From assembly GCF_020859565.1 (NCBI RefSeq), contig NZ_JAJHUO010000010.1, forward strand, positions 186,001 to 250,000: 64,000 bases of DNA. Direction: 5' to 3'. Positions 1 to 64,000 of this stretch are shown here, piece by piece. Position numbers and translations under genes: made by a program. The first letter of the stretch is position 1, and each line of letters begins with the position of its first letter. This DNA is from Saccharothrix luteola. GTDB lineage: Bacteria; Actinomycetota; Actinomycetes; Mycobacteriales; Pseudonocardiaceae. Under the pieces are notes generated by a model. It ran no database searches. It was not told the origin of the DNA and was given only the letters and a program-made list of their open reading frames with translations.

Positions 1-1605
<1,605 letters not shown>

Positions 1606-1606
1606 G

Positions 1607-2236
1607 TCAGCTCACCAATCCGGTGAAGACGGCGAAGGGAACGGAGAGGAAACCGGCGCAGATCGCCACGGCGACGCCGAGGCCGATCACGCGCGAGGTG
1701 GTGACGCCGAGCGTCTGGGTGGCGCTCCACACGCCGTGGCGGATGTGGAAGCCCAGCGCGAGCACGGCGACCGCGTACGCCAGCACCACGTACCAGTGCT
1801 GGAAGTCGGCGACCACGTTCGCGTGGATCTCGCCGGGCACGCCGTGGGGGTTGAGCCACCCGACGGTGAGGTCGAGCAGGTGGTAGACCACGAACAGGGC
1901 GATGATCACTCCGCCCCAGCGCATGGTGCGGGCCGCGTAACTGCCCTGGACGCGCCTGCGGTGCTCGTACCGGCCCTTGGCCTTGCGCGCTCTCGCGGTC
2001 AGTTGGTACGCGGCGACGAAGTGCAGGCCAACGCACGCGAGCAGCGCGACCCGCGTCGGCCAGACCGCGCCGATCTCGCGCAGCCACCGGCCGTAGCCGT
2101 CGATCGCGTCCGCGCCGGAGAAGACGGTCAGGTTGCCGAGCATGTGCACGACGACGTACAGCAGCAGTCCGGCGCCGGTGACCGCCATGACGACTTTCTT
2201 GCCGACGGTGGTGCGGTAGAGCCCGATCGTGTCCAC
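1607..2236 (-). CDS. sdhC: Succinate dehydrogenase cytochrome b558 subunit
   Basis: This 209-residue integral membrane protein anchors the flavoprotein and iron-sulfur subunits and binds haem b. About five hydrophobic helices are visible, with His residues in or near them ([41 protein letters not shown]) that fit di-haem ligation in the single-subunit cytochrome family. I chose GTG 2236 ([14 protein letters not shown]) because no ATG or GTG is available upstream before the divergent LysR gene. It is the first gene of the sdhC-sdhA operon, and its promoter must lie in the 60-70 bp shared with the LysR gene. Confidence 0.9.
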
Positions 2237-2295
2237 GTCGCTGACGGTAGGAACCGGCGTGACGAGTCGTCCAATACATCGTGAGCTGCCTGAAG

Positions 2296-2310
2296 ATAGC
2301 CTGTGGCTAT
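2296..2310. promoter_or_regulatory. Putative LysR-type operator overlapping the regulator start codon
   Basis: ATAGCC and GGCTAT form a perfect 6-bp inverted repeat around TGT. This fits the T-N11-A pattern of LysR-family binding sites. It lies between sdhC and the divergent LysR gene and covers the proposed ATG at 2309, so bound protein could repress its own gene and act on the sdh promoter. Confidence 0.6.
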
Positions 2311-3214
2311 GACGCTGCAGCAGCTCGTGTACTTCCTGGCAGTGGCCCGGACGCGGCACTTCACGCGTGCGGCGGCGGAGGCGCGTGTGGCGCAGCCCTC
2401 ACTGTCCAAGCAGATCCACGCGTTGGAGAAGGAGCTGGGCGCGGAGCTGTTCAGCCGGGCGCGGGGGAACGTCACGTTGACGCCGGCGGGTGAGGCGCTG
2501 CTGCCGGTGGCCGCCCGGATCCTGTCCGATGTGGACACGGCGCGGCTGGAGGTGGCCGAGCTGGTGGGGCTGCGGCGGGGGCGGGTGCGGGTCGGTGCGA
2601 CGCCGAGCCTGTGCGTCAGCCTGTTCGCGGACGTGATCAAGCGGTACCACGACGCGTACCCCGGGATCCAGGTGTCGGTGACGGAGGGCGGGTCGCGTGA
2701 CCTGGTGGCGGCGTTGGAGGCGGGGCAGCTCGACCTGGCGCTGGTGATCGTGTCGCCGGCGGACGCCGATCGGGCGTTGACGGTGGTGCCGGTGCTGCGG
2801 GAGGAACTGGTGGTGGCGTCGGCGGCGCCGTTGGGCGTGTCCCGGATGCGGTTGACGGACCTGCGCGAGCAGCCGCTGGTGATGTTCCGGCCGGGGTACG
2901 ACCTGCGGGAGACGACGTTGGCGGCGTGCCGGCAGGCGGGGTTCGAGCCGCGGTTCGCGGTGGAGGGCGGGGAGATGGACGCCGTGCTGCGGTTCGTTGA
3001 GGTGGGGTTGGGGGTGGCGATCGTGCCGAGCACGGTGCTGGCCACGCGGTCGTTGCACGGGACGCCGTTGACGCCGGCGACCACGCGGACGGTGGCGTTG
3101 GCGCACCGGACGGACGTGGCGCCGACGTCGGCCGGGCGTGCGTTCCAGAGCGTGCTGCTGGCGTTCCTGCGCGGGGCGGAAATGCCTTCGGGGGTTCACC
3201 TGGTGGGGTCGTAG
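2309..3214 (+). CDS. LysR-family transcriptional regulator
   Basis: A 301-residue LysR regulator with an N-terminal winged helix-turn-helix (residues 1-60, FTRAAAEARVAQPSLSKQI) and a C-terminal periplasmic-binding-like effector domain (about residues 85-290). It is divergent from sdhC, which suggests control of succinate dehydrogenase; this is inferred from position only. ATG 2309 gives the standard MTLQQLVYFLAVAR start, while GTG 2303 would add two residues. The inverted repeat at 2296-2310 covers both candidate starts. The effector is unknown; a C4-acid or redox-linked metabolite would fit the neighbour. Confidence 0.9.
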   Translation: MTLQQLVYFLAVARTRHFTRAAAEARVAQPSLSKQIHALEKELGAELFSRARGNVTLTPAGEALLPVAARILSDVDTARLEVAELVGLRRGRVRVGATPSLCVSLFADVIKRYHDAYPGIQVSVTEGGSRDLVAALEAGQLDLALVIVSPADADRALTVVPVLREELVVASAAPLGVSRMRLTDLREQPLVMFRPGYDLRETTLAACRQAGFEPRFAVEGGEMDAVLRFVEVGLGVAIVPSTVLATRSLHGTPLTPATTRTVALAHRTDVAPTSAGRAFQSVLLAFLRGAEMPSGVHLVGS

Positions 3215-3217
3215 GGT
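3212..3217 (+). promoter_or_regulatory. Putative -10 box for a leaderless GNAT transcript
   Basis: TAGGGT overlaps the LysR stop codon and ends 8 nt before GTG 3226. No Shine-Dalgarno sequence precedes that start, so this looks like a leaderless promoter. Confidence 0.4.
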
Positions 3218-3225
3218 GCTGGGTC

Positions 3226-3729
3226 GTGCTGATCCGACGCGAGACCACCGCCGACACCCAGGCCGTCCACGACGTGACGGAGGCCGCGTTCGCGGCGCGA
3301 CCGGGTGGGGAGGTGTGGCTGGTCGACGCGCTCCGGGCGGACCCCGGCTGGATCCCGGCCCTGTCCCTGGTCGCCGAGGTGGACGGCGCGGTCGTCGGTC
3401 ACGTCGTGTGCACGCGCGGGTCCGTGGGTGAGGCTCCCGCCCTGGGCCTCGGCCCGCTGAGCGTGCTGCCCGCCCACCAGCGCTCCGGCGTCGGCAAGGC
3501 CCTGATGCACACCGTCCTGGGCGCCGCCGACGCCCTCGACGAGCCCCTCGTGATCCTCCTGGGCGACCCGGCGTACTACTCCCGCTTCGGTTTCGCACTG
3601 GCGTCGACCTACGGCATCACCCCGCCGGACCCGGACTGGGCCCCGTACTTCCAGGCCCGGACCCTGTCGGCCTACACACCCGCCCTCACCGGCGCTTTCA
3701 CCTACGCCGCGCCGTTCAGCGCCCTGTAG
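3226..3729 (+). CDS. GNAT-family N-acetyltransferase
   Basis: A 167-residue single-domain GNAT protein of the YhbS-like type. The acetyl-CoA motif region reads LGPLSVLPAHQRSGVGKALM (about residues 76-95), with the R/Q-x-x-G-x-G/A signature visible as QRSGVG. A conserved late segment, GDPAYYSRFGFALA, is typical of this subgroup. The acceptor substrate cannot be read from the sequence. It begins with GTG 12 bp after the LysR stop and ends six bases from the convergent MetE-like gene. Confidence 0.88.
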   Translation: MLIRRETTADTQAVHDVTEAAFAARPGGEVWLVDALRADPGWIPALSLVAEVDGAVVGHVVCTRGSVGEAPALGLGPLSVLPAHQRSGVGKALMHTVLGAADALDEPLVILLGDPAYYSRFGFALASTYGITPPDPDWAPYFQARTLSAYTPALTGAFTYAAPFSAL

Positions 3730-3735
3730 CGGGGG

Positions 3736-4746
3736 TCACCAGTCCTCGGGCGGCTCCACGAACGCCTTGCCCACGTCACGCGTCAGCGCCAACGCACGCC
3801 GCACCCACTTCTCGCTCGCGCCGGCCATGCCGCACGTCGGCGTCGGCACCGCGTGCGTGCCCAGGATCGACCGCGGGAAACCGAGCCGGTCCACCAGGTC
3901 GAGCGCGGGCTGGGCCAGCGACTTCAGCGTCCTCGGCGTGCTCGGGTCGGTGCTCGGGGCCAGGCCCAGGAACAGCTGGGTCTTCTCCTCCCACGCCTCG
4001 CCGAGCTCGTCCCACATCGTGTCGTCCAGGATCGTGACGTCGAACGAGACGGCCATGGCACCCGCCCCGCGGATCAGCGTGATCGGCGGCTTCGGCGCGC
4101 AGCAGTGCACGATCACGTCCGCGTCGAGGCCGTCGATCACGGTCTGGAGCACGGCCCGCGCGTCCGGCTCGGGGACGGCGGCGACCGTGCCGAGCTTGGA
4201 CGGCGTCGGCAGCAGGCCCTTGAGCACGGCGGGCAGGCCCGGTTCGTCCAGCTGCACGACGACCTTCGCCCCGGTGCGCCTGGCGACCTCGGCGACGTGC
4301 CGGTTGAGGCCTTCGACCAGCGACTCGGTGTGCTCGCGCAGGGCGCCCTTGTCGGTCAGCACGCGGTGGCCGCGCGGCAGCTCGACGCTCGCGGCGAGCG
4401 TCCACGGCCCGGCGGACTGCACCTTCACCACCGGCGGCGGCACGGGCTCGGCGGCCTCCTCGAACGCGTCCAGGTCGCGGCGCAGCAGGTCGACCGCGCG
4501 CCGGTGGTCCTTGCCGGGGTGCGCGGCGGTCCGCCAACCGGACGGGACCACCTCGACCGGCAGGTCGACCAGGAGCGCGGCGGTGCGGCCGATCATGTCC
4601 GCGCCGACGCCCCGTGCGGGGAGTTCGGGCAGGTGAGGGAGCTCGGGGAGTTCGCCGAGAACGATCCTGGCGGCCTCCAGAGGGTCGGTTCCGGGTAGCG
4701 AGCCGATGCCGGTTGCGGCGCCGGCGGACCAAGGGAGGGCATCCAC
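3736..4746 (-). CDS. Short MetE-like (cobalamin-independent methionine synthase C-domain) protein
   Basis: A 336-residue protein corresponding to the catalytic barrel of cobalamin-independent methionine synthase without the N-terminal folate-binding half. The start carries GIGSLPGTDPLEAAR. Zinc-ligand-like elements are visible as VHCCAPKPP and, near the end, PTCGMAG. QLDEPGLP is the methyl-acceptor site motif. Actinobacteria commonly carry such core-MetE proteins. The methyl donor is uncertain, and full methionine synthase activity should not be assumed. Start is GTG 4746. The gene is convergent with the GNAT gene and divergent from the chitinase. Confidence 0.85.
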   Translation of the reverse strand: MDALPWSAGAATGIGSLPGTDPLEAARIVLGELPELPHLPELPARGVGADMIGRTAALLVDLPVEVVPSGWRTAAHPGKDHRRAVDLLRRDLDAFEEAAEPVPPPVVKVQSAGPWTLAASVELPRGHRVLTDKGALREHTESLVEGLNRHVAEVARRTGAKVVVQLDEPGLPAVLKGLLPTPSKLGTVAAVPEPDARAVLQTVIDGLDADVIVHCCAPKPPITLIRGAGAMAVSFDVTILDDTMWDELGEAWEEKTQLFLGLAPSTDPSTPRTLKSLAQPALDLVDRLGFPRSILGTHAVPTPTCGMAGASEKWVRRALALTRDVGKAFVEPPEDW

Positions 4747-4790
4747 CCGGACAGTCTCCCACTACGGGCGGTCGGCCGTTCGGGACTGAA

Positions 4791-4804
4791 AAGGTCTAGA
4801 CCCA
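4791..4804. promoter_or_regulatory. DasR-like (dre) operator, upstream copy
   Basis: A perfect palindrome GGTCTAGACC at 4793-4802 matches the core of the dre element bound by the GntR-type N-acetylglucosamine regulator DasR, and the 12-bp repeats known from Streptomyces chitinase promoters. It lies about 150 bp before the chitinase start. Confidence 0.65.
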
Positions 4805-4810
4805 TTGACG

Positions 4811-4828
4811 AGGTGGTCCAGTCCACCT
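4811..4828. promoter_or_regulatory. DasR-like (dre) operator, downstream copy
   Basis: AGGTGG and CCACCT flank a TGGTCCAGTCCACC-type core. The centre lies 22 bp, about two helical turns, from that of the upstream palindrome. The pair resembles the tandem elements of Streptomyces chitinase promoters. Seven of nine base pairs are symmetric. Confidence 0.55.
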
Positions 4829-4951
4829 ACGGTCACCTTGTCGGTGCCGACGGTGTTCGCGGGCACCGCCACGACGTGGTGTGGGGGCGTGCCGCGCCCC
4901 GCGCTCCCGCACCACTCCCACCCCGTTCCCCCTGCACGGGAGTAGGTTCCC

Positions 4952-6283
4952 ATGTCCTTCAAGCGCACGAGCCTGGCCGTACTCGCGGCAGGCGCCACCG
5001 CCGCCGGTCTGCTGCTGGCCGCCCCCGCGGGCGCCGCGCCGACACCGACGGCCGTGTTCACCCAGGACTCCGCGTGGAGTTCGGGCTACCAGGGCAAGTT
5101 CACCGTCACCGCGGGGTCGAGCGCGGTGTCCGGGTGGAAGGTCGAGTTCGACCTGCCGGCGGGCAGCGCGCCCGGCTCGTACTGGGACGCCACGCTGACC
5201 AGCAGCGGCTCGCACCACACGTTCACCAACCGCGAGTACAACGGCGGGCTCGCGGCGGGCGCGTCCACGTCGTTCGGGTTCCTGGTGAACGGCACGGGCC
5301 TGCCCGCCAACTGCAAGCTCAACGGCCAACCGTGCACCGGCGGCACGACCACGACGACCACGACGACGACCACGACCACCACTACGACTTCGGACCAGCC
5401 ACCCCTACCGGGCAGCCTGAAGTCCGCGCCGTACGTGGACATCACCATGCCGACGCCGTCGCTGGAGTCGGTCGCCCGCGCCACCGGGCAGAAGGTGTTC
5501 ACGCTCGCCTTCGCGCTCGCGGACAGCAGCGGCTGCAACCCCTCGTGGGGTGGCACGATCCCGTTGAACGACAGCCGGATCGTCAACGACGTGCGTGCGC
5601 TGAAGGCGTTGGGCGGTGATGTGATCGTGGCGACCGGCGGCGCCGCCGGGCCGTACCTGGAGTACTCGTGCCCCAGCGCCGACGCGTTGTTGGCGGCGTA
5701 CAAGAAGGTCCTCGACGCCGTCGGCAGCAACCACCTGGACGTGGACGTCGAGGCCACCATCCCGCACGACATGGTGAACACGGCGTTGAAGCGCCTGCAG
5801 ACCGAGCGCGGCACGTCGATCAGCTACACGATGCGCGTGCAGGGCGACGACTACGGCATGGACCCGTACTCGGTGCAGATCCTGCAGAACGCGGCGGCCA
5901 AGGGCCTGACCGTCCTCGTCAACCCCATGACCATGGAGTTCGGCTCCTCCCGGCCGGACTGGGGCGACGCCGTCATCGCCGCGGCGGAGAGCAGCCTGCG
6001 GCAGCTGAAGCAGATCTGGCCCGCCAAGTCGGACGCGGAGCTGAAGCGGCTGCTCGGCGTGACACCGATGATCGGCCGCAACTTCAACGGCAAGGTCTTC
6101 ACCCAGGCTCACGCGCGGAAGCTGGTGGCGTGGGCCAACGCGAACCGGATCGGCCTGCTGGGCTTCTGGTCGGTCGGCCGGGACAACGGCGGCTGCCCGG
6201 GCGGCGGCATCTCGCCGACGTGCAGCAGCATCAGCCAGACCCAGTACGAGTTCACCAACATCTTCAAGGGCTTCACCGCCTGA
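4952..6283 (+). CDS. Secreted chitinase, CBM2-polyThr-GH18
   Basis: A 443-residue extracellular chitinase. Residues 1-29 form a Sec signal peptide ending near AGA-A. Residues about 33-128 are a family 2 carbohydrate-binding module with the expected Trp and paired Cys (C121, C128). Residues 132-146 are a run of 15 Thr acting as a linker. The rest is a GH18 barrel whose active-site strand reads HLDVDVEA, giving the D-x-D-x-E catalytic series (D263, D265, E267). The linker is encoded by an ACC/ACG repeat that could vary in length. Two dre-like elements upstream suggest induction by chitin breakdown products through DasR. Confidence 0.95.
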   Translation: MSFKRTSLAVLAAGATAAGLLLAAPAGAAPTPTAVFTQDSAWSSGYQGKFTVTAGSSAVSGWKVEFDLPAGSAPGSYWDATLTSSGSHHTFTNREYNGGLAAGASTSFGFLVNGTGLPANCKLNGQPCTGGTTTTTTTTTTTTTTTSDQPPLPGSLKSAPYVDITMPTPSLESVARATGQKVFTLAFALADSSGCNPSWGGTIPLNDSRIVNDVRALKALGGDVIVATGGAAGPYLEYSCPSADALLAAYKKVLDAVGSNHLDVDVEATIPHDMVNTALKRLQTERGTSISYTMRVQGDDYGMDPYSVQILQNAAAKGLTVLVNPMTMEFGSSRPDWGDAVIAAAESSLRQLKQIWPAKSDAELKRLLGVTPMIGRNFNGKVFTQAHARKLVAWANANRIGLLGFWSVGRDNGGCPGGGISPTCSSISQTQYEFTNIFKGFTA

Positions 6284-6298
6284 CCTGGGAAAACGAGA

Positions 6299-6328
6299 AC
6301 GGGCCGCGCTGAGTCCAGCGCGGCCCGT
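6299..6328. terminator. Bidirectional terminator hairpin
   Basis: ACGGGCCGCGCTG pairs perfectly with CAGCGCGGCCCGT over a 4-nt loop, between the chitinase stop and the stop of the convergent fusion gene. No T-tract follows, as is usual in high-GC actinobacteria. Confidence 0.75.
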
Positions 6329-6340
6329 CCGGGTTGGTGG

Positions 6341-8125
6341 TCAGTCGGCGGGCTGGGCCGGGTCGGCGCAGAACACCGCCTTGATCAGCCCGTCCAACGC
6401 CGTGGGGAACACCCCGGCCGGGTCGACTTCGCCGGTCGTCAGGGAAGCGGTCAGGGTCTTGGTGCCGTCGGGGGTGCTGATCATCAGGGCGCCGTAGCCG
6501 CCGGGGGCGCCGCCGTTGTGGTGGACGATGGTGCCGTGCGGGCCGAGGTCTTGGACCCAGAGGCCCAGGCCGAGGTTGAGCTTGCCGTGCGGGGTGGTCA
6601 TCTCGGTCAGCAGCGGGGCCGGCAGGAGCTTGCCGCCCAGCAGCGCGGAGATGAAGGTGCTTAGGTCCTCGGCGGTCGAGATCAGGTCGCCGGCGCCGGC
6701 CAGCAGGGACGGGTTCTGGCGGCAGACGTCGACGACCTTCCACTCGCCTGCGTCCTGGTAGCGGTAGTAGCCGTGGGCGTGCGGGCCCGGGAGGTCCGGC
6801 GAGTCGGCCGACACCACGGTGTCCGACAGGCCGAGCGGCTCCAGGATCCGCTGCCGCACCTCTTCCGCGTAGGTCCGGCCGGTGATCTTCTCGATCAGCA
6901 GCAGGGCCAGCGTGTAGTTGGTGTTGGCGTAGCTCTGATCCGTCCCCGGCTCGAAGCGCGCCGGCTTGGACAACGCGAACCGCACCAGTTCCTCGGGCCG
7001 GTAGGAGTGGAACCTGTTGTCCACCCACGCCTTGCCGGTCGAGGGCAGCCCCATCACGAACGTCCCGTCCGGCTCGACGTCGCCCGTGTAGTTGTACAAG
7101 CCGCTGGTGTGCCGCAGCAGCATCCGCACCGTGATCCGCTCGTCCAGCCCGAGCTCGGGCAGGCTGTCGGCGACCGGGCTGTCCAGCCCGATCCGGCCCT
7201 CGGCCACCAGTTGCAGCACCACGGTCGCGGTGAACGGCTTGCTGACGCTGCCCGCCCACACCTGCCCGTTGGCCGGCGGCTCGGCGGTCCCGCCCAGCTC
7301 GCTCACGCCGGCGCGGCCGACCCAGTCGCCCCGCTCGTCGTGCACGCGCAGTTCCGCACTGGCGAAACCGGCGTCGACGACCGCCTGCACGGCCTGCTGC
7401 AACTCCGGGCGGTCCGGCCCGGCGGAGGCCGACCGCGACTGGTCGACCGCGTCGCCGGGGAGGCTGTGCGCGGTGATGTCGCCGTACGAGGTGGTGGCGC
7501 GGATGTCGAGCCGGTCGGCGGAGCCCCCGGCGTTCACGAGCGCGTTGCGGATCCGGCCGTAGGACGTGCCGGCGTCCAGGGTGGCCGAGACGCCGTGGGC
7601 GGCGCCGATCGAGATCCCGCCCGCCTGGGTGGACAGGGTGACGGTGCCGCGCACGGCCTCGGCGATGCGGATGTCGCCCTTCTCTGTGCTGATCACGGCC
7701 GGACCGCCCAGGCGGCCGATCGAGACGTCACCGGCGTGGGCGGTGAGGTGGACGCTGTCCGCTTCGTCGAGCGTGACCACGCCGTGCGCGCCGTCGAAGA
7801 CGACGTCGCCGAGCCGTCCCTCGCCCCGGAACTCCGCGGCGGCGGCCTTCGCCTCGACCCGTGAGCCGGCGGGCAGCCGGACCGCCACCGCGACCGAGCC
7901 GGACGGGCCGAGGACCTGGTTGCCGGTCGGCGTCTCGATCCGCAGGACGCCGTCGGCGTAGGTGACGGTCGTCTGCTCCGCCGCCTTCACGTCGCGGCGC
8001 TTCGCGGCGTCCGCCGGCAGCACCTCGACGGTGGTGTCGACCCGGTCGGCGGCGATGATCTGGACGCTCCCCGAGGGGATGTCCAGGACGGTGGCGATCG
8101 GGGCGGGGGTGTCGAACGTCTGCAT
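6341..8125 (-). CDS. Fusion of DUF4097 beta-helix domain with class C beta-lactamase-like serine hydrolase
   Basis: A 594-residue protein with two parts. Residues 1-225 match the DUF4097/adhesin-like beta-strand repeat proteins common in actinobacteria (MQTFDTPAPIATVLDIPSGS). Residues about 238-590 are a serine beta-lactamase/DD-peptidase fold with SVSK (293-296), YAN (399-401) and HNGG (536-539) as active-site motifs. No signal peptide or membrane helix precedes the hydrolase, although its relatives are usually exported. ATG 8125 follows a GGAGAG ribosome-binding site. Reading continues upstream, but the extra residues look non-coding. Substrate is unknown; an esterase or peptidase role is as likely as beta-lactam hydrolysis. 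Confidence 0.8.
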   Translation of the reverse strand: MQTFDTPAPIATVLDIPSGSVQIIAADRVDTTVEVLPADAAKRRDVKAAEQTTVTYADGVLRIETPTGNQVLGPSGSVAVAVRLPAGSRVEAKAAAAEFRGEGRLGDVVFDGAHGVVTLDEADSVHLTAHAGDVSIGRLGGPAVISTEKGDIRIAEAVRGTVTLSTQAGGISIGAAHGVSATLDAGTSYGRIRNALVNAGGSADRLDIRATTSYGDITAHSLPGDAVDQSRSASAGPDRPELQQAVQAVVDAGFASAELRVHDERGDWVGRAGVSELGGTAEPPANGQVWAGSVSKPFTATVVLQLVAEGRIGLDSPVADSLPELGLDERITVRMLLRHTSGLYNYTGDVEPDGTFVMGLPSTGKAWVDNRFHSYRPEELVRFALSKPARFEPGTDQSYANTNYTLALLLIEKITGRTYAEEVRQRILEPLGLSDTVVSADSPDLPGPHAHGYYRYQDAGEWKVVDVCRQNPSLLAGAGDLISTAEDLSTFISALLGGKLLPAPLLTEMTTPHGKLNLGLGLWVQDLGPHGTIVHHNGGAPGGYGALMISTPDGTKTLTASLTTGEVDPAGVFPTALDGLIKAVFCADPAQPAD

Positions 8126-8236
8126 CGTGCTCTCCGGGGTGTTCGTCCGTGCTGACCTGCTGACGGGAACCACGATCGCCCGCCGTCCTGACACCGGGCG
8201 GCCACCGGGCTGACACGACCGCTGACACCGCCGCCC

Positions 8237-8242
8237 TAAGGT
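8237..8242 (+). promoter_or_regulatory. Putative -10 box for a leaderless thioesterase transcript
   Basis: TAAGGT ends six bases before ATG 8249, with no room for a ribosome-binding site. This spacing is typical of leaderless actinobacterial mRNAs. Confidence 0.45.
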
Positions 8243-8248
8243 GCAGGG

Positions 8249-8662
8249 ATGAACGGACCCGCGGAGATGCTCGCCAACGACGCCGCGTCGACCGCGCTCG
8301 GCATCAGGGCGCTCGAACTCGGTGACGGCACGGCCAAGCTGGCCATGACCGTCACCGACCGGATGGTCAACGGGCACGGGATCAGGCACGGCGGGTACGT
8401 GTTCCTGCTCGCCGACACCGCCTTCGCCTGCGCGTGCAACCGCCACGGCTCGGTGACCGTGGCGGCGCAGGCGGAGATCGACTTCATCGCCACCGTGCAC
8501 GAGGGTGACGAACTGGTGGCCGAGGCGGTGGAACGGGTGCGGTTCGGCCGCAGCGGGATCTACGACATCACCGTCCGCCGGGGCGAGGAGGTGGTGGCGG
8601 AGTTCCGCGGCCGGAGCCGGACCCTCAGGCCGACCGACGCAGACCCAGCACCTGGAGGGTGA
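8249..8662 (+). CDS. paaI: PaaI-type hydroxyphenylacetyl-CoA thioesterase
   Basis: A 137-residue hotdog-fold acyl-CoA thioesterase. The motif GIRHGGYVFLLADTAFACAC carries the HGG and the catalytic Asp of the PaaI group, followed by the central hotdog strand SVTVAAQAEIDFIATV. PaaI hydrolyses stalled ring-hydroxylated phenylacetyl-CoA intermediates, but no other phenylacetate genes are nearby, so a general housekeeping thioesterase is possible. Its last 38 bp overlap the convergent membrane-protein gene. Confidence 0.85.
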   Translation: MNGPAEMLANDAASTALGIRALELGDGTAKLAMTVTDRMVNGHGIRHGGYVFLLADTAFACACNRHGSVTVAAQAEIDFIATVHEGDELVAEAVERVRFGRSGIYDITVRRGEEVVAEFRGRSRTLRPTDADPAPGG

Positions 8663-9002
8663 TGAAACCCATCACGGCGATCGCCTGGGCAACGATCAGG
8701 AAAACGCCGAGCCCGGTCACCGGGAACCACCCGGCGAACGCGGTCAGGAAGCTGTCCAGCACCCACACCGAATTGCCGATCACCACCACCGCGACCAGTG
8801 GGCGAACGGGTCGGAGGCCGAGCACGAAAACGCCGACGCCGTAAGCGACGAGAAATGCGCCGAGGCCGATCACCAGACCGCGTGGCAATCCCGTGTCGAG
8901 GTCGAAGAGCAGGGCCAGCAGGCCCAGCCCGCCCGAGGCGACACCGTCGAGCTTGAGGGCGAAGCGGAGGAGACCGTCGTTGCGAACCTGAGTTGTCGTC
9001 AT
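8625..9002 (-). CDS. Small four-helix membrane protein, unknown function
   Basis: A 125-residue protein with four hydrophobic segments (roughly residues 20-35, 42-62, 68-88 and 98-120) separated by short charged loops. I do not recognise a named family. It resembles small integral membrane proteins annotated only as hypothetical in actinobacteria. ATG 9002 opens MTTTQVRNDGLL. Its 3' end overlaps the convergent thioesterase by 38 bp, so the two transcripts are mutually antisense there. Confidence 0.75.
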   Translation of the reverse strand: MTTTQVRNDGLLRFALKLDGVASGGLGLLALLFDLDTGLPRGLVIGLGAFLVAYGVGVFVLGLRPVRPLVAVVVIGNSVWVLDSFLTAFAGWFPVTGLGVFLIVAQAIAVMGFITLQVLGLRRSA

Positions 9003-9065
9003 GGCTCGAAAGCTAGGGCCGGTGGTACTGCCGGCGGTACGCCGAACACTGCCAACGCCTGCCAG

Positions 9066-10241
9066 TCACGAGGCCTCGACCTGGGCGGACAAGTCCTCGG
9101 CCACCAGCTTCGCCCCCGCGTTCTGCCAGTTGTGCAGCGTCCGCTCCGGCACCTGGTTGACGAACCACGCCAGCGCCCGCCGCGCCTCCGGGTCGAGGCC
9201 CTCGCGCTTGGTCCGCCTGCTGTACGGCCGGATGCCGACCACGTAGTAGAAGTACAGCGCGTTGTAGTGCCGCCATTCGTCGCTGGTGCCGAACTCGCCG
9301 TCCCGCGGTTTGAGCCGGCCGATGCTCTCCAGCAACAACGACTTCAACTCGGCCGCGCGTTCCAGCGGTTGGTCCGACGCGCCCCGCGCGGCGAGCCGGG
9401 CGTCGATCACCGGCAATTCCGTCAACGGGCTGGCGACCAATTTCCCGAGGTCGCCGTAATTGCTCAACGCACGCCTGGTCAGCTTCACGAACTCGGTCGG
9501 GTCGAGCGGGGCACGGCGGGGCAGCGCCTCGGCCGCGTCACGCAGCTCCGCGCGCGAGGCGGCCACGTCGGGCACCGCGACCCGGTCCACCAGCAACGCC
9601 AGCGGGTTCGCCAGCACCTGCACCGCGATGGCGGCGGCGACCGTGCCGAACAGCAGCGGCACCAGCCGGTCGTCCAGGAACAACGCCACCTGCCCGCCGA
9701 ACACCGCCGCCAGCCCGGCCGACGTGAGCAGCGAGCGCACCATGTCCGCCCGGATCGCCTCACCCTCGTCGAACGCGTCCGCCACGGCCACGACCACCCC
9801 GAACACCAGCAGGTCGAACCCCGCCGACGCGATCACCAGCGGCGCCGGCAGCACGTCCACCAACAACAACGCGCAGCTGAGCCCGAACAGGATCGTCGCC
9901 GCACCCAGCAACGCCCGCCGCACCCGCAGGCACAGCACCAGGGCCGCCGCCAACGGGATCAGCACCACCACGGGCGCGAAGTAGGCCGCCACCAGCAGCG
10001 GCAGCGCGCTGTACCGCCACCAGCGGTCGTAGCGCACCGGCAGCCAGCACACGACGACCCCGGTCCACGCCACCGCCGGCACCGCCATCGCCATCGTCGG
10101 CAACGGCAGGACGATCACCAGCGCGTAGGCGAGCAACCCGATCGAGGCTCGCTGGAGCAGGGGCTTGCGTGGATCACGCACGAGCAGGTACAGCCCCAGC
10201 CACCAGGCCAGGCCGAACGTCACCACCGACACCGCGATCAC
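9066..10241 (-). CDS. Polytopic membrane protein with conserved soluble C-terminal domain, unknown function
   Basis: A 391-residue protein. The first 215 residues hold about eight hydrophobic segments starting at the N-terminus (MIAVSVVTFGLAWWLGLYLL). Residues about 225-391 are soluble and rich in Arg, Trp and Tyr, with striking blocks EWRHYNALYFYYVVGIRPYS and WFVNQVPERTLHNWQNAGAK. The arrangement is like a sensor without a kinase domain: no H-box or ATP-binding motif is present. I cannot assign a function. It is divergent from the DUF6584-like gene, with 32 bp between their starts. Confidence 0.75.
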   Translation of the reverse strand: MIAVSVVTFGLAWWLGLYLLVRDPRKPLLQRASIGLLAYALVIVLPLPTMAMAVPAVAWTGVVVCWLPVRYDRWWRYSALPLLVAAYFAPVVVLIPLAAALVLCLRVRRALLGAATILFGLSCALLLVDVLPAPLVIASAGFDLLVFGVVVAVADAFDEGEAIRADMVRSLLTSAGLAAVFGGQVALFLDDRLVPLLFGTVAAAIAVQVLANPLALLVDRVAVPDVAASRAELRDAAEALPRRAPLDPTEFVKLTRRALSNYGDLGKLVASPLTELPVIDARLAARGASDQPLERAAELKSLLLESIGRLKPRDGEFGTSDEWRHYNALYFYYVVGIRPYSRRTKREGLDPEARRALAWFVNQVPERTLHNWQNAGAKLVAEDLSAQVEAS

Positions 10242-10273
10242 CCGGAGATCCTACGGTTGCGCGTGCTGGGACG

Positions 10274-10789
10274 ATGTCGCTCATGCCGCTCGAGCCGACG
10301 CTCCACAAGGCCGCCGAAGAGGTCGAACGCGGTGACTTGGCCAGTGTCCTGCGGGCGCGACAGCGGCTGGTCGGGCTGGTCGCCAGCTACCCCGACCGGC
10401 TGGACCTGCGCGAGCGCCTCGCGCAGGTGTACCGGCTGCTCGGCGACGCGGCGCAGGCCGGGCGGTGGAGCTACCTGGCCGAGGCGCGCGACGAGGCGGA
10501 GGTGGCGGCGTTCGAACGCGCCTACCGCACGCCGCTGGCGCGGCTGCGGGCGATGAACTGGACCAGCGGCGAGGCCGGCGCGTCGACCGCGACCGCGCGG
10601 GAACGGCTGGTGGCGTTGCGGGCCGCGGCCAACGAGCAGTTGCGGGCCGAATTGTCGGTGGCCGACGACCGCGACTCGTCGTGGGGCACGAACGCGCTGG
10701 TGCTGGTCGGCCTGGTGATCGTGCTGCTGTGCTTCGTGGTCGGCGCGGTGACGCTGGTCATGTGGGCCTACAGGTGGTTCGCCGGATGA
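10274..10789 (+). CDS. DUF6584-like TPR-type protein with C-terminal membrane anchor
   Basis: A 171-residue protein. The N-terminal half reads as short helical repeats (LASVLRARQRLVGLVASYP, LRERLAQVYRLLGDAAQAGR) similar to proteins grouped as DUF6584 in actinobacteria. One hydrophobic helix near the end (NALVLVGLVIVLLCFVVGAV) would anchor it with the N-terminus in the cytoplasm. ATG 10274 is preferred over ATG 10283. The longer upstream frame is Pro/Arg-rich and looks non-coding. The function is unknown. Confidence 0.65.
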   Translation: MSLMPLEPTLHKAAEEVERGDLASVLRARQRLVGLVASYPDRLDLRERLAQVYRLLGDAAQAGRWSYLAEARDEAEVAAFERAYRTPLARLRAMNWTSGEAGASTATARERLVALRAAANEQLRAELSVADDRDSSWGTNALVLVGLVIVLLCFVVGAVTLVMWAYRWFAG

Positions 10790-10804
10790 GCGCATGCTGG
10801 AGGC

Positions 10805-11677
10805 ATGACCCCCGACGTCGCCGCCGCCGCTGACCGCATCCGCCCGCACGTGCGCCGCACGCCGTTGTGGCGCACCGAGGTCGACGGCAGGCCGATCGTG
10901 CTCAAGCTCGAACACCTCCAGCTCACCGGCTCGTTCAAGCTGCGCGGCGCGCTCAACACCCTGCTCGCCGCCGGTTCACCGGATCGGGTGGTCACGGCGT
11001 CCGGCGGCAACCACGGCCTCGGCGTGGCGAAGGCCGCGCAACTGCTCGGGCTGCACGCCACGGTGTTCGTGCCGGTCAGCGCGCCGGAGGGCAAGGTGCG
11101 GCGGATCGAGGCGGCGGGCGCGAAGCTGATCCGGCACGGCGACACGTACGCCGAGGCGGTGCTGGCGGCCCGCGAGACGCCCGGTTTCTACGTCGAGGCC
11201 TACAACGACCCGCTGGTCGTCGCGGGTCAGGGCACGGTGGCCGCCGAGGTGGTCGAGGACGCGCCGGACGTGGACGCGATCGCGGTCGCCGTGGGCGGCG
11301 GCGGACTGGCCGCGGGCACGGCGCTGGCGTCGGGTCGGCTCACGGTGGCGGTGGAGCCGGAGCGGTGCTGCGCCCTGCACCACGCGTTGGCCGCGGGCGA
11401 GCCGGTGGACTCCGAGGTGGTCTCGGTCGCCTCGTCGGCGCTGGGCGCCACCCGGGTCGGCGACGTCCCGTTCGAGGTCCTGAGCACGCACCCGGTGACG
11501 TCGGTGCTCGTGCCCGACACCGCGATCCTGGCCGCGCGCGACCGGCTCTGGGAGGAGTTCCGGCTGGCCGTGGAACCGGCGGCGGCCGTGCCGTTCGCCG
11601 CGTGGCTGGCGGGGCAGGTGCCGGGCGAGCCGGCCTGCGTGGTGCTGTGCGGCGCGAACACCGACTGGACGGCCTAG
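10805..11677 (+). CDS. Threonine/serine dehydratase-like PLP enzyme
   Basis: A 290-residue fold-type II pyridoxal-phosphate enzyme. The PLP Lys lies in LTGSFKLRGA (K45), the substrate-binding loop is TASGGNHGLG, and the phosphate-binding glycine loop is VGGGGLAAG. These are the marks of threonine/serine dehydratases, which deaminate the amino acid to a 2-oxo acid and ammonia. It lacks an ACT regulatory domain, so it is the catabolic/short form. A racemase activity is possible in this family. ATG 10805 starts 15 bp after the preceding gene, on the same strand. Confidence 0.85.
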   Translation: MTPDVAAAADRIRPHVRRTPLWRTEVDGRPIVLKLEHLQLTGSFKLRGALNTLLAAGSPDRVVTASGGNHGLGVAKAAQLLGLHATVFVPVSAPEGKVRRIEAAGAKLIRHGDTYAEAVLAARETPGFYVEAYNDPLVVAGQGTVAAEVVEDAPDVDAIAVAVGGGGLAAGTALASGRLTVAVEPERCCALHHALAAGEPVDSEVVSVASSALGATRVGDVPFEVLSTHPVTSVLVPDTAILAARDRLWEEFRLAVEPAAAVPFAAWLAGQVPGEPACVVLCGANTDWTA

Positions 11678-11754
11678 TACGTCCGCGGGCGTAGACCGGA
11701 ACGCCGCTCCGCGCCCGACGCCGTGACCCGGCGGAGTGACCATGATCGGGTGGC

Positions 11755-12246
11755 ATGACGTCGACGCGCTCCGCCTACCGGGTGGCCGCCATGCTGGTCG
11801 CCTCCGGCCTGGCACACCTCGTGGTGTTCGCCGTGGTCGGCGGGCCGTGGGAGGGCCCGGTGTCGTGGCGGAAACCGGTCACGTTCGGCCTGTCCTTCGG
11901 CCTCACGCCGGGCGGCGTGACGATCGTGGTGTCGGTGCTCGCCCTGGCCGTGGCCGCGTTCCGGGCCCGGCACCTGGCACCGGACCTGCGCCTGGCGGCA
12001 CGGGTCGGCGCGGTGACGCCGGCCGTGGCGATGGCGTTCGGCGGCCTGGTGGTCGCCGAACGCGGCGGCACCTGGAAGCTCGCGCACGGCGTGGCGATGC
12101 GCGGCGTCCTGCTGCTGCCGGCGCAGGCCTGGGCGTTGAGCCTCACGACGTGGTCCGAGCGCCACCGCACCCGGACCGTCGCCCTCGTCTCGATCGCCTA
12201 CTGCGCCCCCATCGCCGCCTTGGCGGCCTACAACGCGTTCGTCTGA
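11755..12246 (+). CDS. Actinobacterial membrane protein, possibly internally shortened
   Basis: A 163-residue membrane protein with a conserved GGPWEGPVSWRKPVTFGLSF block at about residues 29-48 and four or five hydrophobic segments. Related proteins, as I recall them, are about 250-280 residues and have two more helices right after SFGLT. Here SFGLT runs directly into PGGVTIVVSVLALAVAAFRA, suggesting an in-frame internal deletion. The function is unknown. Its end overlaps the convergent gene by 19 bp. Confidence 0.65.
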   Translation: MTSTRSAYRVAAMLVASGLAHLVVFAVVGGPWEGPVSWRKPVTFGLSFGLTPGGVTIVVSVLALAVAAFRARHLAPDLRLAARVGAVTPAVAMAFGGLVVAERGGTWKLAHGVAMRGVLLLPAQAWALSLTTWSERHRTRTVALVSIAYCAPIAALAAYNAFV

Positions 12247-12611
12247 CCGCTCAGCGGCACCCGGTCACCCGGCTGGGCCGACCCCCGCTCGGCCGAACCG
12301 CGGTCCGGCGCCACGCGCCCCAGCGACCCGCCCGCCTGCGACGGCACCTCGACCTCCAGCGCGAGCGCCGGGTCGAGCCGCTCCACCCGTTCCACCATGC
12401 CCTCCACCTCGGCGATCAGGTCGGCCCACTCGGGCCGGTGCAGGCGCTCCCGGACCACCCAGCGCAGCGTGCGGACCTCCGCGCGCAGCCGTTCGAACTG
12501 CTCCGCGTCGAGACGTTGCGCGGACGGGTGATCGAGCTTGCTCGAGAGCACCCTCACCCGGATCCCGATGTCCACCAGCGACCTCCGGCGTCGTGCGTTG
12601 TCATACGGCAC
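12228..12611 (-). CDS. Conserved hypothetical basic/helical protein
   Basis: A 127-residue soluble protein. Residues 5-85 are strongly helical and charged (RRRRSLVDIGIRVRVLSSKL, FERLRAEVRTLRWVVRERLH), and the last 35 residues are Gly/Pro/Ser-rich and probably disordered. There is no signal peptide and no catalytic motif. It sits just downstream of mnmA on the same strand, 45 bp away, so it may belong to the MFS-iscS-mnmA transcription unit. Confidence 0.6.
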   Translation of the reverse strand: MPYDNARRRRSLVDIGIRVRVLSSKLDHPSAQRLDAEQFERLRAEVRTLRWVVRERLHRPEWADLIAEVEGMVERVERLDPALALEVEVPSQAGGSLGRVAPDRGSAERGSAQPGDRVPLSGQTNAL

Positions 12612-12656
12612 GCACGCAGTGTCGCAGGCGGCACCGACAAAACACCAAGCCGGACC

Positions 12657-13742
12657 TCAACGCGTCGAACTGATGGTGGCGCTGGCGAGCACCAAGTCGC
12701 CCGCCGCCGCGTCCTCCCGGTACACCGCGACCGCCTGACCAGGGGCGACGCCGCTCAGCGGCGCGCGCAAGCGGACCAGCAGCTCTCCACCGACAACTTC
12801 GGCCACCGCAGGTGCGAGACCGCCGTGCGCCCGCACCTGCGCCACGCACTCGACCGGACCGTCGAACGTGACACGCGTCACGGGCCGTTGCGCGACGATC
12901 TCCGTGACCTGGAGCTTCTCCGCCGCGCCGACCCGCACGGTGCCGGTCACCGGCTCCAGCGACAGCACGTACCGGGGCCGGCCGTCGGGCGCGGGCGCGT
13001 CGATGCCGAGGCCCTTGCGCTGGCCGACGGTGAACTCGTGCACGCCGACGTGCCGCCCGAGCACCGCGCCGGTCTCGTCGTCCACCAGGACGCCGGGCTG
13101 CTCGCCGAGCTTCCTGGTCAGGAAGCCCTGGGTGTCGCCGTCGGGAATGAAGCAGATGTCGTGGCTGTCGGGCTTATCGGCGACCTGGAGCCCGCGCTCG
13201 GCGGCCTCGGCGCGCACCTGCGCCTTGGTCGAGTCGCCCAGCGGGAACATCGCGTGCGCCAGCTGCTCGTGCGTCAGCGACGCCAGCACGTACGACTGGT
13301 CCTTGCCGTCGTCGGCCGAACGGCGCAACTCCGGCACACCGTCCACAGTGGACAAACGGGCGTAGTGCCCGGTGGCGACGGCGTCGAAGCCGAGCGCGAT
13401 CGCCTTGTCCAGCAGCGCCTCGAACTTGATCTTCTCGTTGCACCGCAGGCACGGGTTGGGCGTGCGACCGGCCGCGTACTCGGCCACGAACTCGTCCACG
13501 ACCTCCTCGGTGAACCGCTCCGCGAAGTCCCAGACGTAGAACGGGATGCCGAGCACGTCCGCCGCGCGCCGCGCGTCCCGGGCGTCCTCGATCGTGCAGC
13601 AGCCGCGCGCGCCGGTGCGCAACGTGCCGGGCTTCGCCGACAACGCCAGGTGCACGCCGGTCACCTCGTGCCCCGCCGCCACCGCCCGCGCCGCAGCCAC
13701 GGCGGAATCCACCCCGCCGCTCATCGCCGCCAGCACCCGCAT
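12657..13742 (-). CDS. mnmA: tRNA-specific 2-thiouridylase
   Basis: A 361-residue MnmA. It thiolates U34 of tRNA-Lys, -Glu and -Gln using persulfide sulfur and ATP. The N-terminus has the PP-loop AMSGGVDS (residues 6-13). The two catalytic Cys are C98 (TPNPCLRC) and C197 (DSHDICFIP). The C-terminal part is the beta-barrel tRNA-binding region. ATG 13742 lies 5 bp after the iscS stop. The pairing with a cysteine desulfurase matches M. tuberculosis Rv3025c-Rv3024c and supplies the sulfur donor. Confidence 0.95.
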
Positions 13743-13747
13743 GCCCG

Positions 13748-14935
13748 TCACACCTCCGCCGTCGCCTTGCCCGCAAGCCTCTTCAACCCCGCGATGCCCG
13801 CCGTGCGGGCGCGTTCGACCACCGGGCCGATCACCTCGGCCAGTTCGCGCACGTCCGCCGCCGTGGACGTGTGGCCCAGCGAGAACCGCAGCGAGCCGCG
13901 GGCCGCCACCGGGTCGACGCCCATGGCCAGCAGCACGTGGCTGGGCTGCGCCACCCCCGCCGTGCAGGCCGAGCCGGTGGAGCACTCGACGCCCTTGGCG
14001 TCCAGCAGCATCAGCAGGCTGTCGCCCTCGCAGCCGGGGAACGTCAGGTGCGCGTTGCCGGGCAGCCGGTGCACCGGGTCGCCGTTCACCTCGACGTCCG
14101 GCACCACGCGCCGCACCGACGCCACCAGCTCGTCGCGCAGCGCGGCGAGCGCGGCGGCGGTCGCGGCCTGGTGGGACACCGCGTGCCGCACCGCCGCGGC
14201 GAGGGCGACGATCGACGGCACGTCCAACGTGCCGGACCGCACTTCCCGCTCCTGCCCGCCGCCGTGCAGCACGGGCGTCGTCGCCACGTCACGTCCCAGC
14301 AGCAGCACGCCGACGCCGTACGGCCCGCCGAGCTTGTGGCCGCTGAGCGTCAACGCGGACGCGCCCGAGGCGGTGAAGTCCACCGGCACCGCGCCGACGG
14401 CCTGCACCGCGTCGGTGTGGAACGGCACCGCGCGTTCGGCGGCCAGCTCGGCCAGCTCGCGCACCGGGTTGATCGTGCCGACCTCGTTGTTCGCCCACAT
14501 CGCCGTGACCAGGGCGACGTCGTCGTCCAGCGCGTCGCGCAGAGCCTCGGGGCGGACGCGGCCGAGCCCGTCGGGCTCGAGCCAGGTGACCTGGGCGCCC
14601 TCGTGGTCGACCAGCCACTGCACGGCGTCCAGCACGGCGTGGTGCTCGACCGACGACGCCACCACCCGGCGGCGGCGGGACGTGCGGCGGGACCAGTAGA
14701 CGCCCTTGACGGCGAGGTTGTCGCTCTCCGTGCCGCCGCTGGTGAAGATCACCTCGGAGGGCCGCGCGCCCAGGGCGTCCGCGATGTCCTCCCGCGCCTC
14801 CTCCACCAGCCGCCGCGCCCGCCGGCCCGAGGTGTGCAACGACGAGGCGTTGCCCGTGGTGGACAACGCCCGAGTCATCGCCTCGATCGCCTCGGGGAGC
14901 ATGGGGGTCGTGGCGGCGTGGTCGAAGTAGGCCAT
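13748..14935 (-). CDS. iscS: Cysteine desulfurase
   Basis: A 395-residue NifS/IscS-type enzyme that converts cysteine to alanine and a protein persulfide for tRNA thiolation and Fe-S assembly. The N-terminus [16 protein letters not shown] is canonical. The PLP Lys is K201 ([12 protein letters not shown]), and the catalytic loop [11 protein letters not shown] carries C324. ATG 14935 overlaps the stop codon of the upstream MFS gene by one base, so translation is coupled. mnmA follows, which suggests a dedicated tRNA sulfur relay. Confidence 0.95.
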
Positions 14936-16305
14936 CAGCTTTCCAGGGTAGCCCGGCCCAGGCGTCCCGCGAGCACCGCACCGAGCACCGCGACGCCCGC
15001 CATCAGCAGGTCGAACGGCACCACGGCGGCCGTCGGCGCCGCGGCCGAGGCGAAGGTGGTGACCAGCACACCGCCGAGGCCGACCAGCAGCGCCGAGCCG
15101 AGCATGTCGCTGATCTGCAGGGCCGAGGAGTTGAACCCCCGGTCGACCTCGGACGACGCGCCCAGCGTGAGCACGCTCAAGCTCGACATGGCCAACCCCA
15201 TCCCCGCTCCGGCGACCGCCCACAGCAGCGGGGTGGCCCACGCCGGACCCCAGGACGGTGCGATGAGCGTCACTCCGGTGATACCCACCGCGTTGAGCAC
15301 GAACCCCCACCGCACGAGCTTCTCGCGCGGGATGTCCGGCTTGCGCGACTGCCACCAGGCGGCGCTGGACCAGCCCAGCGCGCTCAGCGTGAGCGGGATG
15401 CCGGCGGCGATGGCCGAATAGCCGTGCACGGCGGTCAGCGTCAGCGGGATGAACGCCTCGGCGGCGAAGAACGAGCCCGCCAGCAGCGCGCGGGCCAGGA
15501 TCGTGACCGGCAGGCCGCGGCGCGCGGTGAGCGTCCCCTTGGGCAGCAGCACGCGCAGCGCGGGCGCCAGCGCGACCAGCCCGGCCAGGCCGATCACCAG
15601 GTTGACGCCGGTGGGGTGCTGGGCCGCCCAGCTCAGCGCCGCGACGCCGAACCCCGCGCCGAGCGCGGCCAGCGGCAGCCCGCGCCGGGCGTTGCCGTCG
15701 GGGGTGTGCGCCGGCAGGTTCCGCAGCACGGGCACCAGCAGCAGCACGCCGATCAGCACGAACGGCGCCAGCCCCAGGAACACCCACCGCCAGCTCAGCG
15801 TCTCGGTGAGCCACCCGGACAGCGCCGGCCCCACCAGCGACGGCACCACCCACGCCGAGGCGAGCAGGCCGAACACCGCCGGCCGGTCCCGTTCCGGGTA
15901 GACCAGGCCGATCAGGACGTAGACCGCGACCACCTGCGCGCCGCCGCCGATGCCCTGCAGCACGCGGCCGAGGAGCAGCAGCGGCATGTCCTGGGCGAGG
16001 CCGGCGACGATCAGGCCGACCAGGAACAGCGCGGGGCCGACCAGCAGCGACGGCCGCGGCCCGCGCAGGTCGCTGAGCCGTCCGGACAGGACGGTGGCGA
16101 CCACGCTGGCGGCGAGGAACGCCAGGAACGGCCACGCGTACAGGTCGTTGCCGTCGAGGTCGGCGACCATGCGCGGCATCGCCGTGCTGACGCCCATGTT
16201 CTCGAACGCGAGCAGCGTCACGAGCAGGATGATCCCGACCGTCGGGCCCCGCCGTTCAGGTGTCCACAGGTTGCTCTTGGCGGGGGTGTCGGTCGTCGTC
16301 GTCAC
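14935..16305 (-). CDS. MFS drug-efflux-type transporter
   Basis: A 456-residue major facilitator protein with about 14 hydrophobic helices, similar to the EmrB/QacA drug/proton antiporters. The loop between helices 2 and 3 reads [16 protein letters not shown] (motif A), and helix 5 has [19 protein letters not shown] (motif C-like). Its stop overlaps the iscS start. The promoter region holds a perfect 20-bp palindrome spanning a stretched -35/-10 spacer, pointing to control by a MerR-family activator. No MerR gene is in the window. The substrate is unknown. Confidence 0.88.
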
Positions 16306-16319
16306 GGCTCAATGGTTCA

Positions 16320-16342
16320 ACCTCCACCTGGGTGGAGGTCAA
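16320..16342 (-). promoter_or_regulatory. MerR-type stretched promoter with perfect palindrome
   Basis: ACCTCCACCTGGGTGGAGGT (16320-16339) is a perfect palindrome. On the minus strand it follows and overlaps a TTGACC -35 (16342-16337), with an AACCAT-like -10 about 19 bp further on. A 19-bp spacer filled by a dyad is the hallmark of MerR/SoxR-type promoters. Confidence 0.6.
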
Positions 16343-16469
16343 GGCAATATGACGCAGTCCGGGCAGCTCACCACAGCCGGCGGCGGACGGTGTGGTGCGA
16401 ACGACCGGCGTGGTGATCAGCGGCGTGGTGTTGGCTGCACGTGATCCATTCGTGCCCGAAGGAGAACCC

Positions 16470-16802
16470 GTGCGCCAACGCTTGACCGTCCTGCTCGCGT
16501 CCCTGGGCCTGGCCCTCGGCGGCCTCGCCGTCACGGCGGGCCCGGCGTCCGCCGCGAGCTACGGCTACATCAGCTGGACCAACAACTGCTCCGGCCCGAA
16601 GCTGTACTCGATCATCTACGCCAGCGGTTCGAAGGCGGGCACGCTCGTCGTGCAGCAGTCGAACGTCGCGGCCGGCGCGAAGCGCAGCCAGCGGGTGGAG
16701 TCGGGCTACACCTACGACGTGACCAAGAGCGGCGGCTGGGGCAAGGTCACCATCTACAACATCTCCGGCCGGGTCCACTCCGTGGCGGTGAAGGCCTGCT
16801 GA
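16470..16802 (+). CDS. Small secreted protein, unknown function
   Basis: A 110-residue exported protein. Residues 1-29 are a Sec signal peptide ending ASA-AS. The mature part is about 80 residues, basic, rich in Tyr, Ser and Gly, with two Cys (in NNCSGP and at the very C-terminus) that could form one disulfide. GTG 16470 is chosen because GAAGGAG lies 5-6 nt upstream. No family is recognised. A small extracellular binding or inhibitor fold is possible, but nothing in the sequence proves it. Confidence 0.7.
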   Translation: MRQRLTVLLASLGLALGGLAVTAGPASAASYGYISWTNNCSGPKLYSIIYASGSKAGTLVVQQSNVAAGAKRSQRVESGYTYDVTKSGGWGKVTIYNISGRVHSVAVKAC

Positions 16803-16849
16803 GGTCCCCTGAGCCGGGGGGGGGGGGGGCCCCCCCCCCCCCCCGGACC
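16803..16849. terminator. G14-C15 homopolymer palindrome between convergent genes
   Basis: GGTCC at 16803-16807 and GGACC at 16845-16849 flank a run of 14 G (16816-16829) followed directly by 15 C (16830-16844). The whole can fold into a hairpin and sits between convergent genes, so it may terminate both. The run lengths may be wrong in the assembly, since such tracts are hard to sequence. Confidence 0.55.
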
Positions 16850-16851
16850 CG

Positions 16852-17718
16852 TCAGGCGGCCTGAGCGGTCGTCGCGGTGGCGTGCCGGCGCGGCGAGGGC
16901 ACCTCGACCGTCCCGTAGGCCACCCGTTCGGCCTCCTGCTGCACGAGCGCCGCCAGCTCACGGCGCGTCGCCGCACGACCGGGCGCGACCTCGTCCAGCA
17001 CGTGCACCTCCACCACCAGCCCGCGCGAGCGCAGCACCCGCCGCATCGAGTCGACCAACGTGTCGGAACCCACGAACGCGGGCCGGGTGGACGTCTTCGA
17101 GTCCTGCGAGTACCGCAGCACCACCGGCCGCACGGGCACACCGGCGTCCAGCGCGGCCTGGAACAGCGCCGGCCGGTAGCGCCCGGACGCCACGCCGCAC
17201 CACGTCGTGCCCTCCGCGTGGATGCCGACCGCCGCACCGTCCCGCAGCGCCGCCGCCAGCTCGGCCACCGTCCCCGGCAGCAGCGACAACCGCTCCCGGT
17301 CCAGGTACACCGTGCGGGCCGCGGTGATCAGCCTGCCGAGCACCGGCCAGTCCCGGATGTCCCGCTTGGCCACCATCCGGATGGGCTGCACCGCGTCGAT
17401 CGCCAGCTCGTCCAGCCACGACACGTGGTTGGACACCACCAGCACGCCACGTCCCGGGTTCTCCTGGAACACCGGCCCGACGACCCGCAGCCGCACGCCG
17501 AACGCACCCAGCAGGGCCCGGAACCAGCGCCGCAACAACGCCGACCGCGCCTGCCCGCGCACGCACAGGACGACGAGCACCACGACCAGCCCGGACAGCA
17601 TCACGGCCGACGCCGCCAGCACCCGCCACGCCACCCGCACCGCGCCCACGGAGGCCGTCGAGTGGTCCACGCACCCGTCGCCGCACGGCGACACGGGCAT
17701 CCACGCGTGCTTGCTCAC
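16852..17718 (-). CDS. 1-acylglycerol-3-phosphate acyltransferase family protein (PlsC/OlsA-like)
   Basis: A 288-residue PlsC-fold acyltransferase. A membrane helix lies near residues 28-50. The catalytic HX4D motif is NHVSWLDE and the phosphate-binding motif is AEGTT. GTG 17718 overlaps the stop of the upstream GNAT gene by 4 bp (GTGA), so the two are co-translated. The pair matches Rv3027c-Rv3026c and has the layout of ornithine-lipid enzymes OlsB-OlsA, where this protein would esterify the second acyl chain. A role in ordinary phosphatidate synthesis is the alternative. Confidence 0.85.
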
Positions 17719-18485
17719 GCCGTCTCCCCGAGGAAGAACTTCAGGTAGCGCTGGTCGACCCGGTCCATCCCGAGCAGCACGGGCAGGTCGGCCACGCCGA
17801 AGTCGGCGTCCAGCGCGGGCCGCCCGCACACCCACGCGCCCAGCCGCAGGTAGCCCTTCAGCAACGGCGGCAGCACGGTCCGGTCCGGCCGCGCCGCGGC
17901 GTCGACGTCCCACGGCGTCAGCGGCTCGACCCGGTACTCCTCGGGCGCGTGGTGCTTCGCCCGCACGACGTCCCACACGCCCGCCGCGAACGAACCACCG
18001 TCGTGCAGCGGCACGGAAGCGCAGCCGATCAGCCACGAGTGCCCGGACAGCAGCATGTACCGGGCGATGCCAGCCCACACCAGCGACACCACGGCCCCGT
18101 TGCGGTGATCGGGGTGCACGCACGACCGGCCGGTCTCCACGAGCGAGGGCCGCAGGGCGTCGAGGGCGGAGAGGTCGAACTCGCCGTCGGAGTACAGCCG
18201 GCCCGCCTCGGCGGCGCGCTCGGGCGGCAGCATCCGGTACGTGCCGACGATGTCGCCGGTCCGGTCGTCGCGCACCACGAGGTGGTCGCAGAACTGGTCG
18301 AAGTAGTCGACGTCGTGCCCCGGCACGGAGCTGTGCAGCACGGCGCCCATCTCGGAGGCGAACACCTGGTGCCGCAGCCGCTGCGCGGCCACGACCTCGT
18401 CGCTGTCACGCGCGACCAACAGGGAGTAGCGCGGCGCGTCGGAAGCGGCGTCACCGGTGCTGACAAGCAGTTGCGGCTGCGTCAT
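17715..18485 (-). CDS. GNAT-fold acyl-ACP acyltransferase, OlsB/hemolysin-like
   Basis: A 256-residue protein of the ornithine-acyl[ACP] N-acyltransferase/autoinducer-synthase-like GNAT family. Visible family features are [13 protein letters not shown] near residue 38, [14 protein letters not shown], and [15 protein letters not shown] as the acyl donor-binding turn. It would transfer a 3-hydroxyacyl chain from acyl carrier protein to an amine such as ornithine. The adjacent, 4-bp-overlapping PlsC-type gene supports a two-step aminolipid pathway. The real acceptor is unproven. ATG 18485. Confidence 0.75.
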
Positions 18486-18582
18486 GGGTCTGGTCTACCG
18501 ACCGGTTGGCGACCGGGAGCAGGTCGTTCCGATGACGCCTCAGTGGCAGGTCGGTTAAGGCACGGTGAGGCCGCGGGCAGCA

Positions 18583-18617
18583 CGAGGGCCGCCCCGCGCG
18601 AAGCGGAGCGGCCCTCG
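18583..18617. terminator. Terminator downstream of etfA
   Basis: CGAGGGCCGC pairs with GCGGCCCTCG, and an inner CCGC/GCGG extends the stem. It lies just past the etfA stop on the minus strand and separates the etf operon from the acyltransferase pair. Confidence 0.65.
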
Positions 18618-18643
18618 ATCGGAACCGCGAACGAACCCGCAGG

Positions 18644-19603
18644 TCAGCCCTTGCGCTTGCCGACCTCGTCGGTCAGCTGGGGCGCGACCGCGAACAGGTC
18701 GCCGACCACGCCGAAGTCGGCGATCTCGAAGATCGGCGCCTCTGCGTCCTTGTTGACGGCGACGATGGTCTTGGACGTCTGCATGCCCGCCCGGTGCTGG
18801 ATCGCGCCGGAGATGCCCAGCGCGATGTACAGCTGCGGCGAGACCGTCTTGCCGGTCTGGCCGACCTGGAACTGGTGCGGGTAGTAGCCGGAGTCCACCG
18901 CGGCCCGGGACGCGCCGACCGCCGCGCCGAGGCTGTCGGCCAGCTTCTCCACGACCTCGAAGCTCTCCGCGCTGCCCACGCCACGACCACCGGACACGAC
19001 GACCGACGCCTCGGTCAGCTCGGGGCGGTCGCCACCGGCGACCGGCTCGCGCCCGGTCACCCTGGTGACCAGCGCCGGGTTCGCGGCGGGCGCCTCGACG
19101 GCCTGCTCGACCGCGTCCGCGGGCGACTCCGACGCCTCGACGCCGCCCGGGCGCACGGCGATGACCGGCACGCCCTTGGTGACCTTGGACTTCACCACGT
19201 ACGCGCCACCGAAGATCGACTGCGTGGCGACGCCCTCGCCGTCGAGGTCGACGGCGTCGTAGAGCAGACCGGAGTCCAGGCGCACGGCCAGCCGGCCCGC
19301 GACCTCCTTGCCCTCCAACGTCGCCGACACCAGCACGGCGGCGGGCGACGCGGTGGCGGCGATCGCGGCGAGCGCGTCCACCTTCGGCGTGACCAGGTGG
19401 TTCACGGCGTCGTCGGACTCCACCGCGTACACCTTCACCGCGCCGTAGCGGCCCAGCGACTCCCTCACCTTGCCCGCCGTCCCGGGCGATCCGACCACCA
19501 CCGCGGCCGGCTCGCCGAGACGGCGCGCGGCGGATAGAAGCTCATAGGTGACCTTCTTGACCTCGCCGTCGACGTGGTCGACGAGGACGAGTACCTCAGA
19601 CAT
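18644..19603 (-). CDS. etfA: Electron transfer flavoprotein alpha subunit
   Basis: A 319-residue EtfA (FixB). Together with EtfB it takes electrons from acyl-CoA dehydrogenases and passes them to the quinone pool. The C-terminal FAD domain is recognisable by [27 protein letters not shown] and [18 protein letters not shown] 19603 follows the etfB stop by 14 bp. The order etfB-etfA matches Rv3029c-Rv3028c. Confidence 0.97.
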
Positions 19604-19617
19604 TGGATTCCTCGCCT

Positions 19618-20400
19618 TCAGATGAGCTTCTGGTCGACCAGGTACGCGGCGATCTTCGAACCGCCGTCACCCGAGTCCTCGACACGCTGCCCGGCGCCGC
19701 GCGGCGGCTTCGGGGCCGACTCCAGCACCTGCGACCAGGCGGCGCCGAGGCCGACCTCGCCCGCGTCGAGCCCCAGGTCGGCGACCGTGAGCTTGCTGAC
19801 CGGCTTCTTCTTCGCCGCCATGATGCCCTTGAACGACGGGTACCGCGGCTCGTTGATCTTCTCGTTCACGCTGACCACGGCGGGCAGGCTCGCTTCGAGG
19901 TGCGAGACGCCCTCGTCGGTCTCCCGCTCGGCCTTGACCGTGCCGCCTTCGACCGTGAGCTTGCGCACCTGCGTCACCTGCGGCACGCCCAGCAGCTCCG
20001 CCAGCATGGCGGGCACCGCGCCCGCGCGGCCGTCGGTGGCCTCGTTGCCCGCGATGACCAGGTCGAAGCCCTCGATCGTGCCGATGGCCTTGGCCAGCAC
20101 CTTGGCGGTGGTGAGCGCGTCGGAACCGTGCAGGGCCTCGTCGGAGACGTGCACGGCCTTGTCCGCACCCATGGAGAGCGCCTTGCGGATCGCGTCGGTC
20201 GCGCGGTCGGGACCCATCGCGACGACGGTCACCTCGCCGCCGTGCGCCTCCTGGAGCAGCAGCGCCTCTTCCACGGCGCGCTCGTTGATCTCGTCGAGCA
20301 CGGCGTCCGCGGACTCGCGGTCGAGGGTGTGGTCGGCGTCGGCGAGCTTGCGCTCGGACCAGGTGTCGGGCACCTGCTTGACCAGGACGACAATGTTCAT
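19618..20400 (-). CDS. etfB: Electron transfer flavoprotein beta subunit
   Basis: A 260-residue EtfB (FixA). The opening MNIVVLVKQVPDTWSERKL, AMGPDRATDAIRKALSMGAD and the signature region VIAGNEATDGRAGAVPAMLA are typical of the AMP-binding, non-catalytic subunit. ATG 20400 was chosen over a longer upstream frame because it gives the invariant start. It is the first gene of the etfBA operon. An inverted repeat 131 bp upstream resembles one in front of the enoyl-CoA hydratase gene. Confidence 0.97.
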   Translation of the reverse strand: MNIVVLVKQVPDTWSERKLADADHTLDRESADAVLDEINERAVEEALLLQEAHGGEVTVVAMGPDRATDAIRKALSMGADKAVHVSDEALHGSDALTTAKVLAKAIGTIEGFDLVIAGNEATDGRAGAVPAMLAELLGVPQVTQVRKLTVEGGTVKAERETDEGVSHLEASLPAVVSVNEKINEPRYPSFKGIMAAKKKPVSKLTVADLGLDAGEVGLGAAWSQVLESAPKPPRGAGQRVEDSGDGGSKIAAYLVDQKLI

Positions 20401-20530
20401 GGGTCCTCTTCGACCTCCTGCGGACGGGCGGCGACGTGGGTGGGCGACGGTAGTTGCCTGCGGTCGCCGGATTGTTCGTGACCCTGCCATGTCATCGCCG
20501 CATTGGCATGGTGGTGTCTGCCACCTGGAT

Positions 20531-20546
20531 GTTACCCACCGGTAGC
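20531..20546. promoter_or_regulatory. Operator-like inverted repeat upstream of etfBA
   Basis: GTTACCCACCGGTAGC contains TACC-N4-GGTA symmetry. Nearly the same 16-mer lies 39 bp upstream of the enoyl-CoA hydratase gene at 38901, suggesting one regulator, perhaps TetR-type, for both acyl-CoA oxidation units. Confidence 0.5.
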
Positions 20547-20666
20547 AGAGGTGCAAACAGCAGCAAGCACCCGCTGCGGGTGATGATGCTCACTGGCGCT
20601 CACCGGGCCATTCGGACATTGTCGCCAGTCCGCACGACGGCGTTACAGACCCTCCCCCTACTCGGC

Positions 20667-20672
20667 TAGGTT
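20667..20672 (+). promoter_or_regulatory. Putative -10 box for a leaderless degV transcript
   Basis: TAGGTT ends 7 nt before ATG 20680, and no Shine-Dalgarno sequence is present. Confidence 0.45.
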
Positions 20673-20679
20673 CGAGCGC

Positions 20680-21522
20680 ATGCCACGGCGAGTAGCGATT
20701 GTCACCGACTCCACCGCCTGCCTGCCGCCGCAGTTGACCGAGAAGCTCGGCGTGACCGTCGCGCAGATCCAGGTGCGCATCGGGGACTGGGTGGACGACG
20801 AGGTCCGCGTGCCCGTGCCGAAGCTCGTGGACGCCCTGCGCGGGCAGCTCGACGTGACCACCGCGCCACCGGACCCCGGCGCGTTCTTCTGGACCTACGC
20901 CGACGCGGCGGCCTCCGGCGCCGAGGCGATCGTGTCGCTGCACGTGTCGACCGGTCTGTCGAAGACCGTGGAGGCGGCCCGGCAGGCAGCCGCCCAGGTG
21001 CAGGTGCCGGTGCACGTGGTCGACACGCAGACGTGCGGCATGAGCCTCGGGTACGCCGTGGTCGCCGCCGCGACCGCGGCCGCCGCCGGTGGTGACGCGA
21101 ACCGCGTGCTGTCCGCCGCGCAGCACAGCGTCCGGCGCAGCACCGAGCTGATCTACGTGGACACGTTGGAGTACCTGCAGCGCGGTGGGCGGATCGGCAA
21201 GGCCACCGCACTGCTCGGCTCGGCGCTGTCGATGAAACCGCTGCTGACCGTCTCCGACGGGCAGATCACGCCGCTGGACAAGGTGCTCGGCGCGGAGCGG
21301 GCCATCCGCAAGCTGATCGACATCGCGGCCAAGCGGGCGGGCGGGGCGGAGGTCGACATCGCGGTCGAGCACTTCGACGCGGCCGACCGCGCCCGGACCG
21401 TGCTCGACCAGTTGCGCGCCAAGCTGCCGAACGTGCGGCGGTTCCTGGTGACCCAGGTCAGCTCGGCGATCGGCGCGCACGTCGGGCCGGGCGCGGTGGG
21501 CGTGACCGTTTCGCCGGTTTAG
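20680..21522 (+). CDS. DegV family fatty-acid-binding protein
   Basis: A 280-residue DegV/FakB-like protein. The N-terminal VAIVTDSTACLPPQL holds the fatty-acid carboxylate-binding Thr-Asp-Ser-Thr. SLHVSTGLSKTVEAARQAA and the TLEYLQRGGRIGKATALLGS block are family hallmarks. FakB proteins present exogenous fatty acids to a FakA kinase, but no fakA gene is seen here. ATG 20680 is preceded by a likely -10 box rather than a ribosome-binding site. Confidence 0.92.
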   Translation: MPRRVAIVTDSTACLPPQLTEKLGVTVAQIQVRIGDWVDDEVRVPVPKLVDALRGQLDVTTAPPDPGAFFWTYADAAASGAEAIVSLHVSTGLSKTVEAARQAAAQVQVPVHVVDTQTCGMSLGYAVVAAATAAAAGGDANRVLSAAQHSVRRSTELIYVDTLEYLQRGGRIGKATALLGSALSMKPLLTVSDGQITPLDKVLGAERAIRKLIDIAAKRAGGAEVDIAVEHFDAADRARTVLDQLRAKLPNVRRFLVTQVSSAIGAHVGPGAVGVTVSPV

Positions 21523-21580
21523 CCCGGTTGGGAACTCGGTGCGGGGTTTGAGCGTTGAGCGGACAGGGAAGGAGGTGGAC

Positions 21581-21724
21581 ATGGCATCTCTGTTCAGCAA
21601 ACTCGCCGCGTTCGCCCGCAGTCCGCAGGGCCGCCGGGTCACCGAGCAGGTCAAGCACGTGGCACGCGACCCCCGCAACAAGGCCAAGGCCCAACAACTG
21701 CTCCGCAAGCTCCGCAAGCGCTGA
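21581..21724 (+). CDS. 47-residue highly basic small protein
   Basis: A short gene for a 47-residue protein of the form MASLFSKLAAFARSPQGRRV followed by a Lys/Arg-rich tail ending LRKLRKR. A near-perfect Shine-Dalgarno (GGAAGGAGG) ends about 6 bp before ATG 21581, which strongly supports translation. The protein is amphipathic and helical, with a net charge near +14, so it may bind nucleic acid or membrane. It lies 58 bp after degV on the same strand and is followed at once by a strong hairpin. Confidence 0.75.
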   Translation: MASLFSKLAAFARSPQGRRVTEQVKHVARDPRNKAKAQQLLRKLRKR

Positions 21725-21740
21725 CCGAGCGCCGACGTTC

Positions 21741-21777
21741 AGCGGCCCGCTACCGGTTGACTTCCGGGCGGGCCGCT
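21741..21777. terminator. Terminator hairpin between convergent genes
   Basis: AGCGGCCCGC pairs with GCGGGCCGCT, and an inner CCGG/CCGG dyad extends the stem. It follows the small basic protein gene and runs into the end of the convergent membrane-protein gene, so it could serve both. Confidence 0.65.
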
Positions 21778-22367
21778 TCGAACGCGCGGCGGGGCCCACC
21801 GGGCTCGGGCCCGGCCACCACCTGGATGACCTCGGGTCCAGCAGCCGGTTCCGGGCCTGGTTCCACGGTCCCGCCTGGCTCGTCGACCTCATCGACCTCG
21901 TCGAGGTCGGCGGCTTTGTCCGGGTCGGTGATTCCGGCGCTCGGCTCGGTCGACTCGATCGCCGCCAAGGCGGGCTCCGCTGGTCCCGCCAGGGTCGCGA
22001 TGCCGACGACCCGCCCTGCCGGCTCGGGCTCGGCGCGGACCACGTGCATCCGCCGCACTTCGTCCTGGCGCGCGGGTTTCCCGTTGCGCGACACCGGATC
22101 CGGGACGGCGACCAGGTTCGGGCGCGGGGTCGGGCGGTCCGGCTCGGGCAGTGCGGTCGGGATGCCCATCACCGGGTTGCGGTGGATGGGCTTCGTCGCG
22201 TAGTCCTCCGGCGGGAAGTGCGGTTCGAACCGGGGCATCGGCGCGGCGGGCGCCGGTTGCGGCGTCGGTTCGGGCGGTTGTTCGCGGCGGAGCATGACCG
22301 CCGTCAGCACGCAGCCCGCCGCGAACGACAAGGCGCACAACCCGAACACGAACGCCACCCCGGACAT
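21750..22367 (-). CDS. Single-pass membrane protein with Pro/Glu-rich tail
   Basis: A 205-residue protein: one N-terminal hydrophobic helix (VAFVFGLCALSFAAGCVLTAV) followed by a long low-complexity region rich in Pro, Glu, Ala and Asp. The tail includes DLDEVDEVDEPGG-type acidic repeats. No enzymatic domain is seen. ATG 22367 is preferred, and the immediately preceding GTG 22370 is possible. It sits after the coiled-coil gene on the same strand, with 43 bp between them, and may act with it at the cell envelope. Confidence 0.6.
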   Translation of the reverse strand: MSGVAFVFGLCALSFAAGCVLTAVMLRREQPPEPTPQPAPAAPMPRFEPHFPPEDYATKPIHRNPVMGIPTALPEPDRPTPRPNLVAVPDPVSRNGKPARQDEVRRMHVVRAEPEPAGRVVGIATLAGPAEPALAAIESTEPSAGITDPDKAADLDEVDEVDEPGGTVEPGPEPAAGPEVIQVVAGPEPGGPRRAFEAARPEVNR

Positions 22368-22410
22368 CACGCATCCTCACTCGACCGGCCGGCCGCCGGC
22401 GCTGCCGCCA

Positions 22411-23559
22411 TCAAGCACCGACCCGCTGGCCGTCGGTGTCCGCCTGCTCGCCCTTCGACTTCCCGGCGCTGATCGTCTCGGCGGCGATCGGTTCGACCGG
22501 TTCAGCGAGCCCGTCGCCCGCGGCCCCGTCTCCCGCTTGGCCCGCACCAGCCTGGCCCGCACTCGACTGGCTGACACCCGACTGGCCCACAGCGGTCTCC
22601 CCCGCGCTCGCCTGCTCGACGGTCGTCTGCTCCGGGATCAGGTTGGGCACGCGGTCGGCCGCCTCGTCCAGCGCCACGCGCGCCGACGCCAGCTGTGCGG
22701 CCACCAGGTGGCGCAGTTCGCGCAAGTCGTCGGACTGCCGCTGGATCTCCTCGATCCGCCGGTTCGCCTCGCGGGCCGCGAGCTTGATCAGGAACGCCGC
22801 CCGCGCCTTCGCCAGCTCCTCCTGCTCGGCGAAGTGCTGCTGGGCCTCGTTGCGCCGCCGGTTCATGGTCAGCTCGAAGAAGTTCTGGGCCTTGGCGCGC
22901 TTGGCATCGGACTCGGCCTCCAGCTGCGCACACCGCTCAGCGGCCTCCCGCAGCAACTGCTCCGCGTCCTGCTCCGCCTTGGCCAGCGCGGCGGCGCACT
23001 CGGCCTCCACCTCCTCCGCGCGAGCCCTGAGGTGCGCCTCGACCTCGGCCTGACGACGTTCCAGGTCGACCTCGCGCTGGTCCAGGTCGGCGGCACGCAG
23101 GTCGGCCGCCTCGCGCCGGTCGCGCGCGTGCGCTTCGACCTCGGCCCGTCGGGCGGTGCACTCCTCGTCGACCTGGCGCCGCAGGTCGGCCAACTCGGCC
23201 TCGGTGCGCTCGCGCAACGCCTCCGTGTCACGCTCGGCGCGCACCCGCAGGTCGTTCGCCTCGTCCTCGGCGAGCGTCAGCATCCGGTGCAGGCGCTCGG
23301 ACGCGCCGGAGGTCGTGTTGGGCGACATCTCCAGCCGTTCGATGCGGGCCCGGGCCGCGTCGAGGTCGCCCCTGGTCATCTCCAGCAGCTTGCGCAGGTC
23401 GGCGGCCTGGGCCAGGGCCTCGGCCCGGTCGAGGGTCGTGTACTTGAGCTGCTCGTCCAGGTTCTCCAGGTGTTCGATCACCTGTCGGCGGTGAAAACCC
23501 CGGTAGACCACGTCGAAACCCGCGTGCAGCGGAACGATGTCCGACTCTTTCGCACCCAT
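22411..23559 (-). CDS. Coiled-coil DivIVA-like/cytoskeletal protein
   Basis: A 382-residue protein. Residues about 7-40 (IVPLHAGFDVVYRGFHRRQV) resemble the membrane-binding crossed-loop start of DivIVA/Wag31-type proteins. Residues about 40-310 are almost continuous coiled coil (heptads such as EALRERTEAELADLRRQVDE). The last 60 residues are a Gly/Gln/Ser/Ala-rich disordered tail with GQ-type repeats. Actinobacterial relatives such as FilP/Scy organise polar growth and are often mislabelled cellulose-binding. ATG 23559 gives MGAKESDIVPLHAG. Confidence 0.75.
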   Translation of the reverse strand: MGAKESDIVPLHAGFDVVYRGFHRRQVIEHLENLDEQLKYTTLDRAEALAQAADLRKLLEMTRGDLDAARARIERLEMSPNTTSGASERLHRMLTLAEDEANDLRVRAERDTEALRERTEAELADLRRQVDEECTARRAEVEAHARDRREAADLRAADLDQREVDLERRQAEVEAHLRARAEEVEAECAAALAKAEQDAEQLLREAAERCAQLEAESDAKRAKAQNFFELTMNRRRNEAQQHFAEQEELAKARAAFLIKLAAREANRRIEEIQRQSDDLRELRHLVAAQLASARVALDEAADRVPNLIPEQTTVEQASAGETAVGQSGVSQSSAGQAGAGQAGDGAAGDGLAEPVEPIAAETISAGKSKGEQADTDGQRVGA

Positions 23560-23873
23560 GGCGGCCCCGCTCGTTCGAAGATTGGCCGAGGGTACGAGCG
23601 TAAGGCACCCAACCGGCACATGACCACCCACGACTACCCTGGTGCGACACGGTCCAAGCACCGTTCTTGCAGGCGAAACACCATCAGGGAAGATCACCGG
23701 GAATTTGGTTCAGGTCACCCAATGGAGTCATTCCACGGTAATCAACCGGCGTATTGTGAATGCGCACAGCAACATAAATCCGCCATGAACCGGCGAAAAG
23801 TTCACACGAAACAGTGACGCTCTTACGGACAGGCGATGCCTACCCGCGAGTAACGGGCAACTACGCTGGCCGG
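23560..23873. other. AT-richer intergenic region with divergent promoters
   Basis: This 314-bp gap separates the divergent coiled-coil and methyltransferase genes. It is noticeably less GC-rich than its surroundings, especially 23690-23820. No open frame in it looks coding. The only specific signal I can name is the -10-like TACGCT at 23862. Confidence 0.6.
23862..23867 (+). promoter_or_regulatory. Putative -10 box for a leaderless methyltransferase transcript
   Basis: TACGCT ends 6 nt before GTG 23874, and no ribosome-binding site is present. Confidence 0.4.
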
Positions 23874-24620
23874 GTGACCGTCGAGCCGCTGCCCCTCACC
23901 GGTGAGCGCACCGTGCCCGGGATCGCCGAGGAGAACTACTGGTTCAGGCGCCACGAGGCGGCGTACCTGGACCTGGTCCGGCACTGCGTCGGCGCGGTCG
24001 TGCTGGAGGCGGGCTGCGGCGAGGGCTACGGCGCCGCGCTGATCGCCGGGCACGCCGCGCGGGTCGTCGCGCTCGACTACGACCGGCTGACCGCGGCGCA
24101 CGCGCACCGGGCGTACCCGGAACTGGCGGTGCTGCGGGGCAACCTGGCGTCGCTGCCCCTGCGCGACGAGAGCGTGGACGTGGTGGCGAACCTCCAGGTC
24201 ATCGAGCACCTGTGGGACCAGGAGGGCTTCCTGGCGGAGTGCGCGCGGGTGCTGCGGCCCGGCGGCAGGCTGCTGGTCACGACACCGAACCGGATCACCT
24301 TCTCCCCCGGCCGCGACACCCCGCTGAACCCCTTCCACACCCGCGAGCTGGCGCCGGCCGAGCTGCACGAACTGCTGGTCGGCGCGGGCCTGCGGGTCGA
24401 GCTGCTGGCCGGGCTGCGGCACGGTCCGGCGTTGCGCGCGCTGGACGAGCGGTTCGGCGGTTCGATCATCGACGCGCAGGTGGCCGTGGTGGTGGACGGC
24501 GGCACGTGGCCCGACGACCTGCTGGCCGCCGTGGCGTCCGTGCGCAGCGAGGACTTCGAGATCACGACCGACGACCTGGACGCGAGCCTGGACCTGGTCG
24601 CCGTGGCGGTGCGCCCGTGA
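23874..24620 (+). CDS. Class I SAM methyltransferase, Rv3030-like
   Basis: A 248-residue methyltransferase. SAM motif I is VLEAGCGEGYGAAL, the acidic loop is VVALDYDRL, and motif IV is VVANLQVIEHL. In mycobacteria the equivalent gene Rv3030 precedes Rv3031 and Rv3032, a set linked to 6-O-methylglucose lipopolysaccharide. The same three-gene order occurs here, so sugar O-methylation or a related step is the best guess. GTG 23874 opens VTVEPLPLTGERTVPG. Its stop overlaps the next start (GTGA). Confidence 0.85.
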   Translation: MTVEPLPLTGERTVPGIAEENYWFRRHEAAYLDLVRHCVGAVVLEAGCGEGYGAALIAGHAARVVALDYDRLTAAHAHRAYPELAVLRGNLASLPLRDESVDVVANLQVIEHLWDQEGFLAECARVLRPGGRLLVTTPNRITFSPGRDTPLNPFHTRELAPAELHELLVGAGLRVELLAGLRHGPALRALDERFGGSIIDAQVAVVVDGGTWPDDLLAAVASVRSEDFEITTDDLDASLDLVAVAVRP

Positions 24621-26089
24621 CGCGCGAGGGGACGTTCTGCCTGGTCCTGCACAGCCACCTGCCGTGGCTGGCGCACCACGGCGCCTGGCCGGTCGGCGAG
24701 GAGTGGCTGTACCAGGCGTGGGCGCACTCGTACCTGCCCGTGGTGGACCTGCTGGAGCGGTTCGCCGCCGAGGGCCGCGAGGACGTGCTCACGCTGGGCG
24801 TCACGCCGGTCCTGGCCGCGCAGCTCGACGACCCGTACAGCCTGCGGGGCCTGCACGACTGGCTGGGCAACTGGCAGCTGCGCGCGCACAGCGCGTCGTC
24901 CCGGCTGCCCGACCTGGCGGCACGCGAGCACCGCGCGTCGGCGTGGGCGCTGGACCGCTTCGAAACGCGGTGGCGGCACGGTTTCTCACCGATCCTGCGG
25001 TCCCTTGTGGACTCGCGCACCGTCGAGCTCCTCGGCGGACCGGCCGCGCACCCGTTCCAGCCGCTGCTCGACCCGCGGCTGCGGGCGTTCTCGTTGCGCA
25101 CCGGGTTGGCCGACACCGCGCACCGGATCGGCTCGACGCCCGAGGGCATCTGGGCGCCGGAGTGCGCTTACGCGCCGGGCATGGAGCACGACTACGCGCG
25201 TGCGGGCGTGCGGCGGTTCCTGGTGGACGGCCCGGCGCTGCGCGGCGACACCGCCGCGGGCCGTCCGGTCGGCACGTCGGACGTGGTGGCCTTCGGGCGT
25301 GACCTGGAGGTCTCGTACCGGGTGTGGTCGCCCAAGGTCGGCTACCCGGGCGACCCGGCGTACCGGGACTTCCACACCTACGACCACCCCAGCGGGCTCA
25401 AGCCGTCGCGGGTGACGGGCAAGAAGGTCGAGCCGGCCGACAAGCGGCCCTACGACCCGGACCTGGCGGCGGAGGCGGTCCGGCGGCACGCGGCGGACTT
25501 CGTGGACACGGTGGTGCGGCGGCTGCGCGCGTTGAAGGAGCAGCACGGCGAGCCGCCCCTGGTGGTCGCCGCGTACGACACCGAGCTGTACGGGCACTGG
25601 TGGCACGAGGGCCCGGCGTGGTTGGAAGCGGTGCTGCGGCGGCTGCCCGAGGCCGGGGTGCGCGTCACGACGTTGCGCGGGGCGGTCGAGGCCGGGCACG
25701 TCGGCGCGCCGGTCGACGTGCCGCCGTCGTCGTGGGGCTCGGGCAAGGACTGGCAGGTGTGGAACGGGCCCCAGGTCGGCGACATCGTGCACGGCAACGC
25801 GGAGGTGCAGCGGGAGCTGCTCGCGCTCGACCTGTCCGGCGCGGCGCGCGACCCGGTCGCCGACCAGGCCGTGCGGGAGGCGTTGCTGGCGTTGTCCAGC
25901 GACTGGGCGTTCATGGTCACCAAGGACTCGGCCGCCGACTACGCCCGGTACCGGGCCAAGGTGCACGCGGACCGGTTCAACGAGCTCGTCGCGCTGCGGC
26001 GGGCGGGACGCGGGCGTGAGCGGGCGGCCGAACTGCGCCTGGTCGACGGTCCGTTCGGCCACCTCGACGCGCGGGGGCTGGCTAGTTGA
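24617..26089 (+). CDS. GH57 alpha-1,4-glucan branching enzyme-like hydrolase, Rv3031-like
   Basis: A 490-residue glycoside hydrolase family 57 protein. Motif 1 is LHSHLPW (11-17). Motif 3 is WAPECAY, with the nucleophile Glu at about residue 182. Motif 4 is AAYDTELYGHWWHEG, with the acid/base Asp at about 321. The length and the C-terminal helical domain fit GH57 branching enzymes. It would introduce alpha-1,6 branches into the glucan or polymethylated polysaccharide made with the next gene product. GTG 24617 overlaps the methyltransferase stop by 4 bp. Confidence 0.9.
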   Translation: MTREGTFCLVLHSHLPWLAHHGAWPVGEEWLYQAWAHSYLPVVDLLERFAAEGREDVLTLGVTPVLAAQLDDPYSLRGLHDWLGNWQLRAHSASSRLPDLAAREHRASAWALDRFETRWRHGFSPILRSLVDSRTVELLGGPAAHPFQPLLDPRLRAFSLRTGLADTAHRIGSTPEGIWAPECAYAPGMEHDYARAGVRRFLVDGPALRGDTAAGRPVGTSDVVAFGRDLEVSYRVWSPKVGYPGDPAYRDFHTYDHPSGLKPSRVTGKKVEPADKRPYDPDLAAEAVRRHAADFVDTVVRRLRALKEQHGEPPLVVAAYDTELYGHWWHEGPAWLEAVLRRLPEAGVRVTTLRGAVEAGHVGAPVDVPPSSWGSGKDWQVWNGPQVGDIVHGNAEVQRELLALDLSGAARDPVADQAVREALLALSSDWAFMVTKDSAADYARYRAKVHADRFNELVALRRAGRGRERAAELRLVDGPFGHLDARGLAS

Positions 26090-26312
26090 CGCCCCCGCCG
26101 CCCGAGAGGTCGTTGCCGTGCTGGCGGAGCGCGACGCCCGCCGAACCCGGGTTGTCGATCCGGGCCTGCACGACCGGGTCCGCCTTCGAGCGGCCCTTCG
26201 TGTCGGCGGGTCGTTCGAGGCCGGCGCGCTTGGCCCGGGCCCTCCGGTCGACCACGAACCCGATCGCCAGCACCACGGCGCAGAACAGGACCGCCCAGAC
26301 CCAAGGCTGCAT
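26082..26312 (-). CDS. Small single-pass membrane protein
   Basis: A 76-residue protein with one N-terminal hydrophobic helix (WVWAVLFCAVVLAIGFVV) followed by a basic stretch DRRARAKRAG and a polar tail. It would have its tail in the cytoplasm. ATG 26312 is the obvious start. The gene lies opposite in direction between the GH57 and GT4 genes, and its stop overlaps the GH57 stop region by 8 bp. The function is unknown. Confidence 0.65.
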   Translation of the reverse strand: MQPWVWAVLFCAVVLAIGFVVDRRARAKRAGLERPADTKGRSKADPVVQARIDNPGSAGVALRQHGNDLSGGGGVN

Positions 26313-26375
26313 GACCGTACCCCCGATTTCTCCAGAGCTTCCCAGGGTAGCGGTGCAGAGATGCGAGGATGGCCC

Positions 26376-27626
26376 ATGCGCGTGCTGATGTTGTCCTGGG
26401 AGTACCCGCCGGTCGTCGTCGGCGGTTTGGGCCGGCACGTGCACGCGCTGGCCGGGCACCTGGCGGCGCAGGGGCACGACGTGGTCGTGCTGTGCCGGCA
26501 GCCCTCGGGGACGGACGCGGTCACTCATCCGACGTCCGACACCGCGGTCGACGGCGTGCGGCTGATCCGGGTGGCCGAGGACCCGACGCACCTGGTGTTC
26601 GAGCGGGACCTGGTGGCGTGGACGCTGGCCATGGGCCACGCGATGACGCGAGCCGGGTCGGCGTTGCTGCGCGACTGGCGGCCGGACGTCGTGCACGCGC
26701 ACGACTGGCTGGTCACGCACCCCGCGATCGCGCTGGCCGAGCAGTGCGGCGCGCCGCTGGTGGCGACCGTGCACGCGACCGAGGCCGGTCGGCACAGCGG
26801 GTGGCTGTCGCAGACGTTGAACCAGCAGGTCCACTCGGTCGAGTGGTGGCTGGCGAACCGTGCGGACGCGCTGATCACGTGCTCGTCGGCGATGCGGGCG
26901 GAGGTGGCGCACCTGTTCGAGGTCGAGCCGTCGTCCGTGACGGTGCTGCACAACGGCATCGAGCCGCGCCGGTGGCGGGTCCGGGCGTCCGACGTGGCCG
27001 CCGCGCGTGCCGCGCACAGCCCGTCGGGCGCGCCGTTGCTCCTGTTCTTCGGGCGGTTGGAGTGGGAGAAGGGCGTGCAGGACCTGATCGCCGCCCTGCC
27101 CCGGATCCGCCGCATCCACCCGGGCACCCGGTTGGTCGTGGCCGGCACCGGCACGCACCGCGACTGGCTCGTGGAGCAGGCGCGCAAGCACAAGGTGCGA
27201 CGGGCGGTGGACTTCGTCGGCCACCTGTCGGACCGGGCGCTGGCGGCGGCGCTGGCGGCGGCGGACGCGGTCGTGCTGCCGAGCAAGTACGAGCCGTTCG
27301 GCATCGTGGCGCTGGAAGCTGCGGCGGCCGGCACGCCCCTCGTCGCGTCCACCGCCGGCGGCCTTGGTGAAGTGGTCCTGGACGGCGTGACGGGTCTGTC
27401 GTTCGCGCCGAGCGACACCGAGGCCCTGGCCGGCGCGGTCCGGTCCGTGCTGGACGACCGCCCCGCCGCCGTCCGCCGTGCCCGCGCCGCGAAGTCCCGC
27501 CTGGCCACCGACTTCGACTGGTCGAAGATCGCCGAGGACACGGCTGCGGTCTACCGCTCGACGACCGTCCGCGACCACTCGCCGCTCGGCCGTCCCAAGA
27601 TCCCGACCGGCAACGTGTTCCTCTAG
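26376..27626 (+). CDS. GT4-family alpha-1,4-glucosyltransferase, Rv3032-like
   Basis: A 416-residue GT-B fold glycosyltransferase. The start MRVLMLSWEYPPVVVGGLGR is the glycogen-synthase-like donor/acceptor loop. HAHDWLVTHP and the EX7E motif KYEPFGIVALEA place it in GT4. In M. tuberculosis Rv3032 elongates alpha-1,4-glucan for methylglucose lipopolysaccharide and contributes to glycogen. With the preceding two genes it forms a glucan-methylation module. ATG 26376. It is convergent with the NACHT gene, with stops overlapping by 4 bp. Confidence 0.92.
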   Translation: MRVLMLSWEYPPVVVGGLGRHVHALAGHLAAQGHDVVVLCRQPSGTDAVTHPTSDTAVDGVRLIRVAEDPTHLVFERDLVAWTLAMGHAMTRAGSALLRDWRPDVVHAHDWLVTHPAIALAEQCGAPLVATVHATEAGRHSGWLSQTLNQQVHSVEWWLANRADALITCSSAMRAEVAHLFEVEPSSVTVLHNGIEPRRWRVRASDVAAARAAHSPSGAPLLLFFGRLEWEKGVQDLIAALPRIRRIHPGTRLVVAGTGTHRDWLVEQARKHKVRRAVDFVGHLSDRALAAALAAADAVVLPSKYEPFGIVALEAAAAGTPLVASTAGGLGEVVLDGVTGLSFAPSDTEALAGAVRSVLDDRPAAVRRARAAKSRLATDFDWSKIAEDTAAVYRSTTVRDHSPLGRPKIPTGNVFL

Positions 27627-30600
27627 TCCTCCGCCAGGCGGTCGAGTGCGGCCAAGGCCTCGGGAAGATCCGCGAAGCGTCCTTCGACCTTGTGCGCGGC
27701 GAGGAATCCGCGCACGTAGTAGAGGACGCGCCTCTCGGGAGCCGGCCCTTGCTCGAACTCCCCGATCACCGCCCGGAAGTGCCGCGGATCGACCCGGCTC
27801 AACGCGTCGTCTGACGACCGCTCCAACACCATGAGGAGCTGTTCGTCGAACACCCACTCCGCCGCGGCCGGCGAGCACAGGTACTCGAAGAACTCCACGG
27901 GGAAGTAGCTGGTGCTCCACTTCCCGTGGTCGATTCGCCGGGCAATGGCGTCGAGCTGCCTGAGGAGCCTGCGCAGACCCGGCCGACCACCACCCGCAGC
28001 CTCGTCCGCGCGCCACGCGATCACGAGGCCGGACAGGCTGTCGGCCGGGTCACCGGCGAACCCCTCGACAATGCGGTCGGCCAAGCCCGCGACGTCGTCC
28101 AGCAGGTGCGGGTGAGCACAGACCACCGAACACACCTCGGACGGCATGACCTCGAACTGCCCGTCTTCCCCGGAAGTGATGTGCTCGACCACCCGGCGCA
28201 CGACGTCCGCGGACAGTCGCCACGACTCCCGCGAGACCTCGAAGAGGAACACGTTGCGCGTCTTCTCGTTCAGCGGCACACCGGCGTCGAGGTCGTCGAG
28301 GATCTTCTCCAGCGCACGCAGGTCGAAGGGCAGGGTGATCGGGAAGCCCGCCATCCCGGTGTTCATGGCGATCCAGTCGGCGAGCTTCGACAACAAAGCC
28401 TGCTCGGCCGCGGACGAAGTCACGTCCGGGCCGACGAACATCTCCCCCGTGCGGACCATGCCTTCGAGGTGGGCATCACCCAGGAGCTGGGCTTCACGCA
28501 CCTTGAACCCGTAGGACATGTCCACCCCGGCGACGAGGTGATCTCCGTCCAACGTGAGCAACGGCAGCAGGCTCTTCCACCCCTCCGCGTCCAGCCCGGA
28601 ACGCCACAGGTGAACCGTGGACCGCCAGTCGTCCAGGCTCGGGAACAGGTCGCCCAGCGGCACGGGCGAGCCGGCCAGGAGGACGCGGAGGCAGATCAGG
28701 TTCGCCGAGTAGGCCGCCACCCTCGACACCAGCGTCGCGCCGGACGGGTCGTAGGCCGGGTGCTGGTCGTTCTTCACCCGCTGGTGCACCGATCGGATCA
28801 GCTCGTCCAGCACGGCGAGGACGCCGGCGCGGGTGGGCTCGTCGAGGGCCCGGAACAGGCCGGAGGCGAAGTCCAGGATCGGTCGCCTCTTGGTGAACGC
28901 CTGGTGCGAGACGAGCGCGTACAGCAGGGCGTCGTCCAGCAGCTCGAAGTCGTCGAACGGCCGTGATTCCCTCCGCTCCCGGTCCGCGACGATGGTGCGG
29001 AGCAGGTTCAGGGTCACCTCGGCGATCAGGTACTCGCCGAACGTGGCGTGCAGGAACTCGTAGGTCCGCCGGCCCGCGGACGTGCCGTCCCGCTCGTTGA
29101 GCTGCGCCGTGTGGATGAAGAAGAAGTCGCCGACGGTGCGGTCGGCGAGCCCGAGGGGGTCGTCGAAAGTGCTGCGCTGCACCACCTCCGGCGCCGGGGT
29201 GAACGGCGTGAGGTCGCGTTCCAGCTCCGCCTTCTCCACGTACTGCCGACCGCGGTTGAACATGGCCAGCGCCGCGATGCCCAACTGCCACTTGCTCTGC
29301 TTGACCCGCTTGGCGACCTGCGCCTCGGACGGCCGCACGCGGCCCTTGTCGCGGGCCTGCCGCAGCACGAAGGAGTCGATCAGCCGCCCGTACAGCTCGG
29401 CCTGGGAGAGGTCTTCGTCGTCCAGTCGCCTGCTCTCCGCGTCGGCCGCGTAGATGGCCAGCATCAGCAGGATCAGCGGCTGCCTGGCCAGGCGGCCGTG
29501 ACGGAGCAGCTCGTCCGGTGCGAGCGGCCGGAAGTCCGGGGTGGCGGTGTTCGCCTGGTTCCACGCGTCCAGCCACTTCCCCACCCGGGCGTTGTCGAAC
29601 TCCTCCAGCTTCACGATCGGCACGCCGTCGGGGATGCGGGCCCGGTCCACCACGAGGGTCCGCGACGTGATGACGACCGCCACCGGCCGCCCGATCTCCG
29701 CTTCGCGCTCCTGGAAGTCGGCCACCTGCCGGAGGTAGTTGGACTGCGTCACCCCGCTCGCCTGCACGAGCTCGTCGAACCCGTCGAGCAGCACGACCCG
29801 GATGCTGTCGCCGCACTCGTCGGCGAGCCTGCCCCAGTCGACCTGCTCCGCGAGCACGTCGCTCAACGCGGTCTCGATCTGCCCGCGGACGCCGTCGTCC
29901 GCGTCGACCTTGCGCAGCGGGACGGTGACCACGGTGTAGCCGGAGGCGGGCAACCGGGCCGCCAGCACCTCCATCAGCAGCGACTTGCCCGCGCCCGGGT
30001 GACCCAGGACCAGCAGCGGCCGGTCGGTGCTCGTCGGGCTGGACAGGTGCGCCGCGAGGAACGCGTCGATGTCCTCCTCGACCGCCGTGTGCGAGGCCCA
30101 CCACTCCTCGGACGACGGCACGGCCTTCCCGTCGTGCACCGTCACCCGGTACCGGGGCGCGACGAAACCCCGCTCGACGGACGGGAACCGCGCGTTGACG
30201 GGCTGGTTGTCCGGGTTGGTCCGGAGCAAGGGCTTGGACAGCGTGGCCAGCGCCGCCTTCTCCAACTTCCCCCGGTACGACCGGTCCGGCCGGGGCGTGG
30301 CCGGCGTGGACCGCGCCAGCAGCCGGGCGAACCGCTCCAGGGACTCCGTCTGGGCGGCCAGGGCTCGCGCCAGCCGCGCATTGCCCTCCTCGACGGCGGC
30401 GCGCGTGGCCGAGTGCTCGCCGATGAACGTCCAGACCTCGAACTCCGGGACCGCCGACGCCAACCCGAGGTAGTGGTGCACGTACTTCTCGCGGCTCCCC
30501 CGAGCCGCCACCCGGTGCACGTCCGATCCGATCACCACCGACAGCCCTGCCAGGAAGTCCGCCACCGCCTCGGCCGTGGTCGCGAAGAAGTGCGTGAGCG

Positions 30601-31072
30601 GGCCGTCGAGGTTCTGCTGGAAGCCGCGCGTGGCGTTGGGAGCCGGGACGTCCAGGTCCGCCAACGCGGGCAGGGCAGCCGCCTCGTTCTTCCCGGTCGG
30701 CTCGACGCCGAGCGCCCGGAACTTCTCGCGATCGGTGATCTCGAGCCGGTCGAACCCAGGACCGACCAGGTCGCGGAACGCGTCGAACACCGAGTTCACC
30801 GCGATCACGGTGTGCGCGGCGGACACGAGTTCCTGGCGGTGCACGCCGGATAAGCCCGTCAGCTTCGCGGCTGTGCCGTCGAGCACCTTCCGCAACGACG
30901 ACATGGCTTCGTTCTTCGGGTCGACCAGCCCGAGCACGGCCGCGCCGCCGAGCGCGCCACCGGCGAGGATCGCGCCGCCCAACGCCAGGTCGACCTTGTC
31001 CAACCACGGCCGTTCGTACTTCCCCAGCACGCGCAGAGCGCCCGTGTACGTGAACAAGTCGGGTCGTGACAC
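27623..31072 (-). CDS. Large NACHT (STAND) NTPase with helical N-terminal domain
   Basis: A 1149-residue signal-transduction ATPase. Residues 1-340 are a helical N-terminal domain with a hydrophobic stretch at 28-50. Walker A is GHPGAGKS (357-364). Walker B is VVLLDGFDEL (426-435), with the extended acidic residues of NACHT proteins. The marker YEFLHATFGEYLIAE follows the NTPase module. The last 450 residues are a helical sensor-like region without recognisable repeats. Such bacterial NLR-like proteins include anti-phage defence proteins, and the N-terminus resembles the NACHT N-terminal helical (NNH) group. No separate effector gene is adjacent. Start is GTG 31072. It lies at the edge of a region that interrupts conserved gene order. 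Confidence 0.88.
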   Translation of the reverse strand: MSRPDLFTYTGALRVLGKYERPWLDKVDLALGGAILAGGALGGAAVLGLVDPKNEAMSSLRKVLDGTAAKLTGLSGVHRQELVSAAHTVIAVNSVFDAFRDLVGPGFDRLEITDREKFRALGVEPTGKNEAAALPALADLDVPAPNATRGFQQNLDGPLTHFFATTAEAVADFLAGLSVVIGSDVHRVAARGSREKYVHHYLGLASAVPEFEVWTFIGEHSATRAAVEEGNARLARALAAQTESLERFARLLARSTPATPRPDRSYRGKLEKAALATLSKPLLRTNPDNQPVNARFPSVERGFVAPRYRVTVHDGKAVPSSEEWWASHTAVEEDIDAFLAAHLSSPTSTDRPLLVLGHPGAGKSLLMEVLAARLPASGYTVVTVPLRKVDADDGVRGQIETALSDVLAEQVDWGRLADECGDSIRVVLLDGFDELVQASGVTQSNYLRQVADFQEREAEIGRPVAVVITSRTLVVDRARIPDGVPIVKLEEFDNARVGKWLDAWNQANTATPDFRPLAPDELLRHGRLARQPLILLMLAIYAADAESRRLDDEDLSQAELYGRLIDSFVLRQARDKGRVRPSEAQVAKRVKQSKWQLGIAALAMFNRGRQYVEKAELERDLTPFTPAPEVVQRSTFDDPLGLADRTVGDFFFIHTAQLNERDGTSAGRRTYEFLHATFGEYLIAEVTLNLLRTIVADRERRESRPFDDFELLDDALLYALVSHQAFTKRRPILDFASGLFRALDEPTRAGVLAVLDELIRSVHQRVKNDQHPAYDPSGATLVSRVAAYSANLICLRVLLAGSPVPLGDLFPSLDDWRSTVHLWRSGLDAEGWKSLLPLLTLDGDHLVAGVDMSYGFKVREAQLLGDAHLEGMVRTGEMFVGPDVTSSAAEQALLSKLADWIAMNTGMAGFPITLPFDLRALEKILDDLDAGVPLNEKTRNVFLFEVSRESWRLSADVVRRVVEHITSGEDGQFEVMPSEVCSVVCAHPHLLDDVAGLADRIVEGFAGDPADSLSGLVIAWRADEAAGGGRPGLRRLLRQLDAIARRIDHGKWSTSYFPVEFFEYLCSPAAAEWVFDEQLLMVLERSSDDALSRVDPRHFRAVIGEFEQGPAPERRVLYYVRGFLAAHKVEGRFADLPEALAALDRLAED

Positions 31073-31119
31073 GGGCGCTCCACGAGGCAGGAGGGCGGGT
31101 TTGCGCCGATCCTAGGGGT

Positions 31120-32022
31120 TCACGAAGGCAGCTCCGGCAGGAGCATCCGGCGGCCCGCGACGATGCCGCCGTCCACCGGGACGGCGGCGCCGGTCAGGTA
31201 CCCCAGGTCGTCCGACGCCAGGGCGAGCACGGCGCGGGCGATGTCGTCCGGTGACGCGATCCGCTTCAGGCCGTCCACGTTGAGCTGCCCCAGCGCGACC
31301 TTGGCCCGGTTCCACGTCGCGTCGTCCAGCCCCGCCGGCCGGATCATCGGGGTGTCGGTGATGCCCGGCATGATCGCGTTGACCCGGATGCCGTCCACGC
31401 CGTACTCCAGCGCCGCCGACTGCACCAGCGCCCGCACGGCCTGCTTGGACGCCTGGTACGTGGACAGACCCGGCCTGCCGACGATCGCGCCGATCGACGA
31501 GTTGACGATGATGTGCCCGCCCCCGCCCGCCCGCATGTGCGGCACCTGGTGCTTCATCGCCAGGAACACGCCGCGCGCGTTGGTGTTCATCACGTCGTCC
31601 CACTGCTCGACGGTGACGTCGGCCAGGTCGGCGTTGACCTGCACGCCCGCGTTGTTGAACGCGATGTCGACCCGCCCGTACCGCCGCACCGCGCCGTCCA
31701 CGAACTGCCGCACGGACGACGGCACCCGCACGTCGGCGGCGATGTAGGTCGCGTCGCCGCCGGCCGCCCGGATGGACCGCTCCACCTCCTGCCCCAACGC
31801 GGTCCGCCTGCCGCAGAACGCCACCTTCGCCCCCGCCGCCGCGAACGCGCGCGCCGTGGCCGCGCCGATGCCCGACGTCGCCCCGGTGATCTGCACGACC
31901 TTGCCCGCGTAACGGCCCCGTGCGCCCCGCTCCTCGGCGGCGGCCAGGCCGGGCGCCGCCGCGACCACCCCCGCGCCGAGCAACCCGCCGAGCACGGCAC
32001 GCCTGCTGTGGTCCCCGCTCAT
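31120..32022 (-). CDS. Tat-exported short-chain dehydrogenase/reductase
   Basis: A 300-residue SDR. Residues 1-33 form a twin-arginine signal (HSRRAVLGGLLGAGVVAAA) ending near GLAAA. The nucleotide-binding motif is ITGATSGIG, the Asn is in NNAGVQ, and the catalytic Tyr-Lys is STYQASK. Export of a folded, cofactor-loaded SDR is unusual because most are cytoplasmic. ATG 32022 follows a GGAGGGGGAT ribosome-binding site. It is divergent from a TetR regulator with matching operators between them, so it is probably repressed by that regulator until a ligand appears. Confidence 0.88.
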   Translation of the reverse strand: MSGDHSRRAVLGGLLGAGVVAAAPGLAAAEERGARGRYAGKVVQITGATSGIGAATARAFAAAGAKVAFCGRRTALGQEVERSIRAAGGDATYIAADVRVPSSVRQFVDGAVRRYGRVDIAFNNAGVQVNADLADVTVEQWDDVMNTNARGVFLAMKHQVPHMRAGGGGHIIVNSSIGAIVGRPGLSTYQASKQAVRALVQSAALEYGVDGIRVNAIMPGITDTPMIRPAGLDDATWNRAKVALGQLNVDGLKRIASPDDIARAVLALASDDLGYLTGAAVPVDGGIVAGRRMLLPELPS

Positions 32023-32046
32023 CACAACGATCCCCCTCCGAACCCT

Positions 32047-32071
32047 TAAAAGCAACGTGGTGTTGCTTTTA
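32047..32071. promoter_or_regulatory. TetR-type operator O1
   Basis: TAAAAGCAAC and GTTGCTTTTA are perfect 10-bp arms around a 5-bp spacer. The site lies 25 bp upstream of the SDR start, on the side of the divergent TetR gene. Confidence 0.75.
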
Positions 32072-32094
32072 GTCTCTAGACGGATCACCGTTCG

Positions 32095-32111
32095 CGCAAC
32101 TACGGGTTGCG
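32095..32111. promoter_or_regulatory. TetR-type operator O2
   Basis: CGCAAC and GTTGCG flank a 5-bp spacer, repeating the GCAAC/GTTGC half-sites and spacing of O1. Centres are 44 bp apart, about four helical turns. O2 abuts the regulator's -10 box. Confidence 0.6.
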
Positions 32112-32112
32112 T

Positions 32113-32118
32113 TAAGGT
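32113..32118 (+). promoter_or_regulatory. Putative -10 box for a leaderless tetR transcript
   Basis: TAAGGT ends 7 nt before GTG 32126. Operator O2 ends two bases upstream, consistent with autorepression. Confidence 0.45.
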
Positions 32119-32125
32119 CCTCGCC

Positions 32126-32704
32126 GTGTCCGAGCCACGCCGTCGCCCCGGTGGCCGCAGCGCGCAGGTCCGCGCCGCGGTGCTGGAAGCCGGCCTCGCC
32201 GAGCTGGCGTCGGCCGGCTACCACAACCTGAGCCTGGAAGGCGTGGCCCGGCGCGCGGGCGTGAACAAGACGACCCTCTACCGGCGCTGGGGCACGCGGG
32301 AGGCGTTGCTGCTCGACGCGATCCGCGCCCGCGCGACCGCCCGGGTGCCCATCCCGGACACCGGCGACCTGCGCGAGGACCTGCTCGCGCTGGTCCGGGC
32401 CGCGATCGCGAACCTGACCACGGCGGAGGTGCAGGCGATGGTCCGGGCGTCCATCGCGCTCTCGCCGCACGACGACACCCTGGCCGCCGCGGGCCGCGCG
32501 TTCTGGGCCGAGCGCCTCGCCGTGGACGCCGAGGTGGTCCACCGCGCCGTCGCACGCGGCGAGATCGCGCCCGTCGACGCCGAGCAGGTGATCGAGGCGG
32601 TGCTCGGGCCGCCCTACTTCCACCTGCTGGTGACCGGCCGCCCGGTCGCCGACGACTTCCTCGTCGGCACGGTCGACCTGGTCGTCAGCGGTCTGAGACG
32701 GTGA
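32126..32704 (+). CDS. TetR-family transcriptional repressor
   Basis: A 192-residue TetR protein. The DNA-binding helix-turn-helix is at residues 13-60 (LASAGYHNLSLEGVARRAGV, NKTTLYRRWGTREALLLDAI). The C-terminal part is a TetR_C-like ligand-binding/dimer domain. It is divergent from the Tat-SDR gene, with two matching operators in the 103 bp between the starts. Autoregulation and control of the SDR are the likely roles. GTG 32126 (VSEPRRRPGGRSAQ) is chosen from the -10 spacing. Its end overlaps the convergent oxidoreductase gene by 20 bp. Confidence 0.9.
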   Translation: MSEPRRRPGGRSAQVRAAVLEAGLAELASAGYHNLSLEGVARRAGVNKTTLYRRWGTREALLLDAIRARATARVPIPDTGDLREDLLALVRAAIANLTTAEVQAMVRASIALSPHDDTLAAAGRAFWAERLAVDAEVVHRAVARGEIAPVDAEQVIEAVLGPPYFHLLVTGRPVADDFLVGTVDLVVSGLRR

Positions 32705-33632
32705 GCACGAGCTTGCCGGTGGTCCGGTTCGCCTCGCCGACCTCGTGCGCCTTGGCGACGTCCTCCAGCGGGAACGTCTCGGCGACGACCACCCTCAGCT
32801 CACCGCGCTCCACCAGCCCGACCACGTGCTCCAGCACGGCGTGGTCCGGCACCACGGACACGACCGCCGCGCGCACGCCGAGCTCGTCCGCCATGACGCG
32901 GAGGGCGGGCAGCCGGGTCGGGTCCGGCAGGCCGATGTACAGCCCGCCGGGCTTGAGCACGCCCATCGACCGCCGCTCGTAGTCGCCGCCGATCAGGTCG
33001 AGCACCACGTCGACGTCCCGGAGCTCGCCGAAGTCCCGCGTCGTGTAGTCCACCGGCTCGTCCACGCCCAGCTCGCGCAGCAGGTCGTGCTTGCCGGCGC
33101 TCGCGGTGCCGATCACCCACGCCCCGAGCGACTTCGCGAGCTGCACGGCGAGGTGCCCGACACCGCCCGCGGCGGCGTGGACCAGCACCCGGTCACCCGG
33201 CTTGACGTCGGCGGCCTCGGTGAGGGCCTGCCACGCGGTGAGCGCGCCCAGCGGCAGGGCCGCCGCGTGCACGTGGTCGAGGTTGGCGGGCTTGCGGGCG
33301 AAGTGGCGCGCGGGCGCGGCGACGTACTCGGCGTAGGCGCCGGCCTGGCGCGGCAGGTGTGGCATGCCGAACACCTCGTCGCCGACCCGGAACCGGTTCT
33401 CCCCCGCCGGCACGTCCACCACCACGCCGGAGACGTCCCAGCCGGGCACCCACGGCGTGGTGAACCAGTAGCCGTTGCGCCGCACGTTCCAGTCGAACGG
33501 GTTCACGCCGGCCGCGCGCACCTCGACCACGATCTCGTCCCGCGCCGGCTCGGGCCGCGCGACCGTCCGCACCTCCATGACCTCGGGCCCGCCGAAGGCC
33601 TCGACCATCACCGCTCGCATCTCGTTCGTCAT
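32685..33632 (-). CDS. NADPH-dependent quinone oxidoreductase-like MDR protein
   Basis: A 315-residue zinc-free medium-chain dehydrogenase/reductase. The N-terminal GroES-like domain begins MRAVMVEAFGGPEVMEV, and the Rossmann domain carries VHAAAGGVGHLAVQLAK, the NADPH-binding AAxGGVG motif. Conserved GVNPFDWNVR replaces the zinc-ligand region. Such enzymes reduce quinones or reactive enones. The divergent HxlR gene with a conserved Cys supports a redox or electrophile response. ATG 33632 is chosen over an upstream extension. Confidence 0.88.
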   Translation of the reverse strand: MTNEMRAVMVEAFGGPEVMEVRTVARPEPARDEIVVEVRAAGVNPFDWNVRRNGYWFTTPWVPGWDVSGVVVDVPAGENRFRVGDEVFGMPHLPRQAGAYAEYVAAPARHFARKPANLDHVHAAALPLGALTAWQALTEAADVKPGDRVLVHAAAGGVGHLAVQLAKSLGAWVIGTASAGKHDLLRELGVDEPVDYTTRDFGELRDVDVVLDLIGGDYERRSMGVLKPGGLYIGLPDPTRLPALRVMADELGVRAAVVSVVPDHAVLEHVVGLVERGELRVVVAETFPLEDVAKAHEVGEANRTTGKLVLTVSDR

Positions 33633-33653
33633 GGTCAAAGGATCATCTTCGGT

Positions 33654-33697
33654 GGTACCTCTTGTGAAGTAGGCACCTGAATGGTAATTAGGTACCT
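33654..33697. promoter_or_regulatory. HxlR-type operator region
   Basis: GGTACCT (33654) and AGGCACC (33671) form a near-perfect dyad with a 10-bp gap. A further palindrome AGGTACCT lies at 33690-33697, giving a GGTACCTC direct repeat 37 bp apart. The sites lie between the divergent oxidoreductase and HxlR genes. Confidence 0.55.
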
Positions 33698-34106
33698 CGT
33701 GTATACCACCCCTGACTTGCGCGCTCACGGCGGCGCGGACGCCTACCTCCGCACGTGCGCGTCACGTGCCGTGCTCGACCTGCTCACCAACAAGTGGGTG
33801 TGCCTGGTGATCGGAGGCTTGCGCCCCGGCACCCTGCGCTTCGGCGAGCTCCGGCGGCGCCTCGACGGCATCACCCAGAAGATGCTCACCCAGACCCTGC
33901 GGGACCTGGAACGGGCGGGGCTCGTGCACCGCGCCGTCTACCCGAGCGTGCCACCGCGCGTCGAGTACAGCCTCACGCCGCTGGGTGACAACGTGGGCGG
34001 CCTGATGGACGCGATCAGGGTGTGGTCGGAGACCCACATCGACGACATCCGCGCCGCGCAGGAGGAGTACGACCGCAAGGCGGGCGAGGAGCTCCAGCCC
34101 GTCTAG
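33681..34106 (+). CDS. HxlR-family transcriptional regulator
   Basis: A 141-residue winged-helix regulator of the HxlR family. CASRAVLDLLTNKWVCLVIG is the family opening, with the conserved Cys (C26) that senses quinones or disulfide stress in YodB/HypR/QorR relatives and a second Cys at 41. The wing region is FGELRRRLDGITQKMLTQTL. It is divergent from a quinone-oxidoreductase-like gene, which fits a self-contained electrophile-sensing pair. Start may be ATG 33681 or GTG 33699; the operators lie close to both. It is convergent with the acyltransferase, with stops overlapping by 4 bp. Confidence 0.9.
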   Translation: MVIRYLVYTTPDLRAHGGADAYLRTCASRAVLDLLTNKWVCLVIGGLRPGTLRFGELRRRLDGITQKMLTQTLRDLERAGLVHRAVYPSVPPRVEYSLTPLGDNVGGLMDAIRVWSETHIDDIRAAQEEYDRKAGEELQPV

Positions 34107-34849
34107 GAGCCGTTGCGCGACTGTTCGAGGGCTTCCTGCGCCTTGCGGGCCATGTCGGCGACGGCGGCGCGGCGCACGGCGTCGGCCTCGTAGTCCGCGC
34201 GGCGGTCCTTGACGACCTTCGCCGGGATGCCGACGGCGATCTTGAAGTCCGGCACGTCGCCGCGCACCACGGCGTGCGCGCCGATCACGCAGCCGCGCCC
34301 GATCCGCGTGCCGCGCGTGACGGTGACCTTCGTGCCGAGCCAGCAGTCCGGCCCGATGCGCACCGGCGACTTCACGATGCCCTGGTCCTTGATCGGCAGC
34401 GTGATGTCCGCCGTGACGTGGTCGAAGTCGCAGATGTAGACCCAGTCGGCGATCAGCGTGGCCGCGCCGATCTCCACGTCCAGGTAGCAGTTGACCGTGT
34501 TGTCCTTGCCGAACACGGCCTTGTCGCCGATCCGCAGCGAACCCTCGTGGCAGCGGATGGCGTTGCCGTCGCCGATGTGCACCCAGCGCCCGATCTCCAG
34601 CCGGCCGTAGCCGGGGCGGCAGTGCAGGTCGACCTTCTTGCCCAGGAACACCATGCCGCGCAGCACCACGTGCGGGTTCGCGATCCGGAACTTCAGCAGC
34701 CGCCAGTACCGCACCAGGTACCAGGGCGTGTACGCGCGGTGCCGCAGGACCCAGCGCAGCGACGCCAGGGTGAGGAACCTGGCCTGCGCCGGATCGCGGC
34801 GCGACCGGCGCCACCTCGTCCACACCGGGGCACCCCACATGCTCGTCAC
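34103..34849 (-). CDS. Left-handed beta-helix (hexapeptide repeat) acyltransferase
   Basis: A 248-residue hexapeptide-repeat protein. A basic N-terminal helix region (RRDPAQARFLTLASLRWVL) precedes a beta-helix with repeats such as IGRWVHIGDGNAIRC, IGDKAVFGKDNTVNC and IGPDCWLGTKVTV. GIPAKVVKD closes the coil as in acetyltransferases of the LbetaH group. The acceptor is unknown; a lipid-linked or sugar substrate is plausible from the basic, possibly membrane-facing N-terminus. GTG 34849 (VTSMWGAPVW) is preferred to ATG 34840 by comparison with remembered relatives. The coding region starts 18 bp from a 192-bp inverted-repeat element. Confidence 0.8.
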   Translation of the reverse strand: MTSMWGAPVWTRWRRSRRDPAQARFLTLASLRWVLRHRAYTPWYLVRYWRLLKFRIANPHVVLRGMVFLGKKVDLHCRPGYGRLEIGRWVHIGDGNAIRCHEGSLRIGDKAVFGKDNTVNCYLDVEIGAATLIADWVYICDFDHVTADITLPIKDQGIVKSPVRIGPDCWLGTKVTVTRGTRIGRGCVIGAHAVVRGDVPDFKIAVGIPAKVVKDRRADYEADAVRRAAVADMARKAQEALEQSRNGS

Positions 34850-34866
34850 GAGCGCACTGTATTGAA

Positions 34867-35058
34867 TTGCCGCTGCTCCGCGGACGGCGGCTCCGCCGGC
34901 CCACCGACCCGCACCAGGACCCCCCCCCGCGCCGCAGCGCGGGCGAGCGGACACCCCGGACAGACACAGCAGGTCGCGCGCGGGGCCGTGACCCGGCACG
35001 ACCGCGTCCGGCTCCACTACCCGCACCAGGACCACCGCCGTCCGCGGAGCAGCGGCAA
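34867..35058. repeat. 192-bp element with perfect 24-bp terminal inverted repeats
   Basis: Bases 34867-34890 and 35035-35058 are exact reverse complements over 24 bp (left end begins TTGCCGCTGCTCCGC). Inside, a 15-bp direct repeat ACCCGCACCAGGACC occurs at 34907-34921 and 35019-35033. No target-site duplication is evident at the edges. Size and structure resemble a MITE-like non-autonomous element, but a stem-loop regulatory region between divergent genes is possible. It ends 9 bp before the nucleoside hydrolase start. Confidence 0.6.
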
Positions 35059-35067
35059 GATGACACC

Positions 35068-36015
35068 GTGACGACACCTCTGATCATCGACACCGACCCC
35101 GGCGTGGACGACGCGCTCGCCATCGCCCTCGCCGCGGCCAGCCCCGAGGTCGACCTGATCGGGGTGACCACCGTCTTCGGCAACGTGTCGCTGGAGAACA
35201 CCACCCGCAACGCCCTGCGCCTGCTGGCGCTCCTGGGCCGCGACGACGTGCCGGTGGGCGTGGGCGCGGCCCGGCCGCTCGTCCACCCCCACCCGCACCT
35301 GTCCAGCGCGCACGGCGCGGACGGTCTCTCCGGGTACGCCGACACGCTCCCCGAAGCCACTCGCGGCCCCGACGCGCGCGACGCCGTCACGCTCCTGCGC
35401 GACCTCCTCGAGCAGGCCGACCGACCCGTCACGATCGTCCCCATCGGCCCGCTCACCAACATCGCGCTGCTGCTGGCCGCGCACCCCGGTCTCAAGCCGA
35501 AGATCGGCAGGCTGGTCGTCATGGGCGGCGGGGTGAACGGCGGCAACGTCACCGCCACGGCCGAGTTCAACGTCTGGAGCGACCCCGAGGCCGCCCGCCG
35601 CGTCCTGGTCGAGGAGGACGTGCCCACGACGCTCGTGCCGATGGACCTGACCCGCCGCTGCGCGGTCAGCGCCGAGTGGCTGGACGCGCTGGCGAAGACC
35701 TCCCGGGTCGCCGCCACCCTGGTCGGCCTCACCCCCGCCTACCTGGAGACCTACCGGCGGTTCCTCGGCTGGGACGGCATGGCGGTGCACGACGCGGTCG
35801 CGGTGGCCGAGGCGGTCCGGCCCGGCATCCTGAGCGGCACGCCGTTCCCCGTGGACGTCGACTGCTCGTACGGTCCGAACCGGGGCGCGCTCGCGGTGGA
35901 CCAGCGCCTGGAGGTGGAGGCGCCCAAGACGCTCGACATCACCCTGGACGCCGACCTCGACGGCCTGCGCGCGTTCCTCTTCGAGAGGCTAGGTGCGCTC
36001 GGCGTGCGCGAGTAG
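35068..36015 (+). CDS. Inosine-uridine preferring nucleoside hydrolase family protein
   Basis: A 315-residue nucleoside hydrolase that would split ribonucleosides into base and ribose. The calcium-binding aspartate cluster is IIDTDPGVDDALAIALA near the N-terminus. Other family features are PIGPLTNIALLLAAHP, VVMGGGVNGGNVTATAEFNV (active-site GG and Asn) and a late HDAVAVAEAVRP with the catalytic-region His-Asp. GTG 35068 is selected because it begins exactly at the family N-terminus, although an open frame continues upstream through the inverted-repeat element. Its end overlaps the convergent THUMP-like gene by 27 bp. Confidence 0.92.
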   Translation: MTTPLIIDTDPGVDDALAIALAAASPEVDLIGVTTVFGNVSLENTTRNALRLLALLGRDDVPVGVGAARPLVHPHPHLSSAHGADGLSGYADTLPEATRGPDARDAVTLLRDLLEQADRPVTIVPIGPLTNIALLLAAHPGLKPKIGRLVVMGGGVNGGNVTATAEFNVWSDPEAARRVLVEEDVPTTLVPMDLTRRCAVSAEWLDALAKTSRVAATLVGLTPAYLETYRRFLGWDGMAVHDAVAVAEAVRPGILSGTPFPVDVDCSYGPNRGALAVDQRLEVEAPKTLDITLDADLDGLRAFLFERLGALGVRE

Positions 36016-37140
36016 GTAGACGGGACGACGGCCGACGCGGGTCAGCGCCACGGTCGCCTCACCCGACCCGGACAGCTTCAGCCTCGGCCGCAACGCGTTC
36101 GGATCCACGTCCAGCCCGCGCACCAGGATCTCCAGCCGGCCCACGTCGTGCGCCCGCAGCACGGACCGCAACGCCTTCTCGCTGTAGTGCCCGTGCTCCA
36201 CGACCCGGAACGCCCGCACGCCCGGCGGCGGCACCGGCCCGGTCAGGTAGGCGATCCGCTCGTCCAGCTGCGCCAACCCGTGCCGGGCCGCGTAGTGCCG
36301 CACCAGCCCGGCCCGCACCACCGCGCCGTCCGGGTCGACCAGCCACTCGGCCGGCTCGCGCACACCGCAGTCGTCGGGGTCGGCGGAGGTGATCGTCCAC
36401 TCCGGACCGCCCGACCGCAGCACGGTCGCCCGCCGCGACACGCCGGGCGTGGCCAGGCCGCGCGTCCACAGGCACGCCTCGCGCACCTGCCCGTCCAACG
36501 ACACCAGCTCGACCTCGTCCGCCCACGGCGCGACCGCGAAGTCCACGCCCGGCGCGCACTTCACCGCCAGGTCGCGCGAAGCGTAGGCGTCGGCCAGCTC
36601 GTCCAACGGCGGCGCGAAGTCCGAGGGTCGCCACGTGCGCCGCCCGCTCGCGTCACGCCGCGCGGGGTCGGCGAGCACCGCCGTGCCGCGCGACACCGGC
36701 CGCAGGGCGTCCGCCCGCACGAGCGGCACCGCGTCACCCAGGTTGTGCCGCGCCATGGCCAACCGCACCGGGTCCAGGTCCGACCCGATCGACCCCTCGG
36801 GCAGCGCCGCGAGGTCCGCCCCGATCGAGCAGGTCACGTCGTGCGCGGGTCCGCGGAACCGGCGCGCCCGGTGCGCCGCCACCGGGTGGGCGGTGGCCTG
36901 CTGCAACGCGTCGGAGGTGAACAGCCCGTCGGCGAAACCGACCTTGCCGACCGCCTTGCGCCGCAACAACAACGTCTCCAGCACCGCCGCGAAGTGCGTC
37001 GGCGAGACCTGCCTGGCCCGGTTCACGTCCGCCAGCCGCGACGCGGGCGTCAGCGGCAGGTCGGCCAGCGCCGACAACGCGGCGCACCCGGCGTCCGAAC
37101 GCAGGTACGCCACGTCGTCGAGGCTGAAGGCGTAGCTCAC
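35989..37140 (-). CDS. THUMP-like class I SAM-dependent RNA methyltransferase-like protein, Rv3037c-like
   Basis: A 383-residue protein. A helical N-terminal segment precedes a Rossmann methyltransferase core with motif I VTCSIGADLAALP and an ADPARR block in place of the NPPF/DPPY motif. The C-terminal 100 residues form a THUMP-like module ending RPVYLLAHAERT. RNA modification is expected, but no target can be named. GTG 37140 overlaps the stop of the upstream methyltransferase by 4 bp. The gene order downstream of echA and the second methyltransferase matches Rv3039c-Rv3038c-Rv3037c as I recall it. Confidence 0.8.
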   Translation of the reverse strand: MSYAFSLDDVAYLRSDAGCAALSALADLPLTPASRLADVNRARQVSPTHFAAVLETLLLRRKAVGKVGFADGLFTSDALQQATAHPVAAHRARRFRGPAHDVTCSIGADLAALPEGSIGSDLDPVRLAMARHNLGDAVPLVRADALRPVSRGTAVLADPARRDASGRRTWRPSDFAPPLDELADAYASRDLAVKCAPGVDFAVAPWADEVELVSLDGQVREACLWTRGLATPGVSRRATVLRSGGPEWTITSADPDDCGVREPAEWLVDPDGAVVRAGLVRHYAARHGLAQLDERIAYLTGPVPPPGVRAFRVVEHGHYSEKALRSVLRAHDVGRLEILVRGLDVDPNALRPRLKLSGSGEATVALTRVGRRPVYLLAHAERT

Positions 37141-38093
37141 CGGACCGGCTTGCGACCCGTCACGGAGACGTTGTAGAAGACCTCGCGCGGCAGCACCTTG
37201 GCCAGCACGTTCTCGTCCACCCAGGACAGCCGCTGCCAGGTCTTGTAGGCGAACATCGCCCACCCGAAGCCCAGCTTCTCCCGCGGCACGGCGGCCTCGA
37301 ACGTGCGCACCGGCCAGCCGAACAACGCCGCCGACAGCTCCTCGGTCACCGCCCGCACCCCGACCGCGCCCGCCCCGCGAGCGGTCCGCTCCAGGTCCGA
37401 CGGGTCGAACGTGTGCAGGTCGACCACGGCCTCCAGCGCCGCCGCGCGCGAGGACTCGTCCAGCTCCTCCTGCGGCCGGCGCCAGTCGTTGAGCGGTGCC
37501 AGCTTGGTCACGTTCGTGGTCAGCCACCAGGTCAGCTGGCCGAGCTTGCGGGCGTAGAGGTTGCCGACGTTCGTCGGGTCGCCCGCGAACACGAACTTGC
37601 CGCCCGGCTTGAGCACCCGCAGCACCTCGCGCATCGCGGCGGGCACGTCCGGGATGTGGTGCAGCACGGCGTGCCCCACCACCAGGTCGAACGTGTCGTC
37701 GTCGTACGGGATGCGCTCGGCGTCGGCCACCCGGCCGTCGACCGGCAGGCCGAGCTGCCCGGCGTTGCGCAGCGCCACCTCGACCATGCCCGGCGACAGG
37801 TCGGTCACCGAGCCGCGCTTGATCACACCGCCCTGCATCAGGTTGAGCAGGAAGAACCCGGTGCCGCAGCCCAGCTCCAACGCGTGCTCGTACGGCCCGG
37901 TGTCGCCCGCGACCGCGCGGAACCGGTCCGTGGCGTAGGTGATGCAGCGCTCGTCGTACGAGATCGACCACTTCTCGTCGTACGTGCCCGCTTCCCAGTC
38001 GTGGTAGAGCACGTTGGCGAGCTTGGGGTCGGAGTACGCCGCCTCGATCTCCTCGGCGGTGGCGTGCGGGTTGGGCTTGGGATCAACGGCCAC
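37137..38093 (-). CDS. Class I SAM methyltransferase, Rv3038c-like
   Basis: A 318-residue methyltransferase. Motif I is ALELGCGTGFFLLNL, the acidic loop is SVTDLSPGMVE, and motif IV is LVVGHAVLHHIPD. The core ends near residue 190, followed by an actinobacteria-specific C-terminal half of about 120 residues with LNDWRRPQEELDESSRAA and AMFAYKTWQRLSWV. The substrate is unknown. GTG 38093 lies inside the end of the enoyl-CoA hydratase gene (11-bp overlap), so the three genes echA-like, methyltransferase and THUMP-like form one tightly coupled unit. Confidence 0.85.
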   Translation of the reverse strand: MAVDPKPNPHATAEEIEAAYSDPKLANVLYHDWEAGTYDEKWSISYDERCITYATDRFRAVAGDTGPYEHALELGCGTGFFLLNLMQGGVIKRGSVTDLSPGMVEVALRNAGQLGLPVDGRVADAERIPYDDDTFDLVVGHAVLHHIPDVPAAMREVLRVLKPGGKFVFAGDPTNVGNLYARKLGQLTWWLTTNVTKLAPLNDWRRPQEELDESSRAAALEAVVDLHTFDPSDLERTARGAGAVGVRAVTEELSAALFGWPVRTFEAAVPREKLGFGWAMFAYKTWQRLSWVDENVLAKVLPREVFYNVSVTGRKPVR

Positions 38094-38862
38094 TGAACTT
38101 CGCCTTCCCCGGGCCGTTCTCGATGAACGACGCCATGCCGGTCTTCTGGTCCTCGGTGGCGAACATCGCCGCGAACAGCTGGCTCTCCAGCTTCAGCCCG
38201 CTGCCGAGGTCGGTGTCCAACCCGCCGTCGATCGCGGCCTTGGCGGCGGCGTACGCGCGCACCGGGCCGTTGACGAACCGGCCGGCCCACCGCTTGGCCG
38301 CCTCGTAGACGTCGTCGGGGGCCACGACCTCGTCCACCATGCCGATGCGCAACGCCTCCTCGGCGCCCACGAACCGGCCGGTGTAGATCAGGTCCTTGGC
38401 GCGCGACGGCCCGATCAGCCGCGGCAGGCGCTGCGTGCCGCCCATGCCGGGGATGACGCCGAGCAGGATCTCCGGCTGGCCGACCTTGGCGTTGTCGCCC
38501 GCGATCCGCCGGTCCGCGCACAGCGCCAGCTCGAACCCGCCGCCGAGGGCGTAACCGGTGATGGCCGCCACGGTCGGCTTCGGGATCTCCTCCACCGCGC
38601 GCAACGCCGAGGTGAACGCGCCCGCGCGGGCCGCCATCTCGGCGTAGGACAGCTCCGCCATCTCCTTGATGTCCGCGCCCGCCGCGAACACCTTCGGCCC
38701 GCCGTACACGATCACCGAGTAGACGTCGGCCCGGTCGGTCGCCTCCAGCGCGGCCGACCGGATCTCTTCCTGGACCTGCCGGTTGAGCGCGTTCATCGGC
38801 GGGCGGTCCAGCCGGATGGTGCCGATCCCGTCCTCGACTTCGAGCCTCACGAACTCAGCCAC
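38083..38862 (-). CDS. Enoyl-CoA hydratase/isomerase family protein, EchA17-like
   Basis: A 259-residue crotonase-fold enzyme. The oxyanion-hole segments are KVFAAGADIKEM and ALGGGFELALCADRR. The catalytic Glu pair is seen as AKVGQPEILLGVIPGMGGTQ. It would hydrate trans-2-enoyl-CoA in beta-oxidation. The upstream motif at 38901-38916 is shared with the etfBA promoter, fitting co-regulation of acyl-CoA oxidation. ATG 38862; the 3' end overlaps the next gene by 11 bp. Confidence 0.93.
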   Translation of the reverse strand: MAEFVRLEVEDGIGTIRLDRPPMNALNRQVQEEIRSAALEATDRADVYSVIVYGGPKVFAAGADIKEMAELSYAEMAARAGAFTSALRAVEEIPKPTVAAITGYALGGGFELALCADRRIAGDNAKVGQPEILLGVIPGMGGTQRLPRLIGPSRAKDLIYTGRFVGAEEALRIGMVDEVVAPDDVYEAAKRWAGRFVNGPVRAYAAAKAAIDGGLDTDLGSGLKLESQLFAAMFATEDQKTGMASFIENGPGKAKFSGR

Positions 38863-38900
38863 GCGGTCCTCCTCGACCCTGACGTCGGTGCGCCTCGCAG

Positions 38901-38916
38901 GTTACCCCTCGGTAGT
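38901..38916. promoter_or_regulatory. Operator-like inverted repeat upstream of the enoyl-CoA hydratase gene
   Basis: GTTACCCCTCGGTAGT repeats the arrangement found upstream of etfBA (20531-20546), with 13 of 16 positions identical. It overlaps the stop of the ABC ATPase gene and lies 39 bp before the enoyl-CoA hydratase start. Confidence 0.5.
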
Positions 38917-39705
38917 TTTGCGGCGGGCGAAGTACCTGTCACCCGACCGCTGGAGCTCCAGCGGCTGGTCGAACGTCTTCGAGAGGTTCTCCTCGGTCAG
39001 CACGTCGGCCAGCAGGCCCTGCGCCACGATGCCCCCGTCACGCAGCAGCAGCGCGTGCGTGAAGCCGGGCGGGATCTCCTCCACGTGGTGCGTGACCAGC
39101 ACCGTCGCCGGCGCGTCCGGGTCCATCGCCAGCTCGGACAGCCGCGCGACCAGGTCCTCGCGCCCACCCAGGTCCAGGCCCGCCGCGGGCTCGTCCAGGA
39201 GCAGCATCTCCGGGTCGGTCATCAACGCGCGCGAGATCAGCGTGCGCTTGCGCTCGCCCTCGGACAACGTGCCGTAGGTGCGGTCGGCCAGGTGCTCGAT
39301 GCCCATCGCGGCCAGCAGCTCCCTGGCGCGGCCGGTGTCGAGCCGGTCGTACTCCTCGCGCCAGCGCCCCAGCACCGCGTACCCGGCGCTGACCACCAGG
39401 TCGACCACCTTCTCGTCGGCCGGGATGCGCCCGTTCAACGCCGAGGAGGACAGCCCGATCCGGGGCCGCAGCTCGGCCACGTCGGTCCGCCCGATCCGCT
39501 CGCCGAGCAGGTGCACCTTGCCCTTGGTCGGGTGCAGCTCCGCGCCGGCCAACCGGAGCAGCGTCGTCTTGCCGGCGCCGTTCGGCCCGAGCACGACCCA
39601 GCGCTCGTCCAGCTCCACGCTCCAGTCGACGTCCCCGACCAGCGTGGTCTTGCCACGTCGAACCGAAACACCCTGCATGTGGATGACCAGATCTTCGTTT
39701 TCCAC
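38902..39705 (-). CDS. ABC-type ATPase, Rv3041c-like
   Basis: A 267-residue ATP-binding cassette. Walker A is VLGPNGAGKTTLLRL, the ABC signature is GTLSEGERKRTLISRA, Walker B is MLLLDEPAAGLD, and the H-loop is LVTHHVEEIP. No permease gene is adjacent, and Rv3041c-type proteins are usually orphan ATPases resembling the YlmA/ModF-like group. GTG 39705 is preferred over ATG 39678 because GAGGGCAGG lies just upstream and gives the VENEDLVIHMQGV start. Confidence 0.88.
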   Translation of the reverse strand: MENEDLVIHMQGVSVRRGKTTLVGDVDWSVELDERWVVLGPNGAGKTTLLRLAGAELHPTKGKVHLLGERIGRTDVAELRPRIGLSSSALNGRIPADEKVVDLVVSAGYAVLGRWREEYDRLDTGRARELLAAMGIEHLADRTYGTLSEGERKRTLISRALMTDPEMLLLDEPAAGLDLGGREDLVARLSELAMDPDAPATVLVTHHVEEIPPGFTHALLLRDGGIVAQGLLADVLTEENLSKTFDQPLELQRSGDRYFARRKTTEG

Positions 39706-39853
39706 GCCTGCCCTCGCCCCGTCGATGCGCCGCCGCCGCCATTGTTCTGCACCCCGTTCCGCGGGTGGTCCGGTGGGGGGAGGTATGGGCGGGTCGGTGA
39801 ACCTCAGCGCGCTCATGCCCACACGGGGCGTGTGTGCTGGAAAGATCGGGCGC

Positions 39854-41962
39854 ATGGCTGCCGACTCGATCCTGCTCGCGGGCCGACCGTTCCCCCTCGG
39901 GGCGCACCCCGAGGCCGGAGGTGTGCGCTTCGCGGTCTCGGCGCCGCCCGCCCACGCCGTGGAAGTGTGCCTGATCAGCGAAGACGGCACCGAGGAGCGG
40001 GTCGAGCTCACCGAGCGCACGTTCGGCGTCTGGCATGGGCTGATCTCCGGCGTCACGCCCGGCCAGCGCTACGGCTACCGCGTGCACGGGCCGTACGACC
40101 CGTCACGGGGCCTGCGGTGCAACCCGGCGAAGCTGTTGGTCGACCCGTATGCGACGCGGATCACGGGGACGTTGTCCGACCTCGACGCGGCGCTGGGCTA
40201 CGTGGACGACCCGATGCTCGGCGGACCGTCACCGGTCGACTCGCTGGGCAGCGTGCCGCTGTCCGTGGTCACCTCGCCCGGCGGGCCGGACACTGGCGTG
40301 AAGCCCGAGGTGCCGTTCGAGGAGGCGGTGTTCTACGAGCTGCACGTGCGCGGGTTCACCAAGCAGCACCCGGCCGTGCCCGAGCACCAGCGCGGCACCT
40401 ACCTGGGGCTGGCGCACCCGGCCGTGCTGGAGCACCTCACGCGGCTCGGCGTGACGTCGGTCGAGCTGCTGCCGGTGCACGCGTTCGTCGACGAGCCGTC
40501 GTTGATCCGCGACGGCAGGCACAACTACTGGGGCTACTCGCCGCTGAGCTTCTTCGCGCCGCACCCCGCCTACGCCAGCGAGCCGGGGCGTGAGGTGGAG
40601 GAGTTCCGCACGATGGTCGCCGCGCTGCACAACGCGGAGATCGAAGTGATCATCGACGTGGTGTTCAACCACACGTGCGAGGGCGGCCCGGAGGGTCCGA
40701 CGCTGTCCTACCGGGGCTTCGACGCTCCCGGCTACTACCTGCACATCGACGGCGGCGGCACGCTCGACATCACCGGCTGCGGCAACACCACCGAGGCCGG
40801 GTCGCCGCAGTTCGTGCGGCTGGTGACGGACTCGCTGCGGTACTGGGCCACCGAGCTGGGCGTGGACGGGTTCCGGTTCGACCTCGCGTCCACGCTGGGC
40901 AGGCCCGGCGGCGGCCGGTTCGACCGGGCGTCGGCGATGCTCACCGCGATCACGCAGGACCCGGTGCTGTCGCGGTGCAAGCTGATCGCCGAGCCGTGGG
41001 ACGCCACCGGCGACGGCTACCGGGTCGGCGACTTCGGCGTGCAGTGGGCCGAGTGGAACGGCCGGTACCGCGACACCGTGCGCGACTTCTGGCGGGGCAT
41101 GACCAGCGTGCGCGACCTGGCCTACCGGCTGTCGGGCTCGTCCGACCTGTACGCCGACGACCTGCGGCGACCGTGGCAGTCGATCAACTTCATCACCGCG
41201 CACGACGGGTTCACCCTGCGCGACCTCGTGTCGTACAACGAGAAGCACAACCTGGCCAACGGCGAGGACAACCGCGACGGCACCAACGACAACCGGTCGT
41301 GGAACTGCGGCGTCGAGGGCGAGACCGACGACCCGGAGGTGCTGGCCCTGCGCGCCCGGCAGGCGCGCAACCTGTTCGCCACGCTGATGCTGTCCACCGG
41401 CACGCCGATGCTCACCGCCGGTGACGAGCAGTGGCGCACCCAGGGCGGCAACAACAACGCGTACTGCCTGGACGACGAGACCTCGTGGGTGGACTGGGAG
41501 CTCGGCGGCGAGGGCGAGGCGATGCTGGCGTTCGCGCGGCGGGTGATCGCGGTGCGCCGCGCGTCGCCCGCGTTGCGGCAGCCGCAGTTCTTCGACGGCC
41601 GGACCACGTCGTCCGGGGCGCCCGACCTGGTGTGGTTCCGGCCGGACGGCGAGGAGATGGCCGAGACCGACTGGTTCGACGACGGCCGCCGGTTCCTCGG
41701 CATGTGGATCGACGGGTCGAACAGCCTGTCCCGCTCGCGTGACGGCGAACTGGTGTCGGACGACTCGTGGCTGCTGCTCGTGCACGCGGGCGCGGACCCG
41801 ATCGAGGTCACCCTGCCGGGGCCCGAGTACGGCGGGCGCTACGAGCCGACGATCGACTCCACCACGCCCGACGGCTCGCCCGCGGCCGAGGAGGGCCTGG
41901 CGGCCGGCGCGACCGTCGTGCTGGAGGGCCGGTCCCTGGTGCTGCTGAGGGTGCCGAACTGA
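39854..41962 (+). CDS. glgX: Glycogen debranching enzyme
   Basis: A 702-residue GH13 isoamylase-type enzyme that removes alpha-1,6-linked short branches from phosphorylase-limited glycogen. An N-terminal CBM48 domain covers about residues 10-100. The barrel has catalytic Asp in DGFRFDLAS (about D343), Glu in IAEPWD (about E380) and Asp in TAHDGFTL (about D451). LTAGDEQWRTQGGNNNAYC is typical of GlgX. ATG 39854. It stands alone with its own terminator but belongs functionally with glgP downstream. Confidence 0.95.
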   Translation: MAADSILLAGRPFPLGAHPEAGGVRFAVSAPPAHAVEVCLISEDGTEERVELTERTFGVWHGLISGVTPGQRYGYRVHGPYDPSRGLRCNPAKLLVDPYATRITGTLSDLDAALGYVDDPMLGGPSPVDSLGSVPLSVVTSPGGPDTGVKPEVPFEEAVFYELHVRGFTKQHPAVPEHQRGTYLGLAHPAVLEHLTRLGVTSVELLPVHAFVDEPSLIRDGRHNYWGYSPLSFFAPHPAYASEPGREVEEFRTMVAALHNAEIEVIIDVVFNHTCEGGPEGPTLSYRGFDAPGYYLHIDGGGTLDITGCGNTTEAGSPQFVRLVTDSLRYWATELGVDGFRFDLASTLGRPGGGRFDRASAMLTAITQDPVLSRCKLIAEPWDATGDGYRVGDFGVQWAEWNGRYRDTVRDFWRGMTSVRDLAYRLSGSSDLYADDLRRPWQSINFITAHDGFTLRDLVSYNEKHNLANGEDNRDGTNDNRSWNCGVEGETDDPEVLALRARQARNLFATLMLSTGTPMLTAGDEQWRTQGGNNNAYCLDDETSWVDWELGGEGEAMLAFARRVIAVRRASPALRQPQFFDGRTTSSGAPDLVWFRPDGEEMAETDWFDDGRRFLGMWIDGSNSLSRSRDGELVSDDSWLLLVHAGADPIEVTLPGPEYGGRYEPTIDSTTPDGSPAAEEGLAAGATVVLEGRSLVLLRVPN

Positions 41963-41965
41963 GTT

Positions 41966-41998
41966 GTGTCGGTGACCGACTGCCTCCGTCACCGACAC
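41966..41998. terminator. Terminator of glgX
   Basis: GTGTCGGTGAC pairs perfectly with GTCACCGACAC across an 11-nt loop, starting three bases after the glgX stop codon. Confidence 0.7.
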
Positions 41999-42055
41999 GA
42001 TCCTGCCTGGTGAGAGCCGTGCGCGCGGTGCGCGGTTCCGTGGCACGATGCCGGC

Positions 42056-42163
42056 GTGGCCCGTCCGTTGCTGACCTGGTGCGACCGCACGATCGACCTC
42101 CTGCTGGTGGCGTCGTGCGGGTGTAGCCGGACGCGACGCGGCCGGGCCCGCCCATCGGGTTGA
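42056..42163 (+). CDS. Cys-rich putative leader peptide upstream of cysteine dioxygenase
   Basis: A 35-codon frame starting at GTG 42056. Its middle, RTIDLLLVASCGC, matches the actinobacterial putative leader peptides that carry an R-x-(V/I)DL-...-S-x-x-C pattern in front of sulfur-metabolism genes. Cys codons occur at positions 9, 21 and 23. The last third of the frame lies inside a strong hairpin (42130-42177). This suggests ribosome-mediated attenuation sensing charged tRNA-Cys. A -10-like CACGAT ends 7 nt before the GTG, so the transcript may be leaderless. Confidence 0.6.
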   Translation: MARPLLTWCDRTIDLLLVASCGCSRTRRGRARPSG

Positions 42164-42177
42164 CGCCGCGTCGCGTC
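42130..42177 (+). promoter_or_regulatory. Attenuator-like hairpin between leader peptide and cysteine dioxygenase
   Basis: GACGCGACGCGGC (42130-42142) pairs perfectly with GCCGCGTCGCGTC (42165-42177) over a 22-nt loop that itself contains CCCATCGGG. The stem begins just after the Cys codons of the leader and includes its stop codon, so ribosome position would decide whether the hairpin forms. The operon start codon is 46 nt further on. Confidence 0.6.
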
Positions 42178-42222
42178 TTGATCGCTACCCCGCCCGACCC
42201 GTAGCCATCAGGAGCGACCCAC

Positions 42223-42801
42223 GTGACCGCGACGATCGCGCGCGCCGACCTGCACCCGAAGCTGGACGTGCGGTTCCTGCGCGACATCATCCACCCGGAA
42301 CGCGACCTGTGGACGCCGCGCGAGCTGCGCGAGCTGACGTCCACCGTCGCCGCCGAACTGACCACCCCGTTGCTGGACGTCCTCCGGTTCGACCCCGATC
42401 GGCGCTGGTGGGCGCGGCTCGGGCTGACCGAGGGCGTGGAGCTGTGGCTGCTGAGCTGGCTGCCCGGTCAGGGCACCGAGCCGCACGACCACGGCGGCGC
42501 GGCGGGCTCGTTCACCGTGCTCACCGGTGAGCTGGCGGAGGACTACCGCTACCCCGGTGGGCCGATCCGCAGCGCGCGGCGGCCGGTGGGGAGCGCGTTG
42601 GGGTTCGGCGCGGGGCGTGCGCACCGGGTGCTGAACCAGGGCAGCACCGGTGCGGCGAGCGTGCACGCCTACTCGCCGCCGCTGGTGCCGACCCGGGAGT
42701 ACCCGAGCCTCGCCGACATACCGCAGGAGATCCCGCCGTTGCCCGCCCTGCGGCTGCCGTTGGAGCAGCTGCGCGTTCTGGCCGACCAGGAGGGTCCGTG
42801 A
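42223..42801 (+). CDS. Cysteine dioxygenase
   Basis: A 192-residue cupin enzyme that oxidises L-cysteine to cysteine sulfinate with a mononuclear iron. Metal-binding His residues are in EPHDHGG (the H-x-H) and GRAHRV. The family segment GSFTVLTGELAEDYRYP follows the first cupin motif. GTG 42223 is preceded by AGGAG with 7-nt spacing. The 4-bp-overlapping rhodanese gene suggests joint sulfur handling. It follows the leader peptide/attenuator and is probably controlled by cysteine availability. Confidence 0.9.
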   Translation: MTATIARADLHPKLDVRFLRDIIHPERDLWTPRELRELTSTVAAELTTPLLDVLRFDPDRRWWARLGLTEGVELWLLSWLPGQGTEPHDHGGAAGSFTVLTGELAEDYRYPGGPIRSARRPVGSALGFGAGRAHRVLNQGSTGAASVHAYSPPLVPTREYPSLADIPQEIPPLPALRLPLEQLRVLADQEGP

Positions 42802-43184
42802 GTGCCGAGGAGTTGCTGGAAGAAGCGCGGCGGTCGTTGAGCCGCGTGTCGCCGGAGGAGCTGGCCGGGCTGTCCGACGTGCTGGTGGTCGACATCCGAC
42901 CGCACCACAACCGTGCGGCGGAGGGTGAGATCCCCGGCTCGATCCCGGTGGAGCGCATCGTGCTGGAGTGGCGGCTGGACCCGGACGGCGAGCACCGGAT
43001 CCCCGGCTTCACCGCCGACACCACCGTGGTCGTGCTGTGCAACGAGGGCTACGCCTCCAGCCTGGCCGCCCGCGACCTGCAACGGGTGGGCCTGCCCCGC
43101 GCCACCGACCTGATCGGCGGCTTCCGCGGCTACGCCGCCGCCGGGCTCCCCGTGCGGCCGGGCGCGACCCAAGCCGTCACCTGA
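42798..43184 (+). CDS. Rhodanese-like sulfurtransferase
   Basis: A 128-residue single rhodanese domain. VVDIRPHHNRAAEGEIPGSI is the CH2A-like region, and the catalytic Cys is in VVVLCNEGYASSLAA (the active-site loop CNEGYA). It would move sulfane sulfur, complementing the upstream cysteine dioxygenase. GTG 42798 overlaps the dioxygenase stop by 4 bp. It ends at a long imperfect palindrome that probably terminates the operon. Confidence 0.9.
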   Translation: MSAEELLEEARRSLSRVSPEELAGLSDVLVVDIRPHHNRAAEGEIPGSIPVERIVLEWRLDPDGEHRIPGFTADTTVVVLCNEGYASSLAARDLQRVGLPRATDLIGGFRGYAAAGLPVRPGATQAVT

Positions 43185-43187
43185 CCG

Positions 43188-43315
43188 TCCCGAACGTCGA
43201 ACTCGGGGTACCCGAACGTTCGACACGCCGTACCTGAGTGTTCGACACGCGCGAGAGTCCTACGTTCAGGTCCGGCGTGTCCTACGTTCGCGTACCCCGA
43301 GTTCCGCATTCGGGA
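43188..43315. repeat. 128-bp imperfect palindrome with TTCGACACG-type repeats
   Basis: A large imperfect hairpin. The block AACTCGGGGTACCCGAACGT (43200-43219) is matched by its reverse complement at 43284-43303 with one mismatch. Further pairing extends inward and outward to 43188 and 43315. Short direct copies GTTCGACACG occur twice in the left arm, and TCCTACGTTC occurs twice in the right arm. It lies between the rhodanese gene and the next gene, so it may be both a terminator and a REP-like dispersed repeat. Confidence 0.6.
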
Positions 43316-43347
43316 ACCGGGAGGCGGGCGGTAGCGTCTCCAGGTCC

Positions 43348-44472
43348 GTGTGGAAAGCGCTGACCGGGTTGGCCCTGGTCGTCCTCGTGGTCTGGCGGCC
43401 GGGTGTCGCGACGTTCGGTGGGGCCGCGGCGGGGACGTGGGCGGTCAACGCGGCGTTGCAGCTCGGCTTGCTCGCCGGCGCACTGCTGTTCCACGTGCGG
43501 GTGCCGTTGGTCGAGATCGGCGTCGGCGGCGAGATCCGCACGTGGACGAAGCCGCACCTGCGGGTGGTCTGGCGGACGATCCCGTTGCTGATGTCGGTCG
43601 GCCTCACGTCGATCAAGGCGCCGGTCCGCCGACGGTTGTGGCTGACCGGGCTCACGTCGGCCGTGGTGGCCGCGGCCGTCGTGGCGGTGACCTGGCTCGG
43701 CGCGCTCGTCTGGTCGGACGCGGACCAGCCGTTCCTGCGCGGCTTCGCGGTGGCGGGCACGGCCGTGCTGCTCAACGGCCTGTGGCCACGACGCGGCGCG
43801 GGCACCACCTCACCGGGCTGGTTCCTGTTCGCCCTGCCCCGCCTGTCCGGCCGCACGGCGGCCGAGTTCGAGGCGACACCCCTGGTCAACGAGGTCACCG
43901 ACGCGCTCGAAGCCGGCGACCTCGACCGGGCCGAGGCGCTCGCCGACGAACTGGTCGAACGCCACCCCACGTTGCTGGTCGCGATCGGCGCGCGGTCATC
44001 CGTGCTGACGCTACGCGCTCGGTACGGCGAGGCGTTGCACCTGGTCAGCGGCCTGGTCGGGCGCACCGACCTGGAGCCGCGCGACATGGCGTTCGTGCTC
44101 GCCGCGATGGCCGGTTCCACGGCGAACGCGGTCGAGGGCGGCCAACTGCCCGCGGACGTCGGCGTGCCCGCGGCGAAACGCGCGGCGGACGGCGCGATGA
44201 AGTTCGGCTACCCGCGCCACCGCTGCACGGGCACGCTGGCCCAACTCGCCCTGATCGAGCGCGACCACGCCACCGCACTGGCCCTCGCCACCCAGGCCAA
44301 GGCGACCAGCGAGACCGGTCTCGCCCGCGCCGACGCCCTGGCCACGATCGCCCGCGCCCACATGGCCGCCGGTGACAACGCGGCGGCCCGCGCGAGCCTG
44401 GTCGAGGCCGAACAACTCGCCGGCTGGATGCCCCGGGTCGCGGAGACCACCGCCCGGCTCAACATCACCTGA
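43348..44472 (+). CDS. Membrane-anchored TPR-like protein, unknown function
   Basis: A 374-residue protein. Hydrophobic helices lie at about 3-20, 28-50, 103-123 and 130-148. Between them is a site-2-protease-like stretch (VPLVEIGVGGEIRTWTKPHL), but no HExxH motif is present. Residues about 178-370 are paired amphipathic helices resembling tetratricopeptide repeats (ALEAGDLDRAEALADELVER, AHMAAGDNAAARASLVEAEQ). A scaffold role at the membrane is likely; no enzyme activity can be inferred. GTG 43348. Its end overlaps the convergent secreted-protein gene by 8 bp. Confidence 0.7.
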   Translation: MWKALTGLALVVLVVWRPGVATFGGAAAGTWAVNAALQLGLLAGALLFHVRVPLVEIGVGGEIRTWTKPHLRVVWRTIPLLMSVGLTSIKAPVRRRLWLTGLTSAVVAAAVVAVTWLGALVWSDADQPFLRGFAVAGTAVLLNGLWPRRGAGTTSPGWFLFALPRLSGRTAAEFEATPLVNEVTDALEAGDLDRAEALADELVERHPTLLVAIGARSSVLTLRARYGEALHLVSGLVGRTDLEPRDMAFVLAAMAGSTANAVEGGQLPADVGVPAAKRAADGAMKFGYPRHRCTGTLAQLALIERDHATALALATQAKATSETGLARADALATIARAHMAAGDNAAARASLVEAEQLAGWMPRVAETTARLNIT

Positions 44473-44980
44473 CGGACTGGGCGGGAGCCGGCATGGTCGG
44501 CATGCCGCCCTCCGGCACGGGCAGGCCGCAGGTCTTCAGGGCCTCGTTCACCAGCTTCAACCACGTCTGCACTTCGGCGCGCAGCTTCCCCGGGTCCGGC
44601 GCCACGGCACCGGGCACGATCTTGCTCAACACGCTGAACGCGCCGGCGAACATGGCCAGGTCCTGCGACAGGCACAGCTCCGGCCCGTGGAACCGGACCT
44701 CGGCGGGCGCGGTCGTCGGTGGGGTCGGCAGGCACTTGGCCGCCGTCATCGCCACCAGCACGTGGAGCACCTCGCCCAGCGGCGGGGCGGCCTTGTCCGG
44801 CGCCGGCGGGTTCGCGGCCAGCGGCTCGACCACCTTCTTCAGCGTGTCCGCGAGCTGCGTCACCAGTCCCGCGCACGCGGCGGGAGGTTCCGCCGACTGC
44901 CGTTGCGCCGACGCGGCCGGGATGACGGCCACGGCGAGCACGACGGCGAGCACCGTGCCGATCGTCGCGAATGTCCTCAC
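44465..44980 (-). CDS. Secreted four-cysteine protein, unknown function
   Basis: A 171-residue protein. Residues 1-25 form a Sec signal peptide (FATIGTVLAVVLAVAVIPAA) ending ASA-Q. The mature part is helical, Pro/Ala-rich, and has four Cys (in AACAGL, AKCLP, ELCLSQ and KTCGLP) spaced as two likely disulfides. The family resembles unnamed actinobacterial secreted proteins. GTG 44980 is chosen to give a normal signal-peptide length; an open frame extends upstream but is Arg-rich. Confidence 0.65.
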   Translation of the reverse strand: MRTFATIGTVLAVVLAVAVIPAASAQRQSAEPPAACAGLVTQLADTLKKVVEPLAANPPAPDKAAPPLGEVLHVLVAMTAAKCLPTPPTTAPAEVRFHGPELCLSQDLAMFAGAFSVLSKIVPGAVAPDPGKLRAEVQTWLKLVNEALKTCGLPVPEGGMPTMPAPAQSVR

Positions 44981-45068
44981 GCCGGAAGCGTAAGCGCGGA
45001 CGCGCGGCCACCTGCCGGTGAAAACGACGAGTTCACCCGACCGAAGAAAACCCCGGCGCACCAGCGTG

Positions 45069-45107
45069 GACCAGATGACCGCCGGTCACGCCGACGGTCA
45101 TCTGGTC
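45069..45107. terminator. Terminator of glgP
   Basis: GACCAGATGACCG pairs perfectly with CGGTCATCTGGTC over a 13-nt loop, starting 9 bp past the glgP stop on the minus strand. Confidence 0.7.
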
Positions 45108-45115
45108 GAGCGATC

Positions 45116-47686
45116 TCAGCCGGCCAGCACGACCCGACCGAGTTCCGCCGGTGACGCGAGCAGGTCGTGCCTCGGCAGCACGCGCACCGTGTAGCCGACG
45201 GCGCCCGCGTGCGGCAGCGGCACCTCGACCTCGTAGTTGCCGTTGCCCGCGTAGTCCATGCCGTGCGTGACCACGTCGTACAGCTCGTCGGAGTCGCCGA
45301 CCCGGCCCAACGCCACCTGGACGTCCACTTCGGACGGTTCGAGGCCCGCCAGCTCGATCCGCGCCCGCACGCCGACCGGCGAGCCGAGGTTCGGCGTCAC
45401 GGACCCGTTCAGCGACATCTCCGAGTCCAGCACCCGCACCCGCGTCCACGACGCCCGCAGCCGCTGCCGGTACGCGGCCAGCTCCTTCGCGCCACGGAAC
45501 CCGTCGCCGACCACCGACGCGGCCGACGACGCGGCCGGCGCGTACAGGTTCTCCACGTACTCGCGCACCATCCGCGACGCCTGCACCGCCGGGCCGAGCG
45601 AGGCCAGCGTGTGCCGCACCATCGCCAGCCACCGCGTCGGCACGCCGTCCTCGCCGCGGTCGTAGAACAGCGGCGCGACCTGGTTGCCGAGCAGGTCGTA
45701 CAGCGCGGCGGCCTCCAGGTCGTCACGCCGGGTCGGGTCGGTGATGCCGTCGGCGGTCGGGATGGCCCAGCCGTTGCTGCCGTCGTACAGCTCGTCCCAC
45801 CAGCCGTCGCGGATCGACAGGTTCAGCCCGCCGTTGAGCGCCGACTTCATGCCGGACGTGCCGCACGCCTCCAGCGGGCGCATCGGGTTGTTCAGCCACA
45901 CGTCGCAGCCCCAGTACAGGTACCGGGCCATGGACATGTCGTAGTCGGGCAGGAACACGATCCGGTGCCGCACGCCCGCGTCGTCGGCGAACCGCACGAT
46001 CTGCTGGATCAACGCCTTGCCGCCGTCGTCGGCGGGGTGCGACTTGCCCGCGACGACCAGCTGCACCGGCCGTTCGGGGTGCAGCAGCAGCGCGCGCAAC
46101 CGGTCCGCGTCGCGCAGCATCAGCGTCAGCCGCTTGTAGGTCGGCACGCGGCGGGCGAAGCCGACGGTCAGCACGTCCGGGTCGAACACCGAGTCGGTCC
46201 AGCCCAGCTCCAACGCCGACGCGCCGCGCTGCAGCCACGACGCGCGCGTGCGGCGGCGGACCTCGTCGACGAGCTTGCCGCGCAGGTCGTTGCGCAGCTC
46301 CCACAGCCGCTGGTCGGTGACCGGCTCGAACCCGTGCAGGCCGACGCCCGCCTCCTCCGTGTCGCCGACGAGCCTGCTCATCTCGGTCGCCGCCCACGTC
46401 GGGCCGTGCACGCCGTTGGTGACCGAGCCGATCGGCACCTCGGCGGCGTCGAAGCCCGGCCACAGGGCGCGGAACATGTCGCGGCTGACGGTGCCGTGCA
46501 GCTTGGAGACGCCGTTGGCGCGCTGCGCGAGCCGCAGGCCCATGTGCGCCATGTTGAACAGGCCGGGGTTGTCCTCCGCGCCGAGGGCGAGGAGGCGCTG
46601 GGTGTTCACGCCCGGCAGCAGGGTCTCGGAGCCGAAGTAGTGCTGCACCAGGTCGACGGGGAACCGGTCGATGCCCGCCGGCACCGGCGTGTGCGTGGTG
46701 AACACCGTGCCCGCGCGGACCGCCGCCAACGCCTGGTCGAAGTCGAGGCCCTCGGTCGTGACCAGCTCGCGGATGCGTTCCAGGCCGAGGAAGCCCGCGT
46801 GGCCCTCGTTGGTGTGGAACACCTCGGGCGACGGGTGCCCGGTCAGGTCGCAGTACGTGCGCACGGCGCGGACGCCGTCGACGCCGGCCAGGATCTCCTG
46901 CCGGATGCGGTGGTCCTGGTCGCCGCCGTAGAGGCGGTCGGTGACGCCGCGCAGGTCGTCGTCGTTCTCCTCGACGTCGGAGTCGAGCAGCAGCAGCGGG
47001 ATGCGGCCGACCTGCGCCTTCCACACCTTGGCGCGCAGCACGCGGTCACCGGGCATGGCGACGTGCACCAGGATCGGCGCGCCGGACGGCTCGGTGAGCA
47101 GCTCCAGCGGCAGGCCGCGCGGGTCGAGCACCGGGTAGTGCTCGATCTGCCAGCCGTCCAGGGACAGCGCCTGGCGGAAGTAGCCGGACCGGTAGAGCAG
47201 GCCGACCGCGATCAGCGGCACGCCCAGGTCGGAGGCCGCCTTGAGGTGGTCGCCCGCCAGCACGCCGAGGCCGCCGGAGTAGTTCGGCAGGGCCTCGGTG
47301 ACGCCGAACTCCATCGAGAAGTAGGCGATCGCGGTGGGCAGGGGGTTCAGGTCGTGGTTGCCGTGCTCGCGGCGCTGCGCGATCTCGTCCTGGCGCCGCT
47401 GGAACCAGCGCGGTCCGGTGGTGTAGCGGTGCAGGTCGTCGGCGAGGGCGCGGGCGTGCGCGAGGAACTGCTCGTCACGGGAGAGGGCTTCGAGGCGTTC
47501 GGGCGCGACCACCGACAGCAGCCGCAACGGGTCGCCGCTCTCGGCCCACAGCTCCGGGTCGACCGAAGCGAACAGGTCCTGGGTGGGCTGGTGCCACGTC
47601 CAGCGCAGGTTCGTGGCGAGGGTGCCCAGTGCAGTCAACGGCTCGGGCAGACTGGCTCGGACGGTGAACCGGCGAAGTGCTCGCAT
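45116..47686 (-). CDS. glgP: Alpha-glucan (glycogen) phosphorylase
   Basis: An 856-residue GT35 phosphorylase of the shorter actinobacterial/archaeal type (Rv1328-like). It releases glucose-1-phosphate from glucan ends. NYSGGLGVLAGDHLKAASDL marks the N-terminal domain, FHTNEGHAGFLGLERIREL the middle, and NPMRPLEACGTSGMKSALNG contains the pyridoxal-phosphate Lys. An N-terminal DUF3417 region (RRFTVRASLPEPLTALGTLA) is also typical. ATG 47686. It lies downstream of the NACHT gene on the same strand, 151 bp away, and has its own terminator. Confidence 0.96.
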   Translation of the reverse strand: MRALRRFTVRASLPEPLTALGTLATNLRWTWHQPTQDLFASVDPELWAESGDPLRLLSVVAPERLEALSRDEQFLAHARALADDLHRYTTGPRWFQRRQDEIAQRREHGNHDLNPLPTAIAYFSMEFGVTEALPNYSGGLGVLAGDHLKAASDLGVPLIAVGLLYRSGYFRQALSLDGWQIEHYPVLDPRGLPLELLTEPSGAPILVHVAMPGDRVLRAKVWKAQVGRIPLLLLDSDVEENDDDLRGVTDRLYGGDQDHRIRQEILAGVDGVRAVRTYCDLTGHPSPEVFHTNEGHAGFLGLERIRELVTTEGLDFDQALAAVRAGTVFTTHTPVPAGIDRFPVDLVQHYFGSETLLPGVNTQRLLALGAEDNPGLFNMAHMGLRLAQRANGVSKLHGTVSRDMFRALWPGFDAAEVPIGSVTNGVHGPTWAATEMSRLVGDTEEAGVGLHGFEPVTDQRLWELRNDLRGKLVDEVRRRTRASWLQRGASALELGWTDSVFDPDVLTVGFARRVPTYKRLTLMLRDADRLRALLLHPERPVQLVVAGKSHPADDGGKALIQQIVRFADDAGVRHRIVFLPDYDMSMARYLYWGCDVWLNNPMRPLEACGTSGMKSALNGGLNLSIRDGWWDELYDGSNGWAIPTADGITDPTRRDDLEAAALYDLLGNQVAPLFYDRGEDGVPTRWLAMVRHTLASLGPAVQASRMVREYVENLYAPAASSAASVVGDGFRGAKELAAYRQRLRASWTRVRVLDSEMSLNGSVTPNLGSPVGVRARIELAGLEPSEVDVQVALGRVGDSDELYDVVTHGMDYAGNGNYEVEVPLPHAGAVGYTVRVLPRHDLLASPAELGRVVLAG

Positions 47687-47837
47687 GGCGTCGGACCTTA
47701 TCCCCCATCCAGCGGTGCGGAACAACGGTCACCCGAACCGATGCCGTGACCGATACAGCCTCACCAGCGCAAACGGCGCTTTGCAAGTTATTTCGCCCAC
47801 AGCGCGCAAGCGTGGACGCGGGGTCGGGAGGGCCGGA

Positions 47838-50102
47838 TCACCCGTTCCGCCGATCGGCGGTCAGGAGGATCGCCTCGTTGACCGGCGCACGGCCGTCGGC
47901 CCGCCGTTCGAGCAAGGTCACGCCCGCCGCGATGGCCCGGAACTCCTCGGCGATCTCGACGATGCCCGCTTCCTCGGCCTCGGCCGCGCAGAGCAGCGCG
48001 TCGAGGCGGAGGGTTTTGGCCAGTTCGGCGGTCATGGGCGTGGCGCCGGCGACCGCGGGCTTGCCGAGCCGCCACAGCTCGTCGGCCCATCCGATCGCTC
48101 GCTCGCCGCGAATCGCGATCGGGTAGTTCCCCTCGAGGGACCGCATGAGATCGAACACCTCGTAGGGCGACAACGTGTAGTCCTGGTTCGGCAATCGGTA
48201 CGGGTCCAGTTGGTGCATGGCCATGAGCGGCGTCCTGGGCTCCCGCTTCAGGTCGTCGAGGACGTGCTCGGCCAGCGTGGCGGCGGTGATCAGGTGCGGG
48301 TGGGGCGCGCCCGGTGGCACCCACAGCTCCAGCTCGTCCAGCCACACCGAGCGCAGCGGCGGCTTGGCCAGCACGCGCGCGACCGCGGGGTGGTCGAGTT
48401 CCGAGCGGCGGGGCAGGCGGTACGTGCCGGCGAGGGCGTTGGCCCACTCGGCGAACCTGAGGGCGTCCGCCCCGTCCACGCCCAGCACCGGCTCGTCGTT
48501 CGACTCGTGGTCGTCGTGCAGCGCGTAGAGGGCGTTGGTGATCGGCTTCGGGCTGACGAAGACGCCGTCGCGCACCTTGATCGCGCCCTGCTGGTGGCGG
48601 GCGAGCATGACGCCCGCGATGAGCGACCGGCGTTCCGGGTCGTCGGTGGTGGGGTCGAGCACGTCGTCCAAGCGATTGCGCAGCCTCGGCGCGAGTTCGG
48701 CGGCGCGCTCGGCGCAGTCGAAGGCCAGGGACAGCGCCGTGACGGTGCCGGAGGCCAGGCAGACCGCGACGACCGGGTCGGCGTCGGCGCGGGCGACGTA
48801 GAGCAGCGTGGTCTCCCGCCACCAGTCGTTGTCGACCTCGTCGGTCAGGAGGTGGGCCAGGCCCTTCTCGCGGATGTGGGCGGCGGCCAGGTACTCCTGG
48901 AACGTGAAGTGGGCGAACGAGTGCAGGCCGCTCTCGCGTTCCACCAGCAGGCCGCTGGAGGTGACGTCCTCCAGCAGGGCCTGCTCGGTGAGCGTGGTCG
49001 CCATCCGGCTGAGGGCGGGCCGGAACTCGGCCAGCACGGCGTCGCGGGACGCGTCGCGCACGCCGCGCCGCATCATGGCCAGCGCGAGCCCCCTGAGCAG
49101 CACTTCCTTCTTGTCGCCGTCGAGCTGGACGGGCAGGCGCTTGGCCTCGTGCCTGCGCCACAGCATGACCTCGCAGATCTCCCGGTACAGCTCGGCGCGG
49201 CTGTCCGGGAGCTTGCTCCCGAACCGGTGGACGTTGGCGACCATCGTGAGCAGCAGCGGGTTGGCGGTGAGGTCGTAGAGGTTCGGGTTGGCGTGCAGCC
49301 GGTCGAGCAGTTCGTCGGCGGACCGCTCGGCCCGCAGCCGCACGGCGTCGCCGGTGGACCGGGTGCTCAGCTCCTCGATCGCCAGGTACCAGCCGCGGAC
49401 GAACCGGGTGACCTGCTCGTCGGTGAAGCTGCGGACCTGCAGGACGCGGGCGCCGGCGACGGGCGCGGCGCGGTAGCCGTGCGGGCGCGAGGTGACGACG
49501 AGGTCGTCGCCGGGGTACTGGCGGGTCTGGCGCTCGACCCAGTCGGCGACGAGGCGGCGGTCGTCCGGGCGGGCGACCTCGTCCAGGCCGTCGAGCAGGA
49601 TCGTGCAGGCTCCCTCGGCCAGCCGCCGCTCGAACCAGCCTGGTGGCTCGCCCTCGCCGTAGCGGCCGAGCTTGGCGCGGAGCAGCTCGGTCAGCGGCAC
49701 GTCCGGGTCGGCGGTGATCGCGTCGACGTGGTCGCGCAGGTAGAGCAGGATCGGCACGGGGCGGCGGCCCTTCGAGCGGCTGATCGTCAGGGCGAGGTGG
49801 CGCAGCAGGGTGGTCTTGCCGCTGCCCGGCACGCCGATGAGCGCCAGCACCGCGGGTGTCGGCCCGCCCAGGAACTCGGTGACGGCGTGCCGCTCGTCGG
49901 CCGGCGGGCGGGACAGCACGCCGGCGGGCGCGTTGTGCGGTGTCTGGTGGGCGACGCCGACGTCGACGAAGACGTCCTCGAACTCCGGCGTGTGGAACCC
50001 GACGACGACGAGTCCTTTGAGGTCGATGTAGCGCAGGCTCGCCAGGACGTGCTCGCGGTACTGCCGCTCGAACCGCTTGGCACGCGTCCAGCCGAGGTTC
50101 AC
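47838..50102 (-). CDS. NACHT NTPase with degenerate FGE-sulfatase-like C-terminal domain
   Basis: A 754-residue STAND NTPase. A short N-terminal domain of about 80 residues (RAKRFERQYREHVLASLRYI) precedes Walker A GVPGSGKT (90-97), Walker B ILLDGLDE (168-175) and the NACHT marker HSFAHFTFQEYLAAA (394-408). Residues about 518-594 resemble the formylglycine-generating-enzyme/SUMF1 fold (ITNALYALHD, ADALRFAEWANAL, YRLPRRSELD) but lack the active-site Cys. The last 160 residues are helical. GTG 50102 begins the conserved part; longer starts up to 50225 are open. A defence or surveillance role is inferred from the class only. Confidence 0.82.
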   Translation of the reverse strand: MNLGWTRAKRFERQYREHVLASLRYIDLKGLVVVGFHTPEFEDVFVDVGVAHQTPHNAPAGVLSRPPADERHAVTEFLGGPTPAVLALIGVPGSGKTTLLRHLALTISRSKGRRPVPILLYLRDHVDAITADPDVPLTELLRAKLGRYGEGEPPGWFERRLAEGACTILLDGLDEVARPDDRRLVADWVERQTRQYPGDDLVVTSRPHGYRAAPVAGARVLQVRSFTDEQVTRFVRGWYLAIEELSTRSTGDAVRLRAERSADELLDRLHANPNLYDLTANPLLLTMVANVHRFGSKLPDSRAELYREICEVMLWRRHEAKRLPVQLDGDKKEVLLRGLALAMMRRGVRDASRDAVLAEFRPALSRMATTLTEQALLEDVTSSGLLVERESGLHSFAHFTFQEYLAAAHIREKGLAHLLTDEVDNDWWRETTLLYVARADADPVVAVCLASGTVTALSLAFDCAERAAELAPRLRNRLDDVLDPTTDDPERRSLIAGVMLARHQQGAIKVRDGVFVSPKPITNALYALHDDHESNDEPVLGVDGADALRFAEWANALAGTYRLPRRSELDHPAVARVLAKPPLRSVWLDELELWVPPGAPHPHLITAATLAEHVLDDLKREPRTPLMAMHQLDPYRLPNQDYTLSPYEVFDLMRSLEGNYPIAIRGERAIGWADELWRLGKPAVAGATPMTAELAKTLRLDALLCAAEAEEAGIVEIAEEFRAIAAGVTLLERRADGRAPVNEAILLTADRRNG

Positions 50103-50370
50103 CGCGCCAGTCAAGTGGAGCCGGGCGGCGTGATCACTAGCCTGATCGTGTGACCCGTGTTCGCTCGATCGGTACCGGCGTGGCTCGCGGCCCGAATCGA
50201 TCACGCACTGCGACTCTGCTCGCATCGCGAGACGGACGCCACCGCCAAGTGTGCAATCCGATCAGAACGGGTAGGAACATCGGGTACAGGTGTCCCGGTG
50301 GTGGGCCGTCCCACCGCTGCGGGCAGACTTGACCGTGCAAGCGTCACACCAGGTGAGAGGGGCGCTGCCG
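50103..50370. other. Divergent promoter region between NACHT gene and glgE
   Basis: A 268-bp gap that must hold promoters for both directions. On the minus strand a TAGTGAT box near 50130-50140 could serve the NACHT gene. On the plus strand AGGTGAGAGG just before ATG 50371 is the glgE ribosome-binding site. An open minus-strand frame crosses the region, but its residue composition looks non-coding. Confidence 0.5.
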
Positions 50371-52350
<1,980 letters not shown>

Positions 52351-52456
52351 CACAAAACCCAGCCCGGTCCCCGAAAACCTGAGTCCCCGTGCCCGCCGAA
52401 GAGCACGAGGGACGATCGAACGCACCCCCAATGAGGTGGGACGAGGTGGAGCACAC

Positions 52457-54268
52457 ATGCAGGAAGAGGTCCGACCCGACGCCGCGCTGGTAGGCCTGGA
52501 GAACGTGCCGCACACCGGCGAGGCCATCGGCGCGGACGGCCTGCTGGTCGAACCGCAGGCCGAGGACTTCCGGTCGGCCAAGCTCGTGCCGCGCGAGCGA
52601 GACTGGTTCAAGGGCGCGGTGTTCTACGAGGTGCTGGTGCGCGCGTTCAGCGACTCCAACGGCGACGGCACCGGAGATCTGCGGGGCCTCGCGTCCCGGT
52701 TGGACTACTTGGAGTGGCTCGGCGTCGACTGCCTGTGGCTGCCGCCGTTCTACGCCTCGCCGCTGCGCGACGGCGGCTACGACATCTCGGACTTCCGCGC
52801 GGTGCTGCCGGAGTTCGGCTCGGTCGAGGACTTCGTGTACCTGCTGGACGAGGCGCACCGGCGCGGCATCCGGGTGATCACCGACCTGGTGCTCAACCAC
52901 ACCAGCGACGCGCACCCGTGGTTCCAGCAGTCGCGGACCGACCCGGACGGCCCCTACGGCGACTACTACGTGTGGAGCGACGACGACCAGCGCTACGCGG
53001 ACGCGCGGATCATCTTCGTCGACACGGAGTCGTCCAACTGGACCTACGACCCGGTGCGCGGCCAGTTCTACTGGCACCGGTTCTTCTCCCACCAACCCGA
53101 CCTGAACTTCGAGAACCCGCACGTCCAGGAAGCCATGCTGGACACCCTGCGGTTCTGGCTCGACCTGGGCATCGACGGGTTCCGGCTCGACGCCGTGCCG
53201 TACCTGTTCGAGGCGGAGGGCACGAACTGCGAGAACCTGCCGCGCACGCACGACTTCCTCAAGCGCTGCCGCAAGGTCGTCGACGACGAGTACCCCGGCC
53301 GGGTGCTGCTGGCGGAGGCCAACCAGTGGCCGTCGGACGTGGTGGAGTACTTCGGCGACCCCGAGGTCGGCGGCGACGAGTGCCACATGGCGTTCCACTT
53401 CCCGCTGATGCCGCGCATCTTCATGGCCGTGCGGCGGGAGTCGCGGTTCCCGATCTCGGAGATCCTGGCGCAGACGCCGGAGATCCCGTCGGGCGCGCAG
53501 TGGGGCATCTTCCTGCGCAACCACGACGAGCTGACGCTCGAGATGGTCACCGACGAAGAGCGCGACTACATGTACGCGGAGTACGCCAAGGACCCGCGGA
53601 TGAAGGCGAACATCGGCATCAGACGGCGCCTGGCCCCGCTGCTGGAGAACGACCGCAACCAGCAGGAGCTGTTCACCGCGATGCTGCTGTCGCTACCGGG
53701 CTCGCCCGTCCTCTACTACGGTGACGAGATCGGCATGGGCGACAACATCTGGCTTGGCGACCGCGACGCGGTCCGCACGCCGATGCAGTGGACACCGGAC
53801 CGCAACGCGGGGTTCTCCAGCTGCGACCCCGGCCGGATCTACCTGCCCGTGATCATGGACCCGGTGTACGGCTACCAGGCGCTCAACGTCGAGGCGCAGC
53901 TGAACAACCAGTCCTCGCTGCTGCACTGGACGCGGCGGATGATCGAGGTGCGCAAGCAGCACCACGCGTTCGCGGAGGGCGACTTCACCGACCTCGGCGG
54001 GTCGAACCCGAGCGTGCTGGCCTACCGGCGGCGGTGGCTTCGGCCCGACGGCCACGAGGACGTCGTGCTGTGCGTGAACAACCTGTCGCGGTTCCCGCAG
54101 CCGGTCGAGCTCGACCTGTCGGAGCACCACGGCAGCAGGCCGGTCGAGCTGACCGGCGGGGTCGTCTTCCCGACCGTCGGCGACCTGCCCTACCTGCTGA
54201 CCCTGCCCGGTCACGGCTTCTACTGGTTCCAACTCGTGGAAGCCGGCGACGACAGCGAGCCGAGGTGA
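52457..54268 (+). CDS. treS: Trehalose synthase (maltose alpha-D-glucosyltransferase)
   Basis: A 603-residue GH13_16 enzyme that interconverts trehalose and maltose. [20 protein letters not shown] begins the barrel. The catalytic Asp is in [13 protein letters not shown] (about D245), the Glu in LLAEANQWP (about E287), and the transition-state Asp in [10 protein letters not shown]. It is separate from the maltokinase, not fused as in some relatives. ATG 52457 follows GAGGTGGAG. The stop overlaps the maltokinase start by one base, so maltose is passed to a coupled gene product. Confidence 0.97.
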
Positions 54269-55610
54269 TGGACGTGACCCAGCCGCACGACCTGGTGGAC
54301 AGGGTGCTGGCCGAGCTGCCCGGGTGGCTGCCCGCACAGCGGTGGTTCGGAGGGAAGGATCGCCCGGTCACCTCGATCCGCCCGCTGCGAACGGCGGTGC
54401 TGCGGTCCGAGGACCCGGTGCTGGTGCACCTCGTGGTGGAGGTGGCGCAGCCGGACCGGCGTGAGCCCTACCAGCTGCTGGTCACCGACCACGTGGACAA
54501 CTACGACGCCACCTCCGTGCCGGAGCTGACCGGCGTGCTGCTCGACCTGATCGCCGAGGGCGTCGAGGTCGAGGGCCTGAGGTTCGCGCACGAGCCGGAC
54601 GTCGAGCTGCAGACCGGGCTGCGCGGCCGGCCGATCACGTCCGAGCAGTCCAACACCTCGATCGTGTTCGGCAGCCAGTACATCCTCAAGCTGTTCCGCA
54701 AGCTCAGCTACGGCGAGAACCCGGACCTGGTGCTGCACCGGGCGTTGCGGCAGGTCGGGTGCGAGCACATCGCCCAGCCGCTCGGGTCGATCACCGGTCG
54801 GCTCGACGGCCGGACCACGACCGTCGGCATGCTCCAGCAGTTCATGCCGGACGCGGTGGACGGCTGGGCGATGGCCACCACGAGCGTGCGCGACCTGATG
54901 GCCGAGGCCGACCTGCACGCCGACGAGGTGGGCGGCGACTTCGCCGGCGAGGCGCAGCGGCTGGGACAGGCCGTGGCCACCGTGCACGCGGACCTGGAGC
55001 GCGCGCTGGGCACCCAGTCCGCGGACGCCGAGAACATCGACCGGACCGTGCGGGCGATGGTCGCCCGGCTGGACGCGGTGGTCGCCTCGGTGCCGGAGCT
55101 GCGGCCGTACGTGCCCGCGTTGCGGGAGGCGTTCGAGCAGGCCAGGGAGACGCCGGACGCGGTCGCCGTGCAGCACATCCACGGCGACCTGCACCTCGGT
55201 CAGGTGCTGCGGACCGTGCAGGGCTGGCTGCTGATCGACTTCGAGGGCGAGCCGGGTTCGCCGATGGCCGAGCGGATCGAGCTGCGCTCGCCGCTGCGCG
55301 ACGTGGCGGGGATGCTGCGATCCTTCGACTACGCGGCGCACCAGCTGCTCGTCGGCCAGCCGGAGGACCACCAGCTGACCGTGCGGGCGCTGGAGTGGGC
55401 GCGCCGCAACCGCGCGGCGTTCACCGAGGGCTACGCGGAGGCGGCGTCGGAGTCGGTCGGCGACCCGCGCAAGCGGGGCTACCTGCTGCGGGCGTTCGAG
55501 CTGGACAAGGCCGTCTACGAGGTCGCGTACGAGCACGCGAACAGGCCGGAGTGGTTGACGGTCCCGTTGTCGTCGATCGCGCGGATCACTGGAGAGGGAG
55601 CGGTGCAGTC

Positions 55611-55614
<4 letters not shown>
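54268..55614 (+). CDS. mak: Maltokinase
   Basis: A 448-residue maltokinase (Pep2) that phosphorylates maltose at C1 with ATP to give maltose-1-phosphate for GlgE. The N-lobe includes [19 protein letters not shown] and the nucleotide-binding region [19 protein letters not shown]. The catalytic loop is [13 protein letters not shown], and the metal-binding segment is [14 protein letters not shown] 54268 shares one base with the treS stop, and the end overlaps the glgB start by 4 bp (ATGA). Confidence 0.95.
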
Positions 55615-57845
<2,231 letters not shown>

Positions 57846-57858
57846 CCGGACCGCCGTG

Positions 57859-57887
57859 CCCGGCCGGGTCCTCGGGACCCGGCCGGG
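57859..57887. terminator. Terminator of the glgE-treS-mak-glgB unit
   Basis: CCCGGCCGGGTCC and GGACCCGGCCGGG form a perfect 13-bp stem with a 3-nt loop, 13 bp after the glgB stop. Confidence 0.75.
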
Positions 57888-57963
57888 ACGCGGGCGGACC
57901 GTGACCGAACCGCGTGCTGCGGAACGCCGTCCGCGGGGCGCGGGGCCTGCCATGCTGAGCCCC

Positions 57964-58761
57964 ATGGCGGACGAGGTGTGGGCGGTCGGCGAGGCGTACG
58001 AGGCTTACGTCGGGCGTTGGAGCGCGCCCGTCGCGCGGCGGTTCCTCCGACTGCTGGACGTGCCGCCGGCCCGCCGGTGGCTGGACGTCGGCTGCGGCAC
58101 GGGCGCGTTGACCACCGCGATCCTCAAGATCGCCGACCCGGCCGAGGTCGTCGGCGTCGACCCGTCCGAGGGCTTCCTGGCCACCGCTCGGCACCGGGTC
58201 GCCGACCCCCGGGCCGCCTTCCACGTCGGCGACGCGCGCTCCCTCCCGCTGCCCGATCGCGCCTTCGACGCCGTGGTCAGCGGCCTCGCCCTCAACTTCG
58301 TGCCCGACCCGGTGCGGGCGCTCGTCGAGTGCACCAGGGTCGCCGCGCCCGGCGGCGTGGTCGCCGCCTACGTCTGGGACTACGCCGAGGGCATGGCGAT
58401 CACCCGCTTCTTCTGGGACGCCGCCACCGACCTCGACCCGGCCGCCGCCGCCCTGCACGAGGGCAGGCGCTTCCCCCTCTGCCGACCCGAACCGCTCCGC
58501 GCGCTGTGGACCGACGCCGGGCTGAACGGGGTGCGCGTCGAGGCGCTGGAGGTGCCGACGGTGTTCAACGACTTCGACGACTACTGGCGGCCGTTCCTCG
58601 GTGGGCAGGGACCGGGGCCCGGCTACACCGCGTCCCTGCCCGAGGACCGGCGCCGCGCCCTGCGCGACCTGCTCCGCACCCGCCTGCCCACGCACCCGGA
58701 CGGCTCGATCCGGCTCACCGCTCGGGCGTGGGTGGTGCGCGGCGTCATGGCGCGGGCGTGA
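57964..58761 (+). CDS. Class I SAM-dependent methyltransferase
   Basis: A 265-residue methyltransferase of the Methyltransf_11 type. Motif I is WLDVGCGTGALTTAIL, the acidic post-I residue is VVGVDPSEGFL, and motif IV is AFDAVVSGLALNFVPD. The remainder has a lid with GMAITRFFWDAATDLDP. The substrate is unknown; small-molecule methylation is usual for this group. ATG 57964 (MADEVWAVGEAYEAY) is chosen by family start. It overlaps the convergent ArsR gene by 17 bp. Confidence 0.85.
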   Translation: MADEVWAVGEAYEAYVGRWSAPVARRFLRLLDVPPARRWLDVGCGTGALTTAILKIADPAEVVGVDPSEGFLATARHRVADPRAAFHVGDARSLPLPDRAFDAVVSGLALNFVPDPVRALVECTRVAAPGGVVAAYVWDYAEGMAITRFFWDAATDLDPAAAALHEGRRFPLCRPEPLRALWTDAGLNGVRVEALEVPTVFNDFDDYWRPFLGGQGPGPGYTASLPEDRRRALRDLLRTRLPTHPDGSIRLTARAWVVRGVMARA

Positions 58762-59461
58762 AGGTCGGCAGCAGTTCGGGCAGTCGCGCGTGACCTCGTG
58801 ACGTGACGAGGAGTTCCCTGGTGCCGTCCTGACGGCGGACCAGGTCGTCGGCCACGAACGCGTCGAGCACGAGCCGGCCGAGGTCGCCGCCCAGGTGCGG
58901 GACGCGGTGCGTGCGGTCCAGGCAGGCCAGCGCCAGGCGGCGGCGTGGCGCGACGGCGTGCGGGTCGACGCCGAGGCGGTGCAACGCGGTCAGGTCCTCG
59001 CCGAGCGCCAGTTCGCCGGTGCGGCCGTCGGGTGGGACGAGCGCGCCGCCGTCGACCAGGGTGGTGAACACCGCGATCCCCAGGCGGCCGGCCGCGTGGT
59101 CGTAGCAGGTGTGGGCGACGTCCACCGGTGATGAGGCGCGCTGCGGCGTGGTGAGGTCGTCGTGGTGGGCGTAGCGGGCCAGTGCGGTGAGGACGTCGGC
59201 GATGTCGGCGCGGGCGACCCGGTAGACGGCGTGCCGGCCGGTGTGCTCGACCGTGACCAGGCCGGCGGCGCGCAGGCGGGCCAGGTGGTTGGCCAGTCTC
59301 GGCGGTGAGATGCCCATGGCGTCGGCCAGTTGCACCATCGCGTGCGGGCCCTCGGCGGCGAGCAGTTGCAGCGCGGTGAGGCGGACCGGGTCGGACAGCT
59401 CGCGGGCCAGCGCGACGACGGACGCCTGCACGGCGTTGCCGGAGTCGATCCATCCCGCCAT
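58745..59461 (-). CDS. ArsR-family transcriptional regulator with extended C-terminal domain
   Basis: A 238-residue regulator. Residues about 15-95 are an ArsR winged helix (LSDPVRLTALQLLAAEGPHA, MGISPPRLANHLARLRAAGL). The C-terminal 140 residues form a second domain often found in longer ArsR proteins. No CxC metal site is in the recognition helix, so metal sensing is unlikely. It is divergent from an MFS transporter gene, with two TTCA-N8-TGAA repeats between them, so it probably represses the pump and itself. ATG 59461. Confidence 0.88.
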   Translation of the reverse strand: MAGWIDSGNAVQASVVALARELSDPVRLTALQLLAAEGPHAMVQLADAMGISPPRLANHLARLRAAGLVTVEHTGRHAVYRVARADIADVLTALARYAHHDDLTTPQRASSPVDVAHTCYDHAAGRLGIAVFTTLVDGGALVPPDGRTGELALGEDLTALHRLGVDPHAVAPRRRLALACLDRTHRVPHLGGDLGRLVLDAFVADDLVRRQDGTRELLVTSRGHARLPELLPTFTPAP

Positions 59462-59479
59462 GGGAGCACCCTAGCACTG

Positions 59480-59495
59480 TTCACGACGTTCTGAA
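59480..59495. promoter_or_regulatory. ArsR operator copy 1
   Basis: TTCA-N8-TGAA, 19 bp before the arsR start codon. The same spacing and arms recur at 59542. Confidence 0.6.
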
Positions 59496-59541
59496 TGGTG
59501 GTTGCGACCACGAGTGGGTCGGGATACGGTCGCACGCACCG

Positions 59542-59557
59542 TTCATAGGATCGTGAA
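59542..59557. promoter_or_regulatory. ArsR operator copy 2
   Basis: A second TTCA-N8-TGAA dyad, 13 bp before the MFS start. Its centre is 62 bp, close to six helical turns, from the first copy. Confidence 0.6.
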
Positions 59558-59569
59558 GGGTGAGTGCCG

Positions 59570-60766
59570 ATGGGACTGGGCGTGCTGTTGTGGGGCCGCG
59601 GGGTCTCGGCTCTCGGCGACGGCCTGTGGTTCACCACCTGGGCGTTGTTCTTCACCCGCGTACTCGGGTTGCCGCTGGTGACGGTCGGTGTCGGGATGGC
59701 CGTCGCCGGCGCGGCGGGGTTGCTCGCGGCGGTGCCGCTCGGCGCGTTGGCGGACCGGTTCGACCCGAGGTCGGTGCTGGTGGTGATCACCGTCGTGCGG
59801 GCCTGCGCCATGGCGTCCTACCTGGTCGTGGACGGCACGTGGTCGTTCCTCGCGGCGACGGTCGCGTTCACCGCGCCGGCCAACGGTGGCAACGCCGTGC
59901 GGACGGCGTTGATCGCCGGTCTGGTGACGGACAACGCGGCCAGGGTGCGTGCGTTGGCGCAGCAGCGCGTGGCGCAGCACGTCGGGTACGCGCTCGGGGC
60001 CGGGCTCGGCGCGCTGGTGCTGACGGCCGACAGCCACTCCGCCTACGCCCTGGCGATCACCGGCAACGCGGTCACGTTCGGGGTCCTGGCGGTGACGACG
60101 CTCGCGGTGCGCAAGCCGTCGTCGGTCGGTGCGACGCCCCGAGCGCGAGTCGTGCTGCGAGACCGCCCCTACCTCGCCGTCGTCGCGGCCACCTCGGTCC
60201 TGTCGCTGTGCTGGGCGGTGCTGTCGACCGGGTTGCCGCTGTGGCTGTCCCGGTCGACCGACCTGCCGCTCGCGCTCAGCGGTGTGGTGGTGGTCGTCAG
60301 CTCGGTGGGCATCGCCGTGTTCCAGGTGCCGTTCGCGCGCTTCGCCCGCACCCCGGACCAGGCGGCGCGCACGGCGGTCCGGTCCGGGGTCGTCCTCGCC
60401 GCGAGCTGCGCCCTGCTCGCCACGACCGCGGGCGGCTCGGGTGCGGCGGCCGTGGCCGTCGTGGTGATCGCGGCGGTGCTGCACCTGGTCGGTGAACTCG
60501 GTTACGTGGCCGCGAACTGGGGTTTGTCGGTGAGCCTCATGCGTGACGACGCGCGTGGCGCCTACCAAGGGGTGAACGAGGCCGCCACCGCCACCGTGCA
60601 GCTCTTCGGGCCCGCGGTCCTGACGTTCGCGCTCGGCGGCTTCGGCGCGGGCGGTTGGCTCGCCGTGGCCGTGATCTTCCTGGTCGCGGTCGCGCCCGTG
60701 CCGGTGTTGACCAGGTGGGCGACACGCACCCGTGATCCGGCGACGACGTCGAACACGACCCCGTAG
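59570..60766 (+). CDS. MFS transporter under ArsR control
   Basis: A 398-residue major facilitator with about 12 hydrophobic helices. Motif A is seen as LGALADRFDPRSVLVV, and a second copy-like loop is VPFARFARTPDQAART. It most resembles 12-helix drug or metabolite exporters. ATG 59570 has GAAGGGTGAG upstream; GTG 59564 would add two residues. The ArsR gene is divergent with paired operators, suggesting induction by the exported compound. Confidence 0.85.
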   Translation: MGLGVLLWGRGVSALGDGLWFTTWALFFTRVLGLPLVTVGVGMAVAGAAGLLAAVPLGALADRFDPRSVLVVITVVRACAMASYLVVDGTWSFLAATVAFTAPANGGNAVRTALIAGLVTDNAARVRALAQQRVAQHVGYALGAGLGALVLTADSHSAYALAITGNAVTFGVLAVTTLAVRKPSSVGATPRARVVLRDRPYLAVVAATSVLSLCWAVLSTGLPLWLSRSTDLPLALSGVVVVVSSVGIAVFQVPFARFARTPDQAARTAVRSGVVLAASCALLATTAGGSGAAAVAVVVIAAVLHLVGELGYVAANWGLSVSLMRDDARGAYQGVNEAATATVQLFGPAVLTFALGGFGAGGWLAVAVIFLVAVAPVPVLTRWATRTRDPATTSNTTP

Positions 60767-60792
60767 GGGTTCGGCGCGGGCACAATGGGCCA

Positions 60793-62169
60793 ATGCGGCT
60801 CGTATCGGCTCGGCTGGTCCTGCTGGCGACGGTCCTGCTCACGGCTAGCGCCTGTGCCCAGGCGATCCCGGGCAAACCGGTGGCGGGCGAGGCCGTCACC
60901 AAGGGCACCGTCGACCCGGGCTTCATCCGGGGCACCGACGGCGGCCCGATCGACCAGTTGGCGGCCACCGCCGTCACCGACATCGACGCGTTCTGGGAAG
61001 AGGCGTTCCCGGACACGTTCGACAAGCCGTGGGAGCCGATCGAGGGCGGCATCTACTCGGTCGACACCGCCGACCCCTCCGCCAAGCCGCCGCCGTGCAC
61101 CGAGAAGGCCGCCGACGTGGAGGGCAACGCGTTCTACTGCCCGAGCGCCGACGCCATCGCGTGGGACCGGGCCGCGCTGCTGCCCGTGCTCAAGGACCGG
61201 TTCGGCGACGCGGCCGTGGTGATCGTGCTGGCGCACGAGATGGGCCACGCCGTGCAGAACCGGATGGGCATCACGCCGGAGGCCGAGCGGCGCGAGCCGC
61301 AGCGGTTCCCCACGATCCTCACCGAGGCGATGGCCGACTGCTTCGCGGGCGCGTTCATCAAGTGGGTCAACGACGGCAAGTCCGAGCACCTCGACATCGG
61401 CTCCGACACGCTGGACTCGGCGCTGGGCGCGCTGATCACGTTCCGCGACCCGGTCGGCACCTCGGCGAGCGACCGGTCCGCGCACGGCAACGCGTTCGAC
61501 CGGGTGTCCGCGTTCCAGGACGGCTACCAGCAGGGCACCGGGTTCTGCGCGGCCATGTCGACGGAGAACCGGGTGTTCACGCAGCAGGCGTTCACCTCCG
61601 CCGACGACCGCGACCGCGGCGGCAACCTGCCGTTCGACGAGATGCTGGAGAACGTCACGCCCGACCTGAACCTGTACTACAAGGCCCTGGTCGAGCAGGC
61701 GGGCAAGAAGTGGACCGAGCCGAAGTCCACGCCGACCGAGGAGGAGCCGGACTGCTCCGGCGACCAGGGCCCGGTGGCGTACTGCCCGGCGGACAAGTCG
61801 GTGGAGTTCGAGGTCGAGTCCGACCTGCCCGAGCTGCACGCCGAGATCGGCGACTACGCCACGGGCGTGCTGCTGGCGAGCCGTTACGCGATGGCCGCGA
61901 TGGCGGCGGTGGACGTGGACCTCGAAGGCGAACGTGCGGCGACCAGCGCGTTGTGCCTGGCCGGCGCGTACACGCGGGAGGTGTTCACCCGGCAGAAGGG
62001 CTTCGGGCTGTCGCCCGGCGACCTCGACGAGGCGGTGCAGGTGCTGCTCGCCTACGACTACGCGGCCCGTGACGCGACCGGCTCGGCGACGCTCGGTCCG
62101 GGGTTCAAGCGGGTCGAGGTGTTCCGCGGCGGCGTGTTCGAGGGCGTCAAAGCCTGCGGTTTGGCCTGA
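60793..62169 (+). CDS. Lipoprotein neutral zinc metallopeptidase with duplicated pseudo-peptidase half (copy 1)
   Basis: A 458-residue predicted lipoprotein. The lipobox LTASAC places the lipidated Cys at 21. The catalytic half (about 50-260) has HEMGH (148-152) and a downstream TEAMADC with the third-ligand-type Glu at about 178. Residues about 318-458 repeat this architecture in degenerate form: AYCPADKSVEFE matches FYCPSADAIAWD, LASRYAMA replaces LAHEMGHA, and GDLDEAVQVLLAYD matches DTLDSALGALITF. The second half therefore cannot bind zinc and may bind substrate or regulate. Outer face of the membrane. ATG 60793. Confidence 0.88.
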   Translation: MRLVSARLVLLATVLLTASACAQAIPGKPVAGEAVTKGTVDPGFIRGTDGGPIDQLAATAVTDIDAFWEEAFPDTFDKPWEPIEGGIYSVDTADPSAKPPPCTEKAADVEGNAFYCPSADAIAWDRAALLPVLKDRFGDAAVVIVLAHEMGHAVQNRMGITPEAERREPQRFPTILTEAMADCFAGAFIKWVNDGKSEHLDIGSDTLDSALGALITFRDPVGTSASDRSAHGNAFDRVSAFQDGYQQGTGFCAAMSTENRVFTQQAFTSADDRDRGGNLPFDEMLENVTPDLNLYYKALVEQAGKKWTEPKSTPTEEEPDCSGDQGPVAYCPADKSVEFEVESDLPELHAEIGDYATGVLLASRYAMAAMAAVDVDLEGERAATSALCLAGAYTREVFTRQKGFGLSPGDLDEAVQVLLAYDYAARDATGSATLGPGFKRVEVFRGGVFEGVKACGLA

Positions 62170-62233
62170 CTCCGCGAGCCGGCCAAGTAGGGTTCGGGCT
62201 TGGATCGGCACGGACCGGGGATGGGGCTTGGGC

Positions 62234-63670
62234 ATGGCTCGACGGGGTTGGGTCGCGGCGACGCTCGTCACCGCGTTGGCGTTGACGGGGTGCACCCAGA
62301 CGGTGAGCGGCCAAGGGCGGTCCGAACGGCCCGACGTCACCAAGGTGGCCGGGTTGGACATCACCACCGGGGAGAGCGGCGCGAAGCCGGGCGTGCCGGA
62401 CGCCGACCTTCAGGTGGAGAACGCCGACGGCGGCGAGATGGACCGGCTCGCGATCAACGCGCTGGCCGACGTCGAGGAGTACTGGGCCGAGCAGCTGCCC
62501 GCGCGGTTCGGCAAGGAGTTCGAGCCGGTGAAGCGGTTGGTGTCCTACGACTCCAACGGCAAGGGCGTCGAGATCTGCCGCACCAACACGGCCGGCGTGG
62601 CCAACGCGTTCTACTGCTCGCTGGACGACTCGATCGCGTGGGACCGCGGTGAGCTGCTGCCGATGCTGGACGACGCGTTCGGGCCGATGTCGGTGGTGAC
62701 CGTGCTGGCGCACGAGATGGGCCACGCGATCCAGTACAAGCTCGGCGACATCGGCGGGATCAACCAGGCCACGCCGTCGATCATCAAGGAGCAGCAGGCC
62801 GACTGCTACGCGGGCAACTTCTTCCGGTGGGTGGCCGAGGGCAAGGCCAAGCACTTCCGCATCTCGACCGGGCCCGGGTTGAACCAGGTGCTGGCGACGA
62901 TGTTCTTCATCCGGGACGCGGCCGGCACGTCGGCCGAGAAGCAGGGCGCGCACGGCAGCGCGTTCGACCGGGTGTCGGCGTTCCAGTTCGGGTTCGCGGG
63001 TGATCCGTCGCGGTGCGCGGAGATCGACGAGGCCGAGATCAAGGCCCGGATCACGCAGCAGAAGTTCGACTCGCAGGACCAGGACACCGGGCAGGGCAAG
63101 GGCAACCTGAAGGTGGACGACAAGCGGTCGCTCGACCTGCTGGAGGAGTCGCTGCACGCGGCGTTCAAGGATGCCGCCGCCACGCCGCCCGCGTTGTCCA
63201 CCTCGTCGTCCGCGGAGTGCCCCGATGGCGGCGACACCTCGCCGGCGGCGTACTGCCCGGCGACGAACTCGATCTCCATCGACCTGCCCGACCTGGTGAA
63301 GATCGGCACGCCGCCGAAGCGCGGGCAGAAGGGCGGGATCGGCGACTTCGCCGCGTTCGCCGAGATCGCGTCGCGGTTCGCGCTGTCGATCCAGAAGGCG
63401 ACCGGGTACGGGCTGGAGGGTCCGGCGGCGGGGTTGCGGACGGCTTGCCTGACCGGGGCGTGGGCCGGGACGACGACCCAGAGCAGCGCGCGGCTGCGCC
63501 TGTCGTCCGGTGATCTGGACGAGGCGGTGGCCGAGCTGCTGGCCGACAAGAGCTTGATCGCGGCGGACGTGAACGGGACCGTGGTGCCGTCGGGCTTCGC
63601 CCGCGTCGAGGCGTTCCGGGACGGGTTTTACCAGGGCGCCGGGTTGTGCACCCGGAAGTACGCGGGCTGA
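62234..63670 (+). CDS. Lipoprotein neutral zinc metallopeptidase with duplicated pseudo-peptidase half (copy 2)
   Basis: A 478-residue paralogue of the preceding gene, 64 bp downstream on the same strand. The lipobox ends ALTGC with Cys20. HEMGH is at 160-164, and EQQADCYAGNFF carries the downstream Glu/Asp. The C-terminal half again repeats the fold without the zinc site (AYCPATNSISID, IASRFALS, GDLDEAVAELLADK). A tandem duplication of an already internally duplicated gene is the simplest origin. ATG 62234 gives a normal signal peptide. A perfect 19-bp hairpin lies downstream. Confidence 0.88.
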   Translation: MARRGWVAATLVTALALTGCTQTVSGQGRSERPDVTKVAGLDITTGESGAKPGVPDADLQVENADGGEMDRLAINALADVEEYWAEQLPARFGKEFEPVKRLVSYDSNGKGVEICRTNTAGVANAFYCSLDDSIAWDRGELLPMLDDAFGPMSVVTVLAHEMGHAIQYKLGDIGGINQATPSIIKEQQADCYAGNFFRWVAEGKAKHFRISTGPGLNQVLATMFFIRDAAGTSAEKQGAHGSAFDRVSAFQFGFAGDPSRCAEIDEAEIKARITQQKFDSQDQDTGQGKGNLKVDDKRSLDLLEESLHAAFKDAAATPPALSTSSSAECPDGGDTSPAAYCPATNSISIDLPDLVKIGTPPKRGQKGGIGDFAAFAEIASRFALSIQKATGYGLEGPAAGLRTACLTGAWAGTTTQSSARLRLSSGDLDEAVAELLADKSLIAADVNGTVVPSGFARVEAFRDGFYQGAGLCTRKYAG

Positions 63671-63757
63671 GCAGGTTCGAAGTTCGAGCAGTACGAAGAG
63701 CACGAAAAGATCAAAAGACTGAAAGCGTCCTCGCCGGACATGCTTTTCAAGCTTTGA

Positions 63758-63802
63758 TCACGCCTGACAGGGGTCCGGCGAATGGACCCCTGTCAGGCGT
63801 GA
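63758..63802. terminator. Strong bidirectional terminator hairpin
   Basis: A perfect 19-bp stem (arms 63758-63776, beginning TCACGCCTGACAGG, and 63784-63802) with a 7-nt loop, between the metallopeptidase gene and the convergent co-chaperone gene. Confidence 0.85.
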
Positions 63803-63844
63803 CGAGAGTGGCAGGAGCGGGCGTGGGAATGGAAGTGGAGTAGG

Positions 63845-64000
63845 TCAGAACAGGGCGCTGGCCAGGTTGCGACGGGCCTTGGCGACCCGGTCGTCGTCCG
63901 GCGGGAAGAGTTCGAACAGGCCCACCAGGTGCTCGCGGACCTTGTCGCGATCCTCGCCGAAGACCCGGCGGACCGTGTCGACCAGTCGCTTGAACGCCTG
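63845..64000 (-). CDS. YbbN/CnoX-type thioredoxin-TPR co-chaperone, C-terminal end (partial)
   Basis: The last 51 codons of a gene entering from beyond the window. The visible residues, [20 protein letters not shown] to [10 protein letters not shown], match the C-terminal tetratricopeptide-type helix pair of actinobacterial thioredoxin-fold co-chaperones (Rv1324-like). In M. tuberculosis Rv1324 lies beside glgB-glgE-glgP, which supports the call by synteny. Stop TGA is at 63845-63847. Confidence 0.7.

Follow-up and report, generated by a model that had tools for sequence, protein, structure and literature searches.

A conserved cysteine-codon leader and hairpin precede a cysteine dioxygenase–rhodanese operon in Saccharothrix and its relatives and may form a translational switch of inverted sign

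The stretch of DNA analysed here, 64,000 nucleotides long and referred to below as the window (G000:C2:186001-250000), belongs to a genome of 10.3 Mb and is, by sequence, close to Saccharothrix; its cysteine dioxygenase (CDO) shares 94% identity with the Saccharothrix carnea enzyme. The parts of the leader and operon mapped in the window lie on the forward strand. The CDO gene occupies positions 42223-42801 and encodes a predicted type I enzyme (CDO1) that matches PF05995 at 8.4e-16 and passes the profile at 58.4 bits against a cut-off of 23, with His88, His90, His134 and Tyr150 of a YSPP motif all present; in such enzymes the three histidines bind the metal. The CDO stop is overlapped by the start of a rhodanese-domain gene (PF00581; 42798-43184), and the CDO start is preceded by a Shine-Dalgarno (SD) sequence, AGGAG, read from the sequence at 42210-42214; across 85 loci this element is AGGAG in 44 and GGAG in 30. 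Between the rhodanese gene and the next ORF, positions 43190-43310 hold repeated GTTCGACACGCCGTACCTGAGTGTTCGACACGCG-type inverted and direct repeats, seen by eye. A search of NCBIfam gave no model match for either the leader or CDO, and a search of Rfam with 41900-42400 gave two matches, both far under the gathering score.

Directly upstream of CDO lies the Cys leader that the preliminary description had recognized, an ORF of 35 codons at 42056-42163 that starts with GTG, ends with UGA at 42161-42163 and encodes MARPLLTWCDRTIDLLLVASCGCSRTRRGRARPSG, with a conserved core around (V/I)DLxxV..C. Such a short ORF, with Cys codons near its end and directly 5' of a sulfur/cysteine gene, has two codons of special interest, namely UGC at 42116-42118, where Cys is found in 58 of 86 leaders and is missing in the other 28, and the last Cys codon, UGU, at 42122-42124, which is invariant. 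The transcript probably begins at or next to the GTG, making the mRNA leaderless, because a -10-like element, CACGAT (42044-42049), with TG before it (TGGCACGAT), stands 6 nt upstream of this start codon; at all of 85 loci NANNNT stands 6-7 nt upstream of the start assigned to the leader, a count shaped in part by the use of this same feature in assigning the starts. About 45 nt upstream of the leader start, at 42010-42016 and in many of the relatives shown, there is a GGTGAGAG/TGGGAC-like motif that lies upstream of the usual -35 place and is perhaps a regulator site.

A CDO of some kind was matched in 149 of 150 sampled genomes of the window's family, and the matches fall into two groups, CDO1, which includes the window's gene, and CDO2, whose matches are weaker; both are present in the window's genome. 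We examined 90 CDO1 loci, comprising the window's own (L001), a set of 29 and a set of 60, with the matches G031, G100 and G148 left out. Leaders were recognized by a regular expression of the form (V/I/L)(D/E)(L/Q/F)xx(V/L)...C, which requires a Cys and leaves its codon free. By this measure a leader precedes CDO1 in 86 of the 90 loci, the window included, and at two of the four loci without one (L069 and L070) the CDO start looks mis-assigned. In a set of named relatives that overlaps these 90 loci, the expression matched in 49 of 80; the 31 misses comprise 28 Nocardia, two Actinoalloteichus with no SD assigned and one metagenome-assembled genome (L201), in which the leader is visible by eye. 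One locus, L142, from a record titled Nocardia sp. NRRL S-836, carries a Lentzea-like leader and CDO, and its name may be wrong. Because the expression matched at only 1 of 49 CDO loci in other families, the device appears to be mainly a feature of the window's family; the search for the leader upstream of other CDO genes that the preliminary description had proposed was thus productive mainly within the family.

The last Cys codon of these leaders does not vary. It is UGU in 86 of 86 CDO1 leaders, in 49 of 49 of the partly overlapping named set, in 18 of 18 CDO2 loci taken with a DNA pattern that allows UGU or UGC (21 loci, three without a pattern match, the frame of L102 being doubtful), in 14 of 14 CDO2 loci picked by the peptide expression, and in 25 of 25 leaders upstream of DUF4395 genes (30 loci, of which four had no leader call and one no SD), rows of one genus not being independent in any of these counts. 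Otherwise these genes use UGC, with UGU at none of ten Cys codons in two neighbouring ORFs and at none of five in the CDO ORFs, and the codon two before the last Cys of the 86 CDO1 leaders is TGC in 52, TGT in 6 and another codon in 28. The base 3' of UGU, scored in 85 CDO1 leaders, is A or C, with T in 1% and G never. Since UGU is invariant in both CDO1 and CDO2 leaders, its third base would be selected separately from the amino acid. Within the peptide family at large the rule has exceptions: among the other leaders of the genome L114, L115 and L119 use UGU and L116 uses UGC.

Immediately past this codon the RNA can form a strong hairpin (hairpin I). The preliminary description had reported a perfect 13-bp inverted repeat, which we recover at 42130-42142 and 42165-42177; counting one G-U pair at 42129/42178 extends the stem to 14 bp, with arms at 42129-42142 and 42165-42178, both supported by covariation and the 5' arm also by a synonymous test. 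The leader does not merely run into this hairpin, as had been thought, because the 5' arm lies within leader codons 25-29 and the stop codon sits in the loop. When the codons 3' of the last Cys were resampled synonymously, the hairpin proved more stable than expected (z -1.26, 19 of 22 genera negative, p 3.6e-5) in a test that scored 75 of 85 loci, skipped 10 for want of space and did not choose loci for a hairpin; we prefer this value over the z of -2.28 from an earlier version, because the 56 loci of the latter had been pre-selected for a hairpin. The three exceptions in this synonymous test, genera g13, g25 and g46, show no hairpin signal and have leaders that end one residue past the Cys. 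Similarly, leader:downstream duplexes at unselected loci exceed those of shuffled leaders (mean z -1.39, 22 genera, p 8e-5). A clear stem is found in 62 of 85 loci; counted from the first base of UGU, it starts 5-9 nt downstream in 60 of these, although distances of 3-19 nt were searched. In an alignment of 36 sequences from Saccharothrix, Lentzea and Umezawaea (36 of the 37 listed, Actinosynnema being left out), 88.2% of the stem is paired and 22 cells are changed on both sides, against 10.2 +/- 2.2 in shuffles that do not keep relatedness and none of whose 500 rounds reached as high; the number of pairs with both-side change, 4 against 3.0 (119 of 500 shuffles), is not unusual. Thus the codons after the last Cys are, on the evidence of the resampling, chosen so that the hairpin forms, and hairpin I and the leader together are, by comparative analysis, a real and conserved regulatory element beyond chance. 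Conservation of the Cys codons and of the hairpin among relatives, whose absence the preliminary description had named as a refutation, holds within the family, and we consider it highly probable that a conserved Cys-leader RNA switch governs the CDO-rhodanese operon.

A GC-rich hairpin of this strength right after a control codon calls to mind transcription attenuation, in which hairpin I would end transcription as a U-less or Rho-linked terminator unless a ribosome stalled at UGU kept it from forming, so that starvation would turn the operon on; termination without a U-tract has been claimed in actinobacteria, which lends this scheme some support. The U-tract terminator of the classical transcription attenuator, however, is not found at CDO1, no T-tract follows hairpin I, and a scan of 41900-43400 gave no terminator-like site. 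Moreover, in 60 loci the end of the 3' arm lies a median of 43 nt from the CDO start (interquartile range 41-45) with the loop free to vary in length (16-65), a near-fixed spacing unexpected for a terminator. We therefore think such a terminator unlikely. With a near-fixed spacing to CDO and no terminator-like site in the scan, the arrangement suggests translational control, and control of the ribosome-binding site (RBS), which the preliminary description had offered as one role of the hairpin, is better supported than termination.

How the hairpin could reach the RBS is suggested by a second, alternative pairing. A strand that we call X (42170-42188) joins the final 9 nt of the hairpin I 3' arm to the 10 nt that follow it (outer arm plus anti-RBS segment GUCGCgUCUUGAUcGCUAC). 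Complementary to X is the RBS flank GUAGCcAUCAGGAGCGAC (42201-42218); the SD lies within this flank, which would pair with X in the proposed OFF state. Hairpin I and X:RBS are mutually exclusive at 42170-42178 because both use those bases. In the same alignment of 36 sequences 91.0% of the cells in the X:RBS helix are paired, a share that drops to 29-55% on sliding the helix, and its covariation is modest, with 3 both-side pairs against 1.0 (9 of 500 shuffles). Complementarity is also seen at the level of genera (mean z -0.71, 22 genera, p 0.018) and when the SD core is kept constant (z -0.58, 18 genera, 56 loci, p 0.017, this being the best of six windows). It is weak or absent in several genera, for example g17, g20 and g26, and the duplex is weak or lies off the SD in, for example, g16, g20, g26 and g27; some genera keep the topology in other letters, as g34 does with GCGUUCCGGUUC and GAACCaGGAGCGC. 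In the window's clade (Saccharothrix and Lentzea) conservation shows two partners open to the 3' arm, the leader and the RBS; elsewhere the second pairing is weaker. Another segment, GCUACCCCGC (42184-42193), kept in Saccharothrix and Lentzea, can pair with the Cys tract of the leader at 42117-42127; this helix is kept in 95% of cells, and we do not claim it as shown because it lacks covariation.

We read these features as a translational switch that ribosome position sets on an mRNA which is probably leaderless; that starvation turns it OFF is a reading to which we would give an even chance. When Cys-tRNA is scarce, a ribosome would wait with UGU in its A site. With a codon in its A site, a ribosome covers the RNA to about 12 nt beyond that codon's first base. 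The stalled ribosome would thus mask some 5 nt at the start of the 5' arm and with them about five outer pairs of hairpin I; the outer 3' arm freed by the stall would pair with AGGAGCGAC and shut off translation of CDO and rhodanese. When cysteine is plentiful, ribosomes would pass and leave, hairpin I would form and take up X, and the RBS would be freer and the genes ON. With this wiring cysteine would therefore induce its own oxidation. Against such an inverted arrangement it can be said that the 5' arm would also be covered by a ribosome that has reached the stop codon.

Folding predictions bear on the sign of this response to differing degrees. In the window fragment after UGU stalling lowers the predicted accessibility of the SD from 0.26 to 0.01 (p 0.02, 60 flank shuffles), and over 18 genera and 56 clear-hairpin loci mean SD access falls by 0.08 against 0.04 in the null (p 0.07). 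When the post-UGU RNA of 84 loci is folded alone, a count made without a null, more than 0.1 of SD access is lost in 29 and gained in 6, and leaving out the first 45 nt of the leader, as though a following ribosome covered them, gives agreement in 15 of 18 genera (p 0.038). These results are sensitive to the length of leader included, and folds of the whole transcript show no difference in SD access with and without a stall (10 of 18 genera, p 0.44); in the window it is 0.02 free and 0.01 stalled, the SD being buried either way because other leader stretches (CUCCUG and an earlier one) can pair with it. The preliminary description had argued that ribosome passage, and not stalling, should favour expression; the RNA wiring leans this way, and since the thermodynamic tests are moderate or neutral we treat the starvation-OFF sign as a hypothesis favoured by the anatomy, one that in our judgement is evenly poised.

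The same folds give room to an ordinary, starvation-ON Cys attenuator, in which the default fold hides the RBS, partly via leader sequence 5' of UGU, and a stall breaks that fold. The whole-transcript fold does hide the SD, and leader positions -30 to -4, shortly before UGU, show complementarity to the RBS (p 0.004-0.008). M. smegmatis polycysteine short ORFs, moreover, are reported to use translation attenuation (PMC9031893, PMC13236596), the CDO2 leader of this genome is wired in the starvation-ON manner, and same-family leaders in the genome precede genes that look by eye like sulfur genes, for an SsuA-like binding protein, a nitrite/sulfite reductase, DUF4395/rhodanese, and a ferredoxin with a binding protein. 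Synonymous choice, however, does not support the pairing of the -30 to -4 segment with the RBS (p 0.23), so that we set this pairing aside as complementarity without a synonymous signal; the nucleotides 3' of UGU, the leader arm, show no complementarity to the RBS at CDO1 (z 0.07); a stall on the whole transcript brings no rise in mean SD access (0.16 versus 0.18); and the strongly conserved hairpin I would be left without a role. We consider an ordinary attenuator possible but rather doubtful, and judge equally doubtful its corollary, that the CDO-rhodanese operon belongs to a sulfur-scavenging regulon and not to cysteine disposal.

The CDO2 leader (L002, L113), on contig G000:C2 near 124764-124829, is a classic GHIDLRLVASALC leader, and the gene beside CDO2 looks by eye like a PLP enzyme of Cys/Met metabolism. 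It and its relatives share with CDO1 the peptide family, the UGU codon and a CDO homologue downstream, but differ in that the nucleotides right after UGU (CCUUCG and similar in most of them) pair directly with the SD, as borne out by z -1.28 against shuffled RBS (n=18, p 2e-5) and z -1.53 when the leaders are resampled synonymously (n=18, p 0.0004). Fixing the SD core in the null gives no clear profile for CDO2, presumably because the pairing involves that core itself. A ribosome stalled on a CDO2 leader is thus expected to free the SD, giving starvation ON. The argument of the preliminary description that a catabolic target by itself demands the opposite logic is therefore not compelling, because a CDO homologue in the same genome has the ordinary wiring. 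CDO1, which retains the three His along with the YSPP Tyr, reads HAYSPPL where CDO2 reads HVFRDGG, a pattern in keeping with, though no proof of, CDO1 being the true cysteine-disposing enzyme.

Leaders upstream of DUF4395/rhodanese genes behave differently again, with neither arm:downstream pairing (z -0.15, p 0.41) nor arm:RBS pairing (z -0.30, p 0.15) at 25 of 30 loci. In 11 of 25 leaders of this group (L255-L283), GGGCGG stands 17-20 nt downstream of the first UGU base, which is the spacing of classical attenuators; some also have CCGCC...TGACGG downstream and GTCAGGAG at the RBS, which suggests a classical three-strand attenuator with a geometry unlike that of CDO1. Because CDO2 and DUF4395 leaders differ in this way, a hairpin right after UGU marks CDO1 among the three leader types. 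Further DLRR..C-type leaders in the genome (L114, L115, L116, L117 and L119) are followed, by eye, by genes for an SsuA-like binding protein, a ROK-type regulator, a nitrite/sulfite reductase, a DUF4395-rhodanese, and a ferredoxin with a binding protein. Taken as a whole, the inverted attenuator, in which a hungry-codon stall shuts a catabolic operon, the CDO2 leader gives the opposite output from the same codon, and the third base of UGU is selected, is a tentative proposal that in our view falls a little short of an even chance.

The signal need not be the codon itself. The residues D, L and V at -9, -8 and -5 relative to the Cys codon are conserved, although a simple codon-starvation sensor needs none of them so far upstream, and this, with the invariant UGU, could point to a nascent-chain sensor in which the DLxxV..C peptide arrests the ribosome on cysteine itself and the arrest sets the RNA switch. 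In E. coli, tnaC and speFL encode leader peptides that let an amino acid induce its own catabolism by arrest at abundant ligand, TnaC and SpeFL responding to tryptophan or ornithine. The starvation-OFF switch proposed for CDO1 resembles these in letting an amino acid induce its own catabolism, but they arrest when the ligand is abundant, whereas the signal proposed here is a lack of arrest. Genes that are wired differently carry the same motif in front of them, and part of it was demanded by the regular expression, so that its conservation is partly built in; a nascent-chain sensor is accordingly the least probable of the readings considered, and to our minds quite improbable.

The textbook use of a leader-peptide attenuator is to switch on biosynthesis in starvation. 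The polycysteine short ORFs of M. smegmatis turn genes on when cysteine is short, and in the mycobacterial polycysteine type the Cys-codon sequence sequesters the downstream RBS. Such polycysteine leaderless short ORFs of mycobacteria are reportedly the subject of work by Canestrari et al. (Mol Microbiol, 2020). The CDO1 leader shares with them a probably leaderless Cys short ORF 5' of a gene and translational control without a terminator; it differs in having one or two non-contiguous Cys codons (C-G-C in the window) in a DLxxVAS peptide, a codon-tuned hairpin on the coding strand, a cysteine dioxygenase as its target and a predicted opposite sign. Sequestering of the RBS at the Cys codons is likewise supported in CDO2 and is not supported in CDO1. 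Mycobacterial polycysteine work is cited in PMC9094748, PMC13236596 and PMC9031893, and PMC4633059 deals with Cys leaders in actinobacteria. In Seliverstov et al. (2005, PMC1262725), Cys leader peptides precede actinobacterial cys operons and Bifidobacterium cbs; like the CDO1 leaders, these ORFs are short, have Cys codons close to the stop and lack a terminator, but they carry runs of Cys codons, have cys or cbs as targets and show no conserved terminator hairpin. PMC8079986, on S. lividans, names eight leader peptides, none of them described there as Cys-dependent. We found no leader before a cysteine dioxygenase in the literature searched, which holds few subscription journals. The comparison suggests that the CDO1 leader differs from the known actinobacterial Cys-leader attenuators in its hairpin, its target and its predicted sign.

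If the inverted wiring is true, then one peptide family and one codon, set upon two dioxygenase homologues of one genome with opposite RNA wiring, would show how the sign of a leader-peptide switch reverses, and actinobacteria would gain a protein-free means of inducing the disposal of cysteine.
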